A stretch of DNA of 64,000 nt, taken from NCBI GenBank assembly GCA_003818285.1, contig RPRB01000004.1, forward strand, positions 1-64,000, in the 5' to 3' direction. Below the pieces are notes generated by a model. That model was not told where the DNA came from. It did not search any database and worked only from the letters and a program-made list of their open reading frames with translations. Every line of letters starts with the position of its first letter. Position 1 is the stretch's first letter. Of this stretch, positions 1-64,000 are shown one piece after another. Source of the DNA: Myxococcaceae bacterium (GTDB lineage: Bacteria; Myxococcota; Myxococcia; Myxococcales; Myxococcaceae). The position numbers were made by a program, and so were the translations under genes.

Positions 1-118
1 ACGAGGAGCCGCCTCTACGCGCTGCGGTACGCCGCCTGAGGCGGCGAGTTCCCATCCGCAAGGTCGCCGCCTGGTTCGAGCATGCGCTCGGCCAAGCTCG
101 AATCAACTGATCCCGGTG

Positions 119-1915
119 TTAGCGAGCCGGCGGCGTCCAGCTCCGCATCTTCTCCTCCAGCACGTCGAGCGGCAGGGGGCCGGACTCGAGAACCGCGTCG
201 TGGAAGCCGCGGAGGTCGAACGCGGAGCCGAGCCGGCGCTTGGCGTCCTCGCGCATCCGGCGGATGGCGATCTCCCCCATCTTGTACCCGAGCGCCTGGC
301 CCGGGTCGGCGAGGTAGCGGTCGATCTCCAGCTCCAGCCCGACATCGTTCCTTCCCATCGTGGTCCGGGCGTAGGTGAGCGCCCGATCCCGTGACCAGCC
401 CTCGTGGTGGAGGCCCGTGTCCACCACCAGCCGCACCGCCCGGAAGAGCTCGCTGCGGAGCTGCCCCGCCCGCTGGCGCACGTCCTGGTACAGCCCGAGC
501 TGCGGCCCGAGCCGCTCTGCGTAGAGGGCCCAGCCCTCGACATAAGCGTTGTAGAGCGCGAAGCGCCGGACGCGTGGCAGAGCCTGGTTCTCGCCCGCCA
601 GCGCCACCTGGAAGTGGTGCCCGGGCAGTGCCTCGTGGAGGAAGAGCGACTCGGAGGGACGCACCGGTCGAACCCGCAGCGCGCCGGCGTTCGCGTAGAA
701 GACGCCCGGCCTCGACCCGTCCGGCGTCGCCGGGACGTACTGGCTCGCCGCGGCGTTCTCGCGGAAGCGCTCCACCGGACGCACCTCGAAGTCCGCGGCG
801 GGCATTCGCCCGAAGAGCTCGGGAAGGCGCGGGCGCACGCGCGCCTTGATCGCCAGATAACCGTCCACCAGCTCCTGTTCGCTCTTCACCGCCCCGGTGG
901 GATCGGCGGTGATCGACTCGAGTTACTGGGCCGGAGTGCCGTCGAACCGCTCGGCGATGCGCAGGGCGTCGAGATCTCCGCGGATCCGCTCCACCTCGTC
1001 CAGGCCGAGCTGGTGGATGGCGTGCGCCTCGAGCCGGGTGGTGGTCTGCTTCCGCACCAGGAACGCGTACCGCGCCGGTCCATCGGGCAGTGCCTCGATC
1101 GCCGTGGTGGCCCGTGCCGACGGGAGTACGGTGCTCCGGACGAAGTCGGCGAGCCTGCGGTACGTCGGCACCAGCGTGCCGGTGATGGCGTCGCGATACG
1201 CCGCCGTCAGGCGCTGCCGGTCGGCGGCGGAGAACGTTTCTGGCATCCGGGAGACGGGGCCCCAGAAGGTGCTGTCCTCGGGACGGGCCACCACCTGGGC
1301 CTCCAGCTGGGGCAGCAGCCGGGCCACCACCGGGCGCGGGCGGGTGATGCCCCGCGGGATCCCCTCGCGCGTCCGAGCGATGGCGGCGTCCACCCAGGCA
1401 GGGAAGGCCCGGATCCGCGCGAGGAAGTGCTCGTAGTCGGCGACGGTCCGGAAGGGGTGCTGCCCCATGCCCGACCCGAGAACCGGGAGCTGGACGGGCA
1501 ACGAGCTCATCTGCTCGAGCGGCATCAGGTGGTCGTCGAGCGGGAGCTCTTCCAGCGTGGTGCGCGTCAGGTCGTCCAGCACCGCCCAGGTCAGCACGTC
1601 CTCGCCCCGGAGCTCCGTGCGGGGAATGGCCTCCAGCGAGGCCCGGGTCCGGAGCGCGAGCTGGCGCTTCTCCTCCCGTCCGCCGTCGGTGAGGTCCTCG
1701 GGGAGGCGGTCGTCGTATCGACGGTCACCGACCATCGTGGCCAGCAGGGGGTCGAGGCGGAGCATTCCCTCGAAGTGCTCCTCGGCCAGGGAGCGCACCC
1801 GGGCGCTGGACTCGGCAGACCCGGGACCGGTCGGGGTCGAGGCCGCGGGAGGAGACGAACGATGCGTGCAGGCGAGGCTCAGCGAGAGCAGGAGAACGGG
1901 CAGGGTGGGGCGCAC
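119..1915 (-). pseudogene. DUF885 family (HExxH metallopeptidase-like) lipoprotein interrupted by an in-frame TAA
   Basis: ORFs 923..1915 and 119..889 (both -) share one frame and are separated only by TAA at 923-925. The N-terminal part has a lipoprotein-like signal (LLLSLSLAC); the C-terminal part has HEALPGHHFQ and YVEGWALYAERLG, typical of DUF885. Confidence 0.75.
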
Positions 1916-2034
1916 GGAGCCGGCGAGGAGACGCGGGCGACATGGCGGGCGTCAACGGCGAATCCGCGAACGTCGCCTGGCGCGCTCACGGCCCTTGACC
2001 ACATGCGTGGCCCTGCCACAGAAGTCGTGACTCG

Positions 2035-3111
2035 TTGCCTCTCTCCGACTACGACTTCGACCTGCCCGAGGCGCTCATCGCGCAGGCCCCGCTGGCCGAG
2101 CGCGATGCCTCCCGGTTGCTGGTGCTGGACCGCGCCACCGGCGCCGTCGCCCACCGCCGGTTCGCCGAGTGGCCCCGGCTGCTCGGGCACGGGGACCTGG
2201 TGGTGCTCAACGACACCCGGGTCATCCCGGCCCGGCTCCTCGGCCGGAAGCAGGGCAGCGGAGGTCGGGTGGAGCTGCTCCTGGTGCGCCCGGATGCGGA
2301 CGTGGACGCGTCCGGGGCGCTGTCGGGCTCCGCCGAGGCGCTCCGCTGGATCTGCCTGGGGCAGGCGAGCAAGAGCCTTCGCCCGGGGACGGTGGTCGAG
2401 CTCGAGGGGGGCCGGGCCACGGTGCTGGAGGCGCTCGGCGAAGGGGAGCTCCGGGTGCGCTTCGAGGCCCCCGGCTCGGTGGGCGCGCTCCTCGAGCGCA
2501 GCGGGCGGGTGCCGCTCCCGCCGTACGTCGACCGTGAGCCGACCCCCGAGGACCGGACTCGCTACCAGACGGTGTACGCGCGTGCCGACGGCTCGGTCGC
2601 CGCGCCCACCGCGGGCCTGCACCTCACCGCGAGGACGTTCGCCGAGCTGGAGGCGCTGGGAGTGGAGCGCCGGTTCGTCACCCTCGACGTGGGTCCGGGG
2701 ACGTTCCTCCCCGTCCGCAGCGAGGACGAGTCCTCCCACCGGATGCACGCCGAGCGCTACCACGTGTCGGACGAGACCGCGGCGGCGGTGAACCGGGCGC
2801 GTGCCGAGGGCCGGCGCATCGTCGCCGTGGGCACGACGGTGGTGCGCACGCTGGAGAGCGCTGCCGGGTACGGCCAGGTGCGGCCGGGCGCGGGATCCTC
2901 CCGCCTGTTCATCCGCCCGCCGTACACCTTCCAGGTGGTGGACGCACTGCTCACCAACTTCCACCTCCCGCGCTCCACCCTGCTCATGCTCGTCTCGGCG
3001 TTCGCCGGACGGGAGCGAGTGCTCGCCGCGTACCGGGCCGCGGTGGAGGAGCGGTACCGCTTCTTCAGCTACGGCGACGCGATGTTCATCGCCACCGGAG
3101 CGGTCCGGTGA
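2035..3111 (+). CDS. queA: S-adenosylmethionine:tRNA ribosyltransferase-isomerase
   Basis: MPLSDYDFDLPEALIAQAPLAERDASRLLVLDR, NDTRVIPARLLGRK, APTAGLHLT; TTG start; GTGA overlap with tgt. Confidence 0.95.
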   Translation: MPLSDYDFDLPEALIAQAPLAERDASRLLVLDRATGAVAHRRFAEWPRLLGHGDLVVLNDTRVIPARLLGRKQGSGGRVELLLVRPDADVDASGALSGSAEALRWICLGQASKSLRPGTVVELEGGRATVLEALGEGELRVRFEAPGSVGALLERSGRVPLPPYVDREPTPEDRTRYQTVYARADGSVAAPTAGLHLTARTFAELEALGVERRFVTLDVGPGTFLPVRSEDESSHRMHAERYHVSDETAAAVNRARAEGRRIVAVGTTVVRTLESAAGYGQVRPGAGSSRLFIRPPYTFQVVDALLTNFHLPRSTLLMLVSAFAGRERVLAAYRAAVEERYRFFSYGDAMFIATGAVR

Positions 3112-4232
3112 GCGTTCGCTTCGAGCGGCTCCACGTCGACGCCGGCACCCGCGCCCGTCGCGGGCGGCTGCACACGCCCCACGGCACGGTGGAGACTCCG
3201 GTGTTCATGCCCGTGGGCACGCAGGCCACGGTGAAGGCGGTGGGGCAGGACGATCTCCGGACGCTCGGCGCGGAGATCCTCCTCGGGAACACCTACCACC
3301 TGATGCTCCGGCCGGGAGAGGAGCTCGTCGGTGCCCTGGGCGGCCTGCACCGGTTCATGGCCTGGGACCGGGCGCTCCTCACCGACTCCGGGGGCTTCCA
3401 GGTCTACAGCCTGGCCCAGAACCGGAAGATCACCGAGGAGGGCGCGAGCTTCCAGTCGCACCTCGACGGAAGCCGGTGGATGCTCACCCCCGAGCGCTCC
3501 ATCCAGATCCAGGAGGTGCTCGGCGCGGACGTCATCATGGCCTTCGACGAGTGCGCCCCGTCACGTTCCGAGCGCCGGTACATGGAGGAGAGTCTCGCCC
3601 GCACCACGCGCTGGCTGCACCGCTGCGCGGCAGCGTGGACGCGCGGGCGGAGTGCGCTCTTCGGCATCGTCCAGGGCGGGCTGGACCTCGAGCTCCGGCG
3701 CCGGCACGTGGAGGAGGTCTGCGCGGTGGAGCTCCCCGGCTATGCACTGGGCGGCTACTCGGTGGGCGAGCGCCCCGAGGAGATGCACGCCTCGGTCGCG
3801 GACGTCGCGGTACTCCTGCCGGCCGACCGGCCCCGGTACCTCATGGGGGTGGGCACCCCGGTGGACCTCGTCACCGCCATGGCCGCCGGGGTCGACATGT
3901 TCGACTGCGTCCTCCCCACCCGGTGCGCACGCAACGGGCTGCTCTTCACCCACCTGGGACGGCTGAACCTCCGGAACGCCACCCACGCCCGGGACGAGCG
4001 GGCGCCCGATCCGGAATGCGGCTGCTACACCTGCCGGACCCACTCCCGGGCCTACCTTCGCCACCTCTTCGCCGCGGACGAGCTCCTCGCGCTGCGGCTG
4101 GCAACGCTGCACAACCTCCACCACTACCTGGAGCTCATGCGCGGTGCGCGCGCCGCCATCGAGGAGGATAGGTACGCGGCGTTCGCCGAGGACGTGCGGC
4201 GGCGGGAATCCGGCCGGGCCCCCAGCGGCTGA
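3108..4232 (+). CDS. tgt: queuine tRNA-ribosyltransferase
   Basis: LLGNTYHLMLRPG, LTDSGGFQVYSLA, Zn motif CGCYTCRTHSRAYLRHL. Confidence 0.96.
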   Translation: MSVRFERLHVDAGTRARRGRLHTPHGTVETPVFMPVGTQATVKAVGQDDLRTLGAEILLGNTYHLMLRPGEELVGALGGLHRFMAWDRALLTDSGGFQVYSLAQNRKITEEGASFQSHLDGSRWMLTPERSIQIQEVLGADVIMAFDECAPSRSERRYMEESLARTTRWLHRCAAAWTRGRSALFGIVQGGLDLELRRRHVEEVCAVELPGYALGGYSVGERPEEMHASVADVAVLLPADRPRYLMGVGTPVDLVTAMAAGVDMFDCVLPTRCARNGLLFTHLGRLNLRNATHARDERAPDPECGCYTCRTHSRAYLRHLFAADELLALRLATLHNLHHYLELMRGARAAIEEDRYAAFAEDVRRRESGRAPSG

Positions 4233-4604
4233 GGACGGCGTGCCCGGTCGGTGCCCGCGGAGCCGTCGAGGGCGGCGAGCCGACGCGCGGCGCACGGGCC
4301 CCTCTCACTCGCCGGCAGGCACGCGGGCGAGCGCGCCTGGCTGATCCACCGCGTGCGCAGCGAGGGGCGCACAGGTTCCAGGAAAGCGACCCGGGAGCGC
4401 GCCCCGAGGAATCCCGCGGGGCTGGCCGGTGTTGAACACCCGTTCAGAGGGGCAGTTCTGATCCGGTTCTGATCCTGGTGGGACTTCGTGCCCGCTCGCT
4501 CAGCCGGGGAGCGACGCGCCTTGTCGTCCGGTGCGCCCTCTTGCTAAGGATGCGCGCCCTCTCACGATTCCACTCTTCGAGAGGCCCTGACGGAGTCCAC
4601 CCCC

Positions 4605-4955
4605 GTGCTCACCCATCAAGTCCTGCTGGCCCAGACGGGCGGCGGAAGCCCCTCGTCGCTCTTCATCTTCATCGCCGGGATGTTCGCGATCATGTACTTC
4701 CTCATGATCCGGCCCCAGCAGAAGCAGCTGAAGGAGCACAAGAAGCTCCTCGGCAACCTCAAGAAGGGTGATCTGGTCGTGACCCAGGGGGGGATCATCG
4801 GCCGGATCTTCCTGATCGCCGACCGTGAGGTGCAGATCGAGGTCGCGACCAACGTGAAGATCCGGGTGCTGAAGACCTCGGTCCAGACCGTCCTCAAGGA
4901 CCCCAGCGAGACGCCGAAGTCGGACGAGGCCAAGGCGGAGAAGGAGTCGAAGTGA
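4605..4955 (+). CDS. yajC: preprotein translocase subunit YajC
   Basis: Single TM then FLMIRPQQKQLKEHKKLLGNLKKGD; directly upstream of secD. Confidence 0.93.
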   Translation: MLTHQVLLAQTGGGSPSSLFIFIAGMFAIMYFLMIRPQQKQLKEHKKLLGNLKKGDLVVTQGGIIGRIFLIADREVQIEVATNVKIRVLKTSVQTVLKDPSETPKSDEAKAEKESK

Positions 4956-6721
4956 TGGGCCGCAGCAACTGGGGCCGGTGGCTCATCATCCTCGCCGTCA
5001 CCCTCGGCTCCATCTGGTACCTCATCCCCACCTACTACTCGTTCTTCATCCTGCCCAAGTCGCAGCGGAACGACGAGAAGGCCCTCCAGGCGCGGCTCCC
5101 ACGGTGGGCACCGAGCGCCAAGCACCGCCTCAATCTCGGTCTGGACCTGCAGGGCGGCATCCACATGGTGATGCGGGTCGACACCCAGACCGCGCTGCAG
5201 AAGCGCGTCGAACGCCGCGGCCTGCAGATCCTGAACTTCCTCAAGGACCAGAAGATCGAGGGAGTCACCTACACCACCAATCCCGAGAAGCTCGAGCTGA
5301 CGCTCAAGGCGCCTGACCCCGCTACCCTGGACAAGGTGGAGAAGGAGCTGAAGGGCTTCGACGACTTCACCCGCGTGGGCCGCGCCCAGGATTCGATCAC
5401 CTATCAGCTGAGGGACACCCAGGTCTCCCGCTTTCGCGAGGACGCGGTGGACCAGGCGATGCTCGTGATCCGCCGCCGGATCGACAAGTGGGGCGTGGCC
5501 GAGGTCGACGTGCGGAAGATGGGCACGGACTCGATCCAGATTTCCCTTCCCGGCCGTCAGGATCCGGAGCAGGCCAAGGAGCTCATCGGCACCACCGCCC
5601 AGCTCGAGTTCCGGATGGTGGACGAGAAGAGCAATCACTTCAGCCAGCTGGTGGCCAAGCACCCGCCACCGGCCGACTCGGGGATCAAGCTGGTGCGCCC
5701 CAACGCGTACGAGCAGCTGGAGGGCAAGGACCGCGACCAGCTCCTCGCCTATGCCCGCCAGGATCTCCCCGCCAACCAGGACGTGCTGCTCCAGTGCGTG
5801 ACCGCGCAGGCCCAGAAGGGCAGCTGCGACAGCTATCTCGCCTACCTGGTGGACAAGGCGGTCCCGCTCACCGGCGAGAGCCTCGCCGGGGCCGACGCCA
5901 GCCGCAGCCCGACCAGCAACGACTTCGAGGTCAACCTCTCGTTCGACACCCAGGGGGGCGTGGAGTTCGGAAAGCTCACCGGGGACAACGTGGGCCGGTA
6001 CATGGCCATCGTGCTCGACGACAACGTGAACTCCGCTCCCCGCATCAACGAGCGGATCCCCAACGGCCGCGCCCGCATCACCATGGGCCGTTCGCTGGGG
6101 AAGAGTGACGAGCAGGCGTACCAGGAAGCGAAGAACCTCGAGCTGGTGCTCCGCGCCGGGGCGCTGCCGGCGCCGGTCACCACCGGCGAGATCCGTCAGG
6201 TCGGAGCGAGCCTGGGGGACGAGCTGGTCCGCAAGGGCAGCCTCGCGGCCATCGTCGGCCTGGCCCTGGTGGTCGCCTTCATGGCGGTCTACTACCGGAA
6301 GTCCGGGGTGATCGCCGACGTGGCGCTGATCCTCAACGGCCTGCTGATCCTCGCCGGCCTGGCCCTGTTCAACGCCACACTGACCCTCCCGGGCATCGCC
6401 GGGTTCGTGCTGACGCTGGGCATCGCCGTGGACGCCAACGTCCTCATCAACGAGCGAGTCCGCGAGGAGCTGGCCGCGGGGAAGAGCGCCCGGGCCGCGG
6501 TGGACCAGGGCTACGACCGGGCGTTCTGGACCATCTTCGACGCGCACGTCACCACGCTGATCGCCGGGCTGATCCTCCTCTCCACCGGCACGGGACCGGT
6601 GCGCGGCTTCGCCACGTCGCTGATCATCGGGCTGGTGGCCTCGCTCTTCACCTCGATCGTCGTGACCCGGGCGATCACCACCTACTTCGTCCACGGGCGC
6701 GGCGCCCGGGTCTCGGTCTGA
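4952..6721 (+). CDS. secD: protein translocase subunit SecD
   Basis: LGLDLQGGIHMVMRVD, GIAVDANVLINERVREEL; ATGA overlap with yajC. Confidence 0.96.
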   Translation: MMGRSNWGRWLIILAVTLGSIWYLIPTYYSFFILPKSQRNDEKALQARLPRWAPSAKHRLNLGLDLQGGIHMVMRVDTQTALQKRVERRGLQILNFLKDQKIEGVTYTTNPEKLELTLKAPDPATLDKVEKELKGFDDFTRVGRAQDSITYQLRDTQVSRFREDAVDQAMLVIRRRIDKWGVAEVDVRKMGTDSIQISLPGRQDPEQAKELIGTTAQLEFRMVDEKSNHFSQLVAKHPPPADSGIKLVRPNAYEQLEGKDRDQLLAYARQDLPANQDVLLQCVTAQAQKGSCDSYLAYLVDKAVPLTGESLAGADASRSPTSNDFEVNLSFDTQGGVEFGKLTGDNVGRYMAIVLDDNVNSAPRINERIPNGRARITMGRSLGKSDEQAYQEAKNLELVLRAGALPAPVTTGEIRQVGASLGDELVRKGSLAAIVGLALVVAFMAVYYRKSGVIADVALILNGLLILAGLALFNATLTLPGIAGFVLTLGIAVDANVLINERVREELAAGKSARAAVDQGYDRAFWTIFDAHVTTLIAGLILLSTGTGPVRGFATSLIIGLVASLFTSIVVTRAITTYFVHGRGARVSV

Positions 6722-6723
6722 CG

Positions 6724-7881
6724 ATGCAGATCATCAAGCACAAGACGAACATCGATTTCATCGGGAAGCGGAAGCCCGCGCTCTTCATCAGCTCGGTGCT
6801 CAACCTGGCCATCCTGGTGGGCATCGCGATCTTCGGCTTCAACTTCGGGGTCGATTTCGCGGGCGGGACGGTGGTCGAGCTCAAGTTCGACCACCCGGTC
6901 CGCGCCGACGAGGTCCGGGCCCGGGCGGAGAAGGCGGGCCTGCACGATGTGAGCGTGCAGGGGATCGGCGGCTCCAGCGAGAACAGCTACCTGCTCCGGC
7001 TCGGTGGCGTGACCCAGCTGACCCCCGAGACCGCAGTCACCGCGAGGCAGGCCCTCGAGGCGCTGGGAGGCATCACCAACTTCCACGCCGACGTGCAGAA
7101 CGGGATCATCAACTTCCGCTCGGGACAGAAGCTGGACCCGGACCGGGTGCGCCAGGCCATCACCGGCTCCGGGACAGGGGTGAAGGAGGTCCGTGACCTC
7201 GGCCCCGCGCAGGGCGGGGGACAGGACTACCAGGCAGTGGCATCGGGCATGGCGGACCGGATCACCTCTGCCATGGCCAAGGGCCTTGCCCAGCCCGACT
7301 TCAAGGTGCAGCGGGTGGACTACGTCGGCCCGCAGGTCGGAAACCAGCTGCGGAACAAGGGCATCGCCGCCCTGCTCTACGCGATGCTGGCGATCCTGGT
7401 GTACGTGGCGTTCCGCTTCGACTTCAAGTTCGGACCGGGGGCGCTGCTGGCCATGGTCCACGACGTCATCATGGTGAGCGGCTACTACCTGGTGACTCGC
7501 CGCGAGTTCAACCTGACCTCGATCGCGGTGCTGCTCACCATCACCGGCTACTCGATCAACGACACCATCGTCATCTACGACCGGATCCGGGAGGAGATGG
7601 CCCGGTACAAGGGCAAGCCGCTGCCGGAGATCATCAACATCGCGGTGAACGACACCCTGTCGCGCACCATCCTCACCTCCGGCGTCACCGCGCTCTCCCT
7701 GGTGGGACTCCTCATCTTCGGCGTGGGGGAGATCTGGGACTTCGCGATGGCGATGCTGATCGGCATCATCGTCGGGACCTACTCGAGCGTGTACATCGCC
7801 AGCCCGCTGACCATCTGGCTCGACCAGCGCGCGGCGCGGAAGAAGGCCGCCGGCGGTGCGATGAAGGTGCGGGCGGCCTGA
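6724..7881 (+). CDS. secF: protein translocase subunit SecF
   Basis: GVDFAGGTVVELKF, ITGYSINDTIVIYDRIRE. Confidence 0.96.
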   Translation: MQIIKHKTNIDFIGKRKPALFISSVLNLAILVGIAIFGFNFGVDFAGGTVVELKFDHPVRADEVRARAEKAGLHDVSVQGIGGSSENSYLLRLGGVTQLTPETAVTARQALEALGGITNFHADVQNGIINFRSGQKLDPDRVRQAITGSGTGVKEVRDLGPAQGGGQDYQAVASGMADRITSAMAKGLAQPDFKVQRVDYVGPQVGNQLRNKGIAALLYAMLAILVYVAFRFDFKFGPGALLAMVHDVIMVSGYYLVTRREFNLTSIAVLLTITGYSINDTIVIYDRIREEMARYKGKPLPEIINIAVNDTLSRTILTSGVTALSLVGLLIFGVGEIWDFAMAMLIGIIVGTYSSVYIASPLTIWLDQRAARKKAAGGAMKVRAA

Positions 7882-8105
7882 GCGCCATCTGCCGGCCCTC
7901 CGCGTGCTTCCGACTCCGGGAACGTCCCGGTTCATGCCGGGCACCGGCCGCCGCCTGCCGTGACGACCTCAGCGCCCGCTGGGACCACGGGGCGTAGGTG
8001 GAGTGCCGCCGAAGGCCCGCGAGCGGCTGAGGACCCTCCGCTGGACGCCTGAGCCATCGCGCTCGGGACGATGCACCGCGTGCGGGGCCCGGTGTCCTCC
8101 CGGGC

Positions 8106-8834
8106 ATGGGAGGATGGCCACTCCGCTCGCGCGTCGATCGCCGCCAGGCGCTCGCCCTCCTCGCCCGGGGCGGCGCGCTCCTCGTCGCCGCCTGCGGGAC
8201 GACACCCGGGGGGCCGGCGTGCGCGCTCGCGCCGATCCTCACTGCCGGCCCGTACTGGCGGGATGCGCCGCTCCACCGCCTGGATCTGCGGTGGGACAGT
8301 CAGCCGCTCGCCGGAGCGGGGCCCGTCCCCGGCGTCCCGCTCGTCCTCACCCTCCGCCCCTTCACCAGCACGGACGCGTGGTGCCGCCCGATCCGCGGAG
8401 CCCGCGTCGATCTCTGGCACTGCGACGCACGGGGTGCCTATTCCGGTGTCCAGGACCGCGGCACCGGTGGGCGTGACTTCCTCCGTGGCTACCAGGTGAC
8501 CGACGACGCTGGGGAGGTTCGCTTCGTGACCGTCTATCCCGGCTGGTATCCCGGGCGCACGGCTCACATCCACGCCAAGGTGCGGCTCTTCGATCCCTTC
8601 GGAGAGGTCACCACCGAGATGAGCACCCAGCTCTTCTTCGACGACACGGTCACCGACGTGGTCCTCGAGAAGGAGCCGTACGCCGGCCGCGGGCCGCGTG
8701 ACACCCGCAACGTGGACGATCGGATCCTCCGCGGTCATTCCGCCCCCTTCATCTCCGTCGCCGGAGACTTGGAATCGGCGCTGGAGGGCAGAGTCGAGAT
8801 CGGCGTCCGGGTAGGGGAGATCCAGCGCGACTGA
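8106..8834 (+). CDS. intradiol ring-cleavage dioxygenase family protein, secreted/lipoprotein-like
   Basis: Twin-Arg/lipobox-like N-terminus (DRRQALALLARGGALLVAACG); VDLWHCDARGAYSGVQD and YPGWYPGRTAHIHAKV contain the Tyr/His metal ligands of the family. Confidence 0.85.
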   Translation: MGGWPLRSRVDRRQALALLARGGALLVAACGTTPGGPACALAPILTAGPYWRDAPLHRLDLRWDSQPLAGAGPVPGVPLVLTLRPFTSTDAWCRPIRGARVDLWHCDARGAYSGVQDRGTGGRDFLRGYQVTDDAGEVRFVTVYPGWYPGRTAHIHAKVRLFDPFGEVTTEMSTQLFFDDTVTDVVLEKEPYAGRGPRDTRNVDDRILRGHSAPFISVAGDLESALEGRVEIGVRVGEIQRD

Positions 8835-9324
8835 GTCGCGCGCTTGCCGGTGAGACGGCGGCGAGGACGGCTTTCGATGCACGGGCGGGACCGACGCTGG
8901 CGAGCGCTCCCGCCGGTGTGGACGGGCCGCTGCCTGCTCGGTTCCACGCGGGTCGAATGGACCGGGCCGCCCGGGGTCAGACCGATCGTCTATGAATCGT
9001 CGGCGTCGGGGCGCACACGATGCGCGCTGCTCGGAGGCACGGCCCGGCAGGCGGTGTGACATCGCACCGACACGTGGCCGCGCACTGAGGCAACGTCGGC
9101 TCTCGTCGTCGTGGGCTGCAGCAACCGTGATCCGTTTGCTCGCGCTCGTACGTCGCATCCCGACTCCAGCGACATGCGCTGATCCTGCGCGCAGCCATTC
9201 CTTGCGTGTGCACGGGCACATTCCACGCGCCTGCTGATCCTGCGTGGGCGCGTGTCGTTCGCTGTCAGACCACTCCGGTACGAACATTCCAAACGGCGGG
9301 CGTTTGCACGAGAGGAGTTGCCGG

Positions 9325-11079
9325 TTGCGCTGGGTGTTCCGGGGTGGAGAGCGAGACGTCGAGTCCGAGCGTCGCGCCGCCCGCCGTCTTGCCATCGAGG
9401 TCGGCCTGGACCCGCTCGCTGCGCGGGTCCTCGTCGCTCGCGGCGTCGCCGAACCACAGGACGCCGCCCGTTTCCTCTCGCCCGAGCTCACGGACCTTCC
9501 CGACCCGTTCCGGATGAAGGGCATGTCCGCCGCGGTCGAGCGCCTCACCCGAGCCATCGTCCAGCGCGAGCAGGTCACCCTCTACGGCGATTACGACGTC
9601 GACGGGGTCTGCTCCACCGCGCTGCTCTCGCTCTTCCTCGACGCGGTCGGCGCGCCACCCAGGACGTACATCCCTCACCGGATCGACGAGGGCTACGGGC
9701 TCAACCTCCGCGCCGTCGAGCGCATCGCCCGCGAGGGCTCGCGGCTCCTCGTCTCCCTGGACTGCGGCATCGCCAGCGTCGCCGAGGTCGCCCGTGCACG
9801 GGACCTGGGCATGGACGTGGTCATCGTCGACCATCACACCGTCCCGGAGACGCTCCCGGCCGCCACCGCGATCCTCAACCCCCACCAGCCCGGCTGCGAG
9901 TACCCCACCAAGGCCCTCTGCGCCGCCGGTGTCGCCTTCAACCTGGTGATGGCCCTCCGGCGCTCGCTCCGCACCCTCGGCTGGTTCGAGAACCGCCGCG
10001 AGCCTCCGCTCAAGCCCTTCATGGACCTCGTCGCGCTTGCCACCGTCTGCGATGTCGTCCCCCTCACCGGTGCCAACCGCATCCTCGTCCGGCACGGGCT
10101 CGATGCCCTCGGCCGCGCGGATCGCCCGGGCGTCCGCGCCCTCAAGGAGGTGGCGAAGCTCGAGACCGAGGGACCGGTGAGCGCCGGTCAGGTCGGGTTC
10201 CACCTCGGCCCCCGCATCAACGCCGCCGGTCGCCTCGACGACGCCACCGTCGGTCTTCGGCTCCTCCGCACCCCGAGCCTCGCCGAGGCCCGCGAGCTGT
10301 CCACGAAGCTCGACGAGGCCAACGAGGAGCGCCGCGCGATCGAGCGGCAAATGCTCGTCGAGGCGGTCGCCCAGGCCGAGGGGCGATCCGGCACCCGCGG
10401 TCTGGTCCTCTGGGCCGAGGGCTGGCACCCGGGCGTGGTCGGCATCGTCGCCGCGCGGGTCGTCGAGCGCTTCCACAAGCCCACGCTGGTGATCGGCGTC
10501 CAGGGCGGGGTGGGGAAGGGCAGCGCCCGGAGCATCGAGGGCTTCCATCTCGTCGAGGCTCTCGGGGAATGTGCCGAGCACCTCTCCCGGTTCGGCGGTC
10601 ACCGCCACGCCGCCGGCGTCACGCTGGACGCCGAGCGCCTCCTCGACTTCCGAAGAGACTTCGAGGCCGTCGCCGCCCGCCGCCTTCGCGAGGAGGACCT
10701 CGAACCCCGCTGCCGCGTGGATGCCCTCGTCCACCCCGACGAGCTCACCGAGCACGCCGTCGGCGCGCTCGCTGCCCTCGGTCCCTTCGGCGCGGGCAAT
10801 CCCGAGCCCATCTTCGTCGCCGAGTCTCTCCACGCCGAAGCTCGGATCGTCACGGCGAGGAACGGCGGCGCTGCCCATCTCAAGCTCGTCCTTCCCCAGG
10901 CGCCGGCCATCGACACCATCGGCTTTGGCATGGGCCCCCGGCTCGGGGAAGTGGACGGGCCGGTCGACCTCGCCTTCCAGCCCTCCCTCGAGACCTGGAA
11001 GGGTCGCACCCGCGTCTCCCTCAAGATTCGCGACTTCCGAACCGCCGACTCCGCCGAGCTGTCCGCGACCGGCTCCTGA
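9325..11079 (+). CDS. recJ: single-stranded-DNA-specific exonuclease RecJ
   Basis: YGDYDVDGVCSTALL, DHHTVPE, GFHLGPRINAAGR; TTG start at 9325 preceded by AGAGGAG. The ORF track extends upstream to 9244. Confidence 0.9.
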   Translation: MRWVFRGGERDVESERRAARRLAIEVGLDPLAARVLVARGVAEPQDAARFLSPELTDLPDPFRMKGMSAAVERLTRAIVQREQVTLYGDYDVDGVCSTALLSLFLDAVGAPPRTYIPHRIDEGYGLNLRAVERIAREGSRLLVSLDCGIASVAEVARARDLGMDVVIVDHHTVPETLPAATAILNPHQPGCEYPTKALCAAGVAFNLVMALRRSLRTLGWFENRREPPLKPFMDLVALATVCDVVPLTGANRILVRHGLDALGRADRPGVRALKEVAKLETEGPVSAGQVGFHLGPRINAAGRLDDATVGLRLLRTPSLAEARELSTKLDEANEERRAIERQMLVEAVAQAEGRSGTRGLVLWAEGWHPGVVGIVAARVVERFHKPTLVIGVQGGVGKGSARSIEGFHLVEALGECAEHLSRFGGHRHAAGVTLDAERLLDFRRDFEAVAARRLREEDLEPRCRVDALVHPDELTEHAVGALAALGPFGAGNPEPIFVAESLHAEARIVTARNGGAAHLKLVLPQAPAIDTIGFGMGPRLGEVDGPVDLAFQPSLETWKGRTRVSLKIRDFRTADSAELSATGS

Positions 11080-11166
11080 AGCCCGATTCCAGAGTCGCCC
11101 CGGCGCTTCCCTGCACCCATGACGCGTAGCGGCGACATCCGCGGCGCGCTAGGTTCCGCCCCCTCC

Positions 11167-12987
11167 ATGTCCGTTCCCTTCGTCACCGAGGTCAAGCGCA
11201 CCCACAACTGCGGCGAGCTCACCGCCAGGGACGTGGGGAAGACCGTCGTCCTGTTCGGCTGGGTCCAGAACCGGCGGGACCATGGCGGCGCCGTCTTCAT
11301 CGACCTCCGCGACCGCCAGGGCCTCACCCAGGTCGTCTTCGAGCCCGACATCGACCCCGAGGCGCACGCCCTCGCCGGCACCCTCCGCCTGGAGTGGTGC
11401 GTCGGCGTCCAGGGAAAGGTCGTCAGCCGCGGCGCCAACGTGAACCCCAAGATGAAGACCGGGGAGATCGAGGTGAGAGCCACCGCCCTCACCGTCTTCA
11501 ACCGGAGCGAGCCCACACCGTTCCCGATCGAGGACAGGATCGAGACCGCGGAGGACAAGCGGCTCACTCACCGCTACCTCGACCTCCGCCGCCGGCCGCT
11601 GCAGCAGTCGCTGATCACCCGCTCGCGGATGAACGCCATCACCCGCAGCACGCTGGTGGAGGAGGGCTTCCTCGAGCTGGAAACGCCGTACATGGGCAAG
11701 TACACGCCCGGGGGCGCGCGGAACTTCCTCGTTCCCAGCCGGCTCAATCCGGGCAAGTTCTACGCCCTCGCCGAGAGCCCCCAGCTCTACAAGCAGCTCT
11801 TCATGGTGGCCGGGTTCGACCGGTACTTCCAGATCGTCAAGTGCTTCCGCGACGAGGACCTCCGGCTCGACCGGCAGCCCGAGTTCACCCAGATCGATCT
11901 GGAGATGAGCTTCGTCAGCCAGGACGACGTGTTCGCCGTGGTCGAGCGGCTCCTCGTCCGGTTGTGGAGGGAGATCCTCGGAGTCGAGGTCCCCACCCCC
12001 TTCCGCCGGATGCCCTTCGACGAGTCGATGGCCAGGTACGGCAACGACAAGCCGGACCTCCGCTTCGGCCTCGAGCACGTCATCCTCACCGACGTCATCA
12101 CCGCCCACGGCGGCGAGGGCGGCGTCCCCATGCTCCTCGAGGCCGTCCAGCAGGGCGGCATCGTGAAGGCGATGGTCATCCCGGCGGCCCACCCCCTCTC
12201 TCGCGCCGAGGCGGACAAGCTGGAGGAGGTCGCCAGGGGCAGCGGCGCCCGCGGTCTGGCCCGGGCCAAGGTGGGGGAGGGAGGGGAGTGGACCCAGTCA
12301 CCGCTGGCGAAGAGCATCTCCCCGGCACTCCGGACGGCGATCAACGAGGCCTGCAAGGCGAAGCCGGGCGACCTCATCCTCTTCCAGTTCGGCAAGCCAT
12401 CCCTGGTCCACACGGTGATGGCGAATCTCCGCGTGCACGTCGCCAAGAAGCTGGGCCTCATCCCCGAGGTGGGCTCGGGCGGCCGCTGGGAGCTCCTCTG
12501 GGTCGTCGACCCGCCCCTCTTCGAGTACGACGAGGAGCGCCGGGGCTGGGTGGCCGCGCACCACGCCTTCACCCGTCCCCACGACGAGGACGTCCCCTAT
12601 CTCCTGACCGATCCCGGGCGCGTGAAGTGCTACCGGTACGACGTGGTGCTCAACGGCTTCGAGATCGGCGGCGGGAGCATCCGCCTGCACGACCCGCGGG
12701 TACAGGCCGAGGTGTTCGCCGCGATGGGAATCGGCGAGGAGGAGGCCCGGAACAAGTTCGGCTTCCTCCTGGACGCGCTCCGCTACGGCGCGCCGCCGCA
12801 CGGGGGCATCGCGCTCGGCATGGACCGTCTGGCGATGCTCCTCACCGGCGCGGAGTCCCTCCGGGACGTCATCCCGTTCCCCAAGAGCAAGAGCGGCATC
12901 GACAGCATGACCGGCGCACCCGGCGAGGTGGATGAGCAGCAGCTCCGGGAAGTGCACATCCGCCCGCTGCCCCCGCCCAAGTCCTGA
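11167..12987 (+). CDS. aspS: aspartyl-tRNA synthetase (AspRS/AspRS-NonD)
   Basis: THNCGELTARDVGKTVVLFGWVQNRRDHGG, FRDEDLRLDRQPEFTQIDLEMSF, GIALGMDRLAMLL; ORF opens at 11119. Confidence 0.94.
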   Translation: MSVPFVTEVKRTHNCGELTARDVGKTVVLFGWVQNRRDHGGAVFIDLRDRQGLTQVVFEPDIDPEAHALAGTLRLEWCVGVQGKVVSRGANVNPKMKTGEIEVRATALTVFNRSEPTPFPIEDRIETAEDKRLTHRYLDLRRRPLQQSLITRSRMNAITRSTLVEEGFLELETPYMGKYTPGGARNFLVPSRLNPGKFYALAESPQLYKQLFMVAGFDRYFQIVKCFRDEDLRLDRQPEFTQIDLEMSFVSQDDVFAVVERLLVRLWREILGVEVPTPFRRMPFDESMARYGNDKPDLRFGLEHVILTDVITAHGGEGGVPMLLEAVQQGGIVKAMVIPAAHPLSRAEADKLEEVARGSGARGLARAKVGEGGEWTQSPLAKSISPALRTAINEACKAKPGDLILFQFGKPSLVHTVMANLRVHVAKKLGLIPEVGSGGRWELLWVVDPPLFEYDEERRGWVAAHHAFTRPHDEDVPYLLTDPGRVKCYRYDVVLNGFEIGGGSIRLHDPRVQAEVFAAMGIGEEEARNKFGFLLDALRYGAPPHGGIALGMDRLAMLLTGAESLRDVIPFPKSKSGIDSMTGAPGEVDEQQLREVHIRPLPPPKS

Positions 12988-13073
12988 GGTCCGGACCGCG
13001 CCGGGCGGCAACCCTCACTCTCCGACCGACTCCGTCGTTGCTCCCGCGTCAGGACGCGCGCGGAGCGAGCGGC

Positions 13074-13505
13074 TCATCCGCCGGCCGCGTCCAGCAGGTC
13101 GGCGGCGCGGGCCGTCGGCGCGGCGACCAGCGCCCGGACCAGCGCTCGCATCCGCGCCAGCTCGAAGGGCTTGGTGAGGAAGGCCGCGCCCAGCGCCTCG
13201 GCCCGCGGCACGTCCGCCGGCTCGAGGAACGCCCCCATGAGGATGACGCCCAGGCCGGGCTCGCGGCGCTGGATCTCCTCCACCGCCTCCAGCCCGCTCC
13301 GCACCGGCATCGACAGGTCGCTCAGCACCACCGTCCGTCCGTTGCGCCCCGGGGGAAGCGCCGCGTGCGCCACCACCAGCTGCTCGCCGTCGGGAACCTC
13401 GAGCACCCGGTGCCCGTCCTTGCGCAGGACCGAGGCGAGGAGAAAGCGCAGCGCACCGTCGTCCTCGGCCAGCAGCACCCAGCGCTCGTCACTCCCGTTC
13501 TCCAC
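13074..13505 (-). CDS. single-domain response regulator (receiver)
   Basis: VLLAEDDGALR, phospho-Asp VVLSDLSMP, K in FLTKPFE; switch Thr/Ser replaced (VILMGAF). Confidence 0.85.
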   Translation of the reverse strand: MENGSDERWVLLAEDDGALRFLLASVLRKDGHRVLEVPDGEQLVVAHAALPPGRNGRTVVLSDLSMPVRSGLEAVEEIQRREPGLGVILMGAFLEPADVPRAEALGAAFLTKPFELARMRALVRALVAAPTARAADLLDAAGG

Positions 13506-13642
13506 GCGGAGTCACATGCTAGCGCGCTGCGCCGCGAGCCGAGAGAGGACGACCTTCCGGGTCCCGGCAGGGTGCCGCGAAGCGTCAACCCACTTTGTTG
13601 CGAGCACTGTCCGGTGGCGTGCGACAGTGTCCGACCCAGCCG

Positions 13643-14557
13643 ATGCGCACCTTCCTGGTGGTGAACCCCGAGAGCGCGGGCGGAGCGACCGGCCGACGCT
13701 GGCCGGAGATCCGTGCCGAGGTCGTGCGCGCGCTCGGAGACGGCGCCGAGCACGCCTTCACCGAGCGCCCGATGCACGCCGCCGCGCTCACCGCCGAGGC
13801 GCTCCGCAACGGCTTCCGCCGCATCGTCGCGGTGGGAGGCGACGGCACCCTCAACGAGGTGGTGAACGGGTTCTTCCAGGCAGGCTCCATCCCTCCGGAC
13901 GCGTGCCTCGCCCTGGTCCCCCGCGGGACCGGCGGAGACTTCCGGAGGACCTTCGGGCTCAACGGCTCCCTCCGCGAGAGCTGTTCCCGGCTGAAGGGGG
14001 ACGTGCGTCCCCTCGACGTCGGCCGCCTCAGCTTCACCCGGCCCGACGGCAGCCCCGGCGAGCGGTACTTCGTGAACGTGGCGAGCTTCGGCGTCAGCGG
14101 CCAGGTGGACCGCGCGGTCAACTCGGGGACCAAGGCGCTCGGCGGGAAGGTGAGCTTCTTCCTCGCCAGCGTCCGCACCCTCCTCGGCTGGCGCGACCAG
14201 GCAGTCCGCATCCGGGTGGATGGCGGACCCGAGGAGTCGCTGGCCATCACCACCGTGGCCATCGCCAACGGCCAGTACTTCGGAGGCGGGATGCGCGTGG
14301 CCCCGGAGGCCGACCCCTCCGACGGCCAGTTCGACGTCACCATCTGGAGCGGGTACCACCTCAAGGACTTCGCGCTGAAGTCGGCGTCGGTCTACGACGG
14401 GCGCCACGTGCGCTGGGCGGGCACCCGCACCCTCCGCTGCCGGCGGCTGGAGGCAGCGAGCGACGAGGAGGTCCTGCTCGACGTCGACGGTGAGCAGCCG
14501 GGGCGGCTGCCGGCGAGCTTCGAGCTGCTTCCCGGGGCCCTGCGGATCCAGGTCTAG
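13643..14557 (+). CDS. diacylglycerol kinase / lipid kinase family protein (DAGKc, YegS-like)
   Basis: VNPESAGGATGRRWPEI, VAVGGDGTLNEVVNGF, PRGTGGDFRRTFGL. Confidence 0.9.
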   Translation: MRTFLVVNPESAGGATGRRWPEIRAEVVRALGDGAEHAFTERPMHAAALTAEALRNGFRRIVAVGGDGTLNEVVNGFFQAGSIPPDACLALVPRGTGGDFRRTFGLNGSLRESCSRLKGDVRPLDVGRLSFTRPDGSPGERYFVNVASFGVSGQVDRAVNSGTKALGGKVSFFLASVRTLLGWRDQAVRIRVDGGPEESLAITTVAIANGQYFGGGMRVAPEADPSDGQFDVTIWSGYHLKDFALKSASVYDGRHVRWAGTRTLRCRRLEAASDEEVLLDVDGEQPGRLPASFELLPGALRIQV

Positions 14558-17028
14558 ACGGGTGACGACAGCGCCCCGGGGAGCCGCACATGGAAGCTGC
14601 TCCCGACCCCCGGAATCGACTCGAGCGAGAGGCGGCCCTGGAGCTGCCCCACCAGCTCGCGGACGATGGCCAGCCCCAGGCCCACGCCGGGAGTGTGCTT
14701 GCGGAGAAGCGGCTCGAGCTGCACGAACGGCTCGAAGATCCGCTCCTGCGCCTCGGAAGCGATGCCCCGCCCGGTGTCACGGACCGAGAGCACTGCGCCC
14801 GGGCCGTCCCCCAGAAGGCCCACCGTCACCGAGCCCGCCTCGGTGTACTTGATGGCGTTGGAGACCAGGTTGTTCACCACCAGCCGGAGCAGCCGCGGAT
14901 CGCTCGTCACCGTGACCGGATCGGCCGCCTCGAGCCGGAGGGCGAGCTGGCGCAACTCCGCCTCCGGCCGGAGCTCGTCGAGGACATCCTCGAGCAGCGT
15001 CCGGAGCTCCACCGGCTGCGGCGCGAGGACGAGACGGCCGGACTGGAGGCGGGCGTACTCCAGCAAGGTCATCATCCGATCCTCGAAGCGCTGGGTGGTG
15101 GCGTCGAGGCGCCGGATGGCGTCCGCAGGTGGCGTGACGCTCCGCTGGACGGCGCGCACCAGCCGGTCCACCTGCAGCCGGACGGCGGTGAGCGGGGTGC
15201 GGAGCTCGTGGGAGACGAGGTTGAGGAAGGCCGATTTCGCCTCGCTCGCCGTGAGCGCCCTGTCCCGGGCGACCTCCAGCGTGGCGAGCGCCGTCTCCAG
15301 CCGGCGCTTGTGGTCCGCCAGATGCCGCGCCAGCTCCGCCAGGCTGGCCCCGCCGGAGGCCACCTCGCCCCGGAGCAGGTCCGAGGCGCGCTTGGCCTCG
15401 AGCAGGTTGCGCGCCCGGGCGCGGAGCTCCTCCGCCGCGAACGGCTTCACCAGGTAGTCCTGCGCGCCGTCCCGGAGCAGCCGGGCCCGGGTCTCCACGT
15501 CCGCCCGGGCGGTGAGGATCAGCACCGGTACCGTGGCCGTCGCCGGCCGGGATCGGAGCGTCTGCACCAGGGTGTCGCCGGAGAGGTCGGGCATCATCAG
15601 ATCCGTCACCACCAGGTCCGGCGGGCTGGCCAGCGCGGCCGAGACCCCCGCCTGGCCGCCGATGGCCACCTGGACCGCCGCGTCCGGGGCCAGCACGTCC
15701 GCAACGTGGCGCCCCATCTCCGGGTTGTCCTCCACCACCAAGACCGCCGGCTTCCCCTCGGGGGACTGAGCCGGGACGCCCCTCGCCTCGGGCGGTGGGC
15801 TCAGCTCGCCGGCCATCTGCTCCGCGGCCGCGCTGGCCTCGGTCCGGACCGGGCGGGCCCCGGGCTGCACCGGGGGAAGCGGGAGCACGCAACGGAAGAG
15901 CGCGCCTCCCTCCGGGGCGGTGGTCACGGTGAGCTCGCCCCCGTGCGCGCGGGTCAGGTCGCGGGCCAGCGCCAGGCCGATGCCCACGCCGCCGAAGCGC
16001 CGGGTGTTTCCCAGGTCGAGCTGCCGGAAGCGCTCGAACACCGCCTCGCGCTGCGGCTCGGGGATGCCGGGCCCGCTGTCGGCCACCTCCAGGACCGCGC
16101 GCGCCGGCTGGACGTCGTCCTCGCGAAGCGAGACGCGCACCGTGCCCTGGTGGGGAGTGAACTTGAAGGCGTTGGACAGGAGGTTCAGCACGATGCGCAG
16201 CACCCGCGAGGGGTCCAGCGCCCCGACCATCCGCGGCGGGGTGTCCACCCGAATCTCGAGCCCCCGCTCCCGGGCGAGCGAGCGGAACCCCTCCACGGCA
16301 TCGCGGACCGTCGCGGCGAGGTCCAGCGGCGAGCGCTCGAGCTCGGTGCGGCCCGCCTCGAGCCTGGACACCTCCAGGAGGTCATCGACCTCGCGCAGAA
16401 GCTGACGGGCGTTCCGCTGGACGATGCGCAGCTCCGCGCGGTGCTCCCCGCTCAGCTCGGGCGCGGCGAGCAGCGTCTCGGTGGGCCCGAGGATGAGGGC
16501 CAGCGGCGTGCGCAGCTCGTGGCTGACGTTGGCGAAGAACTGCGTCTTGAGCGCCTCGAGCTCCCGTGCCCGGTCGTACAGGGTGGCCAGCTCCTTCACC
16601 ACCGCCTCGAGCTCGATGCCCCGCTCGTGTGCCGCCCGCGCCCCTCGGGCCAGCGCGACGGCCCGCGGCACGAGCGGGGGCAAAAGGAAGGCGGTCCCCA
16701 CCGAGGCGGCGGCGGTGATCGCCCGCACGCCGCCGTCCACCCAGTACAGTGGCTTCCAGATGGTCACCACGTCCATGAGGTGGGTGACGCCACAGCTCAG
16801 GATGAAGGCGCCGAACGCGAGGTAGATGAGCTTGAAGGGGATGTCGCGCACCCGGCGGACCAGGACCGTCAGGGCGAAGGCGATGCCCGCGTAGGCGACG
16901 CCGATCGCGCCGTTGGTCAGGACCTGAAGCCAGACCAGCCCCGGCTCCCACCGGTAGCAGTGCCCGTGGGGCATGAACCACTCCGAAGAGAAGATCTCGG
17001 TCAGGTTGGGCATGGCGCCGGGGAGCAT
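14554..17028 (-). CDS. hybrid sensor histidine kinase: ETR1-like transmembrane domain - HK - REC - HK
   Basis: N-terminal TM region with FGAFILSCGVTHLMDVVTIW; HisKA VSHELRTPLA + HATPase; REC DLMMPD; second HisKA VSHELRTPLT + HATPase GVGLGLAIV. Start chosen at 17028 (17013 also possible); the ORF track runs on to 17991 in a shadow frame. Confidence 0.9.
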   Translation of the reverse strand: MLPGAMPNLTEIFSSEWFMPHGHCYRWEPGLVWLQVLTNGAIGVAYAGIAFALTVLVRRVRDIPFKLIYLAFGAFILSCGVTHLMDVVTIWKPLYWVDGGVRAITAAASVGTAFLLPPLVPRAVALARGARAAHERGIELEAVVKELATLYDRARELEALKTQFFANVSHELRTPLALILGPTETLLAAPELSGEHRAELRIVQRNARQLLREVDDLLEVSRLEAGRTELERSPLDLAATVRDAVEGFRSLARERGLEIRVDTPPRMVGALDPSRVLRIVLNLLSNAFKFTPHQGTVRVSLREDDVQPARAVLEVADSGPGIPEPQREAVFERFRQLDLGNTRRFGGVGIGLALARDLTRAHGGELTVTTAPEGGALFRCVLPLPPVQPGARPVRTEASAAAEQMAGELSPPPEARGVPAQSPEGKPAVLVVEDNPEMGRHVADVLAPDAAVQVAIGGQAGVSAALASPPDLVVTDLMMPDLSGDTLVQTLRSRPATATVPVLILTARADVETRARLLRDGAQDYLVKPFAAEELRARARNLLEAKRASDLLRGEVASGGASLAELARHLADHKRRLETALATLEVARDRALTASEAKSAFLNLVSHELRTPLTAVRLQVDRLVRAVQRSVTPPADAIRRLDATTQRFEDRMMTLLEYARLQSGRLVLAPQPVELRTLLEDVLDELRPEAELRQLALRLEAADPVTVTSDPRLLRLVVNNLVSNAIKYTEAGSVTVGLLGDGPGAVLSVRDTGRGIASEAQERIFEPFVQLEPLLRKHTPGVGLGLAIVRELVGQLQGRLSLESIPGVGSSFHVRLPGALSSPV

Positions 17029-17063
17029 GCTCCCGCCGGGCAGACCCACGCCACGGATGAACC

Positions 17064-19772
17064 TCAGCTCAGCCAGAAGTACGCGGTGCCCACCAGGGCG
17101 CGCCGGTCCACCACCTTGCCTCGCGCGGTGCGCTCGGCCAGGGAGCGGTCCTTGAGGCCGTAGCGGGTCTCCTCCTCGTTGCGGAGGGCAGCCAGACGGC
17201 GCCGGTGCTCGCGCTCCGCCCGCTCGATGGCCGCCCGCGCCCGGGCCCGCTCCGCCCCATCCTCGACTCCCACGAGACGCGCCCGGGCCTCCTCCCAGCT
17301 CGCCCGCGCCCGGGCCAGCGCCTCGCGCGGCTCGAGCAGGCACTCCTCGGCGTAGCGATCCGCCTGCTCCCGGAGTCGATCGAGCTCGTGCTGGTTGCGC
17401 CGCTCCGCCTCGCGGAGCAGGCCCTCCCGCGCCGCGGACAGCGCCCGCTCCTGGGCGTGAGCGACGGAGATGGCCGCCGGCGGCCGGAGCTGTCCCTCGC
17501 GTGCCGGCAGGCGGGCGAGTAGCGCCGCGTCCTCGGGCGGCAGCGCCCGGAACCCGTCCCGCTCCCTGAGGAGCACCAGGTGCAGGAGACGCTCGTCGGG
17601 GAGCAGTCCCGTCGCCTCGAAGCGATAGACGAACCACCAGCCCTCGCTTCCCGCCAGCCGGGCGAGCCGCGAGGGGAGGGTGGAGGCGTCGAGCTGGAGC
17701 CAGTGCACTCCATCGGCCGGGCTCGCGCGCACCGCGCCTGCCGCGACGCTCACGGTGCGGCCGCGGGCTTCCTTCCCCAGGACGTGACGGGTGAAGGCGC
17801 GGGCGTTCCGCCGGTGCCGGTCCACCGCCGCCTCGGCCTCCTCCCCGGCCATCCGGAGTCTCCGGCGCACCTCGCCGTCGAATCGTTCGAGGAGCAGGGA
17901 GCGGGCCTGCGTCATCCGCGCGTCGATGCGGTGCTCGAGGTCGTCGCGGAGCGCATCGAACGCGCGGGCGATCTCCACGGTGGACCGGCACGACTGGTAG
18001 ATGTCCAGGACGCGCTTCTCGAAGTCGATCCCGGTCTCCAGCGCCCCGAGGATCTCGTCCGAGGCGCCGAACACCCCGTCGAAGAGGTGGAGCTTCCGCT
18101 CCAGCAGCTCGTACAGCCGGGCGTCGGCGGCGTTCTGGCGGTTGAGGAAGTTGAGCACCAGGACGTCCCGTTGCTGCCCGTAGCGATGGCAGCGGCCGAT
18201 GCGCTGCTCGATGCGCTGCGGGTTCCAGGGCAGGTCGTAGTTCACGACCAGGTTGCAGAACTGGAGATTGAGCACCTCGGCCCCGGCCTCTGTCGAGAGG
18301 AGGATCTCGGTGCGCTCGCGGAACTCGTCCACCAGGGCCTGACGCTCCTCAGGCGTCCCCGCGTCGCCGGAGAGGAGCGAGATCCGCCCGGCCCAGCCGT
18401 GCGCGGCGAGCAGGTCGGCGAGGTAGCCCTGCGTCCGCCGCGACTCGGTGAAGACCACCGCCTTCTCCGGCCACTGGTGCGCGCGGGCGACGGTGAAGAG
18501 CCGATCCAGCGCCCGCTTCAGCGCCTCGCCCTTGGCGTTCACCCGGATCGATTCGGCGCGCGCGGCGTAGCGCTCCAGCTCGAACGCCTCCGCCTCGAGG
18601 GTGGCCGGGGCGGGAAGGGTGGGGCGGCCGGGCTCGTCCTCCCAGGCCTCGGCCTCCTCGGCCCAGGCGCTCGCCTCCTCGGGCTCGAAGGCCCCCCTCT
18701 CCCCGGCGCCGCGCCTCGCCGCGTCGATGCGCCGGCGCAGGCTCTCGGCCAGGCGCCGCAGGGTGGGCGCGATGGCGTACGTCGAGGAGGCGAGGAGCTT
18801 CCGGTAGACGAGGGTGAGAAGCGTCCTCTTCCCCGGCTCGATCGCCGCCGTCTCGCTGCGGCGGAGGTACTCGGACACCTCGTCGTAGAGCGACTGCTCC
18901 TCGTCGGAGGGCGCGAAGTCCTCCACCATGCTCCGGCGATTGGTGAAGCGGACGTACTCCCGCACCTGCCGGCGCAGTGTGCGGTGCACCACCGGGGAGA
19001 GGCGCTCGCGGAGCTCCTGGACCGGCCCGTCGGGAAGGCCGCCCACCTCGGGGTCCACCGAGTAGCGGCTCTTGAAGGCGTGCTCCGGGCCGAGGATCTG
19101 CTCGTCGAGGAAGGACATCAACCCGAACAGCTCCATCAGCTCGTTCTGGAGCGGAGTGGCGGTGAGGAGCAGCTTCGGCCGGTCGCCCAGCGCGTCCCGG
19201 AGGGCCCGGGCGATCTTGTTCCCCGCCCGGTGCGCGTTCCGGAGCCGGTGCGCCTCGTCGATGACCACCAGGTCCCAGGGGAGCTGCCGGATCTGCTCGG
19301 CCCGTCCCGCGGCGAAGGGGTGGCTGGCGATGACCGGCACCGGCTGCTGGAAGGGGTTGTGCCCCGTGCGCCCGGCCCGCCCGTCGACGATCACCGACTC
19401 GAGCTCGAACTTGTCCTGGAGCTCCGCCTGCCACTGCGCGCGCAAGGTGGCGGGGGTGAGCACCAGGACCCGCCCCTTCCCCTCGGCCACCAGCTGGGCG
19501 AGGACGATGCCTGCCTCGATGGTCTTCCCCAGCCCCACCTCGTCGGCGAGCATGCATCCGCCCCGCGGGAGCGAGTCGAGCGCGAACGCCGCCGCCTCCA
19601 CCTGATGCGGATTGAGGTCGACCCGCGCCTCCGAGAGCGCCGCGGCGAGCCGGTCCGTGGCCCGGCCTGCCTTGAGCGCCAGCTCCTCGGCCAGCAGCCG
19701 CTGATGAAAACGCGTGAGCGGGGTCTCCCCCGCGAGCTTCTCCCGGACCGGCTCCGCCACTCCACCCCTCAT
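17064..19772 (-). CDS. SNF2/RapA-like DEAD/DEAH-box helicase
   Basis: DEVGLGKTIEAGIVLAQL (Walker A), VIDEAHRLRN (DEAH), LLLTATPLQN, SNF2 C-terminal NYDLPWNPQRIEQRIGRCHRYGQ. Confidence 0.93.
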   Translation of the reverse strand: MRGGVAEPVREKLAGETPLTRFHQRLLAEELALKAGRATDRLAAALSEARVDLNPHQVEAAAFALDSLPRGGCMLADEVGLGKTIEAGIVLAQLVAEGKGRVLVLTPATLRAQWQAELQDKFELESVIVDGRAGRTGHNPFQQPVPVIASHPFAAGRAEQIRQLPWDLVVIDEAHRLRNAHRAGNKIARALRDALGDRPKLLLTATPLQNELMELFGLMSFLDEQILGPEHAFKSRYSVDPEVGGLPDGPVQELRERLSPVVHRTLRRQVREYVRFTNRRSMVEDFAPSDEEQSLYDEVSEYLRRSETAAIEPGKRTLLTLVYRKLLASSTYAIAPTLRRLAESLRRRIDAARRGAGERGAFEPEEASAWAEEAEAWEDEPGRPTLPAPATLEAEAFELERYAARAESIRVNAKGEALKRALDRLFTVARAHQWPEKAVVFTESRRTQGYLADLLAAHGWAGRISLLSGDAGTPEERQALVDEFRERTEILLSTEAGAEVLNLQFCNLVVNYDLPWNPQRIEQRIGRCHRYGQQRDVLVLNFLNRQNAADARLYELLERKLHLFDGVFGASDEILGALETGIDFEKRVLDIYQSCRSTVEIARAFDALRDDLEHRIDARMTQARSLLLERFDGEVRRRLRMAGEEAEAAVDRHRRNARAFTRHVLGKEARGRTVSVAAGAVRASPADGVHWLQLDASTLPSRLARLAGSEGWWFVYRFEATGLLPDERLLHLVLLRERDGFRALPPEDAALLARLPAREGQLRPPAAISVAHAQERALSAAREGLLREAERRNQHELDRLREQADRYAEECLLEPREALARARASWEEARARLVGVEDGAERARARAAIERAEREHRRRLAALRNEEETRYGLKDRSLAERTARGKVVDRRALVGTAYFWLS

Positions 19773-19943
19773 TCCAACGTGGGGACCGTCGACACTGGCG
19801 GCCCGGCCCGAAGTCTATCGCGGCTGGATCGATTCCCATGCGCAGCGACGGCTCCAGTTGCCACCGGAGCGGTGATCGCCCCCGACGATGTCCGCTGAAT
19901 CCGGGGAGACTTCGGGTGGGCCTGCGTGCCAACCTCCGGGCGC

Positions 19944-22040
19944 ATGCGGGTCCGTGACTGGGGGGTCTTCGTCTCCATCGCGCTCGGCTGTGCCACGGCG
20001 CCCAGCAAGCCGCCGCCCACCGACTTCGCCGCCGTCGAGCGGGCGCGCATCGCCGAGCTGGAGCTCGCCCGCGACACGCGAGGCGAGGTGCTCGTTTCCC
20101 GTGCCCGACTCCACGCCGATCCGACGGTCCGCGCCCGGGCCCTGCTCGCCCTGGGCCGGGTGCAGGACCTCTCCACCGCCCCGAAGGTCGCCGAGGCGCT
20201 GACCGACCCGGTGCCGGCCGTGCGCGGCGCCGCGGCCTTCGCCGCCGGGGAGCTCGCCCTCGCATGGGAGCCGGTACCGGACGAGACCCGGGCCCTCCTC
20301 GCCCAGGCGCTGCTCGACGCCGAGGCAAAGGAGACCGATGCCACGGCAAGGCTCCTGGAGGTGGACGCGCTCGGCCGGGTGCGCACGCCCGCCGCGCTCG
20401 AGCGGCTCACGCTGCTGCTCGCCGTGCCCACCGGGCAGCGCGCGGACGAGACCGACCCCCGCAGCGAGGTTCCGGTCCGTGCCGCCATCGCCCTCGGGGT
20501 CGCCGCCCGCGCGAAGGCGCCGGTTCCGGACAGCGCTCGACCCGGGCTCGAGCGGCTGTCCGGTGCGCTGCTCGCTCCGTACCGCTGGGCCGGTGTGTAC
20601 GCGCTGGCCCAGATGAAGACGCCCGCGGCCCGGCCGCTGCTCCTCGGCGCCCTGCGCGACGACGATCCGGAGGTCCGCGCCATCGCCGCGAAGGGCGTGT
20701 CCGACCTCGCGCTGGCCGAGGACACGGCGGCGCTCCGGGCCGTGCTGCGCGACCTCGACGGTCGGGTCGCCGCGGAGGCCGTCCGGGGGCTGGTCACCCT
20801 GGCGTCCCGCTGCGCCCCGGGGCCGTGCACCCCCGCCGAGGCGCTCGGCGAGCTGGATGCCCGTGCCGCCGGGCTCGGAGCGGCGAGCCTCCCCCAGGCG
20901 GTGCCGCCGCTCCTCGCCCTGGCCCAGGCGCCGGTGCCCGAGTCCGCCCGCCGCGTGCTGGTGCGGTTGCGGACGAGCCTCCGCGCCTCGGCGGAGACGG
21001 CGCCGGACGCGGTGCGGGCCACGGCGGCCTGGCTCGATTGCCGGATGGCGGCCGCCGAGGATCGCCAGCGGGGCTGGCTCGACGAGACGCTCCGCTGCGG
21101 TCACGACCGCGTCCCCGAGGTGCGCCGGCTCCGGCTCGGGCTGGAGGCCGTCGCCGCGAGCCCGCGCTTGGCCGAGGCGCGGGTCCAGAAGACGCTCCTG
21201 CCGTTCCTCGCTCACGCCTCGCCCCAGATCCGCGCCGCGGCCGCGGCGGTCGTCCCCGGCACGAAGGCGCCCGAGCTGACGCCGGCGCTCCGGCCCCTCC
21301 TTCAAGATCAGGACCCGATCGTGCGGGCCTCGGCCGTGGAGGCGCTGGTGGCGGTCGGCGACCGCGCGTCCGCGCCGGGCATCCTCGGCGGCGCGCGCAC
21401 GGCGACGGTCGACGTGGTCACCACCTACGCCGAGGCGCTGATCAAGCTGAAACCCGAGGGCGCCGCCGGCGTCGCTCGCCAGTGGCTCGGCTCGCCGCAG
21501 GCGCACGTCCGGCACGAAGGGGCCCGGGTGTTGACCGCGCTCGAGAGCACGCCCGTCCGGGCTCCCGCGCTGCCGGCGAAGGCCGAGGCCCCGTCCGCGC
21601 CGCCCCTGGTCCAGGGGTCCCTCTGGCGCATCGAGACCGCGCATGGGCCGGTGGTCATCGCCCCGGACGTCGAGGATGCCCCGGTGACGGTGGCCCAGCT
21701 CTCCCGCCTCGCGCGCGAGGGGTACTTCCGTGGCCTCACCTTCCACCGCGTCGTCCCCGACTTCGTGGTGCAGGGCGGCGACCCGCGCGGGGACGGGGAA
21801 GGGGGCCCGGGCTTCACCCTCCCCTGCGAGGTCTCCCCCCGGACCTACCTCCGCGGGACCGTGGGGATGGCGCTGGCCGGGAAGGACACCGGGGGCAGCC
21901 AGCTCTTCGTCTCCCTCTCCCCCCAGCCCCACCTCGACGGGCGTTACACCATCATCGGAACGGTGGTCTCCGGGATGGAAGCGCTGGACGGCATGGTGGA
22001 GGGAGACACACTCTCCGACTGGGTCGTGCTCAGCCCTTGA
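19944..22040 (+). CDS. lipoprotein with HEAT-like repeats fused to C-terminal cyclophilin-type peptidyl-prolyl isomerase
   Basis: Lipobox SIALGC; repeated Ala/Leu-rich HEAT-like helices; C-terminus FHRVVPDFVVQGGDPRGDGEGGPGF and GSQLFVSLSPQPHLDGRYTIIGTVVSG. Confidence 0.88.
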   Translation: MRVRDWGVFVSIALGCATAPSKPPPTDFAAVERARIAELELARDTRGEVLVSRARLHADPTVRARALLALGRVQDLSTAPKVAEALTDPVPAVRGAAAFAAGELALAWEPVPDETRALLAQALLDAEAKETDATARLLEVDALGRVRTPAALERLTLLLAVPTGQRADETDPRSEVPVRAAIALGVAARAKAPVPDSARPGLERLSGALLAPYRWAGVYALAQMKTPAARPLLLGALRDDDPEVRAIAAKGVSDLALAEDTAALRAVLRDLDGRVAAEAVRGLVTLASRCAPGPCTPAEALGELDARAAGLGAASLPQAVPPLLALAQAPVPESARRVLVRLRTSLRASAETAPDAVRATAAWLDCRMAAAEDRQRGWLDETLRCGHDRVPEVRRLRLGLEAVAASPRLAEARVQKTLLPFLAHASPQIRAAAAAVVPGTKAPELTPALRPLLQDQDPIVRASAVEALVAVGDRASAPGILGGARTATVDVVTTYAEALIKLKPEGAAGVARQWLGSPQAHVRHEGARVLTALESTPVRAPALPAKAEAPSAPPLVQGSLWRIETAHGPVVIAPDVEDAPVTVAQLSRLAREGYFRGLTFHRVVPDFVVQGGDPRGDGEGGPGFTLPCEVSPRTYLRGTVGMALAGKDTGGSQLFVSLSPQPHLDGRYTIIGTVVSGMEALDGMVEGDTLSDWVVLSP

Positions 22041-22146
22041 GTGAAAAACGAGGTCTCTGAGACGTCGTCGGAGTTTTGGTTGGCGCACCGGACCCGCCGG
22101 GCGTAAAAGCACAAACCCTCGAAACAGCGGGAGATTCGGTCGGAAA

Positions 22147-23145
22147 ATGGCCAGGGTGGCGAACTCGGGCCCGGTGCCTGTGGTGGTGATGGGGCTCGGG
22201 GCCATCGGGCGGGAGATCGCGCGCGCGTCCTTGCAGTCGGAGGAGGTGACGCTGGTCGGGGCCGTGGACACTCATCCTGCCTTGGTGGGCAAGCGACTGG
22301 ACGAGCTGGGGGTCCCTTCCCCCATCCAGGTCGAGCCGGCGCTCCGTCGTGGCCCGGCCCGGGGCCGGCGGCCGGTGGTGCTCCACGCGACGGGCTCCTC
22401 CTTTCCGGCGGTGGCCGAGCAGCTGCTCGCGGCGGTGAAGGAGGGGCACCCGGTGGTCTCGACGTGCGAGGAGCTCGTCTTCCCCTGGGTCCGCTATCCG
22501 GAGCTCTCCGACCGGCTGGAGCGTGCTGCCCAGCGCGCCGGTGTCTCCGTGCTCGGAACCGGGGTCAATCCGGGCTTCGTCCTCGATCGGCTGGCGGCCA
22601 CCCTGGGGCAGACCGTGGGGCCGGTGCGGCACGTCCTCGCCCGGCGGGTGGTGGACGCGCGGGGGAGGCGCGAGGCGCTGCAGCGGAAGATCGGCGCCGG
22701 CCTCACCGAGGACGAGTTCGATGCCCTGGCCGCCAAGAACGCGGTGGGACACGTGGGCCTGCTCGAGTCGGCGGCGCTGTGCGCCCTGGGCCTCGGGCTG
22801 GACCTCGACGAGTACGAGGAGGAGCTCACCCCGGTCCTCGCCCACGAGGACATTCCGGGCGGCGCCTTCGTCGTGCCCCGGGGCCGAGTGGCCGGCGTGA
22901 ATCAGACCGTCGTCGGCCTGGTGGACGGGCAGGAGAGGGTGCGTCTCGAGCTGATGCTTGCCCTGGGAGCAGAGCCCCCGGGAGACCAGATCGTCATTGA
23001 ATCCGACACTCCTCTTCGCGTCGAGATCCCCGGCGGGATTCCGGGGGACTCCGCCACCGCTCAGCTCGTGGTACACGCCGCTCCACGCGTCGCAGCCGCG
23101 GAGTCGGGGCTTCTCACCGTGCTCGATCTTCCGGCGGGACGCTGA
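22147..23145 (+). CDS. dihydrodipicolinate reductase-like / 2,4-diaminopentanoate dehydrogenase-like NAD(P)-binding protein
   Basis: VVVMGLGAIGREIAR Rossmann motif, HATGSS, GTGVNPGFVLD. Confidence 0.7.
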   Translation: MARVANSGPVPVVVMGLGAIGREIARASLQSEEVTLVGAVDTHPALVGKRLDELGVPSPIQVEPALRRGPARGRRPVVLHATGSSFPAVAEQLLAAVKEGHPVVSTCEELVFPWVRYPELSDRLERAAQRAGVSVLGTGVNPGFVLDRLAATLGQTVGPVRHVLARRVVDARGRREALQRKIGAGLTEDEFDALAAKNAVGHVGLLESAALCALGLGLDLDEYEEELTPVLAHEDIPGGAFVVPRGRVAGVNQTVVGLVDGQERVRLELMLALGAEPPGDQIVIESDTPLRVEIPGGIPGDSATAQLVVHAAPRVAAAESGLLTVLDLPAGR

Positions 23146-23163
23146 TCCGCCAAAGGACCTGAC

Positions 23164-23610
23164 ATGCTGGACAAGAACGCCATCGGCCGCTCGTCACCGC
23201 CGACCCTGAACGAGGTCGAGAAGGGTTCGATCCGCCGATTCGCCGAGGCGCTCGGCGACTTCAACCCGATGTACTACGACGAGGAGTACGCCCGCGCTGC
23301 GGGCTACCCCACCATCGTCGCCCCGCCCACGTTCCCGGCGAGCTTCCACTCGGCCGCGGACCTCCGCGAGCTCCTCGGGGTGGGGATCAAGAGCCTGCTG
23401 CATGCCGAACAGGCCTTCGAGTACGACCGTCCCATCTTCGCCGGCGACCGCATCTACGTGTCCACCCGGGTGGCAGAGGTGCTGGAGCGGACTGGCCCGG
23501 CGGGCAAGATGGACGTCGCGGTCATCGAGGACGAGGGGCGCGACGAGGAAGGCAACCTGGTCTTCAAGGCCCGGCGCACGCTGGTGGTGCGCGCGAGCAA
23601 GGAGAGCTGA
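23164..23610 (+). CDS. MaoC-like (FAS1-type) dehydratase N-terminal domain protein
   Basis: FAEALGDFNPMYYDEEYARAAGYPTIVAPPTFPASF. Confidence 0.85.
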   Translation: MLDKNAIGRSSPPTLNEVEKGSIRRFAEALGDFNPMYYDEEYARAAGYPTIVAPPTFPASFHSAADLRELLGVGIKSLLHAEQAFEYDRPIFAGDRIYVSTRVAEVLERTGPAGKMDVAVIEDEGRDEEGNLVFKARRTLVVRASKES

Positions 23611-23616
23611 TCGGCG

Positions 23617-24255
23617 ATGGCATCACGCAAGCTCTACTTCGAGGCGGTCCGCGTGGGGGAGGAGCTCCCGGCGCTGACGAAGACGCCGGTGGACCGGGTG
23701 CAGCTGGCTCGCTACGCGGGGGCCTCCGGCGACTTCAACCCGGTCCACGTCGACGAGACCTATGCCAAGAGCCTCGGCATGCCGAGCGTGTACGCGCCCG
23801 GGATGCTGATCATGGGATTCCTCGGGCAGCTGGTGTCCGACTGGGCGCGTGGCGCGCAGCTCCGGCGGTACTCGGTGAAGTTCTCGAAGATCGTCTGGCC
23901 CGGGGACACCGTGGTCTGCAAGGGCAGGGTGACCGAGCGCTGGGGCGACGAGGGTCGGTACTTCGCCGAGCTGGACCTCTGGGCCGAGAACCAGAAGGGC
24001 GAGCTGGTGCTCCGCGGCGGGGCGCAGATCCAGCTCTTCCTCTCCCTGGAGGACGAGAACCGCCAGCGCTCCGGCCAGCCGCCGGTGGTGGTGCCCGCTC
24101 CCAGGGAGAGCATCCTTCCACCGGCGCCCCCGACGTCTGCCCCCCGGAAGGAGCCCGCGGTCGCAGCGCCGGTGTCCGGGGTCAAGAAGGCCACCCCGCG
24201 GGAATCCCACGCCCTGCGCAAGGTGCCCGAGGCGAAGAAGTCGACCAAGAAGTAG
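23617..24255 (+). CDS. MaoC-family hotdog dehydratase with Pro/Ala/Lys-rich C-terminal tail
   Basis: YAGASGDFNPVHVDETYAKSLGMPSVYAPGMLIMGFLGQL. Confidence 0.88.
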   Translation: MASRKLYFEAVRVGEELPALTKTPVDRVQLARYAGASGDFNPVHVDETYAKSLGMPSVYAPGMLIMGFLGQLVSDWARGAQLRRYSVKFSKIVWPGDTVVCKGRVTERWGDEGRYFAELDLWAENQKGELVLRGGAQIQLFLSLEDENRQRSGQPPVVVPAPRESILPPAPPTSAPRKEPAVAAPVSGVKKATPRESHALRKVPEAKKSTKK

Positions 24256-24366
24256 GCCTGTCGGGGCCCTGAACCGACCTGCCAACGCGGGGCGTCATTT
24301 TGGATTGACTCAAGAATCAGCCGGACACATGCTTCCCCCACGTCCCGTTGATTCTGGAGTCGACCG

Positions 24367-26211
<1,845 letters not shown>

Positions 26212-26362
26212 CCGTGCTTCCCACCGGCCCGGCCAGCCGAGTCGGTCCACGGCTCGCCGCGGCGCGCTGAGGCATCGTCAGAGAGGATGGTGACGTTCAC
26301 CAGCCTTGGTTTGCGCTATGTTCGGGCCGCCTGGAGACGGGCAGCCATCGCAAGGAGCGCAG

Positions 26363-27826
26363 GTGCTCGAAGAGTTCTTCGCACCGTTCCGCGAGAACAT
26401 CGTCGGGGTGAGACATAGTCTGCTCGGCCCCTATGGAGAGCGGCCTCTCGTCTATGCGGACTGGACCGCCAGCGGTCGTCTCTACCGGCCCATCGAGGAA
26501 CGCCTCCTCGAGGAGTTCGGGCCCCTGGTGGGCAACACCCACTCCGAAGCGAGCGCCACCGGGATGGCCATGACCCGGTCCTATCAGCGCGCCCAGGCGC
26601 TGCTGAAAGAGCATGTCGGCGCGGGCCCGGACGACGTGATCATCACCCAGGGCTCGGGAATGACGGCGGTGGTCAACAAGCTCCAGCGGATGCTCGGCCT
26701 TCGCCTCCCCGAGCAGCTGGCCCCGTTCTGCCGGCTCCCGCCGGAGCTGCACCCGGTGGTGCTGGTCACCCACATGGAGCACCACTCCAACCAGACCTCG
26801 TGGCTGGAGACCGTGGCCGACGTCGAGGTGATTCCCCCCGACGAGCAGGGACAGGTGGACCCGGCGGCGCTCGCCGAGATCCTGGAGCGCTACCGGGACC
26901 GTCCGCTGAAGATCGGCTCCTTCACCGCCTGCTCGAACGTGACCGGGGTACGCCCTCCGGTGCACGCCCTCGCCCGGCTGATGCACCAGCACGGCGGCTA
27001 CTGCTTCGTGGACTACGCCGCGTCCGCCCCGTACGTGGACATCAACATGCATCCACCGGACGAGCTGGAGAAGCTCGACGGGGTGTACTTCTCGCCGCAC
27101 AAGTTCCTCGGCGGACCGGGGTCGCCGGGAATCCTGGTGTTCGATTCACGGCTCTACCACAACCGAGTGCCCGATCAGCCCGGCGGTGGAACGGTGAACT
27201 GGACCAATCCCTGGAAGCGCCACAGCTTCGTCGATGGCATCGAAGCCCGCGAGGATGGGGGGACCCCCGGCTTCCTCCAGACCATCAAGGCGGCGCTGGC
27301 GGTCCAGCTCAAGGAGGCGATGGGCACCTCCCGGATCCAGGAGCGAGAGCACGAGCTGCTGCAGCTCCTTCTCCGCGGGCTGCGGACCATTCCCCGGTTG
27401 CACATCCTTGCCGACCACCTGGAATCGCGGCTGGCCATCGTGTCCTTCTACGTGGAGGACCTTCACTACAATCTCCTGGTCCGCCTCCTGAACGATCGCT
27501 TCGGGGTCCAGGTGCGCGGTGGCTGCTCCTGTGCCGGCACCTATGGGCACTACCTGCTCCACGTGGACCCGAACCGCTCGTCGTTGATCACCGACAAGAT
27601 CGACCTGGGCGACCTCTCGGAGAAGCCAGGCTGGGTGCGGATGTCGCTGCACCCCACCACCACCACCGAGGAGGTTCACGCCCTAGTCGAGGCGGTGCGG
27701 GAGTGCGTCCGGCACGGAAGCGAGTGGGGTGCGGACTACCGCTACTCCTCGCGGACCAACGAGTTCACCCTCCTGAGCGGAACGAGCGACGGTCCGGACA
27801 TCGAGCCGCTCTTCCGTCCCTCGTAG
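26363..27826 (+). CDS. class V aminotransferase / cysteine desulfurase-like PLP enzyme
   Basis: VYFSPHKFLGGPGSPGIL (PLP Lys), FVDYAASAPYVDINMH; GTG at 26363 preceded by AAGGAG. ORF track opens at 26306. Confidence 0.85.
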   Translation: MLEEFFAPFRENIVGVRHSLLGPYGERPLVYADWTASGRLYRPIEERLLEEFGPLVGNTHSEASATGMAMTRSYQRAQALLKEHVGAGPDDVIITQGSGMTAVVNKLQRMLGLRLPEQLAPFCRLPPELHPVVLVTHMEHHSNQTSWLETVADVEVIPPDEQGQVDPAALAEILERYRDRPLKIGSFTACSNVTGVRPPVHALARLMHQHGGYCFVDYAASAPYVDINMHPPDELEKLDGVYFSPHKFLGGPGSPGILVFDSRLYHNRVPDQPGGGTVNWTNPWKRHSFVDGIEAREDGGTPGFLQTIKAALAVQLKEAMGTSRIQEREHELLQLLLRGLRTIPRLHILADHLESRLAIVSFYVEDLHYNLLVRLLNDRFGVQVRGGCSCAGTYGHYLLHVDPNRSSLITDKIDLGDLSEKPGWVRMSLHPTTTTEEVHALVEAVRECVRHGSEWGADYRYSSRTNEFTLLSGTSDGPDIEPLFRPS

Positions 27827-27861
27827 GGTCGCCGGTGCGGGCAGGTGGCGGAGGTGCGGGG

Positions 27862-28872
27862 ATGGGTCGAGCTTGGTGCGCGGTGCTGGCCTTGCTCCTC
27901 GGGTGCTCGGGTGAGCCTCAGCCCCGGCCGGGCCCCGGAAAACCGCCGGCGACGGTCCGGGTCGTCCAGGTCCAGCGCTCCAGCCGTCCGGTGATGACCG
28001 AGGTGGTTGGGACTGTCCGCGCGGTCCGCAGTGCCACCATCGCGCCTCTGATCATCGGCACGGTGGCCGAGGTCCGCGTTGGCCTCGGGAGCTCGGTTCG
28101 CGCCGGGGAGATCCTGGTGAGACTCTCGGCCCGCGAGGTCGACGCCCGTCTCGACCAGACGCGTGCGGTGACCGCGCTGGCCAGACGCGAGCGCGAGCGG
28201 GCCACCACCTTGAAGGGCCAGGGGGCCATCTCCAGTTCCCAGTACGACGCGGCCATGTCCCAGTGGAGCCTGGCCGAGGCGAGAGAGGCCGAGGCGAGCA
28301 CGCTGGCAGATCGAATGGTCCTCCGGGCTCCCTTCGCCAGCGTGGTCACCGCCAAGCTCGCCAACGTGGGGGACACCGCCATGCCCGGCCAGGCGCTCCT
28401 GGTCCTGGAGGCTCCGTCGGCCCTCCGCTTCGAGGCGCGCGTTCCCGAAGCCTCCGTCGACTGGCTCAGCGTTGGAGCATCGGTCCCCATCCGCCTCGAC
28501 GGGCTCGACAAGGAGCTGGAGGGCCGGGTCGCGGAGATCCAGCCTGCCGCCGACGACGCCACGCGGACCCGGCTGGTCAAGGTCGATCTCCCGCAGGTCT
28601 CCGGGCTCCGGTCCGGCCGCTTCGGCCGGCTCCTGCTGGCCACGGGGTCCGCTCAGACGGTGGCGGTTCCAGCCGAGGCGGTCACTCGCCATGGCCAGCT
28701 GGAAACGGTGTTCGTGGTGGATTCCGGAACGGCCCGGCTGCGCCTGATCCGCACCGGCCGGGAGCGGGAGCAGTGGGTGGACGTCGTCTCCGGGCTCTCC
28801 GGCGAAGAGAAGGTCGCGCTGCCCGGAGCGGTGGAGCTCGTCGACGGCCAGCGCGTCGAGGAGGCCCGGTGA
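27862..28872 (+). CDS. RND efflux periplasmic adaptor (membrane fusion) lipoprotein
   Basis: [11 protein letters not shown] lipobox; [20 protein letters not shown] biotinyl-lipoyl-like half motif; coupled to RND gene by GTGA overlap. Confidence 0.88.
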
Positions 28873-31800
28873 GACGGGCCCGTCGCCAGGGGCTGGCGGG
28901 GGCCATCGCCCACGCCTTCATCGACTCCCGGTTGACGCCGCTCCTGGTCATCGCCTCGGTCCTCCTGGGCCTGCTGGCCATCGTCGGGCTTCCGCGAGAG
29001 GAGGAGCCGCAGATCAAGGTGCCGATGGTGGACCTCCAGGTGGCGATGCCCGGGGCGAGTGCCGCGGAGGTCGAGAGCCGGGTCTCGGCACCGCTCGAGC
29101 GTCTGATGTGGGAGATCCCTGGCGTCGAGTACGTCTACTCGACCAGCCAGCCGGGGCGCTCCCTGGTCGTTGTTCGCTTCCGGGTCGGCGAGGACGTCGA
29201 GCGCTCGCTGGTCAAGCTCAACCAGAAGCTGCAGAACCACTCCGATCGGATCCCCCCTGGTGCCTCTCCGTCCATGGTCAAGGCGCGGTCCATCGACGAC
29301 GTGCCGATCCTCGCGCTCACCTTCCACTCCCGGCTCCACGACCATCTGACCCTGCGCCGGGTCGCGGCGCAGGTCGACGCGGAGATCAAGCACCTCCCCG
29401 AGGTCTCGGAGACCACCCTCATCGGCGGCTACCGGCGTGAGGTCCGGGTCCACCTCGATCCCGCTGCCCTCGCGGCGCGGGGAATGGGGGTCATCGATCC
29501 GCTGCAGGCCCTGGGTCCGACCAATCGCCAGGAGGTGGCCGGTGCGCTGACCACCGGGGATCGCGACGTCATCGTCCAGAGCGGGGCCTTCTTCACCACC
29601 GTCGAGGAGGTGGCGTCAGCCGTGGTGGGTGTCCATGCCGGCAACCCGGTCTACCTGCGCGACGTCGCTGAGGTGAAGGATGGATCCGAGGAGCCCACGC
29701 AGTACGTGCTCTTCGGCGCGGGAGCAGCCGGCAAGGATCTCGGCGCCGAGGAGCCGGCGGTCACGCTCGCCATCGCCAAGCGCCCGGGGAGCAACGCCAT
29801 CGCCGTGGCCCAGGCGGTCCTGGCCCAGACCGACCGGATGAAGGGAACGGCCATTCCCGCCGACGTCGAGGTCTCCGTGACCCGGAACTACGGGGCGTCC
29901 GCGGCGGAGAAGGCGAACGAGCTCCTGCTCCACATGGCCATCGCCGTGGCGGCGGTCTCGCTCCTGGTCCTGTTCATGCTCGGCTGGCGCGAGTCGGCGG
30001 TGGTGGCGGTCGCCATCCCCGCCACGCTCTCGCTGACCCTGGTGGTCTTCCATCTCCTCGGCTACACCCTCAACCGGATCACGCTCTTCGCGCTCATCTT
30101 TTCCATCGGCATCCTGGTGGACGATGCGATCGTGGTGGTGGAGAACATCGTCCGCCATCGCGACCTCGAGCGCGGCGAGCGCAGCTCGCTGCGGGAGATC
30201 GCGGTCCGCGCGGTGGCCGAGGTGGGGAATCCGACCGTCCTGGCGACGCTGACGGTGATCGCCGCCATCGTGCCCATGGGCTTCGTGGGCGGCCTGATGG
30301 GCCCCTACATGCGGCCCATCCCCATCGGCGCCACCGCGGCAATGGTCTTCTCGCTCCTGATCGCCTTCGCGGTGACGCCCTGGGCGGCGGCCCGCCTGCT
30401 CCTCTTGCGCGTCGCGGAGGGGGAACACCGGGATGCCCGCTCCGACCGGGCCACCCGGCTCTACCGCTGGCTGATGTCCCGGCTCGTCGGTCGTTCGACC
30501 TGGCGCTGGTCGTTCCTGGTCCTGATCGCTCTGCTCCTGCTGGGAGCGATGGCGTTCGTCCCCGCCGGTTGGATGCGGGTGAAGATGCTCCCCCACGACA
30601 ACAAGAGCGAGCTGGAGATCGTCCTCAACATGCCCGAGGAGAGCTCGCTGGAGCGTACGGCTCAGGCGGCGAGGGAGATCGCCGCCGCGATCCGCCAGGA
30701 GAAGGAAGTCACCGACTACCAGGTCTACGTCGGGACGGCGGCCCCCTACAGCTTCAACGGCCTGGTCCGGCACTACTACCTGCGCCAGGGCTCGAGCGTC
30801 GCCGAGATCCAGGTGAATCTCCTTCCCAAGCACCAGCGCTCGGCGCAGAGCCACCCGATCGCCCTCCGCATCCGACCTGCGGTCGCCGCCGTCGCCGCCC
30901 GGTACGGGGCCCGGGTGGCCGTGGCCGAGATCCCACCTGGTCCGCCGGTGCTCCAGGCCCTGGTGGCGGAGGTGTACGGACCCGACGGCGCAGCGCGCCA
31001 GCGCCTGGCGGAAAGCGTGCGGGGCATCTTCGCCTCGACGCCGGGCGTGGTGGACGTCGACTGGTACGTCGAATCACCGCACCCCAAGGAGCTCCTGGTG
31101 GTGGACAAGGAGAAGGCGGCGCTCCACGGGATCACCGCCGACGTCATCGCCCGGACCCTCCGCGTGGCGGTGGGCGGCGAGTCGGTCGGTCTGCTGCATC
31201 TCCCGCACGAGCAGGAGGACGTGGAGATCGTCCTCGACGTGCCACGGACGCAGCGTTCGAACATCAGCGAGCTGCTGGCGATCCGGCTTCTCGACGGGCG
31301 CGGGCAAGCCATGGTGCCGCTCGGCGAGCTGGTGCGCGCCCAGAGCACGATCGAGGACCGGAGCATCTACCACAAGAATCTCCTGCCGCTGGTCTACGTC
31401 ACCGGTGACGTCGCCGGAGGCGCGGAGAGCCCGGCCTATTCCATCCTCCAGATGAACAAGGCCGTCGCCGCGCTGCCTGGACCGGTGGTGGTCTACAACT
31501 CGGTCCAACCGGCCAGCGACGCGCGGCCGGCGATCAAGTGGGATGGGGAGTGGCAGATCACGCTCGAGGTGTTCCGGGACCTGGGAGCCGCCTTCGGCAT
31601 CGTCCTGATCCTCATCTACGGCCTGCTGGTGGGCTGGTTCCGTTCCCTGCTCACACCGCTCGTGGTCATGGCGGCGATTCCCTTCTCGCTGGTGGGAATC
31701 CTCCCGGCGCACGCGGCGCTGGGGGCCTTCTTCACCGCCACCTCGATGATCGGCTTCATGGCCGGGGCGGGCATCGTGGTGCGAAACTCGATCATCCTGG

Positions 31801-32114
31801 TCGACTTCGCCGAGGCCCGGATCCGGCAGGGGATGCCGGTGGCGGACGCGGTGGTGGAAGCCGGAGCGGTGCGCTTCCGGCCCATGCTCCTCACCGCGAT
31901 GGCCGTGGCGGTGGGCGCGGCGGTGATCCTCTTCGATCCCATCTTCCAGGGGCTGGCGATCGCCCTTGCCGCGGGGGAGGTGGCCTCCCTGCTGATCAGC
32001 CGGATGGCGGTTCCGGTGCTCTACGCCATGGCCTACGGCGGGCAGGAGCGGGGCTCGGCCGGCGGCGAGCCGGTTCTCGTTGAAGGAGCAGCGTGGGCCG
32101 CCCCGAACCGATGA
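28869..32114 (+). CDS. RND efflux transporter permease (AcrB/CusA family)
   Basis: [64 protein letters not shown]. Confidence 0.94.
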
Positions 32115-32221
32115 CATCGACCCGCCCGCTGACCGAGCCCGGCGCCCCTTCGCCGCTCAGAGTCGGCGCACGGTGCTCCGGACCCTGGTCTGGCCGGCGC
32201 GGGCGTGGCACCCGGCGTGGG

Positions 32222-32710
32222 CTACTTCGCCGCGAGGGCCCGCTCTGCGAGTTGCTGTAGCTGCGCGTCGCTGATCTTGTACTGGACCTTCCCGTTCACG
32301 ACCTTGTCATAGGTGAGCGGGAACAGGACGACGGTGGTCTCGCCCTTTCGTGCGACGAGGTAGCGCATCCGTCCGGTGTCGTCCTTCATCAGCACCGCCT
32401 CGTCGCCCAGGCCCGGGACCGGCGAGTGCTGCGGGTAGATGTCCTTGGGGACGGATCCGACCGCCGTCCGGTAGGCGCCCGTGCCCCGGTGCCGATCGAC
32501 TCCCAGGAAGGCGTGTCCGTCCGGGGTCCGGAAGTTGGCACAGCCGCCCGCGCCGGGCGAATCACCTTTGGCGAGCGGCTGGACCTCCTGACCGGTGACG
32601 GCCTTCACGTCCGTGGGCGTGAGCACGTTGCAGGGTGGCTCGGCAGCCCGGGCCTCGGCCACGGTGAGGAAGACCACGCCAGCAGCAAGAAGGGCTGAAC
32701 GCATCGGCAT
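32222..32710 (-). CDS. hypothetical secreted protein
   Basis: N-terminal signal peptide MPMRSALLAAGVVFLTVAEARAAE; no recognised family. Confidence 0.7.
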   Translation of the reverse strand: MPMRSALLAAGVVFLTVAEARAAEPPCNVLTPTDVKAVTGQEVQPLAKGDSPGAGGCANFRTPDGHAFLGVDRHRGTGAYRTAVGSVPKDIYPQHSPVPGLGDEAVLMKDDTGRMRYLVARKGETTVVLFPLTYDKVVNGKVQYKISDAQLQQLAERALAAK

Positions 32711-32825
32711 CGCTCCTTCCCTCGTCGAAGAGAGCGGGACTCAGCCACCAAGACAAGCGGCGACGGAGCAGGACCGACCACCACCCGGCAATTGGCCCCG
32801 TGCTGGATCAGTTCATCCGGCGCGG

Positions 32826-33290
32826 CTACTTCGTCGCGCCCGGCGCCTCGCGCACCCCGATGGCGAGCTGACCGAGGCCGGCGCCCTTCGCCGTCTCCAT
32901 CACCTCGACCACCCGGCCGTGGGGGACACCCTCGTCGGCCTGGATGACCACCAGCGTGTTGGGATTCTTCTTCCGCGCCTCGTCGAGGGCCGTCTTGAGC
33001 TCGTCGGTGCTGATCACGTTCCCCGAGAGCACGATGCGGCCGTCCTGAAGGACCGCGACCGAGAGGTCGGTCGAGGCGGGCATCACGTCGGCCGCGCTCC
33101 CCTTGGGGAGATTGACCTTCAGCCCCGCCTTCGCCGCGCCCGCGCCCTGGTTCACGATGACCGAGCTGGTCACCATGAAGATGATGAGCAGCACCAGGAA
33201 GATGTCGGTCAACGGAGTGATGTTGATCTCCGAGAAGACCGCCTCGTCCCCCTCGTCTTCCTGCGTCCCCGGGACGTGTCCGATCGCCAT
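32826..33290 (-). CDS. ExbD/TolR biopolymer transport protein
   Basis: FSEINITPLTDIFLVLLIIFMVTSSVIV. Confidence 0.92.
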   Translation of the reverse strand: MAIGHVPGTQEDEGDEAVFSEINITPLTDIFLVLLIIFMVTSSVIVNQGAGAAKAGLKVNLPKGSAADVMPASTDLSVAVLQDGRIVLSGNVISTDELKTALDEARKKNPNTLVVIQADEGVPHGRVVEVMETAKGAGLGQLAIGVREAPGATK

Positions 33291-33302
33291 CGCTCGCCCG
33301 GC

Positions 33303-34025
33303 CTAGCTCGCCCCGGCCGTGGTCACGGCGGGGAGCGGGGTGGGGGGCATCGACGCCTGCGCGGGCTCGGGATGAGCCGGGCCGCTCGGGCGTTCACGGA
33401 GCAGCTCCATGAACTCCTCGATCTGCAGCCGCATCTCCACGTTCAGCCGCGCGATGCGGGACTGGAAGTAGTTGAAGAGGATGACCGCCTCGACGGCCAC
33501 TAGGATGCCCGCCGCGGTCGCCACCAGCGCCTCGGAGATGCCGGTCATCACCGCCGCGGTCCCGCCCGTTCCGCCGGCTTCCACGTCGAGACCCAGCTCG
33601 CGGAAGCTCCGCATGATGCCGGCCACGGTGCCGAACAGGCCGACGAACGGCGTGGTCGCCCCGATGGTGCCGAGGATCCAGAGGTTCTTCTTCATCCGGA
33701 GAACGAGCTGCGCGCGCTCACGCTCCACCGCGGCCTCGACCCCGGGAGTCACCGTCCGTGACCGCTCCAGCCGCTCGAAGGCCACCCGGTACACGTCCGC
33801 CAGCAGGGTGTCGGACCGATCCACCGTGCCCTTCGCCGCCGAGATGTCCCCCCGCAGCAGGTGCCGGCCCACCGCATCGGTGAGGGCCCGGGAGTTGGCG
33901 GAGATGTTCCAGAGGGCGATCCACCGCTCCACGGCCACGCCGATCGCGAGCACCGAGGCGGCCAGGATGACCGCCAGCGTGGCGCCACCGAGGCGCAGGT
34001 AGTGGGACAGCTCTTCGAAGGTCAT
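33303..34025 (-). CDS. ExbB/TolQ/MotA proton channel family protein
   Basis: LWILGTIGATTPFVGLFGTVAGIMRSF, ISEALVATAAGILVAVEAVILFNYF; start taken at MTFEELSHYL. Confidence 0.92.
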   Translation of the reverse strand: MTFEELSHYLRLGGATLAVILAASVLAIGVAVERWIALWNISANSRALTDAVGRHLLRGDISAAKGTVDRSDTLLADVYRVAFERLERSRTVTPGVEAAVERERAQLVLRMKKNLWILGTIGATTPFVGLFGTVAGIMRSFRELGLDVEAGGTGGTAAVMTGISEALVATAAGILVAVEAVILFNYFQSRIARLNVEMRLQIEEFMELLRERPSGPAHPEPAQASMPPTPLPAVTTAGAS

Positions 34026-34076
34026 TCCGCCCTCAAATCCTTGAGTCTTACCGAGGTTACGTGCTTTTCGCTGCCC

Positions 34077-34838
34077 ATGAACAGGCGTCCCTGGCCGTTG
34101 TTCCTGCTCCTGCTCGCTGGCTGTCCTCCCAGGGTTGACGTGCGCAGCGCCCCTCCCCCGGACGCCACCGCGTTGCTCGCCGAGGTGGACGCCACGGATG
34201 CCCGGGTCGCCGCGCTGCAGAGCCAGGCGAAGGCTCATCTAGACGCCCGGAGCAAGAAGGGCAACGTGCAGATGTTCGTCGCGGTCGCCGCCCCGGCCTC
34301 GGTGCACCTCGAGGTGCTCGACTTCTTCGGCAAGCCGAGCGGAATCCTCATCTCCGACGGCCGCCGCTTCGTGATGCTCGCCTCCGACACCGGGACCTGG
34401 CTCCGCGGCGCCGCGACCGCCGAGAACGTCGCCCGCGTGCTTCCCGTCTCCCTCCCACCCGAGGAGCTGGTGGCGATGCTCCTCGGCCGGGCTCCACGCC
34501 TGGCCGACCCCGCGCCGACGCTCCTCGTCGACTCCGCGGAGAACGTGTTCCGGGTCACGTTGCGCGCCGGCGGCCGGACGCAGGAGCTGTGGGTCGACCC
34601 GACCCACAAGCGAGCCGTGCGCAGCCAGGTCGACGGGCCCGGGGGCTACACCCTTTCGTTTGCCGACTTCGAGGACGTCCGGGGCACGCCGTTCCCCCGC
34701 GCCATCACCTTCGCCGGGAACGGCCGCGTGGCCTTCCAGTACACCGACCTCCGGCTCGGCGAGCAGCCGGACGCGGCGCTCTTCACGCCCGAGGCGCCGC
34801 CGGGTGTGTCCGTGGAGCAGATCTCCTCCCTCCCATGA
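34077..34838 (+). CDS. DUF4292/LolB-like outer membrane lipoprotein
   Basis: FLLLLAGCPPR lipobox; FFGKPSGILISDGRRFVMLASDTGTWLRG. Confidence 0.75.
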   Translation: MNRRPWPLFLLLLAGCPPRVDVRSAPPPDATALLAEVDATDARVAALQSQAKAHLDARSKKGNVQMFVAVAAPASVHLEVLDFFGKPSGILISDGRRFVMLASDTGTWLRGAATAENVARVLPVSLPPEELVAMLLGRAPRLADPAPTLLVDSAENVFRVTLRAGGRTQELWVDPTHKRAVRSQVDGPGGYTLSFADFEDVRGTPFPRAITFAGNGRVAFQYTDLRLGEQPDAALFTPEAPPGVSVEQISSLP

Positions 34839-34976
34839 CAGCCGAGCAGCCGGGCTGTCAGACTTCCCTCGAGCCGTAGATCCATCCGCCCGGCCCCGCG
34901 TTTGTAGGGGCATGGACGGAGCACCGGCGGAGGCCGCATCGACTCGCCCCAAGACACGACCCCCGACGAGGTCCTG

Positions 34977-35522
34977 ATGCGGAGGTTCCAGCGGGGTGAT
35001 GCCCGGGCGTTCCCGGAGCTGGTGCGGCGGCACCGGGCGGCGGTGTTCGCCTTCGTCCTGCGGTGGACGCAGGACCGGGCGCGAGCGGAGGACATCCTTC
35101 AAGAAACGTGGCTCAAGGTGGTGCGCGCCTCGACCGACTGGAGTCCCCGTGCGCGCTTCACGACCTGGCTGTACACCATCGCGAGGAATGCCTGCGTGGA
35201 TGGAGCACGACGAGAGCGGGCCCGCGCCGCGGAGCCGCTGGAGGCCGAGCAGGTGTCGACCGAGTCCCACGACCCGGAGCGCGCCGCTGCGGCGTCCGAG
35301 CTCCGCCCGGTGCTCGAGGCCGCCATCGCCGCGCTCCCCGACGCGCAGCGCGAGGTGTTCCTCCTTCGCGAGATGGCCGGAATCCCCTTCCACGAGATCG
35401 CCCGCATGACCGGCGCCCCCGAGCCGACGGTGAAGAGCCGGATGCGCTACGCGCTGGAGGCGCTGCGGACCCGGCTGACGGAGGCGGGCATCGACGCGCC
35501 CGCCGGAGGGCAGGTGGCATGA
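34977..35522 (+). CDS. ECF-type RNA polymerase sigma factor
   Basis: Region 2 (RTGLW-like FTTWLYTIARNACVDGARRERAR) and region 4 (LPDAQREVFLLREMAGIPFHEIARMTGAPEPTVKSRMRYALEALR). Confidence 0.92.
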   Translation: MRRFQRGDARAFPELVRRHRAAVFAFVLRWTQDRARAEDILQETWLKVVRASTDWSPRARFTTWLYTIARNACVDGARRERARAAEPLEAEQVSTESHDPERAAAASELRPVLEAAIAALPDAQREVFLLREMAGIPFHEIARMTGAPEPTVKSRMRYALEALRTRLTEAGIDAPAGGQVA

Positions 35523-36817
35523 GGCCTCCGGTGCCCACCCATCCCGAGGACGACCGGCTGCTCGAGCTGGCCTATGGCGAGGTGCCGGCGTCGGAAGCCC
35601 GCGCGCTCAGGCAGCACGTCGACGGGTGCGCCCGGTGCCGGAAGGTGCTCGACGGCATCTCCGAGGTCCGCACCGCCTTCCGGTCCATCCCGGAGGAGCC
35701 GGCGCCGGAGAAGGGCCTGGAGTCGCTCCTGGCATACGGCGAGCAGGCCGCGGCCCGCGCCCGGTCCCGCCGCGGCGGACTCCGCATCCTGGCACTGCTC
35801 TCGGCGGCGACCGCGTTCGCGGTGGTGTGGCTGATGCTCCCCGGGTCTTCGCGGCGCTCCGACACCCTCGTGCAAGCGCCGGCGACGAAGCCTCCCGACG
35901 TCCTGGCGCAGGCCGAGGTGCCACGCGAGCCGGTGCAGGGCGCGCCCGCCCGCGACGAGGCGGACCGGGTCAAGGACGCGAAGGAGAACGAGGCGAAGAC
36001 GCTCCGGCGTCTGGCCAGTCCGAAGTTCGAGCCGACGTCCCGGGCCGAGCAGGCCAAGGAGGAGCAGCCCTCGCCGGGTCGCCAGGCCGGCGCGGACCAG
36101 CTCTCGAAGCAGAAGGGAGTGGAGAAGCTCGACGCGCCGAGGGAGCAGCCCAAGCTGGCCGAGGCCCCGGCACCGTCCCCCTCTGACCACGAGGCCGGTG
36201 CTCGATCGGCACCCGGCGAGCTGGCCGGTGCCCTCGGGAGCGCCGGCGGGAAGGCGGCTGTCGCGGGCTCGTCCCCCGTGGGCGGCACCGGTGCGATGAC
36301 GGCGGAGTCGACGGCGGGAGCAGCGAAGAAGCGCTCGGCCACGGAGCGCGCGGACGAGGGCACCGCGAACCGCCCCTCCTCGGCTCCGTCGAGCCCGCCC
36401 GCGGCGGTCGCGGCCAGGCCTCCGGTCGCTGCCGCTGCCCGGCCGGAGAACGCGGCGACCGAGGACAAGGCCGCTGCAGCCGCGGACGCGGTCTCGGCCC
36501 CGGCGGCCAGCCCGCCCGCGAAGAGCGCGTCGAAGCCGGTCCCTCCGATGCAGTCCATGCGCATGGGCGCAGGCTCACCCGAGAAGCAGGCCCGGCTGGC
36601 GGAGATTCGCCGGCAGCTGGAGACCGCCCGGGGCGACCAGCGCAAGGCGCTGCTCATGGAGAAGTGCGAGATCGAGGCCTCGCTCGAGCTGGGGCCGGAT
36701 GCCGTGCTCACCTGCTCGATGGTGAGCCGCGAGTTCCCGGGCACCGCGGAAGCGAAGCGGGCCTCCGAGCTCGCCCGCGGCTTCTCCGTCCAGCTGCCGA
36801 CCGGGTCGGAGCGCTGA
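35519..36817 (+). CDS. zf-HC2 anti-sigma factor with long Ala/Pro/Lys-rich extracytoplasmic region
   Basis: LRQHVDGCARCRKVL zinc-finger motif, one TM, ATGA overlap with the sigma gene. Confidence 0.83.
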   Translation: MRPPVPTHPEDDRLLELAYGEVPASEARALRQHVDGCARCRKVLDGISEVRTAFRSIPEEPAPEKGLESLLAYGEQAAARARSRRGGLRILALLSAATAFAVVWLMLPGSSRRSDTLVQAPATKPPDVLAQAEVPREPVQGAPARDEADRVKDAKENEAKTLRRLASPKFEPTSRAEQAKEEQPSPGRQAGADQLSKQKGVEKLDAPREQPKLAEAPAPSPSDHEAGARSAPGELAGALGSAGGKAAVAGSSPVGGTGAMTAESTAGAAKKRSATERADEGTANRPSSAPSSPPAAVAARPPVAAAARPENAATEDKAAAAADAVSAPAASPPAKSASKPVPPMQSMRMGAGSPEKQARLAEIRRQLETARGDQRKALLMEKCEIEASLELGPDAVLTCSMVSREFPGTAEAKRASELARGFSVQLPTGSER

Positions 36818-36981
36818 CCGCCGGCCCGGCTCGCGGCGCGCAACCGCGTGCTTCCCGGGCCTGACCCTGGTACGGAGGACCCAGCTCCGGTCGGCGGCGC
36901 GCCAGTGCCCTGGAGATGGGGCAGCGGCGCGCGTCAGTCCCACGGCATACTCCAGCAGCTGGAGCTGCCCGTCCCGTGCCC

Positions 36982-39006
36982 GTGAAGAAGGTCAAGAGCC
37001 TCGTTCCGTCCTCGCCCTCGACGCTGCAGGGGGACCTCTTCGCTCCGGCGGCGCCACGACCGGGCCAGATTCCGTCGGGCCCCACCGTCGAGGCGCCGCC
37101 GGAGCCCGTGCGGAGCACGGAGCTCGCTCCGGCGACCTCGCAGCTCGGCGAGTCTCGTCCCGAGCCACCGCCGGAGCTCGAGCCCCCTCCGTGGCTGGAG
37201 ATGGCTGGCACCGGCGCAGCGCGGCCGTCGCGGGGCCGGCCCGAGGCCGAAGCGCTGGAGCCCGAGGCGCGGACCGAGCTCGCGGTCAGCCGGGAGACGG
37301 TGCGGGTGGACCTCGCCCCGGCGCGCCCCCGCGAGCGAGGCGCGGCGGTCCGGTGGAGCTCCACCACCGAGGTGGTCCGGATCGACACCCCCGCGTCGAC
37401 GCCGCTCGTGCGGCCACCGGAGCGCGTCGTCCTCACCGTCACCCAGCTCACCCAGGCAGTGAAGGGCGTGCTGATGGAAGGGTTCCGGCGAGTGCTGGTG
37501 CGCGGAGAGGTCAGCAACTTCCGCGGGCTTCACGCCAGCGGGCACCTCTTCTTCAAGCTCAAGGACGCCGGCGCCTCCATCGACGTGAAGATCTGGGCCA
37601 GCGTGGTCCAGCGCCTCCGGTTCCGGCTGGAGGAGGGGATGGAGGTCATCGCCGAGGGCAACCTCGACGTCTACGAGAAGGCCGGCCAGTACAACCTCAT
37701 CGTCCAGCGCATCGAGCCCTCGGGCGCCGGCGCGCTGGCCATCGCCTTCGCCCAGCTGCGGGACCGGCTGACCGCCGAGGGCCTGATGGGCGAGAAGCGG
37801 CTGCGGCCGCCGAGGCCCTTGCCGTTCCTCCCCTGGCGCATCGGCGTGGTGACCAGCCGCTCCGGCGCGGCGCTGCACGACTTCCTGCGGGTCCTGCACC
37901 GGCGTCATCCGCGTCTCTCGGTTCTCCTCTGTCACGCCCGGGTGCAGGGGCCCGGCGCCGCGGACGAGGTGGTGCGCGCGCTCCAGCGCCTGGCCCGGAC
38001 GGACGTGGACGTCATCGTCGTCACCCGCGGCGGCGGCAGCGCCGAGGACCTCTGGACCTTCAACGAGGAGGCGGTGGCCCGCGCCATCGCCGCGAGCCCG
38101 GTGCCGGTGGTCTCGGCCGTCGGGCACGAGGTGGACTTCACCATCGCCGACTTCGTCGCCGACGCCCGTGCCCCCACGCCGAGCGCCGCCGCCGAGCTCC
38201 TGGCCCCCGAGCTCGAGGCGCTCCTCGACGACCTTCGCACCGCGCGCACCCAGCTCCGCCAGGCCGTCGGGAGCGCCATGGCTCATTCCCGGGAGCTGCT
38301 GCGGCAGCAGGAGCGGCGGCTTCGCGACCCGCGGCAGGAGGTGACCCGCCACCGGCACGTGCTCATCGAGCACGAGCGGGCGCTCGGCCGGTTGTGGACC
38401 GAGCGTCTTCGCGGGGAGCGCGCGCGGCTGATGGAGGTCCGCGGGCGGCTGGAGCGCTTCCGGCCCGAGGCGCTCCTGGGCGAGCGCCGCGCGCGCATCG
38501 ATCGGCTCCGGTGGCGGCTCGCCGAGGTGCAGCGTGCCCGGCTGTCGATGGAGGCGGCCGCGCTGGGCTCGATGCGCCAGCGGCTGGAGCGGCGGGCTCC
38601 GGACGTGGACGTCGCCCGGGCCCGCGCGCGTCTGGAGGGTCTCACCGCCCGTCTGCGGCAGCACGGCAGTCGCCGATTCTCGATGGCGAGCGCGCTCATC
38701 GCCGAGGCCCGCGCCCGGCTCGTGCGGGCCGCGCAGGCGCGCCTCGCGACCTCGAAGGGTGCGCTCCAGATGCATGCCGGCCGGCTGGACGGGCTCAGTC
38801 CCCTCCGGGTGATGGCCCGGGGCTACGCGGTGGTCTACCGCGCGGATGACGGTCACCTGGTCCGCCGGGTCGCCGAGCTCCAGCCGGGGGCGGCGGTCCG
38901 GGTCCGCTGGGCGCCACCGGGGTGCGCTTCGCTCTCCTCCTGCGACGAGGCGGAGGCCACCATCACCCGGGTGAAGCCCGGCGGCGGGGACGCAAAAGGG
39001 AACTGA
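36982..39006 (+). CDS. xseA: exodeoxyribonuclease VII large subunit with about 150-residue Pro-rich N-terminal extension
   Basis: RVLVRGEVSNFRGLHASGHLFFKLKD, VTSRSGAALHDFLRVLHRRHP, TRGGGSAEDLWTFNEEAVARAI; GTG 36982 (VKKVKSL) or 36976 as start. Confidence 0.92.
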   Translation: MKKVKSLVPSSPSTLQGDLFAPAAPRPGQIPSGPTVEAPPEPVRSTELAPATSQLGESRPEPPPELEPPPWLEMAGTGAARPSRGRPEAEALEPEARTELAVSRETVRVDLAPARPRERGAAVRWSSTTEVVRIDTPASTPLVRPPERVVLTVTQLTQAVKGVLMEGFRRVLVRGEVSNFRGLHASGHLFFKLKDAGASIDVKIWASVVQRLRFRLEEGMEVIAEGNLDVYEKAGQYNLIVQRIEPSGAGALAIAFAQLRDRLTAEGLMGEKRLRPPRPLPFLPWRIGVVTSRSGAALHDFLRVLHRRHPRLSVLLCHARVQGPGAADEVVRALQRLARTDVDVIVVTRGGGSAEDLWTFNEEAVARAIAASPVPVVSAVGHEVDFTIADFVADARAPTPSAAAELLAPELEALLDDLRTARTQLRQAVGSAMAHSRELLRQQERRLRDPRQEVTRHRHVLIEHERALGRLWTERLRGERARLMEVRGRLERFRPEALLGERRARIDRLRWRLAEVQRARLSMEAAALGSMRQRLERRAPDVDVARARARLEGLTARLRQHGSRRFSMASALIAEARARLVRAAQARLATSKGALQMHAGRLDGLSPLRVMARGYAVVYRADDGHLVRRVAELQPGAAVRVRWAPPGCASLSSCDEAEATITRVKPGGGDAKGN

Positions 39007-39065
39007 GGCGGACGTCCGTCGCGGCGGTTGCGCCTCGGCCGCACCGGCGGTAGACGCTGTAACCC

Positions 39066-39362
39066 GTGGCCACGCCAGAAGAACCGCCCAACGAGCGCTA
39101 CAGCGACGTCGTGGACCGTCTCGAGGAGGTGGTCAAGAAGCTCGAGGGCCGAGAGCTCACCCTCGAGGACTCGCTCGAGGAATTCGAGAAGGGCATCCAG
39201 CTGGTGAAGCGCGGCGAGGCGCTCCTCCAGCAGGCCGAGCGCCGCGTGCAGGAGCTTCTGGAGCACAAGGGCGGGGACCGGACCGTCCCACTCGAAACCG
39301 TCCGGGGCGCGCCGTCGAAGCCTGCCCCGGCGGCCACCGACGATGACGACATCCCGTTCTGA
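39066..39362 (+). CDS. xseB: exodeoxyribonuclease VII small subunit
   Basis: RLEEVVKKLEGRELTLEDSLEEFEKGIQLVKRGEALLQQAERRVQEL. Confidence 0.93.
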   Translation: MATPEEPPNERYSDVVDRLEEVVKKLEGRELTLEDSLEEFEKGIQLVKRGEALLQQAERRVQELLEHKGGDRTVPLETVRGAPSKPAPAATDDDDIPF

Positions 39363-39753
39363 CGGTCCTTCTCGCCGCTCGGCGATCATCGTTGACGACG
39401 ATCGGGACACCCGCGAGATGCTGGCGATGGCGCTGGAGCTCGAGGGCTACCAGGTCACCCAGGCAGCCAACGGGGTGAAGCTCATCTCCAGCCTCCACGT
39501 TCACCGGCCGGACATCCTGCTCCTCGACGTGAACATGTCGTGGATCGATGGTTTCGAGCTCTGCCGTGCGGTCCGGCGCAATGAGCAGTTCCGGAGTCTT
39601 CCGGTCCTCTTCGTCTCCGCGCGGAAGGCCCGCGCCGACGTCGAGGCGGGGCTGGCCTCCGGCGCCGACGGCTACTTCACCAAGCCCATCGACTTCGAGG
39701 CGCTCCTGGGCCGGATGCGCGAGCTGGTCGACCGCCGTTCCGGAGGAAGGTGA
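39343..39753 (+). CDS. single-domain response regulator
   Basis: AIIVDDDRDTREM, LLDVNMSWIDG, FVSARKA, YFTKPIDF; overlaps xseB end. Confidence 0.9.
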   Translation: MTTSRSDGPSRRSAIIVDDDRDTREMLAMALELEGYQVTQAANGVKLISSLHVHRPDILLLDVNMSWIDGFELCRAVRRNEQFRSLPVLFVSARKARADVEAGLASGADGYFTKPIDFEALLGRMRELVDRRSGGR

Positions 39754-39757
39754 CGCG

Positions 39758-40642
39758 ATGAGCGCTTTCCAGCTCGAGCCGTGGCTCCAGGCCCGGGGTG
39801 CGCGTGTCGAGGCGCTGCTCGCCGATCGGCTGCGGCGGCTCGAGGCGGCGCCGAGGCCGCTGGTGGAGGCGATGGAGTACTCGCTCCTGGCCGGCGGGAA
39901 GCGGCTCCGGCCGCTGCTCTGCCTCGCCTTCGCCGAGGCGGTGCGGGGCGGCCCGCCCGGAGCTGCCGCCGAGGATGCCGCCTGCGCGCTGGAGTACATC
40001 CACACCTACAGTCTGGTGCACGACGACCTCCCGGCGATGGACGACGACGACCTCCGCCGTGGCAGGCCGACCAGCCACAAGGTCTTCGGCGAGGCGATGG
40101 CCATCCTCACGGGTGACGCGCTGCTGACCGAGGCCTTCGCCCTGCTCGGCACCGGCCCCGAGCCGCGGCGCGCCGAGCTGGTCTCCCGGCTGGCCCAGGC
40201 CGCCGGTGCGGTGGGCATGGTGGGTGGCCAGGTGCTGGACATCGCCGAGGACCGTCCGGCCGAGGAGGGCTACCTCACGCGACTGCACCGGGCGAAGACC
40301 GGAGCGCTCCTCCGCGCGGCGTGCACGCTGGGGGTGGTGGCCGAGGGAGGGACCGCGTCCCAGGTCGCCGCGGCCGAGCGGTACGGCGACGCGGTGGGGC
40401 TCGCCTTCCAGATCGCCGACGACGTGCTCGACGTCATCTCGTCCGCCGAGGCCATGGGCAAACCCACCGGCGCGGACGCCGCGGCTGGGCGCCACACCTA
40501 TCCTGCGGTTCTTGGCCTGGAGGGGTCGCGGGCGAAGGCCCGGGCCCTCGTCGACGAGGCGCTCGGCGCGGTGAAGGCGCTCGAGCCCACCCCGGGGCCG
40601 CTCGCCGCCCTGGCTCGCTACAGCGTGGAGCGCAGCACGTGA
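39758..40642 (+). CDS. ispA: polyprenyl (farnesyl/geranylgeranyl) diphosphate synthase
   Basis: GGKRLRPLLCLAF, VHDDLPAMDDDDLRRGRPTSHKVFGEA, FQIADDVLDV. Confidence 0.94.
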   Translation: MSAFQLEPWLQARGARVEALLADRLRRLEAAPRPLVEAMEYSLLAGGKRLRPLLCLAFAEAVRGGPPGAAAEDAACALEYIHTYSLVHDDLPAMDDDDLRRGRPTSHKVFGEAMAILTGDALLTEAFALLGTGPEPRRAELVSRLAQAAGAVGMVGGQVLDIAEDRPAEEGYLTRLHRAKTGALLRAACTLGVVAEGGTASQVAAAERYGDAVGLAFQIADDVLDVISSAEAMGKPTGADAAAGRHTYPAVLGLEGSRAKARALVDEALGAVKALEPTPGPLAALARYSVERST

Positions 40643-42387
40643 GGCTGCTCGGGCACGTCCTCTCCCCCAGGGACGTGCGCGCGCTGCCGGAGCACGAGCT
40701 ACCCGCGCTGTGCGCCGAGCTCCGGGAGGAGATCATCTCCATCTGCGGCCAGGTGGGCGGGCATCTCGGCGCCTCGCTGGGCGCGGTGGAGCTCATCGTC
40801 GGGCTCCACCGGGTGTTCCACGCTCCCGAGGACGACCTGGTCTTCGACGTGGGACACCAGGCCTACGCGCACAAGCTGCTCACCGGCCGCGCGCCCCGGA
40901 TGCACACCCTCCGGCAGGAGGGCGGGGTCGCGCCGTTCCTCGATCCCCGCGAGAGCCCCTTCGACGCCTTCCCCGCCGGCCACGCCTGCACCTCGGTGAG
41001 CGTGGCGCTGGGCATGGCACAGGCGCGCGCACGGACCGGAGCGCCCGGCCGGGCGGTGGCCATCGTCGGCGACGGCGCGCTCACCGGGGGGCTGACCTTC
41101 GAGGGGCTGAACGACGCGGGTGCCAGCGGGCTGCCGCTGGTGGTGGTGCTGAACGACAACGGAATGTCGATCTCCGCCAACGTGGGCGCGGTGGCCCGGA
41201 TGCTGGCCGGCCCAGGGGCGCGGACCTTCTTCGAGGCGCTGGGCTTCACCTACCTCGGTCCGGTGAACGGGCACGAGCTGGGCGAGCTCCTTCCGGCGCT
41301 GACCGAGGCGCGCCGGAGCCGCCGGCCGGTGCTGGTCCACGTCCGGACCGAGAAGGGGCGGGGGCTCGCCGAGGCCGAGGCGGACGTCGCCACCCGCGGC
41401 CACGCGATGGGCCCGTACGAGATGCGCGACGGGAAGCTGGTTCGCAGCCGCCACGGGCAGCCCACCTGGTCCGACGCGGTGGCCGACGCGCTCGGCCGGG
41501 CGATGGAGCGAGACCCGCGGGTGGTGGTGGTGACGCCCGCGATGCTGGAGGGCTCCTCGCTCACCGGACTCGTCCGGCGCTTCGGGCCCCGGGTGCACGA
41601 CGCGGGCATCGCCGAGCAGCACGCGGTGACGCTGGCTGCCGGGCTCGCCGCGCGGGGGATGCGGCCGGTGGTGTGCATCTACAGCACCTTCCTCCAGCGC
41701 GCGCTGGACCAGCTCATCCACGACGTGGCGCTGCCGGGGCTGCCGGTCACCCTCGCCATCGATCGTGCCGGGCTGGTCGGCGCGGACGGGGCGACGCACC
41801 AGGGCACGTACGACCTGGCCTTTCTGCGGCCGCTCCCCGGGCTGCGGCTCTACGTGCCGACACTGGCAGAGGACGTGGACGCGGTGCTGGCGACGGCGCT
41901 GTCCGGGCCCGGGCCGGCGGCGTTCCGGTTCCCCCGCGGGACGCTCCCGACCACCCCGGCGTCGATCCACGTCGAGCCGGGGCCGGTGAGCGGTGCGCGC
42001 TGGCTCCGGCGCCCGGACGGTGCGGTCGCGGCGATCGTCACGCTGGGGCCGCTCGGGCTCGCGGCGCTCGAGGCGGCCGCGTCGCTCGACTTCCCGACGG
42101 CGGTGCTCGACGTGCTGGCGCTCGCGCCGCTCGACGTCGAGAAGGTGCTCCAGGCCTGTGCCACGGGGAACGTCGTGACGGTGGAGGAGGGGACGACCCA
42201 TGGCGGCCTGGGCAGCGCGGTGCTCGAGCTGCTCGCGGCGCGCGGGCTGACGGCCCGGGTGAGGACGCTCGGGCTCCCCGACGCCCCGGTGCCGCACGGG
42301 GACGCGCGCGCGCAGCGCCGCGCCCTGGGTCTCTCGCCAGAGGGCATCGCCAGCGCCGTGCGCTCGCTCGTCGCTGGCCCCCGGTAG
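40639..42387 (+). CDS. dxs: 1-deoxy-D-xylulose-5-phosphate synthase
   Basis: CGQVGGHLGASLGAVELIVGLHRVF, DVGHQAYAHKLLTGR, AIVGDGALTGGLTFEGLND; GTGA overlap with ispA. Confidence 0.94.
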   Translation: MRLLGHVLSPRDVRALPEHELPALCAELREEIISICGQVGGHLGASLGAVELIVGLHRVFHAPEDDLVFDVGHQAYAHKLLTGRAPRMHTLRQEGGVAPFLDPRESPFDAFPAGHACTSVSVALGMAQARARTGAPGRAVAIVGDGALTGGLTFEGLNDAGASGLPLVVVLNDNGMSISANVGAVARMLAGPGARTFFEALGFTYLGPVNGHELGELLPALTEARRSRRPVLVHVRTEKGRGLAEAEADVATRGHAMGPYEMRDGKLVRSRHGQPTWSDAVADALGRAMERDPRVVVVTPAMLEGSSLTGLVRRFGPRVHDAGIAEQHAVTLAAGLAARGMRPVVCIYSTFLQRALDQLIHDVALPGLPVTLAIDRAGLVGADGATHQGTYDLAFLRPLPGLRLYVPTLAEDVDAVLATALSGPGPAAFRFPRGTLPTTPASIHVEPGPVSGARWLRRPDGAVAAIVTLGPLGLAALEAAASLDFPTAVLDVLALAPLDVEKVLQACATGNVVTVEEGTTHGGLGSAVLELLAARGLTARVRTLGLPDAPVPHGDARAQRRALGLSPEGIASAVRSLVAGPR

Positions 42388-42513
42388 TGCTCGACGTCAC
42401 ATGTCCGGTCGGCCCGGACCGTCCCTGCGCTCCGGCGAAGCAAGCAAGCACGCCGCCTCGGACCTGCCCTCACATCGAGCCTGACGCCCCGAAGCGCTAA
42501 GACCCCCCGCGTC

Positions 42514-45500
42514 GTGACCGACCGAGCGTCCCCGACCATCCGTCCGAAGAAGGAGCGCCTCGACGTGCTCCTGGTCGACCTCGGCCTCGCGCCCACCCGC
42601 GCCCGGGCCCAGGCCCTCGTGCTCGCCGGCCAGGTGGTGGTCGACGATCAGCGCGTCGACAAGCCCGGGACCCGCGTCTCCACCGACGCCGAGGTTCGCC
42701 TCAAGGGCGAGCCCATGCCCTACGTCTCCCGAGGCGGGCTGAAGCTCGAGGCGGCCCTGAGGCACTTTCAGCTCGACGTCCGGAGCGCGGTCTGTGCGGA
42801 CGTCGGGGCGAGCACCGGAGGCTTCACCGACTGCCTCCTCCAGGCCGGCGCCTCGAAGGTGTACGCGCTCGACGTCGGCCGCGGTCAGCTGCACGCCCGC
42901 CTGCGGAGCGACCCGCGGGTCGTCCTCCGCGAGGGGGTGAATGCGCGTCACCTGGGCCCATCCGACCTCCCCGAGCCGGTCGCTGTCCTGGTGCTAGACG
43001 TGAGCTTCATCTCACTCACGTTGGTTCTCCCGGCGACGGTTCCGCTCCTGGTCCCGGGCGGGGTGACGGTGGCCCTGGTGAAGCCGCAATTCGAGGCGGG
43101 GCGGGAACAGGTGGGGAAGGGCGGGGTGGTGCGCGATGACGCGGTGCGAGCCGAGGCGGTGGCGCGGGTGCGTGCATGCATGGAGCAGCTCGGGCTCGTG
43201 CCCGTCGGCGCCCTGGAATCCCCGGTTCATGGCCCGGCCGGAAATCGCGAAATTCTCCTGGTGGCCCGGGCTCCCTGGAGACGGCCCGACCGCCCCATCG
43301 GTGTCGGTGAGGACTCCCTGACGGAGCGCTGGTCAGTGCCGAGAAAATCTAGGAAAATTGGAGCTCAGATGAACGGGGAGAGTTCCACGCCGGCCCTCGC
43401 GCGATCGCCGGAGACGGCAGGGGACCGCGAACGTCGCATCGCCGAGCGCATGGCGATGCTCCTGGACATCACCCAGGCGGCGACCTCATCCCTCGAGCTG
43501 GAGAAGATCCTCAAGATCGCGGTCGAGAAGGTGAGCCAGGTTCTCCCCACCGACCGGTGCTCGGTCGTCCTGGTGGACTCGCCCAGCTCCACCGAGGCGG
43601 TCGTCATGGCCACCCGGGAGCGCGACGACTACCGACCCATCACCATCGACCTGTCCAAGTACCCGGAACTCCGACGATCGCTGCAGACCCGCGAGGCGAC
43701 CTACATCGAGGACGCGCTGGTGGACCCCCTGATGGCCGACGTGATGCCCGCCATCGCCCCCCTCGCGGTGCAGAGCATCCTGGTCCAGCCCCTGATCAGC
43801 CAGGACGACCTGGTGGGAGCTCTGTTCCTTCGCCTGTCCAGGAGGCGAGGGGCCTTCGGCCCGGAAGAGCAGGAGTTCGCCAAGGCGGTCGCGGCCGCCC
43901 TCGCGAACTCGGTCCGGAACGCGAAGCTGCACGCCTCGGTCCAGAGGAAGCGCGACGACCTCGAGCTCGCCTACGTCGAGCGCTACCGGGAGCTGACCGA
44001 GGCCAACCGGCGGCTCCGCGAGCTGGCCCGCTTCAAGGACGAGCTGATCGCCATCATCAGCCACGACCTCCGGGCACCGCTTCAGGTCACGCTCGGGCAT
44101 GGCCGGATGCTGGAGGACGCGAATCTCCCCGGCGACCTCCGGACCTCCGCCGAGGCCATTGTCCGGCAGTCGCGGAAGATCCTGAAGATGGTCGAGTCGC
44201 TCCTCGACCGAGGGAAGGGAGAGCAAACCCGGGTCGCGCTCGACGTGCAGCTCCTGGACGTGAGCCGCGTGGCGCGCGACTGCGCGTTCGAGCTGGAGAT
44301 CCTCGCCGCCGAGCGAGGGGTGACGCTCAAGGCCCACGCCCCCGAGCGGCTGCCGGTGATGGGAGACGAGCTGAAGCTCCGCGAGGTGCTCCAGAACCTG
44401 ATCACCAACGGCCTCGAGCACGCGGCGAAGAACGGCACCGTCCTTGTCGAGGGCGAGGTGCTCCCCCGGCCCGACGGCCCGGTGGTGAAGGTGGTCGTCC
44501 AGGACGACGGCCCCGGGATGCCCGAGGAGCAGATGCATCTCGTGTTCGACCGGTACCGCCACGGTCCCGGGGGGACCGGCCTCGGGCTGGCCATCTGCAA
44601 GGAGTTCGTCGAGCTGCATGGCGGGGAGATCTGGGCCGAGCGCCCGGCCGACGGCGGCTGCGCCTTCGTCTTCACCCTCCCCCTCGCCCAGGACGACCGG
44701 AAGGTGGTCCCCAAGCTTCAGGCGCTGGGCGACGAGCAGCAGCCGCGCGTGCTCATCGTCGAGGACGAACCGGACATCGCCGCCGTGCTGGAGGGCATCC
44801 TCCGCAAGCGGTACCGGGTGGAAGTGGCCCGCGACGGGCGCGAGGGCGTGGCGAAGGTGCACGCGCTCCACCCCGACCTGGTGGTGATGGACGTGTTCCT
44901 CCCCCACCTCGACGGGCTCGATGCCGTCCTCTCGCTCAAGGCCTCGAGCGACACCGCTGACATCCCGGTGATCCTGGTGTCGGCGCAGGTGGGAGTCGCC
45001 GACCGGGTGCGGGCCCTGAATCTCGGCGCGGTCGACTACCTGGCCAAGCCGTTCCATGCCTCCGAGCTCCTCCAGAGGGCCGAGCGCGCCCTTTCGGTCA
45101 ACAAGCGCCGCGCCGCCGCGCCGGAGGCGGAGGCCACGACGGTGGGCGTGGCGGACGCCGAGACGGGATTGCTCGACCGGCGCGGGCTGGTCGCGCGGCT
45201 CACCCAGGAGGCGGCGCGAGCCCGGCGCTACGGCCGGCCGCTGTCGCTGGCGGTGGCCCGGACGGACGCGGTCCAGCCGGAGCTCTTGCGGACCGTGGCC
45301 GCGCGGATGCGCGAGCGCCTCCGGCAGCCGGACGTGCTCGCCCACCTCGGGCAGGGCACCTTCGCGGCGCTCCTTCCCGAGTGCACCTCCGAGCAGGCCA
45401 TGGCGGTGTTCGGCCGCGTGGAATCCGACCTCCACGCCTCCACCAGCCTGAAGTGCCACGTGGAGGTCGCCGAGGTGCCCGGACGCGAGCTCCCGGAGGC

Positions 45501-45540
45501 GGTGCTGGACCACCTCCTCGAGCGCCAGCCGGCGGGCTGA
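42514..45540 (+). CDS. tlyA: TlyA-type rRNA 2'-O-methyltransferase ORF reading in frame, without a stop, into a GAF-HK-REC sensor kinase
   Basis: TlyA part: S4-like RLDVLLVDLGLAPTRARAQALVLAGQV, YVSRGGLKLEAAL, DVGASTGGFTDCLLQAGASKVYALDVG. From 43369: GAF, SHDLRAPLQ HisKA, HATPase, REC and a degenerate GGDEF-like tail. No stop codon between them. Confidence 0.8.
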   Translation: MTDRASPTIRPKKERLDVLLVDLGLAPTRARAQALVLAGQVVVDDQRVDKPGTRVSTDAEVRLKGEPMPYVSRGGLKLEAALRHFQLDVRSAVCADVGASTGGFTDCLLQAGASKVYALDVGRGQLHARLRSDPRVVLREGVNARHLGPSDLPEPVAVLVLDVSFISLTLVLPATVPLLVPGGVTVALVKPQFEAGREQVGKGGVVRDDAVRAEAVARVRACMEQLGLVPVGALESPVHGPAGNREILLVARAPWRRPDRPIGVGEDSLTERWSVPRKSRKIGAQMNGESSTPALARSPETAGDRERRIAERMAMLLDITQAATSSLELEKILKIAVEKVSQVLPTDRCSVVLVDSPSSTEAVVMATRERDDYRPITIDLSKYPELRRSLQTREATYIEDALVDPLMADVMPAIAPLAVQSILVQPLISQDDLVGALFLRLSRRRGAFGPEEQEFAKAVAAALANSVRNAKLHASVQRKRDDLELAYVERYRELTEANRRLRELARFKDELIAIISHDLRAPLQVTLGHGRMLEDANLPGDLRTSAEAIVRQSRKILKMVESLLDRGKGEQTRVALDVQLLDVSRVARDCAFELEILAAERGVTLKAHAPERLPVMGDELKLREVLQNLITNGLEHAAKNGTVLVEGEVLPRPDGPVVKVVVQDDGPGMPEEQMHLVFDRYRHGPGGTGLGLAICKEFVELHGGEIWAERPADGGCAFVFTLPLAQDDRKVVPKLQALGDEQQPRVLIVEDEPDIAAVLEGILRKRYRVEVARDGREGVAKVHALHPDLVVMDVFLPHLDGLDAVLSLKASSDTADIPVILVSAQVGVADRVRALNLGAVDYLAKPFHASELLQRAERALSVNKRRAAAPEAEATTVGVADAETGLLDRRGLVARLTQEAARARRYGRPLSLAVARTDAVQPELLRTVAARMRERLRQPDVLAHLGQGTFAALLPECTSEQAMAVFGRVESDLHASTSLKCHVEVAEVPGRELPEAVLDHLLERQPAG
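43369..45540 (+). other. probable independent translation unit: GAF - histidine kinase - receiver - degenerate GGDEF-like protein
   Basis: ATG at 43369 preceded by GGAG (43360-43363) and a locally AT-richer stretch (gagaaaatctaggaaaattggagctcag) resembling a short intergenic spacer. Confidence 0.65.
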
Positions 45541-45613
45541 CGTTTCCTGCCGGGGGTGACGGGCAACCCCCCGGGGGTGCCTGCTAGGCTTCGAGGTCCC
45601 CGGACTTCCCGTC

Positions 45614-47440
45614 GTGCTCGCCTCTGCCCTCGCTGCTCTCGTCCTCCTGGGCGCCTCGCCGGCGCATCCCCGGGTGGATGTCTCGGCGATGCAGGAGGCC
45701 ATGGCAGCGCCCACCGACGACTACTCGTCCGCCTCGGCGTATGCCCACTTCCTCCGCGCCCGGCTCCTCGCGCTGCAGGGGGAGCACGCCCGGAGCGTGG
45801 AGCAGCTCCGGCTCGCGCTCGCCTCCGACCCTGGCCGCGCCGAGCTGGTTCTGGCCCTCGCCGAGGCGCAGGCCCGCTCCGGCGCCCCGGCCCGAGGCGA
45901 GACCACCGTGCGCGGGCTCCTCGAGCGGAAGCCGGACCATGTTCCGGCGCTGCTCTTCCTCGGGCGGCTGCTCTTCGAGACCGAGCGGCCGCAGCGGGCG
46001 CGCGAGGTGCTCGAGCGGGTGCGGAAGCTCGCTCCCCGGGAGCAGGAGCCGTACCTGCTCCTGGCGGAGATGTCGCTCGAATCGGGTCACCCGCAGGATG
46101 CGGTGCGGACGGTGCAGGCCCTGGCCGACCTGAACCGCGACACCACCGGTCTGAGGCGCCTCGGAATGGCGTTGCTCGACCGCGGTGAGCACGAGACTGC
46201 CCGTGTCCTGCTCGAACGGACGGTGCAGATCGACCCCGGGGACGCCGAGGCGCAGGGGGCCCTCGGCGAGGCGCTGGAGGCGCTGGGCCGCCCGGCGGAG
46301 GCGGACGCCGCGTACGCCCGGGCGCTGGAGCGCGACCCGGATGCGCGCGAGGTGCTCCTGCGCGCGGGCCGGCTGGCGCTCCGCTCCGGGGCGGAGGCGC
46401 GCGCGCGGGCGTACCTGGACCGGCTGGCCTCGCTGGATCTCGGACCGGAGCAGTCGCTGCGGATCGCCCTGACCTGGCTCTCGGCAGGGAAGCCCGTTCC
46501 CGCCATCCGGGTCCTGGAGCAGGCGAGGGCCGGGAGCGACGATCCACGCCTGCTGCTCGCGCTGGGGCTCGTGCAAGGGAAGATCGGACGCTGGGCGGAC
46601 GCCGCCCGTGCGTACGCGCAGGTGCCGGTCGGGGCCCCGGGGTGGAAGGACGCGGTCGTGCAGCGGGGCCTCGCGCTGGCCCGGGCCGGGGAGCCCGCGC
46701 GGGCGGAGCGGGTCACCTCCGAGGCGCTGAAGCAGGCGCCGGGCGACGTGGCACTCGAGGCCGGCCACGCCGCGGTGCTCGAGGCGATCGGCGAGGCCGG
46801 CCGGGCCGAGCAGTTCCTCCAGGCACGCATCCGCGCCTCGGGCAGCACCGAGCTGGTCACCGCTCTCTCGCAGATCTTCTCCCGGACCGGGGCACACGCC
46901 GAGGCGGTGGCGGTGCTCACCGAGGCCCTGAAGGCGCACCCCCGGGACGAGGAGCTGCTCTACGCGCTGGGCACGGTGCTGGAGCGGAGCGGCGACACGC
47001 AGCAGGCGCTGACCCGGATGCGCGAGCTCCTGGAGGTGAATCCCCGGAACGCCGCCGCGCTGAACTTCATCGGGTACACCCTGGCCGAGCACGGCGAGCA
47101 GCTCGAGGAGGCGGAGCGGCTCGTGCGCCGGGCCCTGGGCATCCATCCCGAGAGCGGCGCCTACCTCGACTCGCTGGGCTGGGTGCAGTTCCGGCGGGGG
47201 GACGTGGTGCGCGCGGCGAGCACGCTGGAGCGCGCCGCGGAGCTCGAGCCCGACGAGCCCACCATCCTCGAGCACCTCGGCGACGCGTACGGCGGAGCGA
47301 GCCGGAGGGACGCCGCGGTCGGGGCCTACCGGCGGGCACTGGAGGCGATGCGCACCGCCGACGATCCCACGGCGCGCGAGCGGAGCGCGGTGGTGGAACG
47401 GAAGCTCAAGGCGCTCACCTCGCCGGTCGCGGACCGCTGA
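45614..47440 (+). CDS. TPR-repeat secreted protein
   Basis: Signal-like N-terminus; many tandem TPR-like repeats; GTG start. Confidence 0.85.
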   Translation: MLASALAALVLLGASPAHPRVDVSAMQEAMAAPTDDYSSASAYAHFLRARLLALQGEHARSVEQLRLALASDPGRAELVLALAEAQARSGAPARGETTVRGLLERKPDHVPALLFLGRLLFETERPQRAREVLERVRKLAPREQEPYLLLAEMSLESGHPQDAVRTVQALADLNRDTTGLRRLGMALLDRGEHETARVLLERTVQIDPGDAEAQGALGEALEALGRPAEADAAYARALERDPDAREVLLRAGRLALRSGAEARARAYLDRLASLDLGPEQSLRIALTWLSAGKPVPAIRVLEQARAGSDDPRLLLALGLVQGKIGRWADAARAYAQVPVGAPGWKDAVVQRGLALARAGEPARAERVTSEALKQAPGDVALEAGHAAVLEAIGEAGRAEQFLQARIRASGSTELVTALSQIFSRTGAHAEAVAVLTEALKAHPRDEELLYALGTVLERSGDTQQALTRMRELLEVNPRNAAALNFIGYTLAEHGEQLEEAERLVRRALGIHPESGAYLDSLGWVQFRRGDVVRAASTLERAAELEPDEPTILEHLGDAYGGASRRDAAVGAYRRALEAMRTADDPTARERSAVVERKLKALTSPVADR

Positions 47441-47555
47441 GCGCCTCGGCAAACCCGGAAAGCAGACCGACGTGACTTCCGGTGGACCTTCGTCAGATCT
47501 CCCGGGCATGATTCCCGCCCCGCGGAGACGTTTCCCAGGGGCCGTCTTCTCCCCC

Positions 47556-48407
47556 ATGAACCACCACCAGGAAGGCCACTTCTCGGCGCCGGACGGCACG
47601 CGTCTGTGGTTCGAGCGCGACGTGCCGGACGGGGCGCGCGCGCACATCGTCCTGGTGCACGGATACGGGGACCACCTCGGCCGCTATCGCACCTTCCGCG
47701 ACGCGATGCTCGCCGAGCGGTTCGCCGTGCACGCCTACGACGTCCGCGGCCACGGCCGGAGCGACGGTGCCCGCGGCGCGGTCCGCGATTTCTCCGAGTA
47801 CGCCCGGGAGCTCGAGGCCTTCGTCCGCTCCTCCCATGCGCTCGCCGGTGGGCTGCCGATCTTCCTCGTCGCCCACAGCCACGGGGCGCTCATCACCCTC
47901 GGGTGGCTGGCCGGCGCCGGCGCGGAGACCGCGCGCACCCTGGGAGTGCGTGGGCTGGTCCTCTCCGCGCCCTACCTCGGTCTCGCCTTCACGCCCCCGG
48001 CGTGGAAGACCGCGCCGGCCGTGCTGCTCTCGCGCCTCCTCCCCGACGCTCCCATCCCCACCGGCATCTCCTCGGCGGACCTGAGCCGGGACGAGACATG
48101 GCAGCAGAGCACCGATCGGGACCCGCTCTATGGCCGCAAGGCAACGCCGCGCTGGTTCACCGAGCACACCCGCGTGCAGGGCGAGGTGCTGGCCGCCGGG
48201 GCGCGGCTCCGGATTCCAGTGCTGCTGATGCTGCCCGGCGAGGACCGTCTCGCCTCCGCGGCGGTGTCGCGCCGGTGGTTCGAGACGCTGACCACACCCG
48301 ACAGGCGGCTCCGGGAGTGGCCGTCCATGCGACACGAGATCTTCAACGAGCTCGGCAAGGAGGACGTGTACGCCGAAACCTCTCGCTGGATCTCAGAGCA
48401 TCTCTAG
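47556..48407 (+). CDS. alpha/beta hydrolase (monoacylglycerol lipase-like)
   Basis: IVLVHGYGDHLGRY, YDVRGHGRSDGARG, VAHSHGALITL (Ser nucleophile); ORF track opens at 47472. Confidence 0.88.
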   Translation: MNHHQEGHFSAPDGTRLWFERDVPDGARAHIVLVHGYGDHLGRYRTFRDAMLAERFAVHAYDVRGHGRSDGARGAVRDFSEYARELEAFVRSSHALAGGLPIFLVAHSHGALITLGWLAGAGAETARTLGVRGLVLSAPYLGLAFTPPAWKTAPAVLLSRLLPDAPIPTGISSADLSRDETWQQSTDRDPLYGRKATPRWFTEHTRVQGEVLAAGARLRIPVLLMLPGEDRLASAAVSRRWFETLTTPDRRLREWPSMRHEIFNELGKEDVYAETSRWISEHL

Positions 48408-48435
48408 CGTACGGTTTTCGACGACAGGGGCATTG

Positions 48436-48780
48436 ATGGCACAAGCCGATCAGGTCGGAGTCATCGGGAAGGGCATCGTCATCCGGGGGAACCTCACCGG
48501 CGGCGGGAACCTGGTCATCGAGGGCCGGGTCGAGGGGCAGATCGCCCTGAAGAATCACCTCACCATCGAGAACACGGGCCGGGTGCAGGCCGATATCCGT
48601 GCGGACGAGCTGACCATCAACGGCGAGGCCAGCGGCAACATCGACGCGAGCTCCCGGGTGGCCATCTCCGCGTCGGCGAAGGTTGCGGGGGACATCAAGG
48701 CCCCCCGGGTGGTCATCGAGGACGGCGCGGTGTTCAACGGCTCCATCGAGATGGACGTCAAGCTGCCCGAGGACATCTAG
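48436..48780 (+). CDS. bacN: bactofilin (BacN-like)
   Basis: DUF583 repeats GKGIVIRGNLTGGGNLVIEGRVEGQI; first of three tandem bactofilins. Confidence 0.85.
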   Translation: MAQADQVGVIGKGIVIRGNLTGGGNLVIEGRVEGQIALKNHLTIENTGRVQADIRADELTINGEASGNIDASSRVAISASAKVAGDIKAPRVVIEDGAVFNGSIEMDVKLPEDI

Positions 48781-48877
48781 CGCTCAGCGGGCGTGAGGGC
48801 GCCGGAGCGAGCGCCGAAACAGGTTCAAACCGCCCCCGAGGCACGCCGGAACGGACACGGGAAGGACGGAACACAAC

Positions 48878-49201
48878 GTGGCGAACACGGTCATCGGATC
48901 CAGCATCGTCATCGACGGGGAGATCTCGGGCGACGAGGACCTCGTCATCCAGGGCACCGTGAAGGGGAAGATCTCCCTGCGCGAGAGCCTCTTCGTCGAG
49001 GGCTCCGGCGTGGTGGAGGCCGACATCGAGACCCAGAACGTGGAGATCGCCGGCCGCGTCACCGGGAACATCCAGGCCACCGACAAGGTCGAGCTCAAGG
49101 CCGACTGCCGCGTGGTGGGGGACGTGAAGGCGCCGCGCATCCTCATCGCCGACGGCGCGAGTTTCAAGGGCAACGTCGACATGGACGTGAAGGAACGCTG
49201 A
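48878..49201 (+). CDS. bacO: bactofilin (BacO-like)
   Basis: TVIGSSIVIDGEISGDEDLVIQGTVKGKI; DUF583 beta-helix pattern. Confidence 0.85.
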   Translation: MANTVIGSSIVIDGEISGDEDLVIQGTVKGKISLRESLFVEGSGVVEADIETQNVEIAGRVTGNIQATDKVELKADCRVVGDVKAPRILIADGASFKGNVDMDVKER

Positions 49202-49204
49202 CCC

Positions 49205-49810
49205 ATGGCCGCCAAGGATCTCGTCACGAGCGGCAACACGGTCATCGGCCCATCCATCCTCATCAACGGCAAGCTCACCGGTGACGAGGACCTCACGGTC
49301 CGCGGACGGGTCGAGGGTGAGCTTTCCCTCACCAAGACCCTCATCGTCGAGCCGTCCGGGGTGGTGAAGGCCAACGTCACGGTCAAGAACGCCGTGGTGA
49401 GTGGAGTGGTGGTGGGGAACATCCAGGCCACCGAGAGCGTGGAGCTCACCCAGGAAGGCCGGATGGTGGGCGACATCCGCGCACCGCGGGTCATCATCAT
49501 CGACGGGGCGAGCTTCCGCGGCCGTGTCGACATGGGCGAGCTACCGCCCGGCCGGAGCCTCCCCGAGCGCACCACCCCGCGGGCCCAGCTGCGTCCCACG
49601 GTGCGGAGCCTGCCCGCGCCGCCTCCGCGCCCGGCCGCGGCCGCCGCCCGTCCGGGCAACACCGGTGCGACCGTTCCGGCGAGGAAGCCCGGAGGCATGC
49701 CGGGCATCGTCCGCGCCGAGACCGCCCGTCCAGCACCGCCGGCGCCTCCCGCGCCGCCGGTGGTAGCCGCCGGGGCCAAGAAGAAGGTCGTGCTGAAGAA
49801 GAAGAAGTGA
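49205..49810 (+). CDS. bacP: bactofilin with Pro/Ala-rich linker and Lys-rich tail (BacP-like)
   Basis: [30 protein letters not shown]-terminus [12 protein letters not shown]. Confidence 0.85.
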
Positions 49811-49865
49811 CCCTCGGGCACGTTCCCGGAGGGCCCCCGCCCGGGGTAGCGTGCCGACGAGGTCC

Positions 49866-50678
49866 ATGGAGACGCGCGAGCACGACGAGATGAGCTCGGA
49901 ATCCTCCGAGGAGCGTGCCGGGCCCGACGATGGACCGGGCACGGCGCCCTCCAGCCCGGAGGCCATCGACGCGGACGGTGCCGTCGCCGCGGACACCGCC
50001 ATGCCCACACTCCCTCCGCGGGTGGAGCCGGCGCCCACCCCACGGCTGGAGCGTCCGCCGGAGGTGGAGGAGCGGCTCGTGCCCCTCGAGCGGCTGGACG
50101 AGGACGACACCTTCCAGCTTCGCCCGGGCGGAGACGTGGGCCGGCTGGCGATGGACCTGGCGCGGCTGGGACAGGCCTTTCCGGTGGACGTGCGCCGTCG
50201 CGAAGGCAGCGACCGTTTCCAGCTGGTCTCGGGCTTCCGGCGCGTGGCCGCGCTCCGGTTCCTGCGCCGCACGTCGGTGCTGGCGCGCGTGCATGCGAGC
50301 CTGTCGGACGAGGACGCGCTGCTGGTGGCCCTGGCCGGGGTCCTCCATGCGGCCTCGCCCACGCCCGAGGAGCTGGCAGATCTCGAGGCGAGACTCGAGC
50401 AGGAGGGCCGGCTCTCGGCGGCCGCGCGGGACATGCTCGGACGGGCGCGGGAGACGGACGACGCGCTCGCGCCCGAGTCGGTGGAGGGCGCGGAGCAGGA
50501 GGTCGACGCCGACGAGCTGGCCGCCGAGCTCACCGCTCGCATGGCCGAGCTGAACCAGGACCTGTCCTTGCTCGCCCCGGTGTTCGACGCTCTGGAGCCC
50601 GGCCGCCGGGCCGAGCTGCTCCAGCAGCTGCGCTACGCGGCCGAGCTGGTGGCGTACTTCGACCATGAGGAGTCCTGA
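49866..50678 (+). CDS. padC: ParB/Srx-domain protein, PadC-like
   Basis: [60 protein letters not shown] (ParB N-terminal domain with GFRR motif); located immediately downstream of three bactofilins. Confidence 0.7.
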
Positions 50679-50682
50679 CCCC

Positions 50683-51243
50683 ATGCCCCTGGACCGGGAC
50701 CGCGCGCGGCTGCTCGAGCTGCTGACCCAGCTGTCGTTCGAGAAGCGCCGGGTGACGCTCTCCTCGGGGAAGGAGAGCGACTTCTACATCGACTGCAAGC
50801 GAACGGTGCTCACCGCCGAGGGTCACTTCCTGGTGGGGCGGCTCCTGTGGCGGGACATCCAGCGACTCGCGCCCGCCGCCGCCGCGGTGGGCGGGCTCAC
50901 CCTGGGGGCGGACCCGCTCGCCTCGGCGGTCAGCTACACCAGCTACCTCGCCGGATCGCCCATCCCCGCCTTCATCGTCCGCAAGGAGCCGAAGGGCCAC
51001 GGCACCGGCGAGTGGATCGAGGGGCGCAGCCTCATCGGCGATCGGGCCGAGGTCGCGGTGGTGGAGGACGTGGTCACCACCGGGGCCAGCACGCTCAAGG
51101 CGATCGAGCGGGTGGAGGCGGCCGGCCTTCGCGTGCGCTGCGTCTTCGCGCTGGTGGATCGGCTGGAGGGCGGTCGGGAGGCGGTCACCCAGAAGGGGTA
51201 CGGACTGTCGACCCTCTTCACCCGGAGCGACTTCCTGCCGTGA
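50683..51243 (+). CDS. pyrE: orotate phosphoribosyltransferase
   Basis: VTLSSGKESDFYIDCKRTVLTAEG, VAVVEDVVTTGASTLKAIE (PRPP loop). Confidence 0.93.
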   Translation: MPLDRDRARLLELLTQLSFEKRRVTLSSGKESDFYIDCKRTVLTAEGHFLVGRLLWRDIQRLAPAAAAVGGLTLGADPLASAVSYTSYLAGSPIPAFIVRKEPKGHGTGEWIEGRSLIGDRAEVAVVEDVVTTGASTLKAIERVEAAGLRVRCVFALVDRLEGGREAVTQKGYGLSTLFTRSDFLP

Positions 51244-51929
51244 GGGTCGCGCCGCTGCTTCTCGCAGTGGCCGCCGGCGGATGTGCCGCGGTGCCGCCGG
51301 CCATCGGTGAGCCGGGGGCGGAGGTCCCGGACCGCAAGGCCGAGGCGAGCTACCAGGAGGCGCTGTCCCGGGTCACCGAGCACCGGGAGGTGTACTCGGG
51401 CATCGACACGCAGCTGTTCTGCGCGGCCACCTACCAGAGCGCGGAGTTCCGGGAGGCGCGCGTCCGGCGCCAGGCCCTGTTCCAGACCTGGCCGGAGCCG
51501 AAGCTCGACGAGGCGCTGGCCCGGGAGCGGGCCGAGGCCGCGCAGGTGCACGAGCTGGTGTTCGGGGTGAGCATCGTCGACCGCCGGTTCGACGACTTCG
51601 ACTCGAAGAACACCATCTGGCGGCTCAGTCTCGCCACCGATCAAGGCGAGGTCACTCCGCTCGCGGTCCGGCGAGTGGGGCGCGCCAACCAGGACCTGCG
51701 AGCGTATTACCCGTACCTGGGCGACTTCTGGACCATGTACACGGTGCGCTTCCCGGTGGCCGTCGCCGGACGGCCGCTGGTGGCGCCCACCACCCGTGCG
51801 CTGTTGTTCCGCATGTCCTCGACGCAAGGACAGGTGGAGATGGCGTTCCAGGTGGAGACGCGCACCGCCGCCGCGCCGTCCTCGCCGCCGGCCTCTGCAG
51901 TTCCGCCGTCGCCTCCGGCGCCGCGCTGA
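51240..51929 (+). CDS. hypothetical lipoprotein
   Basis: LLLAVAAGGCAAV lipobox; GTGA overlap with pyrE. Confidence 0.75.
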   Translation: MRVAPLLLAVAAGGCAAVPPAIGEPGAEVPDRKAEASYQEALSRVTEHREVYSGIDTQLFCAATYQSAEFREARVRRQALFQTWPEPKLDEALARERAEAAQVHELVFGVSIVDRRFDDFDSKNTIWRLSLATDQGEVTPLAVRRVGRANQDLRAYYPYLGDFWTMYTVRFPVAVAGRPLVAPTTRALLFRMSSTQGQVEMAFQVETRTAAAPSSPPASAVPPSPPAPR

Positions 51930-51951
51930 CGGCGACGCGCGGCCACCAGAG

Positions 51952-53025
51952 TCAGTAGACGCGGAGGAGGAGCACGCCGCAGCCCGCTCCGGCGCGGTAG
52001 AAGGCCCACTCGGTCCGGGTCCCGTCCGGATGCAGGCCCGCACCCTGACGCGCCGGGGGAGGGGGGACCGCCGCGAGCGCCAGCGCTGCGTGCTCCACCA
52101 CGTACGCGTCGAACACCTTGTCCCCGCTCGAGGCCACGAGCTCGGTCGAGGCGATGCTCCCGTCGGCGCGCTGCACGATGCGCAGCACCGCCACCGGCTC
52201 CCCGGAGGAGGCCCGCTGGATGAGTCGCTGGGCGGCGAAGCTCGGCTGGACGGCCATGGGCCCGAGCTGGTTGGCGACGAACTCCTCCATCCGACCGGTC
52301 ACGTCCTGCACGTCGCGGGCGGGCATGCGCTCGCCCTTCGGTGGATCGCGCGAGGAGTTGGCCTCCTCCAGAGCGGCGAGCCAGGCGTTGATCCACCGCT
52401 GCCCCGGGGTGAGGTCTCCGTGCTTCGGGCCGCCGCCCGGTGGAGGGGGGCCCATGTGAGACTGGAGCGCGCGCCGGTACTCCTTGAAGTAATCGTCCAC
52501 CCCGGTGGCGACGAGGCGCTCGGCGAGGCCGTCCCGGCGCATCGTCTCCACCCGCTCGAGCACCCGTTTTCCTTCCACCTCGGGGCTATCGGGACGGTCG
52601 GGGGCGGTCGACGCGCCCGAGTCTCCGGGCGGAACCGGTCCTGCGCCGCGGGCGACCGCGCCGCCGGGAAACAGCTGGATGGGCGCGTCCGGAGGCGGCG
52701 CCCGCGGCGGGGTCGCGGGTGAGGGACTCGTGGGCGAGGGCGGCACGGGCGGTCCGTCGCCGATCGAGGGACGAGACGCGGTGCCGGGCGGGGAGGGCGC
52801 GACGGATCGATGCGGCGCCGGGGGCGGATGCGGTCCGGCCCGGTCCGGGGCCGGCCGCGGGGGCAGCGGGCGGAGAGTGATGCGGGTGGCCGGCCGGGGG
52901 GGCGGGAGCTTCGGGGGGTGAACCGACCGGAGGAGCCACAGCAGAAGAGCGGCGTGCAGCAGCAGCGAGACCGCCAGCGCACGGAGCAAGGGTCGCCGCT
53001 GGACGGGGCTCCCGTGCGTCGACAT
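51952..53025 (-). CDS. TonB-like energy transducer family protein (Pro-rich, C-terminal TonB domain)
   Basis: N-terminal TM LLLHAALLLWLLRSVHPPKLPPPRP; long Pro-rich region; PVAVLRIVQRADGSIASTELVASSGDKVFDAYVVEHAALAL. Confidence 0.8.
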   Translation of the reverse strand: MSTHGSPVQRRPLLRALAVSLLLHAALLLWLLRSVHPPKLPPPRPATRITLRPLPPRPAPDRAGPHPPPAPHRSVAPSPPGTASRPSIGDGPPVPPSPTSPSPATPPRAPPPDAPIQLFPGGAVARGAGPVPPGDSGASTAPDRPDSPEVEGKRVLERVETMRRDGLAERLVATGVDDYFKEYRRALQSHMGPPPPGGGPKHGDLTPGQRWINAWLAALEEANSSRDPPKGERMPARDVQDVTGRMEEFVANQLGPMAVQPSFAAQRLIQRASSGEPVAVLRIVQRADGSIASTELVASSGDKVFDAYVVEHAALALAAVPPPPARQGAGLHPDGTRTEWAFYRAGAGCGVLLLRVY

Positions 53026-53086
53026 GCGCGCGCCGCTCCTCCCTCGCTCTTGCCTGGCCTCCGACGGAACGGCCGGCCGGGGACGA

Positions 53087-53121
53087 ATGTTCCCCGGGAG
53101 CTACAGCGTACCGGGGAACGT
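53087..53121 (-). terminator. strong hairpin downstream of the nadB-rhomboid-LOG genes; candidate terminator without clear U-tract
   Basis: GTTCCCCGG-N13-CCGGGGAAC perfect 9-bp inverted repeat (53089-53097 / 53111-53119). Confidence 0.45.
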
Positions 53122-53224
53122 CTCGGGGGGCTCGTCCGTGACCACCCACACCCGCTCCAGCGGCTCGAGCGCGGGGCGTGCGGTCGAGATGCGTCACCGC
53201 CGATGGCGCGCTCGAGCCGGAGGG

Positions 53225-53779
53225 CTAGCCGCCGGGCGCGCCCAGCGCGTCGAGCAGCGCGTCCGGCGTGGCCTCCACCGAGAGCCGTGCCCGGTCCGAT
53301 TCGGTGACGAAGCCGTCGGCGACCTGGCGGTCGATGGCGGCCACCAGCGGATCCCAGAACCCGTCCACGTTGAGCAGCCCCAGGGGCCGGGTGTGCAGGC
53401 CGAGCTGGGCCCAGGTGAGCGCCTCGAACAGCTCGTCGAGCGTGCCGAAGCCGCCGGGCAGGGCGACGAAGGCGTCGCTCTCGGCGGTCATCCGTGCCTT
53501 GCGGGCATGGAGCCCGTCCACCAGGACCAGCTCGGTGAGCCCGGAGTGGGCCACCTCGACGCTGGAAAGCGCGCGCGGGAGCACGCCGACCACGGGAGCT
53601 CCTGCCGCGAGCGCCGCGTCGGCCAGGGCTCCCATGAGCCCGACCCGCGCCCCTCCGTACACGAGGGCCAGCCCGCGCTCGCCGATGCGCCGGCCGAGCG
53701 CTCGCGCGGACTCGACGTGGACGGGAGCGTTGCCGGTGCGCGCCCCGCAGAAGACGCAGACGTGGAAGGCGCGACTCAC
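53225..53779 (-). CDS. LOG family protein (TIGR00730)
   Basis: [46 protein letters not shown]. Confidence 0.92.
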
Positions 53780-54495
53780 GCCGGGCGGCTCCCGGGGCCG
53801 ACGCCGAAGGCACCTGGAGTCATGTCGAGGCCGGCGCCCGCGTGCATGCGCATCACCAGGACCACTGCCAGTGCGGCGAGCACGAGGAAGGGAAGCGCGA
53901 GCCGGTCGAAGGTGCGGAACGCCTGTGCCGGGTGCGTGCGGTACCCCGCGCGAATCACGAGGCCGCACACCAGCCCTGCGACGAAGCCGCCCAGGTGCGC
54001 GGCCCAGCTCACTCGGGGAACGAGGCTGACCAGGACCAGGAGGATGGTCCACTGGACCAGCACCTTCCGCGCGCGCCCGTCGGAGATGGGGAGGGCGAGC
54101 CCCAGCCACCCCGCGATGACGCCGGAGGCCCCGGCGCTCGGGTAGTGCCACATGAACCCGAGCGCCGCGGCGGAGGACAGGAGGCCGGCGATCACCGACA
54201 CCACCATCAGGCGCGCCGTGCCGATCTGCCGCTCCACCACCGGGCCGAAGCTGAAGATGCTCAGGCCATTCATCAGGATGTGCATCGGGGTGACGTGCTC
54301 GACGTTCGAGGTGAGCACGCGCCACCACTCCCCGGCGGCGATGGCCGGCCCGTAGAGGAGGAGGCGGTCCGGCGGCTCGCCCTGGACCGCGTGGGGCAGG
54401 AACACCAGCACGCAGACCCCGAGGAAGATCCACGAGAACAGTGGGAGCGGCGGCCGGGGGACCGGCACCGGCGGCGGAGTCGGAGTGGGTTCCAC
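53776..54495 (-). CDS. rhomboid family intramembrane serine protease
   Basis: [31 protein letters not shown] (catalytic Ser), [14 protein letters not shown] (catalytic His); ORF track opens at 54582 but that would overlap nadB. Confidence 0.9.
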
Positions 54496-54499
54496 CGCT

Positions 54500-56083
54500 T
54501 CAGAGCTCGCGCTGGACAACGGTGTCCTTGTTCCAGTTGTGGTCGTCGCGGTTGGGGTAGTCGAGCGTGTAGTGGAGCCCACGGCTCTCCTTGCGGCGGC
54601 TGGCGCACTCGACGATGAGGTGCGCGATGTCGGCGATGTTCCGCAGCTCGATGACGTCGCGGGTCACCTTGAATCGCCAGTAGTAGTCCCGGATCTCCTC
54701 GCGGAGCAGATCCAGGCGGCGCCGGGCACGCATCAGGCGCTTGTCGGTGCGGACGATGCCCACGTAGTTCCACATCAGACGGCGGACCTCTTCCCAGTTG
54801 TGGGTGACGAGCACCGCCTCGTTGGGGTCCACCGCGGCCCCGGGGTCCCAGGGAGGGACCTCCTCGGCCTGTGCCTTGCCGCCCAGCTCCTCGGCCGCGA
54901 CCTGCGCCGCCCGGTGGCCGAAGACCAGGCCCTCGAGGAGGGAGTTCGAGGCGAGCCGGTTGGCGCCGTGGAGCCCGGTCTGCGCCACCTCGCCGACGGC
55001 GAAGAGTCCCGGCACGCTGGTGCGGCCACCGAGGTCGGTGGACACGCCGCCGCACTGGTAATGGGCCGCGGGCACCACCGGGATGGGCTGTACCGCCATG
55101 TCGATGCCGAACGCCTTGCAGGTCTCGTAGATGTTGGGGAAGCGCTCGATCAGGAAGGCCCGTCCGAGGTGGGTCATGTCCAGGAGCACGAAGTCGTCGC
55201 CGCTGCGCTTGAGCTCCGAGTCGATGGCCCGGGCCACGATGTCGCGTGGAGCGAGCTCGCCGCGCGCGTCGTACCGCTGCATGAATGGCGCGCCGTTGCG
55301 CAGCCGCAGCTTGCCGCCCTCCCCGCGCAGCGCCTCGGAGATGAGGAAGTTCTTCGCCTCGGGGCTGAAGAGGCAGGTGGGGTGGAACTGGTAGAACTCC
55401 ATGTTGGCGATGCGCGCGCCCGCCCGGTAGGCCATGGCCACCCCGTCGCCGGTCGCGACGTCGGGGTTCGTGGTGTACAGGTAGACCTTCCCCGCGCCTC
55501 CGGTGGCCAGCACCGTCACCTTCGCGAGGAAGGTCTCGATCTCCCCGGTGGGAAGGAGCACGTAGGCGCCGAGGCATCGCGGCTGACCGTGCGGGCTGCG
55601 CCGGTCGAGGATGAGGTCGATCGCCGCCGAGTCGGAGAAGAACTGGATCTGGGGCCGGTCGTCGCAGGCGGCGAGGAGGGCCCGTTCGATCTCCCGGCCG
55701 GTGATGTCCCCGGCGTGGACGATGCGGCGCCGGGTGTGCCCCCCCTCACGGCCGAGGTCGAGCTCCCCGTTGGGCCGGGTGTCGAAATGTGCGCCCAGGG
55801 CGGCCAGCTCGCGGATGCGCTCCGGTCCCTCGCGCACCGTGACCGACACCGCCTCGGGGTTGTTCAGACCCGCCCCGGCGTCCACCGTGTCCGCCACGTG
55901 CTGCTCGAAGCTGTCCCGCTCGGAGAGGACGGCGGCCACTCCCCCTTGGGCATACATGGTGTTGCTCTCGGAGCGGCTGCGCTTGGTGAGCACCGCCACC
56001 GATCCGCGCTGTGCGGCCTCGAGGGCGAACGACAGGCCGGCCACGCCGCCGCCGAGCACCAGGAAGTCGAACCGCTGGGGCAT
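54500..56083 (-). CDS. nadB: L-aspartate oxidase
   Basis: FDFLVLGGGVAGLSFALEAA, YAQGGVAAVL, HYQCGGVSTDLGGRTSVPGLFAVGEVAQTGLHGANRLASNSLLEG. Confidence 0.95.
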   Translation of the reverse strand: MPQRFDFLVLGGGVAGLSFALEAAQRGSVAVLTKRSRSESNTMYAQGGVAAVLSERDSFEQHVADTVDAGAGLNNPEAVSVTVREGPERIRELAALGAHFDTRPNGELDLGREGGHTRRRIVHAGDITGREIERALLAACDDRPQIQFFSDSAAIDLILDRRSPHGQPRCLGAYVLLPTGEIETFLAKVTVLATGGAGKVYLYTTNPDVATGDGVAMAYRAGARIANMEFYQFHPTCLFSPEAKNFLISEALRGEGGKLRLRNGAPFMQRYDARGELAPRDIVARAIDSELKRSGDDFVLLDMTHLGRAFLIERFPNIYETCKAFGIDMAVQPIPVVPAAHYQCGGVSTDLGGRTSVPGLFAVGEVAQTGLHGANRLASNSLLEGLVFGHRAAQVAAEELGGKAQAEEVPPWDPGAAVDPNEAVLVTHNWEEVRRLMWNYVGIVRTDKRLMRARRRLDLLREEIRDYYWRFKVTRDVIELRNIADIAHLIVECASRRKESRGLHYTLDYPNRDDHNWNKDTVVQREL

Positions 56084-56180
56084 GGGCCCGTCGTGTAACG
56101 CTCTCAACCCGGCGGAAACAAGGCCATTTCTTGAGGTTCCGGCGGCGGGTTCAGTAGAGTCGGGAGCCCGGCTCCTCCCG

Positions 56181-56816
56181 ATGCGTCTCGTCCCCGTGCT
56201 CCTGCTCGCGCTACTCGCGGCTCCGTCCGCGCGCGCGAGCGCCATCTACACCTACCGCGAGAAGGACGGCACCATCGTCTACACCAACGTGCCGCCCTCG
56301 GGGGTGAAGGCGCGGCGACTGGGCGGCTCGTCGTTCCGCCAGGCACCGCGTCCGAGCGAGGCGCCGGCGCGCTCGGTCATCGCTCCCTCGCTCTATCTGG
56401 AATGGATGACCGAGGCGGCGCGCAAGTACAACATCCCGCTGCCGCTGGTGCGGGCCGTGGCCCATGCGGAGAGCAACTTCGATCCCCACGCGCTCTCCCG
56501 GAAGGGCGCCTCGGGGCTGATGCAGCTCATGCCAGGCACCGCCTCGGAGATGTACGTGCGGGACATCTTCGACGCGCGGCAGAACATCTTCGGCGGCGTA
56601 CGCTACCTGCGCGTGCTGGCCAACGAGTTCGACGGCCAGATGGAGACGATCGTGGCCGCGTACAACGCCGGGCCGGACGCGGTGCGGAAGTACGGGAACC
56701 AGATCCCTCCGTTCGAGGAGACCCGGGCCTATGTGCAGAAGGTCCTGGCGCTGTACTTCCAGTACAAGCAGGAGGGGGCGATGACCTCGCAGGTGGAGCC
56801 GGCGTCGTGGCGGTGA
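56181..56816 (+). CDS. lytic transglycosylase (SLT domain) with DUF4124-like N-terminus
   Basis: AIYTYREKDGTIVYTNVPPSG; AVAHAESNFDPHALSRKGASGLMQLMPGTA, VAAYNAGPDAVRKYG. Confidence 0.92.
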   Translation: MRLVPVLLLALLAAPSARASAIYTYREKDGTIVYTNVPPSGVKARRLGGSSFRQAPRPSEAPARSVIAPSLYLEWMTEAARKYNIPLPLVRAVAHAESNFDPHALSRKGASGLMQLMPGTASEMYVRDIFDARQNIFGGVRYLRVLANEFDGQMETIVAAYNAGPDAVRKYGNQIPPFEETRAYVQKVLALYFQYKQEGAMTSQVEPASWR

Positions 56817-58276
56817 ACCCGGCGGAGGCCAGCGACGCGGTCTTCCTCGAGGCGCTCTACCGCGGGGGCGAGCTGCTCCAGCAGGGGCAGGTGAACGAGG
56901 CGCGCGATCACCTCGAGCGCGCCTACCAGATGCGCCCGGCCGACGAGAAGGCGAAGAACCTGCTCGGGCTCGCCTACTTCAAGCTCGGCGATTTCGGCCG
57001 CGCCGCCGAGGTGTACGAGGCGCTGGTGCGCGAGAACGGCACCGACCCGACGCTCCGGGTCAACCTCGGCCTCGTGTACCTCAAGTCCAACCAGCTCACC
57101 CGGGCGGTTCGCGAGTTCGAGACCGCGGTCGAGCTGTCGCCCGGACATCTCAAGGCGCACAACTATCTCGGCCTCGCGCTCGCGCAGGCCGGGCAGTACG
57201 GCCGGGCACGCGAGCACTTCGTGAAGGCCGGTTCGGAGGCCATGGCGGAGAAGATGGCCAAGGCCCTCGCTGCCGAGGCGCGTCCGGTGCCCGTGCCGCC
57301 GCGGCCCGCGCCCCCGCCCGCCGAGTCGAAGATCACGGGGATCACCCAGGAGCTCCCGGTGGTCTCGGTCTCGGACCTCGCGGGCAGGCCGGCCACGCCG
57401 ATCCCGCTCACCGAGACGGTCCCACCGGCGCCGCCGGTGCCCGCGGCGCCGCTTCCCAGCTTCGGAAACGGTGAGGCCGCGGCCGCCGCCAGCGAGCCCG
57501 CGCCGGCCCGGGAGGCGCCCTCGCCCGCACCCGTCCAGCAGTTCCCGCCCGCGGCCCCCCCGAGAGCGCCGCCGTCGAACGCTTCGCCCCCGACGGGCGT
57601 GCGCGCCGCCGCGGAGGAGCCGGCGCACCCGGTGGTGCGGCCCACCGAGCTCACCACCGTCGCGGGGAAGCTGCCCGGAGACGGGAGCCGCACCTTCACC
57701 GTCACGCCCGAAGCGGTCCGGGTGGAGGTCCGGGGCGAGGTGCTGGTGCGCACCGCCGGGCTCCTGGGCTGGACCGGGCTCATCGAGGCGCGGGCCGAGT
57801 TCAAGCGCTTCCGCGGCCGGGTGACCGACAAGCCGTTCGGCTGGGGCCCGGTACGCATGCACCGGCTGGTGGGAACCGGGACGGCCTGGCTCGGGGTGAT
57901 GGGGAGGACCTTCCTCGCCGTCGACCTCGGGGACGAGAGCGTCTACCTCCGCGAGGACTGGGTGTTCGGCTTCGAGGAGCCGGTGATGTTCGAGAACGGG
58001 CGGGTCCCGAGCGAGGTGGCCCCCGACCTCGACCTCGTCCACCTGAGCGGGGTAGGGCAGGTGCTGCTCGCGCTTCCCGGCCCGCTGCGCTCCACCGAGG
58101 TGCGGCACGACGCGCCGGTCACCGTTCCGCTCCAGCACTGGGTGGGGTGGCAGGGCCAGCTGAGCCCGCGCGTGGTGGCGCTCGGCTGGGAAGGCCCGGA
58201 GGGAACCCCTGCCCCCGCGGTGGAGCTGTCGGGCGAGGGGGTGGCCCTGCTCTGCGTTCCGGCGGGGACGACCTAG
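56807..58276 (+). CDS. TPR-repeat protein with C-terminal AIM24-like domain
   Basis: TPR motifs (AKNLLGLAYFKLGDFGRAAEVYEAL...); Pro-rich linker; C-terminal VRVEVRGEVLVRTAGLLGWTGLIEARAEFKRFRGR ... LVGTGTAWLGVMG. Confidence 0.8.
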   Translation: MAVNPAEASDAVFLEALYRGGELLQQGQVNEARDHLERAYQMRPADEKAKNLLGLAYFKLGDFGRAAEVYEALVRENGTDPTLRVNLGLVYLKSNQLTRAVREFETAVELSPGHLKAHNYLGLALAQAGQYGRAREHFVKAGSEAMAEKMAKALAAEARPVPVPPRPAPPPAESKITGITQELPVVSVSDLAGRPATPIPLTETVPPAPPVPAAPLPSFGNGEAAAAASEPAPAREAPSPAPVQQFPPAAPPRAPPSNASPPTGVRAAAEEPAHPVVRPTELTTVAGKLPGDGSRTFTVTPEAVRVEVRGEVLVRTAGLLGWTGLIEARAEFKRFRGRVTDKPFGWGPVRMHRLVGTGTAWLGVMGRTFLAVDLGDESVYLREDWVFGFEEPVMFENGRVPSEVAPDLDLVHLSGVGQVLLALPGPLRSTEVRHDAPVTVPLQHWVGWQGQLSPRVVALGWEGPEGTPAPAVELSGEGVALLCVPAGTT

Positions 58277-58300
58277 CGCCCCCGGCAACGCCGGAAGGAT

Positions 58301-58669
58301 TCAGCGCGCGGCGGCGGCGTCCACCGGGGGAGTTGCGAGCGCCGCGCGGCTTGCGCGCTCGGCATCCAGGAAGCGGGTGACGGCGACCCGGTCCGCTTGC
58401 GGCATCCGGAAGCCCTCGAAACGCTCCACCATGTGGTCCATCTGCACGTCGGTCACGCGTGCCGACCAGTCCCGCTCGTGGAGATCGAAGATCCGGAGCG
58501 CCGCGGGCCGTGCGGTGGAGCGTGTGCGGTCGTGACAGCGCCCGCAGCTGGTGCTCAGCGCCTCGCGGGCGGACTCACGAAGCTGGGAGAGCTCGACCGC
58601 GGCGTCACTCGGGGCCTCGGCGGCAGCTCCGAGCGCGACGAGGACCAGCAGTGCCCCGGTACGACGCAT
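58301..58669 (-). CDS. small c-type cytochrome-like secreted protein
   Basis: Signal peptide; one CXXCH haem motif (CGRCH). Confidence 0.75.
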   Translation of the reverse strand: MRRTGALLVLVALGAAAEAPSDAAVELSQLRESAREALSTSCGRCHDRTRSTARPAALRIFDLHERDWSARVTDVQMDHMVERFEGFRMPQADRVAVTRFLDAERASRAALATPPVDAAAAR

Positions 58670-58739
58670 GACGGCGAGAGGCTACTTCCCCTCGGTTGCT
58701 CGTCGCCAACCCGGGCGCACGTGGGGTAAGCCCGGGACC

Positions 58740-59429
58740 GTGAACCGGCCCCCGGAAGAGCGGCCAGTGCGGCGGAGGCGCCGGCGGCCTCGTGCCGGCC
58801 GCGAGCGCCGGCCGCCCGGGGTGCTGCTGAAGGAGTTCTGGAACGTCCCGAACCTCCTGACCTTCGGCCGGATCCTCATCATCCCGCTCTTCATCTACCT
58901 GGCGTACCAGGCGAGCCCCCTGGCCTCGCTCCTGGCCGGGGCGCTGTTCGCCGTGGCGGCGATCACCGACGTGGTGGACGGCTGGCTCGCCCGGCGGATG
59001 GGGCTGGTCACCGTCATCGGCAAGTTCCTCGACCCGCTCGCCGACAAGCTGATCGTCCTCGCGGCGATGGTGATGCTGGTCCGGCTCGGGCGCTTCCCGG
59101 CCTGGGTGGCCATCCTCCTGCTGTCGCGCGAGCTGGTGGTCACCGGTCTGCGGCAGATCGCCGCCAGCGAGGGGATGGTCATCGCCGCGGGGCAGGAGGG
59201 GAAGTGGAAGACCGCCCTCCAGCTGGTGGGGATCATCGCCCTGCTGGTGCACTACCGGCACGAGCTGGACCTGTGGGTCTGGCGCGGTCCGGTGAGCTTC
59301 AACGCCGTGGGCCAGGTGCTGACCTACCTGAGCGTGGTGTTCAGCCTCTGGAGCGCGGGCGTCTACTTCCGCGGCTTCCTGCAGATGCTGGCCCGGCGAG
59401 GCCAGGGCGGCGGGTCGGCGGAGGCCTGA
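58740..59429 (+). CDS. pgsA: CDP-diacylglycerol--glycerol-3-phosphate 3-phosphatidyltransferase
   Basis: WNVPNLLTFGRILIIPLF, DVVDGWLARRMGLVTVIGKFLDPLADKL (CDP-alcohol phosphotransferase signature). Confidence 0.92.
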   Translation: MNRPPEERPVRRRRRRPRAGRERRPPGVLLKEFWNVPNLLTFGRILIIPLFIYLAYQASPLASLLAGALFAVAAITDVVDGWLARRMGLVTVIGKFLDPLADKLIVLAAMVMLVRLGRFPAWVAILLLSRELVVTGLRQIAASEGMVIAAGQEGKWKTALQLVGIIALLVHYRHELDLWVWRGPVSFNAVGQVLTYLSVVFSLWSAGVYFRGFLQMLARRGQGGGSAEA

Positions 59430-59441
59430 AGACCGCCCGGC

Positions 59442-60761
59442 TCACCTCGTGGTGAAGCTCGTGAAGGTCTGCGTCTGGAAACCGACGCCCTCACGGGGGA
59501 AGGTCCCGGTCTCGGCGAAGGCGTCGATGCTGGCGTAGGGACCGACGGCGAAAAGCTGGAAGTCGTACGGATGGGCGGAGGGGAGGCCGAGCCCGTGTGC
59601 ACTGAGGTCGGGGATGCGGGCGTGCGTGCCTCCGCTGGCGATGAGGTAAGTCGGATCGTTCGCGGCGCCGCTCAGCACGAGGACGTGGATTCCCCCGGCG
59701 ACCGGGGTCCACACCAACTCGGTGCTGGTGTCCACTCCGGTCGCGCCATCGGCGGGGGCAGTGGCGATCGCGGGCGAGGGCAGGGTGAGCACGGCGCCGG
59801 TCGTGCCCGGATTCACGCCGGTGATCTGCGCCGTGGTGAACGAGGTGCCGTCGCCGGTGAGGGCGGTGGCGCTGACGATGGCCTTCGCGCCGATGCCGGA
59901 GGGCACCGGGACCGTGAGGGTGCCCGCGTCCAGGCCGTCCAGGCTCACCGGGAAGTACGCCAGATCGTCGAAGGTCACGTACACGTCCCGCTCCAGGATC
60001 TCGTGGCCCGCGGGTGCGGAGATGGTCGTCGAGATCGGGTCGGTCAGGACCGCGGCGAGCATGAGGTCGGCGTTGCTCACCGTGCCTCCGCTGGTGAGGG
60101 CGACCCCGGTCTGCACCCCGTGCGAGCGGTAGCCGGTGACGGTGCCGTTCGCGTCGACGGTCCACTGCAGGCCGTGCACGGTACCGGTGATGGTGCTGGC
60201 GCCGGACCAGGCGACTGGAAAGGAGTACGGGGTGGCCTCCACGTAGGCACCGGTCGAGATCTCCGGGGCGCCGTAGCTCACGGCGGTCAGCTCGCCCGAG
60301 GGCGTGGGAAGCGCGTCGCCTCCCACGATGCCCCCTCCCAGGGTGGCGCTCCGGGTCGGCTGGGTACCGGCAGCAAGGTCGAGCAGCTTCGGATCGGTCC
60401 GGGTGAGCTGAGCGTAGACCGTCGCCACCCTCGCCGGTGACGGCTCGAGGATGATCAGGTCGTAGGGAGTGGTGACCCCGGAGATGGTGAACTGGCCGTT
60501 GGCGCCGGTGGTGGCCGAGCCCGGGCCGATGAGCACGGTGCGATTGGCCAGAGGTTGACCGAAGCCATCGAGCACCGAGCCGGAGACGGTCGTCCCTCCG
60601 CCCCCTCCGCCGCCTCCTCCCCCTCCACCGCCTCCGCCGTCCTGCAGTCCAGGCCCGTCGGAACCTCCGCAGCCGAGGAGCAGGACGAGGACGGTCGTGG
60701 CGAGAAACGAAGGACGAACGGGCACGGGTGGGTTCCCCCCGGAAGAGGCCATCGGTCGCAT
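59442..60761 (-). CDS. hypothetical lipoprotein with poly-Gly tract and carboxypeptidase-regulatory-like region
   Basis: VLLLGCGGSDGPG lipobox; 15 consecutive Gly codons; VSGSVLDGFGQPLANRTVLIGPGSATTGANGQFTISGV. Confidence 0.75.
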   Translation of the reverse strand: MRPMASSGGNPPVPVRPSFLATTVLVLLLGCGGSDGPGLQDGGGGGGGGGGGGGGGTTVSGSVLDGFGQPLANRTVLIGPGSATTGANGQFTISGVTTPYDLIILEPSPARVATVYAQLTRTDPKLLDLAAGTQPTRSATLGGGIVGGDALPTPSGELTAVSYGAPEISTGAYVEATPYSFPVAWSGASTITGTVHGLQWTVDANGTVTGYRSHGVQTGVALTSGGTVSNADLMLAAVLTDPISTTISAPAGHEILERDVYVTFDDLAYFPVSLDGLDAGTLTVPVPSGIGAKAIVSATALTGDGTSFTTAQITGVNPGTTGAVLTLPSPAIATAPADGATGVDTSTELVWTPVAGGIHVLVLSGAANDPTYLIASGGTHARIPDLSAHGLGLPSAHPYDFQLFAVGPYASIDAFAETGTFPREGVGFQTQTFTSFTTR

Positions 60762-60845
60762 CTACCATGGCTGGCGGAGATGCCCCATCCGCGGGCGGCT
60801 TGACCCCCGGGGGCGGCGGTTGGTAACAGGCCAGCGTCGTCCAGT

Positions 60846-60917
60846 GCGGGAATAGCTCAGTGGTAGAGCATCGCCTTGCCAAGGCGAGGGTCGAGGGTTC
60901 AAATCCCTTTTCCCGCT
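60846..60917 (+). tRNA. tRNA-Gly(GCC)
   Basis: GCGGGAA acceptor pairs with TTCCCGC; D-arm GCTC..GAGC; anticodon stem-loop TCGCC-TTGCCAA-GGCGA (GCC); T-arm GAGGG-TTCAAAT-CCCTT. Confidence 0.97.
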
Positions 60918-60923
60918 CCTCGA

Positions 60924-60952
60924 AGCCCCGGCGCCCCCGGGGCTTTCATTTT
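60924..60952 (+). terminator. Rho-independent terminator downstream of tRNA-Gly
   Basis: AGCCCCGG-CGCCC-CCGGGGCT followed by TTCATTTT. Confidence 0.85.
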
Positions 60953-61032
60953 CTCCCGTCCACGTGGTCGCTCCATGGACGCCAGCGACCCCGGTCTGAG
61001 TCGGCTGATCGTGCTGGCAGTGGGCGTGCGCG

Positions 61033-61603
61033 ATGGAGGAGGCTGTGCGGATGACGGTCACTCGATTCCTCACCATCGACAACGTCATCGCGGCGAACCC
61101 GGACGCCTTCGGCCCGGGCATCGTGGCGAGCCGTCTGCTCTACCGCGGGCTCGGGGGCGTCTTCATCGTCCGCTCGTTCCGCTGGGCGTCGTGGCTCCCC
61201 CGGGTGTACCGGGTGAGCGAGGTGCTCCGCGACGGGCAGCTCGATGCCGTCGCCCTGTACGTGCGCAGCGAGAGCGCCCACCATCGTGCCCGGCGCTGCG
61301 CAGCGAGGCCCGGTGCGGCGGCCGAGTACCAAGAGAAGCTTCTCCGACGGCTGTCTCCACCGGCGCCGCAGCCCCGGCAGCGCCCTCGTCCTCGACGCGC
61401 CATTGGGGCGGCTGACTGCTGACGCCCGATTGGCCACCGACGGGCGTGACCCGCGGCTGAGCTGGCACAGCCCGATCATGGCGGGGCCCACCGGAGCTCA
61501 ACGAGCGCGGCGACGCGATTGTGGGACGCGTCCTCCTCGTGGATGATGCGTCGGTCACCGTCACGCTCGACGTCGACTATCGGTTCGTGCCGCAGACGCA
61601 GTG
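61033..61603 (+). pseudogene. frameshifted coding relic of unknown family
   Basis: Protein-like segments in three successive frames: MTVTRFLTIDNVIAANPDAFGPGIVASRLLYRG..., then SALVLDAPLGRLTADARLATDGRDPRLSWHSPIMAG, then ELNERGDAIVGRVLLVDDASVTVTLDVDYRFVPQTQ*. Confidence 0.45.
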
Positions 61604-63451
61604 ATGGCCACCGCACCTTCCGAGCTGAGTTCGCCCCCCGGCCCGTCCCCGGTCGAGGACCCCGAGCAGCGGTGGCTGCGCACGGTGTACCGGCCGGGCG
61701 TCCCGCAGCTCACGGTGCGCGCGGTGGTGGTCGGCATGCTGCTCGGCGCGCTGATGTGCCTCTCGAACCTCTACGTCGTCCTCAAGGCTGGCTGGAGCTT
61801 CGGGGTCACGATCACCGCCTGCGTCATGGCCTTCGCCCTGTTCCGGCTGGGCAGGGCGCTCGGGCTGGTCCGGCGCGAGTTCGGGATCCTCGAGAACAAC
61901 GCGATGGGATCGGTGGCGTCCTCGGCGGGGTTCATGACCGGCGGGGGGAACCTCCCGGCGATGGGTGCCCTGCTCCTCCTGACCGGTCTCCGCCCGGAGC
62001 CGGTGGCAATGATGGCCTGGCTGGCGGTGATCGCCATGCTGGGGGTCTTCACCGCCGTGCCGATCAAGCGGCAGCTGATCAACGTCGAGGGGCTGCCGTT
62101 CCCCACCGGGACCGCCACCGCCGAGACGCTGCACGCGCTCCACGGCGAGGGCGGCGAGGCCGTGCGCCGCGCGCGGAAGCTCGGCTGGGCCGCGGCCTTC
62201 GGGGCCGCGCTCGCCTTCGTCCGGGACCTGCGGTGGTTGCCGGTGCACGTGCCCGCCTCCACCGGGTTCCCCTTCACCTTGCGGGGTTTCCCGGCATCCC
62301 AGTGGACGGTCAGCTTCGACTGGAGCGTGCTCCTCATCGGTGGCGGGGCGCTGCTCGGGTTCCGCACCGGGTGGTCGATGCTCCTCGGCGGCCTCCTGAA
62401 CTTCTGCGTGCTCGCCCCCTGGATGCACGATCGGGGAGTGTTCGGGGCGGTCAACTTCCGCTCGCTCCTCGGCTGGTCTCTGTGGCCGGGGGCGGCGCTG
62501 ATGATCGCCTCGGGGCTTCTCGCCTTCGGGTTCCAGTGGCGGACCGTGGTCCGCGCCCTCTCGGGGCTCCTGAGCGTGTTCCGGCGAGGCGCGCGCCGGG
62601 GCTCGGCCGCGGACCCGATGGCGGCGGTCGAGGCTCCGCTCACCTGGTTCGGGATGGCGTACCTGGTGCTCGGGCCGATCATCGTCGCCCTGATGGTGAC
62701 GCTGTTCGGGTTCCCGGTCTGGGCAGCGCTCCTGGCGCTGCCGCTCGCGGTGCTACTCGGGGTGGTCGCCTCCCGGGTGACGGGCGAGACCGACGTGACG
62801 CCCAGCAAGGCGCTCGGCCCCGTGACCCAGCTGGTCTACGGCGCGGCGCTCCCGGGCCAGCTGCTCCCGAACATCACCGGGGCGAACGTCACCGCGGGCG
62901 TGGGACTCCATGCGGCGGATCTGCTCACCGACCTCAAGTCGGGCTGGCTCCTCGGGGCCAAGCCGCGGCAGCAGCTGATCGGCCAGCTCTTCGGCGCGGT
63001 GGCCGGAGCGGTGGCCGTCGTCCCCGCCTTCAACCTCCTCGTCCCGAGCGCGGACGTGCTCGGCTCCCAGCACTTCCCGGCGCCGGGAGTGCAGGTCTGG
63101 GCGAGCGTCTCCCGCCTGCTGTCGGAGGGCGCGTCGCAGCTCCACCCGGCGGCGCGGCAGGGCATCATGGTCGGGCTGGTCGTCGGCGTAGTGCTCGCGA
63201 TGCTCGAGCGGTTCGCTCCGCGGAGGCTGCGGGCCTTCATCCCATCGCCGACCGCGGTGGGAGTCTCCTTCATGATCCCCTTCGCCAACTCGCTGGCCTT
63301 CTTCATCGGCGCGCTCGCGGCCGAGCTGGTGCGGCGCCGGCGGCCTCCCGAGGTGGACGCCACCGTCACCCCGGTGGCGAGCGGGTTCATCGCCGGGGAG
63401 AGCCTGATGGGCGTGCTCATCGCGATCGCGATCGCGCTCCTGGCGGCCTGA
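61604..63451 (+). CDS. OPT family oligopeptide transporter
   Basis: Polytopic; SNLYVVLKAGWSFGVTITACVMAF, NNAMGSVASSAGFMTGGG, PFPTGTATAETLHAL. Confidence 0.92.
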   Translation: MATAPSELSSPPGPSPVEDPEQRWLRTVYRPGVPQLTVRAVVVGMLLGALMCLSNLYVVLKAGWSFGVTITACVMAFALFRLGRALGLVRREFGILENNAMGSVASSAGFMTGGGNLPAMGALLLLTGLRPEPVAMMAWLAVIAMLGVFTAVPIKRQLINVEGLPFPTGTATAETLHALHGEGGEAVRRARKLGWAAAFGAALAFVRDLRWLPVHVPASTGFPFTLRGFPASQWTVSFDWSVLLIGGGALLGFRTGWSMLLGGLLNFCVLAPWMHDRGVFGAVNFRSLLGWSLWPGAALMIASGLLAFGFQWRTVVRALSGLLSVFRRGARRGSAADPMAAVEAPLTWFGMAYLVLGPIIVALMVTLFGFPVWAALLALPLAVLLGVVASRVTGETDVTPSKALGPVTQLVYGAALPGQLLPNITGANVTAGVGLHAADLLTDLKSGWLLGAKPRQQLIGQLFGAVAGAVAVVPAFNLLVPSADVLGSQHFPAPGVQVWASVSRLLSEGASQLHPAARQGIMVGLVVGVVLAMLERFAPRRLRAFIPSPTAVGVSFMIPFANSLAFFIGALAAELVRRRRPPEVDATVTPVASGFIAGESLMGVLIAIAIALLAA

Positions 63452-63637
63452 GCAGGCGTCTCACAGCTGCGGGGCGCCTGCTGCCAGGTGGGTGCAACCC
63501 CGGCCGCGACACTCCCCGGCCGGCCGTCACCGGCGGCGCAACACGCTCGGATCCAAGTGTCTGGAGTTCCTGGGTTCCGGGCTGGCAACGGCCATGCACT
63601 GGGGAGAGGGCGTCTCGCCTCTCCAAAGGAGCTCGCC

Positions 63638-63814
63638 ATGAACACCGCCGCCCTCTTCTCCGCCAGCCGTCACAATCGGTCGCTGGGCCTCGTCCTCGCC
63701 GGAGTCATCTTCGCCGCCCTCGGCGTCGGCGGCTCGGGTGCCATCGTCCGGAACTTCGTCACCGCCAACGGCCACGCCAGCGCGCCGGTCACGGTTGTCG
63801 GGACCATCGGGTGA
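63638..63814 (+). CDS. small (58-aa) hydrophobic protein, possibly membrane or exported
   Basis: MNTAALFSASRHNRSLGLVLAGVIFAALGVGGSGAIVRNFVTANGHASAPVTVVGTIG; AAAGGAG Shine-Dalgarno 7 nt upstream. Confidence 0.55.
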   Translation: MNTAALFSASRHNRSLGLVLAGVIFAALGVGGSGAIVRNFVTANGHASAPVTVVGTIG

Positions 63815-63821
63815 GCCGCGC

Positions 63822-64000
63822 TCACCGCTCGCAACCGAGGTAGGTCCGCTCGTTGATCCCGAGCACCTGTTCCTCCCATGGCGCGAAGCTGCTGCACCAG
63901 CCATTGTGGTCGTCGGAGCCCCGCCCCAGCTGCACGTGACGGAGCTCGTGAGGAAAGGTCTCCAGAGCCTCCTCGGCGACGTCGACGACCCTGGAGTGGT
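63822..64000 (-). CDS. C-terminal fragment of a protein with an HELRH motif (truncated by window edge)
   Basis: Minus-frame read ...SRVVDVAEEALETFPHELRHVQLGRGSDDHNGWCSSFAPWEEQVLGINERTYLGCER*; stop at 63822-63824. Confidence 0.55.
   Translation of the reverse strand, partial: HSRVVDVAEEALETFPHELRHVQLGRGSDDHNGWCSSFAPWEEQVLGINERTYLGCER

What the first reader, a model, noticed from the sequence alone, without database searches (positions are those of the whole stretch)
16610..17013. Ethylene-receptor-like (ETR1-type) membrane sensor on a bacterial hybrid kinase, with Asn at the Asp25 position
The N-terminal TM region (...NGAIGVAYAGIAFALTVLVRRVRDIPFKLIYLAFGAFILSCGVTHLMDVVTIW...) closely resembles plant ETR1 (...SDFFIAIAYFSIPLELIYF...FGAFIVLCGATHLINLWTF...). 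Anchoring on the Cys, ungapped spacing puts Tyr at Y32, Ile at I62, Cys at C65 and His at H69, the copper/ethylene-site residues. Position 25 is Asn instead of Asp. The rest of the protein is HK-REC-HK with no GAF domain. It may sense ethylene, another small ligand through copper, or a redox signal. ETR1-like domains are known in some bacteria; this substitution and architecture look unusual.
Basis: partly seen in the sequence, partly recalled or inferred. Interest (0 to 1): 0.72.

Follow-up and report, generated by a model that had tools for sequence, protein, structure and literature searches.

The report
Ethylene-receptor-like kinase with altered site
A myxobacterium carries a membrane sensor kinase of the same family as the plant ethylene receptor; its copper-holding residues are intact but two of the seven residues plants need for ethylene binding are changed, so it may sense ethylene only weakly or sense something related.

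Summary
A minus-strand gene (17013..14554, 819 aa) starts with a clear Pfam ETR1_N domain (PF25487, E=5e-31), then kinase, receiver, kinase; no GAF. Aligned without gaps to ETR1 through both copper residues: Y32, I35, I62, C65, H69 kept; D25 is Asn. The Asn is real: a second genome of the genus has the same N25/A36/R91. It is not unique. In 269 bacterial domains position 25 is D in 225, N in 24, H in 11. The architecture is ordinary: all ten full-length orthologues read have it. The window belongs to a small clade (window, L002, L132, L134, L135, L031), all N25/R91. Positions 25 and 91 covary strongly (rank 2 of 4,753 column pairs), fitting a rewired D25-K91 bridge. Published work (read in a review) reports that Asp-to-Asn ETR1 still functions with about 100-fold lower ethylene affinity, and that natural variants exist. 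Best reading: a Cu(I)-dependent ethylene-class sensor kinase with altered affinity; ligand untested. A modest variant of a known family.

The parts
14554..17013 (-). Hybrid histidine kinase gene, 819 aa, ETR1_N - HK - REC - HK (ATG at 17013; an in-frame ATG 15 bases upstream is possible)
   Evidence: ORF and translation, Pfam
16651..16938 (-). ETR1_N (PF25487) sensor domain, residues 26-121
   Evidence: hmmscan E=5.2e-31; genome search E=5e-32
16852..16944 (-). Predicted TM helix 1, residues 24-54, carries N34 (=D25), Y41 (=Y32), I44 (=I35), A45 (=P36)
   Evidence: AlphaFold2 model, mean pLDDT 91; coordinates
16912..16914 (-). Asn codon (AAC) at ETR1 position 25
16879..16881 (-).
16756..16833 (-). 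Predicted TM helix 2, residues 61-86, carries I71 (=I62), C74 (=C65), H78 (=H69)
16792..16794 (-). Cys at ETR1 C65, Cu(I) ligand
   Evidence: 251 of 269 domains have Cys
16780..16782 (-). His at ETR1 H69, Cu(I) ligand
   Evidence: 256 of 269 domains have His
16684..16746 (-). Predicted TM helix 3, residues 90-110, carries D93 (=87) and R97 (=K91)
16723..16725 (-). Arg at ETR1 K91, predicted partner of position 25
16735..16737 (-). Asp at ETR1 position 87, four residues before R91; acidic in 32 of 37 non-D25 domains against 37 of 205 D25 domains
16597..16674 (-). Signalling helix linking sensor to first kinase, residues 114-139
   Evidence: model
16351..16548 (-). HisKA 1, residues 156-221
15874..16215 (-). 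HATPase_c 1, residues 267-380
15412..15744 (-). Receiver domain, residues 424-534
14578..15252 (-). Second HisKA/HATPase module, about residues 588-812 (limits set from motifs)

Best explanation
A membrane-bound hybrid histidine kinase of a Myxococcaceae bacterium whose N-terminal three-helix ETR1_N domain most likely holds Cu(I) through C74/H78 (ETR1 C65/H69) and reports binding of a small soft ligand, ethylene or a similar small molecule, by changing autophosphorylation of the two kinase modules and phosphotransfer to the internal receiver. It belongs to a clade in which the helix 1-helix 3 polar contact (D25-K91 in ETR1) has been rewired to N25-R91, with an acidic residue at 87 and P36 already lost. 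By analogy with Asp-to-Asn ETR1, affinity for ethylene is probably much lower than in plants. Shown here: homology, intact Cu-ligand residues and catalytic motifs, clade-wide N25/R91, covariation of 25 and 91. Inferred: copper binding, ligand, direction of signalling. Output partner unknown: no conserved neighbour gene; one orphan receiver gene lies 1 kb away.
For: ETR1_N E=5e-31. Cys and His kept in all six members of the window's N25/R91 clade and in 20 of 24 N25 domains overall. Clade window+L002+L132+L134+L135 SH-aLRT 93, with L031 84. 25-91 ranks 2 of 4,753 pairs by corrected mutual information, 5 of 4,753 when only Cys/His-positive rows are used. K91 lost on the same side in 11 of 15 independent pairs, opposite in 0.7 (sign p=0.006 on the best tree). 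AlphaFold model puts 25, 65/69 and 91 in three separate confident helices. Literature: D25 is predicted to position H69 and to bond K91 (PMC11819568); Asp-to-Asn ETR1 is functional with about 100-fold lower affinity (PMC13012798); bacterial relatives SynEtr1 and AzoEtr1 bind ethylene.
Against: P36 is one of the seven residues reported as essential for ethylene binding in ETR1 by alanine scanning, and it is Ala here (S/A/T across the clade and S/A in its D25 relatives). No member of this clade has been tested in the papers I could read. No ethylene-related or copper gene next to it. The phylogenetic signal of 25/91 coupling weakens to 11 pairs, p=0.07, when only Cys/His-positive rows are used, and few branches of the domain tree are firmly supported.
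Confidence: 0.5

Rival explanations
1. The domain binds Cu(I) but is not an ethylene receptor: it senses copper status, redox state, or another Cu(I) ligand such as CO or another small gas or olefin.
For: Cu ligands conserved while two ethylene-binding residues (D25, P36) are lost; D25-bearing myxobacterial relatives also lack P36; no ethylene-linked context found.
Against: Y32, I35 and I62, also needed for ethylene in ETR1, are kept; Asp-to-Asn ETR1 still binds ethylene.
Confidence: 0.33
2. The sensor has lost ligand binding and serves only as a membrane anchor and dimerisation module.
For: Two of seven ETR1 binding residues changed; some clearly degenerate family members go further and lose Cys or His.
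Against: C65, H69, Y32, I35, I62 unchanged throughout the clade, across genomes only about 50% identical in the kinase part; a decayed site would be expected to lose them.
Confidence: 0.12
3. Chance resemblance or wrong register of the Cys/His relative to the membrane site.
For: None found.
Against: E=5e-31, ungapped alignment, AlphaFold helices 24-54, 61-86, 90-110 with Cys/His within helix 2.
Confidence: 0.01

Closest known systems
Plant ETR1 ethylene receptor (Arabidopsis)
   Same: ETR1_N sensor; Y32, I35, I62, C65, H69; coupled to histidine kinase and receiver
   Different: D25N, P36A, K91R; no GAF; a second kinase after the receiver; bacterial PHGHC stretch before helix 1 instead of the plant CxC
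SynEtr1 (slr1212, Synechocystis) and AzoEtr1 (Azospirillum), proven bacterial ethylene receptors
   Same: Same N-terminal sensor family on a bacterial kinase
   Different: AzoEtr1 is reported to keep all seven binding residues; both bind ethylene directly and carry PAS or cyanobacteriochrome modules
D25/K91 ETR1_N-HK-REC-HK kinases of Myxococcaceae and Anaeromyxobacter (L299-L303, L305, L306; sensor domains L003-L027)
   Same: Same architecture and length, roughly 43-52% identity in the sensor, S or A at position 36
   Different: Keep D25 and K91
N25/R91 clade members L132/L295, L134/L296, L135/L297 and L031
   Same: N25, R91, D87, non-Pro 36; the first three have the same architecture
   Different: Genomes outside the window's genus; L031 reads as a shorter, different kinase

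Membership tests
ETR1_N (PF25487) sensor domain family | Profile match over the gathering score | tested here: met
   107 bits against 27
ETR1_N (PF25487) sensor domain family | Three transmembrane helices | tested here: met
   AlphaFold2 helices 24-54, 61-86, 90-110, mean pLDDT 91
Cu(I) ethylene receptor (ETR1 type) | Cu(I) ligands C65 and H69 | tested here: met
   C74 and H78 in ungapped alignment
Cu(I) ethylene receptor (ETR1 type) | All seven residues required for ethylene binding (D25, Y32, I35, P36, I62, C65, H69) | tested here: not met
   D25 is Asn and P36 is Ala; five of seven kept
Cu(I) ethylene receptor (ETR1 type) | Saturable ethylene binding with copper | not testable with these tools
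   needs a radioligand assay
Hybrid histidine kinase | HisKA/HATPase with intact H, N, G boxes and receiver Asp | tested here: met

The most novel reading that the evidence does not exclude
The N25/R91/D87 clade without P36 is a copper-dependent gas or olefin sensor with a rewired helix 1-helix 3 switch that has shifted to a ligand other than ethylene or to a much higher concentration range: a natural double mutant of the proposed D25-K91 signalling bridge.
Probability: 0.25. Interest if true: 0.6.

Novelty: new variant of a known kind. Interest (0 to 1): 0.35.

Why it matters
Bacterial ethylene sensing is demonstrated in only a few species. A natural clade in which both halves of the proposed D25-K91 bridge have changed together, while the copper ligands stay, is a ready test of which residues set ethylene affinity and which carry the signal. 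The 25-91 covariation across bacteria independently supports a contact that, in the papers read here, rests on modelling.

Tried and rejected
PDB sequence search with the domain and with a 50-row profile: no relative solved. Foldseek against PDB: no match better than E=1.2, so the model could not be compared with a solved ETR1 membrane domain. Neighbour genes as a functional clue: the SNF2-type helicase upstream is conserved only in the sister genome, and the neighbours of three orthologues scanned share nothing with it. The paired test restricted to firmly supported branches had only 4 pairs and cannot be significant. Acidic 87 with loss of D25 is strong as a count (odds ratio 29) but has only about 2.4 independent pairs, so it is a lead, not shown. 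Azhar et al. 2023 and Aman et al. 2025, the primary papers on Asp-to-Asn ETR1, are not held; their result is taken from a review. Papers on myxobacterial or deltaproteobacterial ethylene receptors: none found.

Full report
What is there. The gene lies on the minus strand, 17013..14554, 819 aa. Pfam gives ETR1_N 26-121 (E=5e-31), two HisKA/HATPase modules and a receiver between them, with no GAF or PAS. Motifs of both kinases and the receiver are intact. The genome, a 5.8 Mb draft, has one such domain. The closest named relative in genome contigs is a Myxococcaceae MAG (isolate Chersky_276; 83% identity in the domain).

Residues. Against AtETR1 the alignment is ungapped from helix 1 through C65/H69: D25 to N, Y32, I35, P36 to A, I62, C65, H69; K91 to R further on. 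Five of the seven residues named as essential for ethylene binding in ETR1 (PMC11819568; PMC6586836) are kept, including both copper ligands.

How unusual. I collected 269 non-redundant domains from named genome contigs and from profile searches of about 1,500 genomes. Position 25 is D in 225, N in 24, H in 11, S in 4, E in 2. The sampling is uneven, so the percentages are only a guide. The window's own genus is N25 in both genomes seen; other Myxococcaceae and Anaeromyxobacter have D25/K91 with S or A at 36. So P36 is missing across the group and the Asn is narrower.

Clade. On a domain tree built without columns 25 and 91, the window groups with L002, L132, L134 and L135 (SH-aLRT 93) and L031 (84); all six are N25/R91. 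L132, L134 and L135, read at full length as L295-L297, have the same ETR1_N-HK-REC-HK order as the window and as the D25/K91 relatives. A tree of the kinase parts alone also separates N25/R91 from D25/K91 proteins, with weak support (79/85). This fits descent of the whole protein.

Coupling of 25 and 91. D25 goes with K91 in 203 domains; N25 goes with R91 in 12, with L or M in 6 and with K in one. Corrected mutual information ranks 25-91 second of 4,753 pairs. On the best tree 15 independent pairs differ at 25; in about 11 of them K91 is lost on the same side and in 0.7 on the other (p=0.006). With only Cys/His-positive rows there are 11 pairs, 7 against 0.7, p=0.07. Many branches are weakly supported, so this is good but not conclusive evidence that the two positions change together. 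It agrees with the published proposal that D25 bonds K91. An acidic residue at 87 is frequent when D25 is absent (32 of 37 against 37 of 205), but this rests on few independent events.

Structure. AlphaFold2 gives three helices at 24-54, 61-86 and 90-110 and a signalling helix 114-139, mean pLDDT 91. No solved homologue was found in the PDB copy.

Mechanism. The best reading is a Cu(I)-dependent sensor of the ETR1 type that signals through two kinases and a receiver. A review states that Asp-to-Asn ETR1 is functional with about 100-fold lower ethylene affinity and that natural variants exist at this position (PMC13012798). From memory, the primary abstract (Azhar et al. 2023) says Asn variants occur; I could not open it. 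N25 therefore does not exclude ethylene sensing; A36 makes it less likely at high affinity. Ligand and output remain untested.

Verdict. Neither the architecture nor the Asn is unique. What is added is the A36 and R91 changes, the clade, and the 25-91 covariation. Interest is moderate to low.

Noticed in passing
window 17064..19772 (-): SNF2-type helicase gene ends 50 bases upstream of the kinase on the same strand; the same order is kept in the sister genome (L304, 89% identity) but in no other orthologue locus examined.
   Followed up: yes
window 13074..13505 (-): Stand-alone receiver-domain gene about 1 kb beyond the kinase, separated by a convergent diacylglycerol-kinase-like gene (13595..14557 +); a possible but unproven phosphotransfer partner.
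   Followed up: partly
window 40742..40833 (+): ARAGORN reports a tRNA with a four-base anticodon; Rfam does not support it and the sequence looks like ordinary coding DNA, so it is probably a false positive.
   Followed up: yes
L232, L230, L243, L238, L233, L235, L236, L234, L249: ETR1_N domains in the order of the Nevskia genome (G195) have His at position 25 with L/M/V/T at 91 and an acidic residue at 87, keeping Cys65/His69: another rewired version of the site, perhaps with an extra metal ligand.
   Followed up: partly
A2 columns of window residues 14-22: Bacterial ETR1_N domains carry a conserved MPHGHCY.W stretch before helix 1 (H16, C19 and W22 invariant in 50 rows), absent from plant ETR1; role unknown, possibly dimer disulphide or metal handling.
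   Followed up: no
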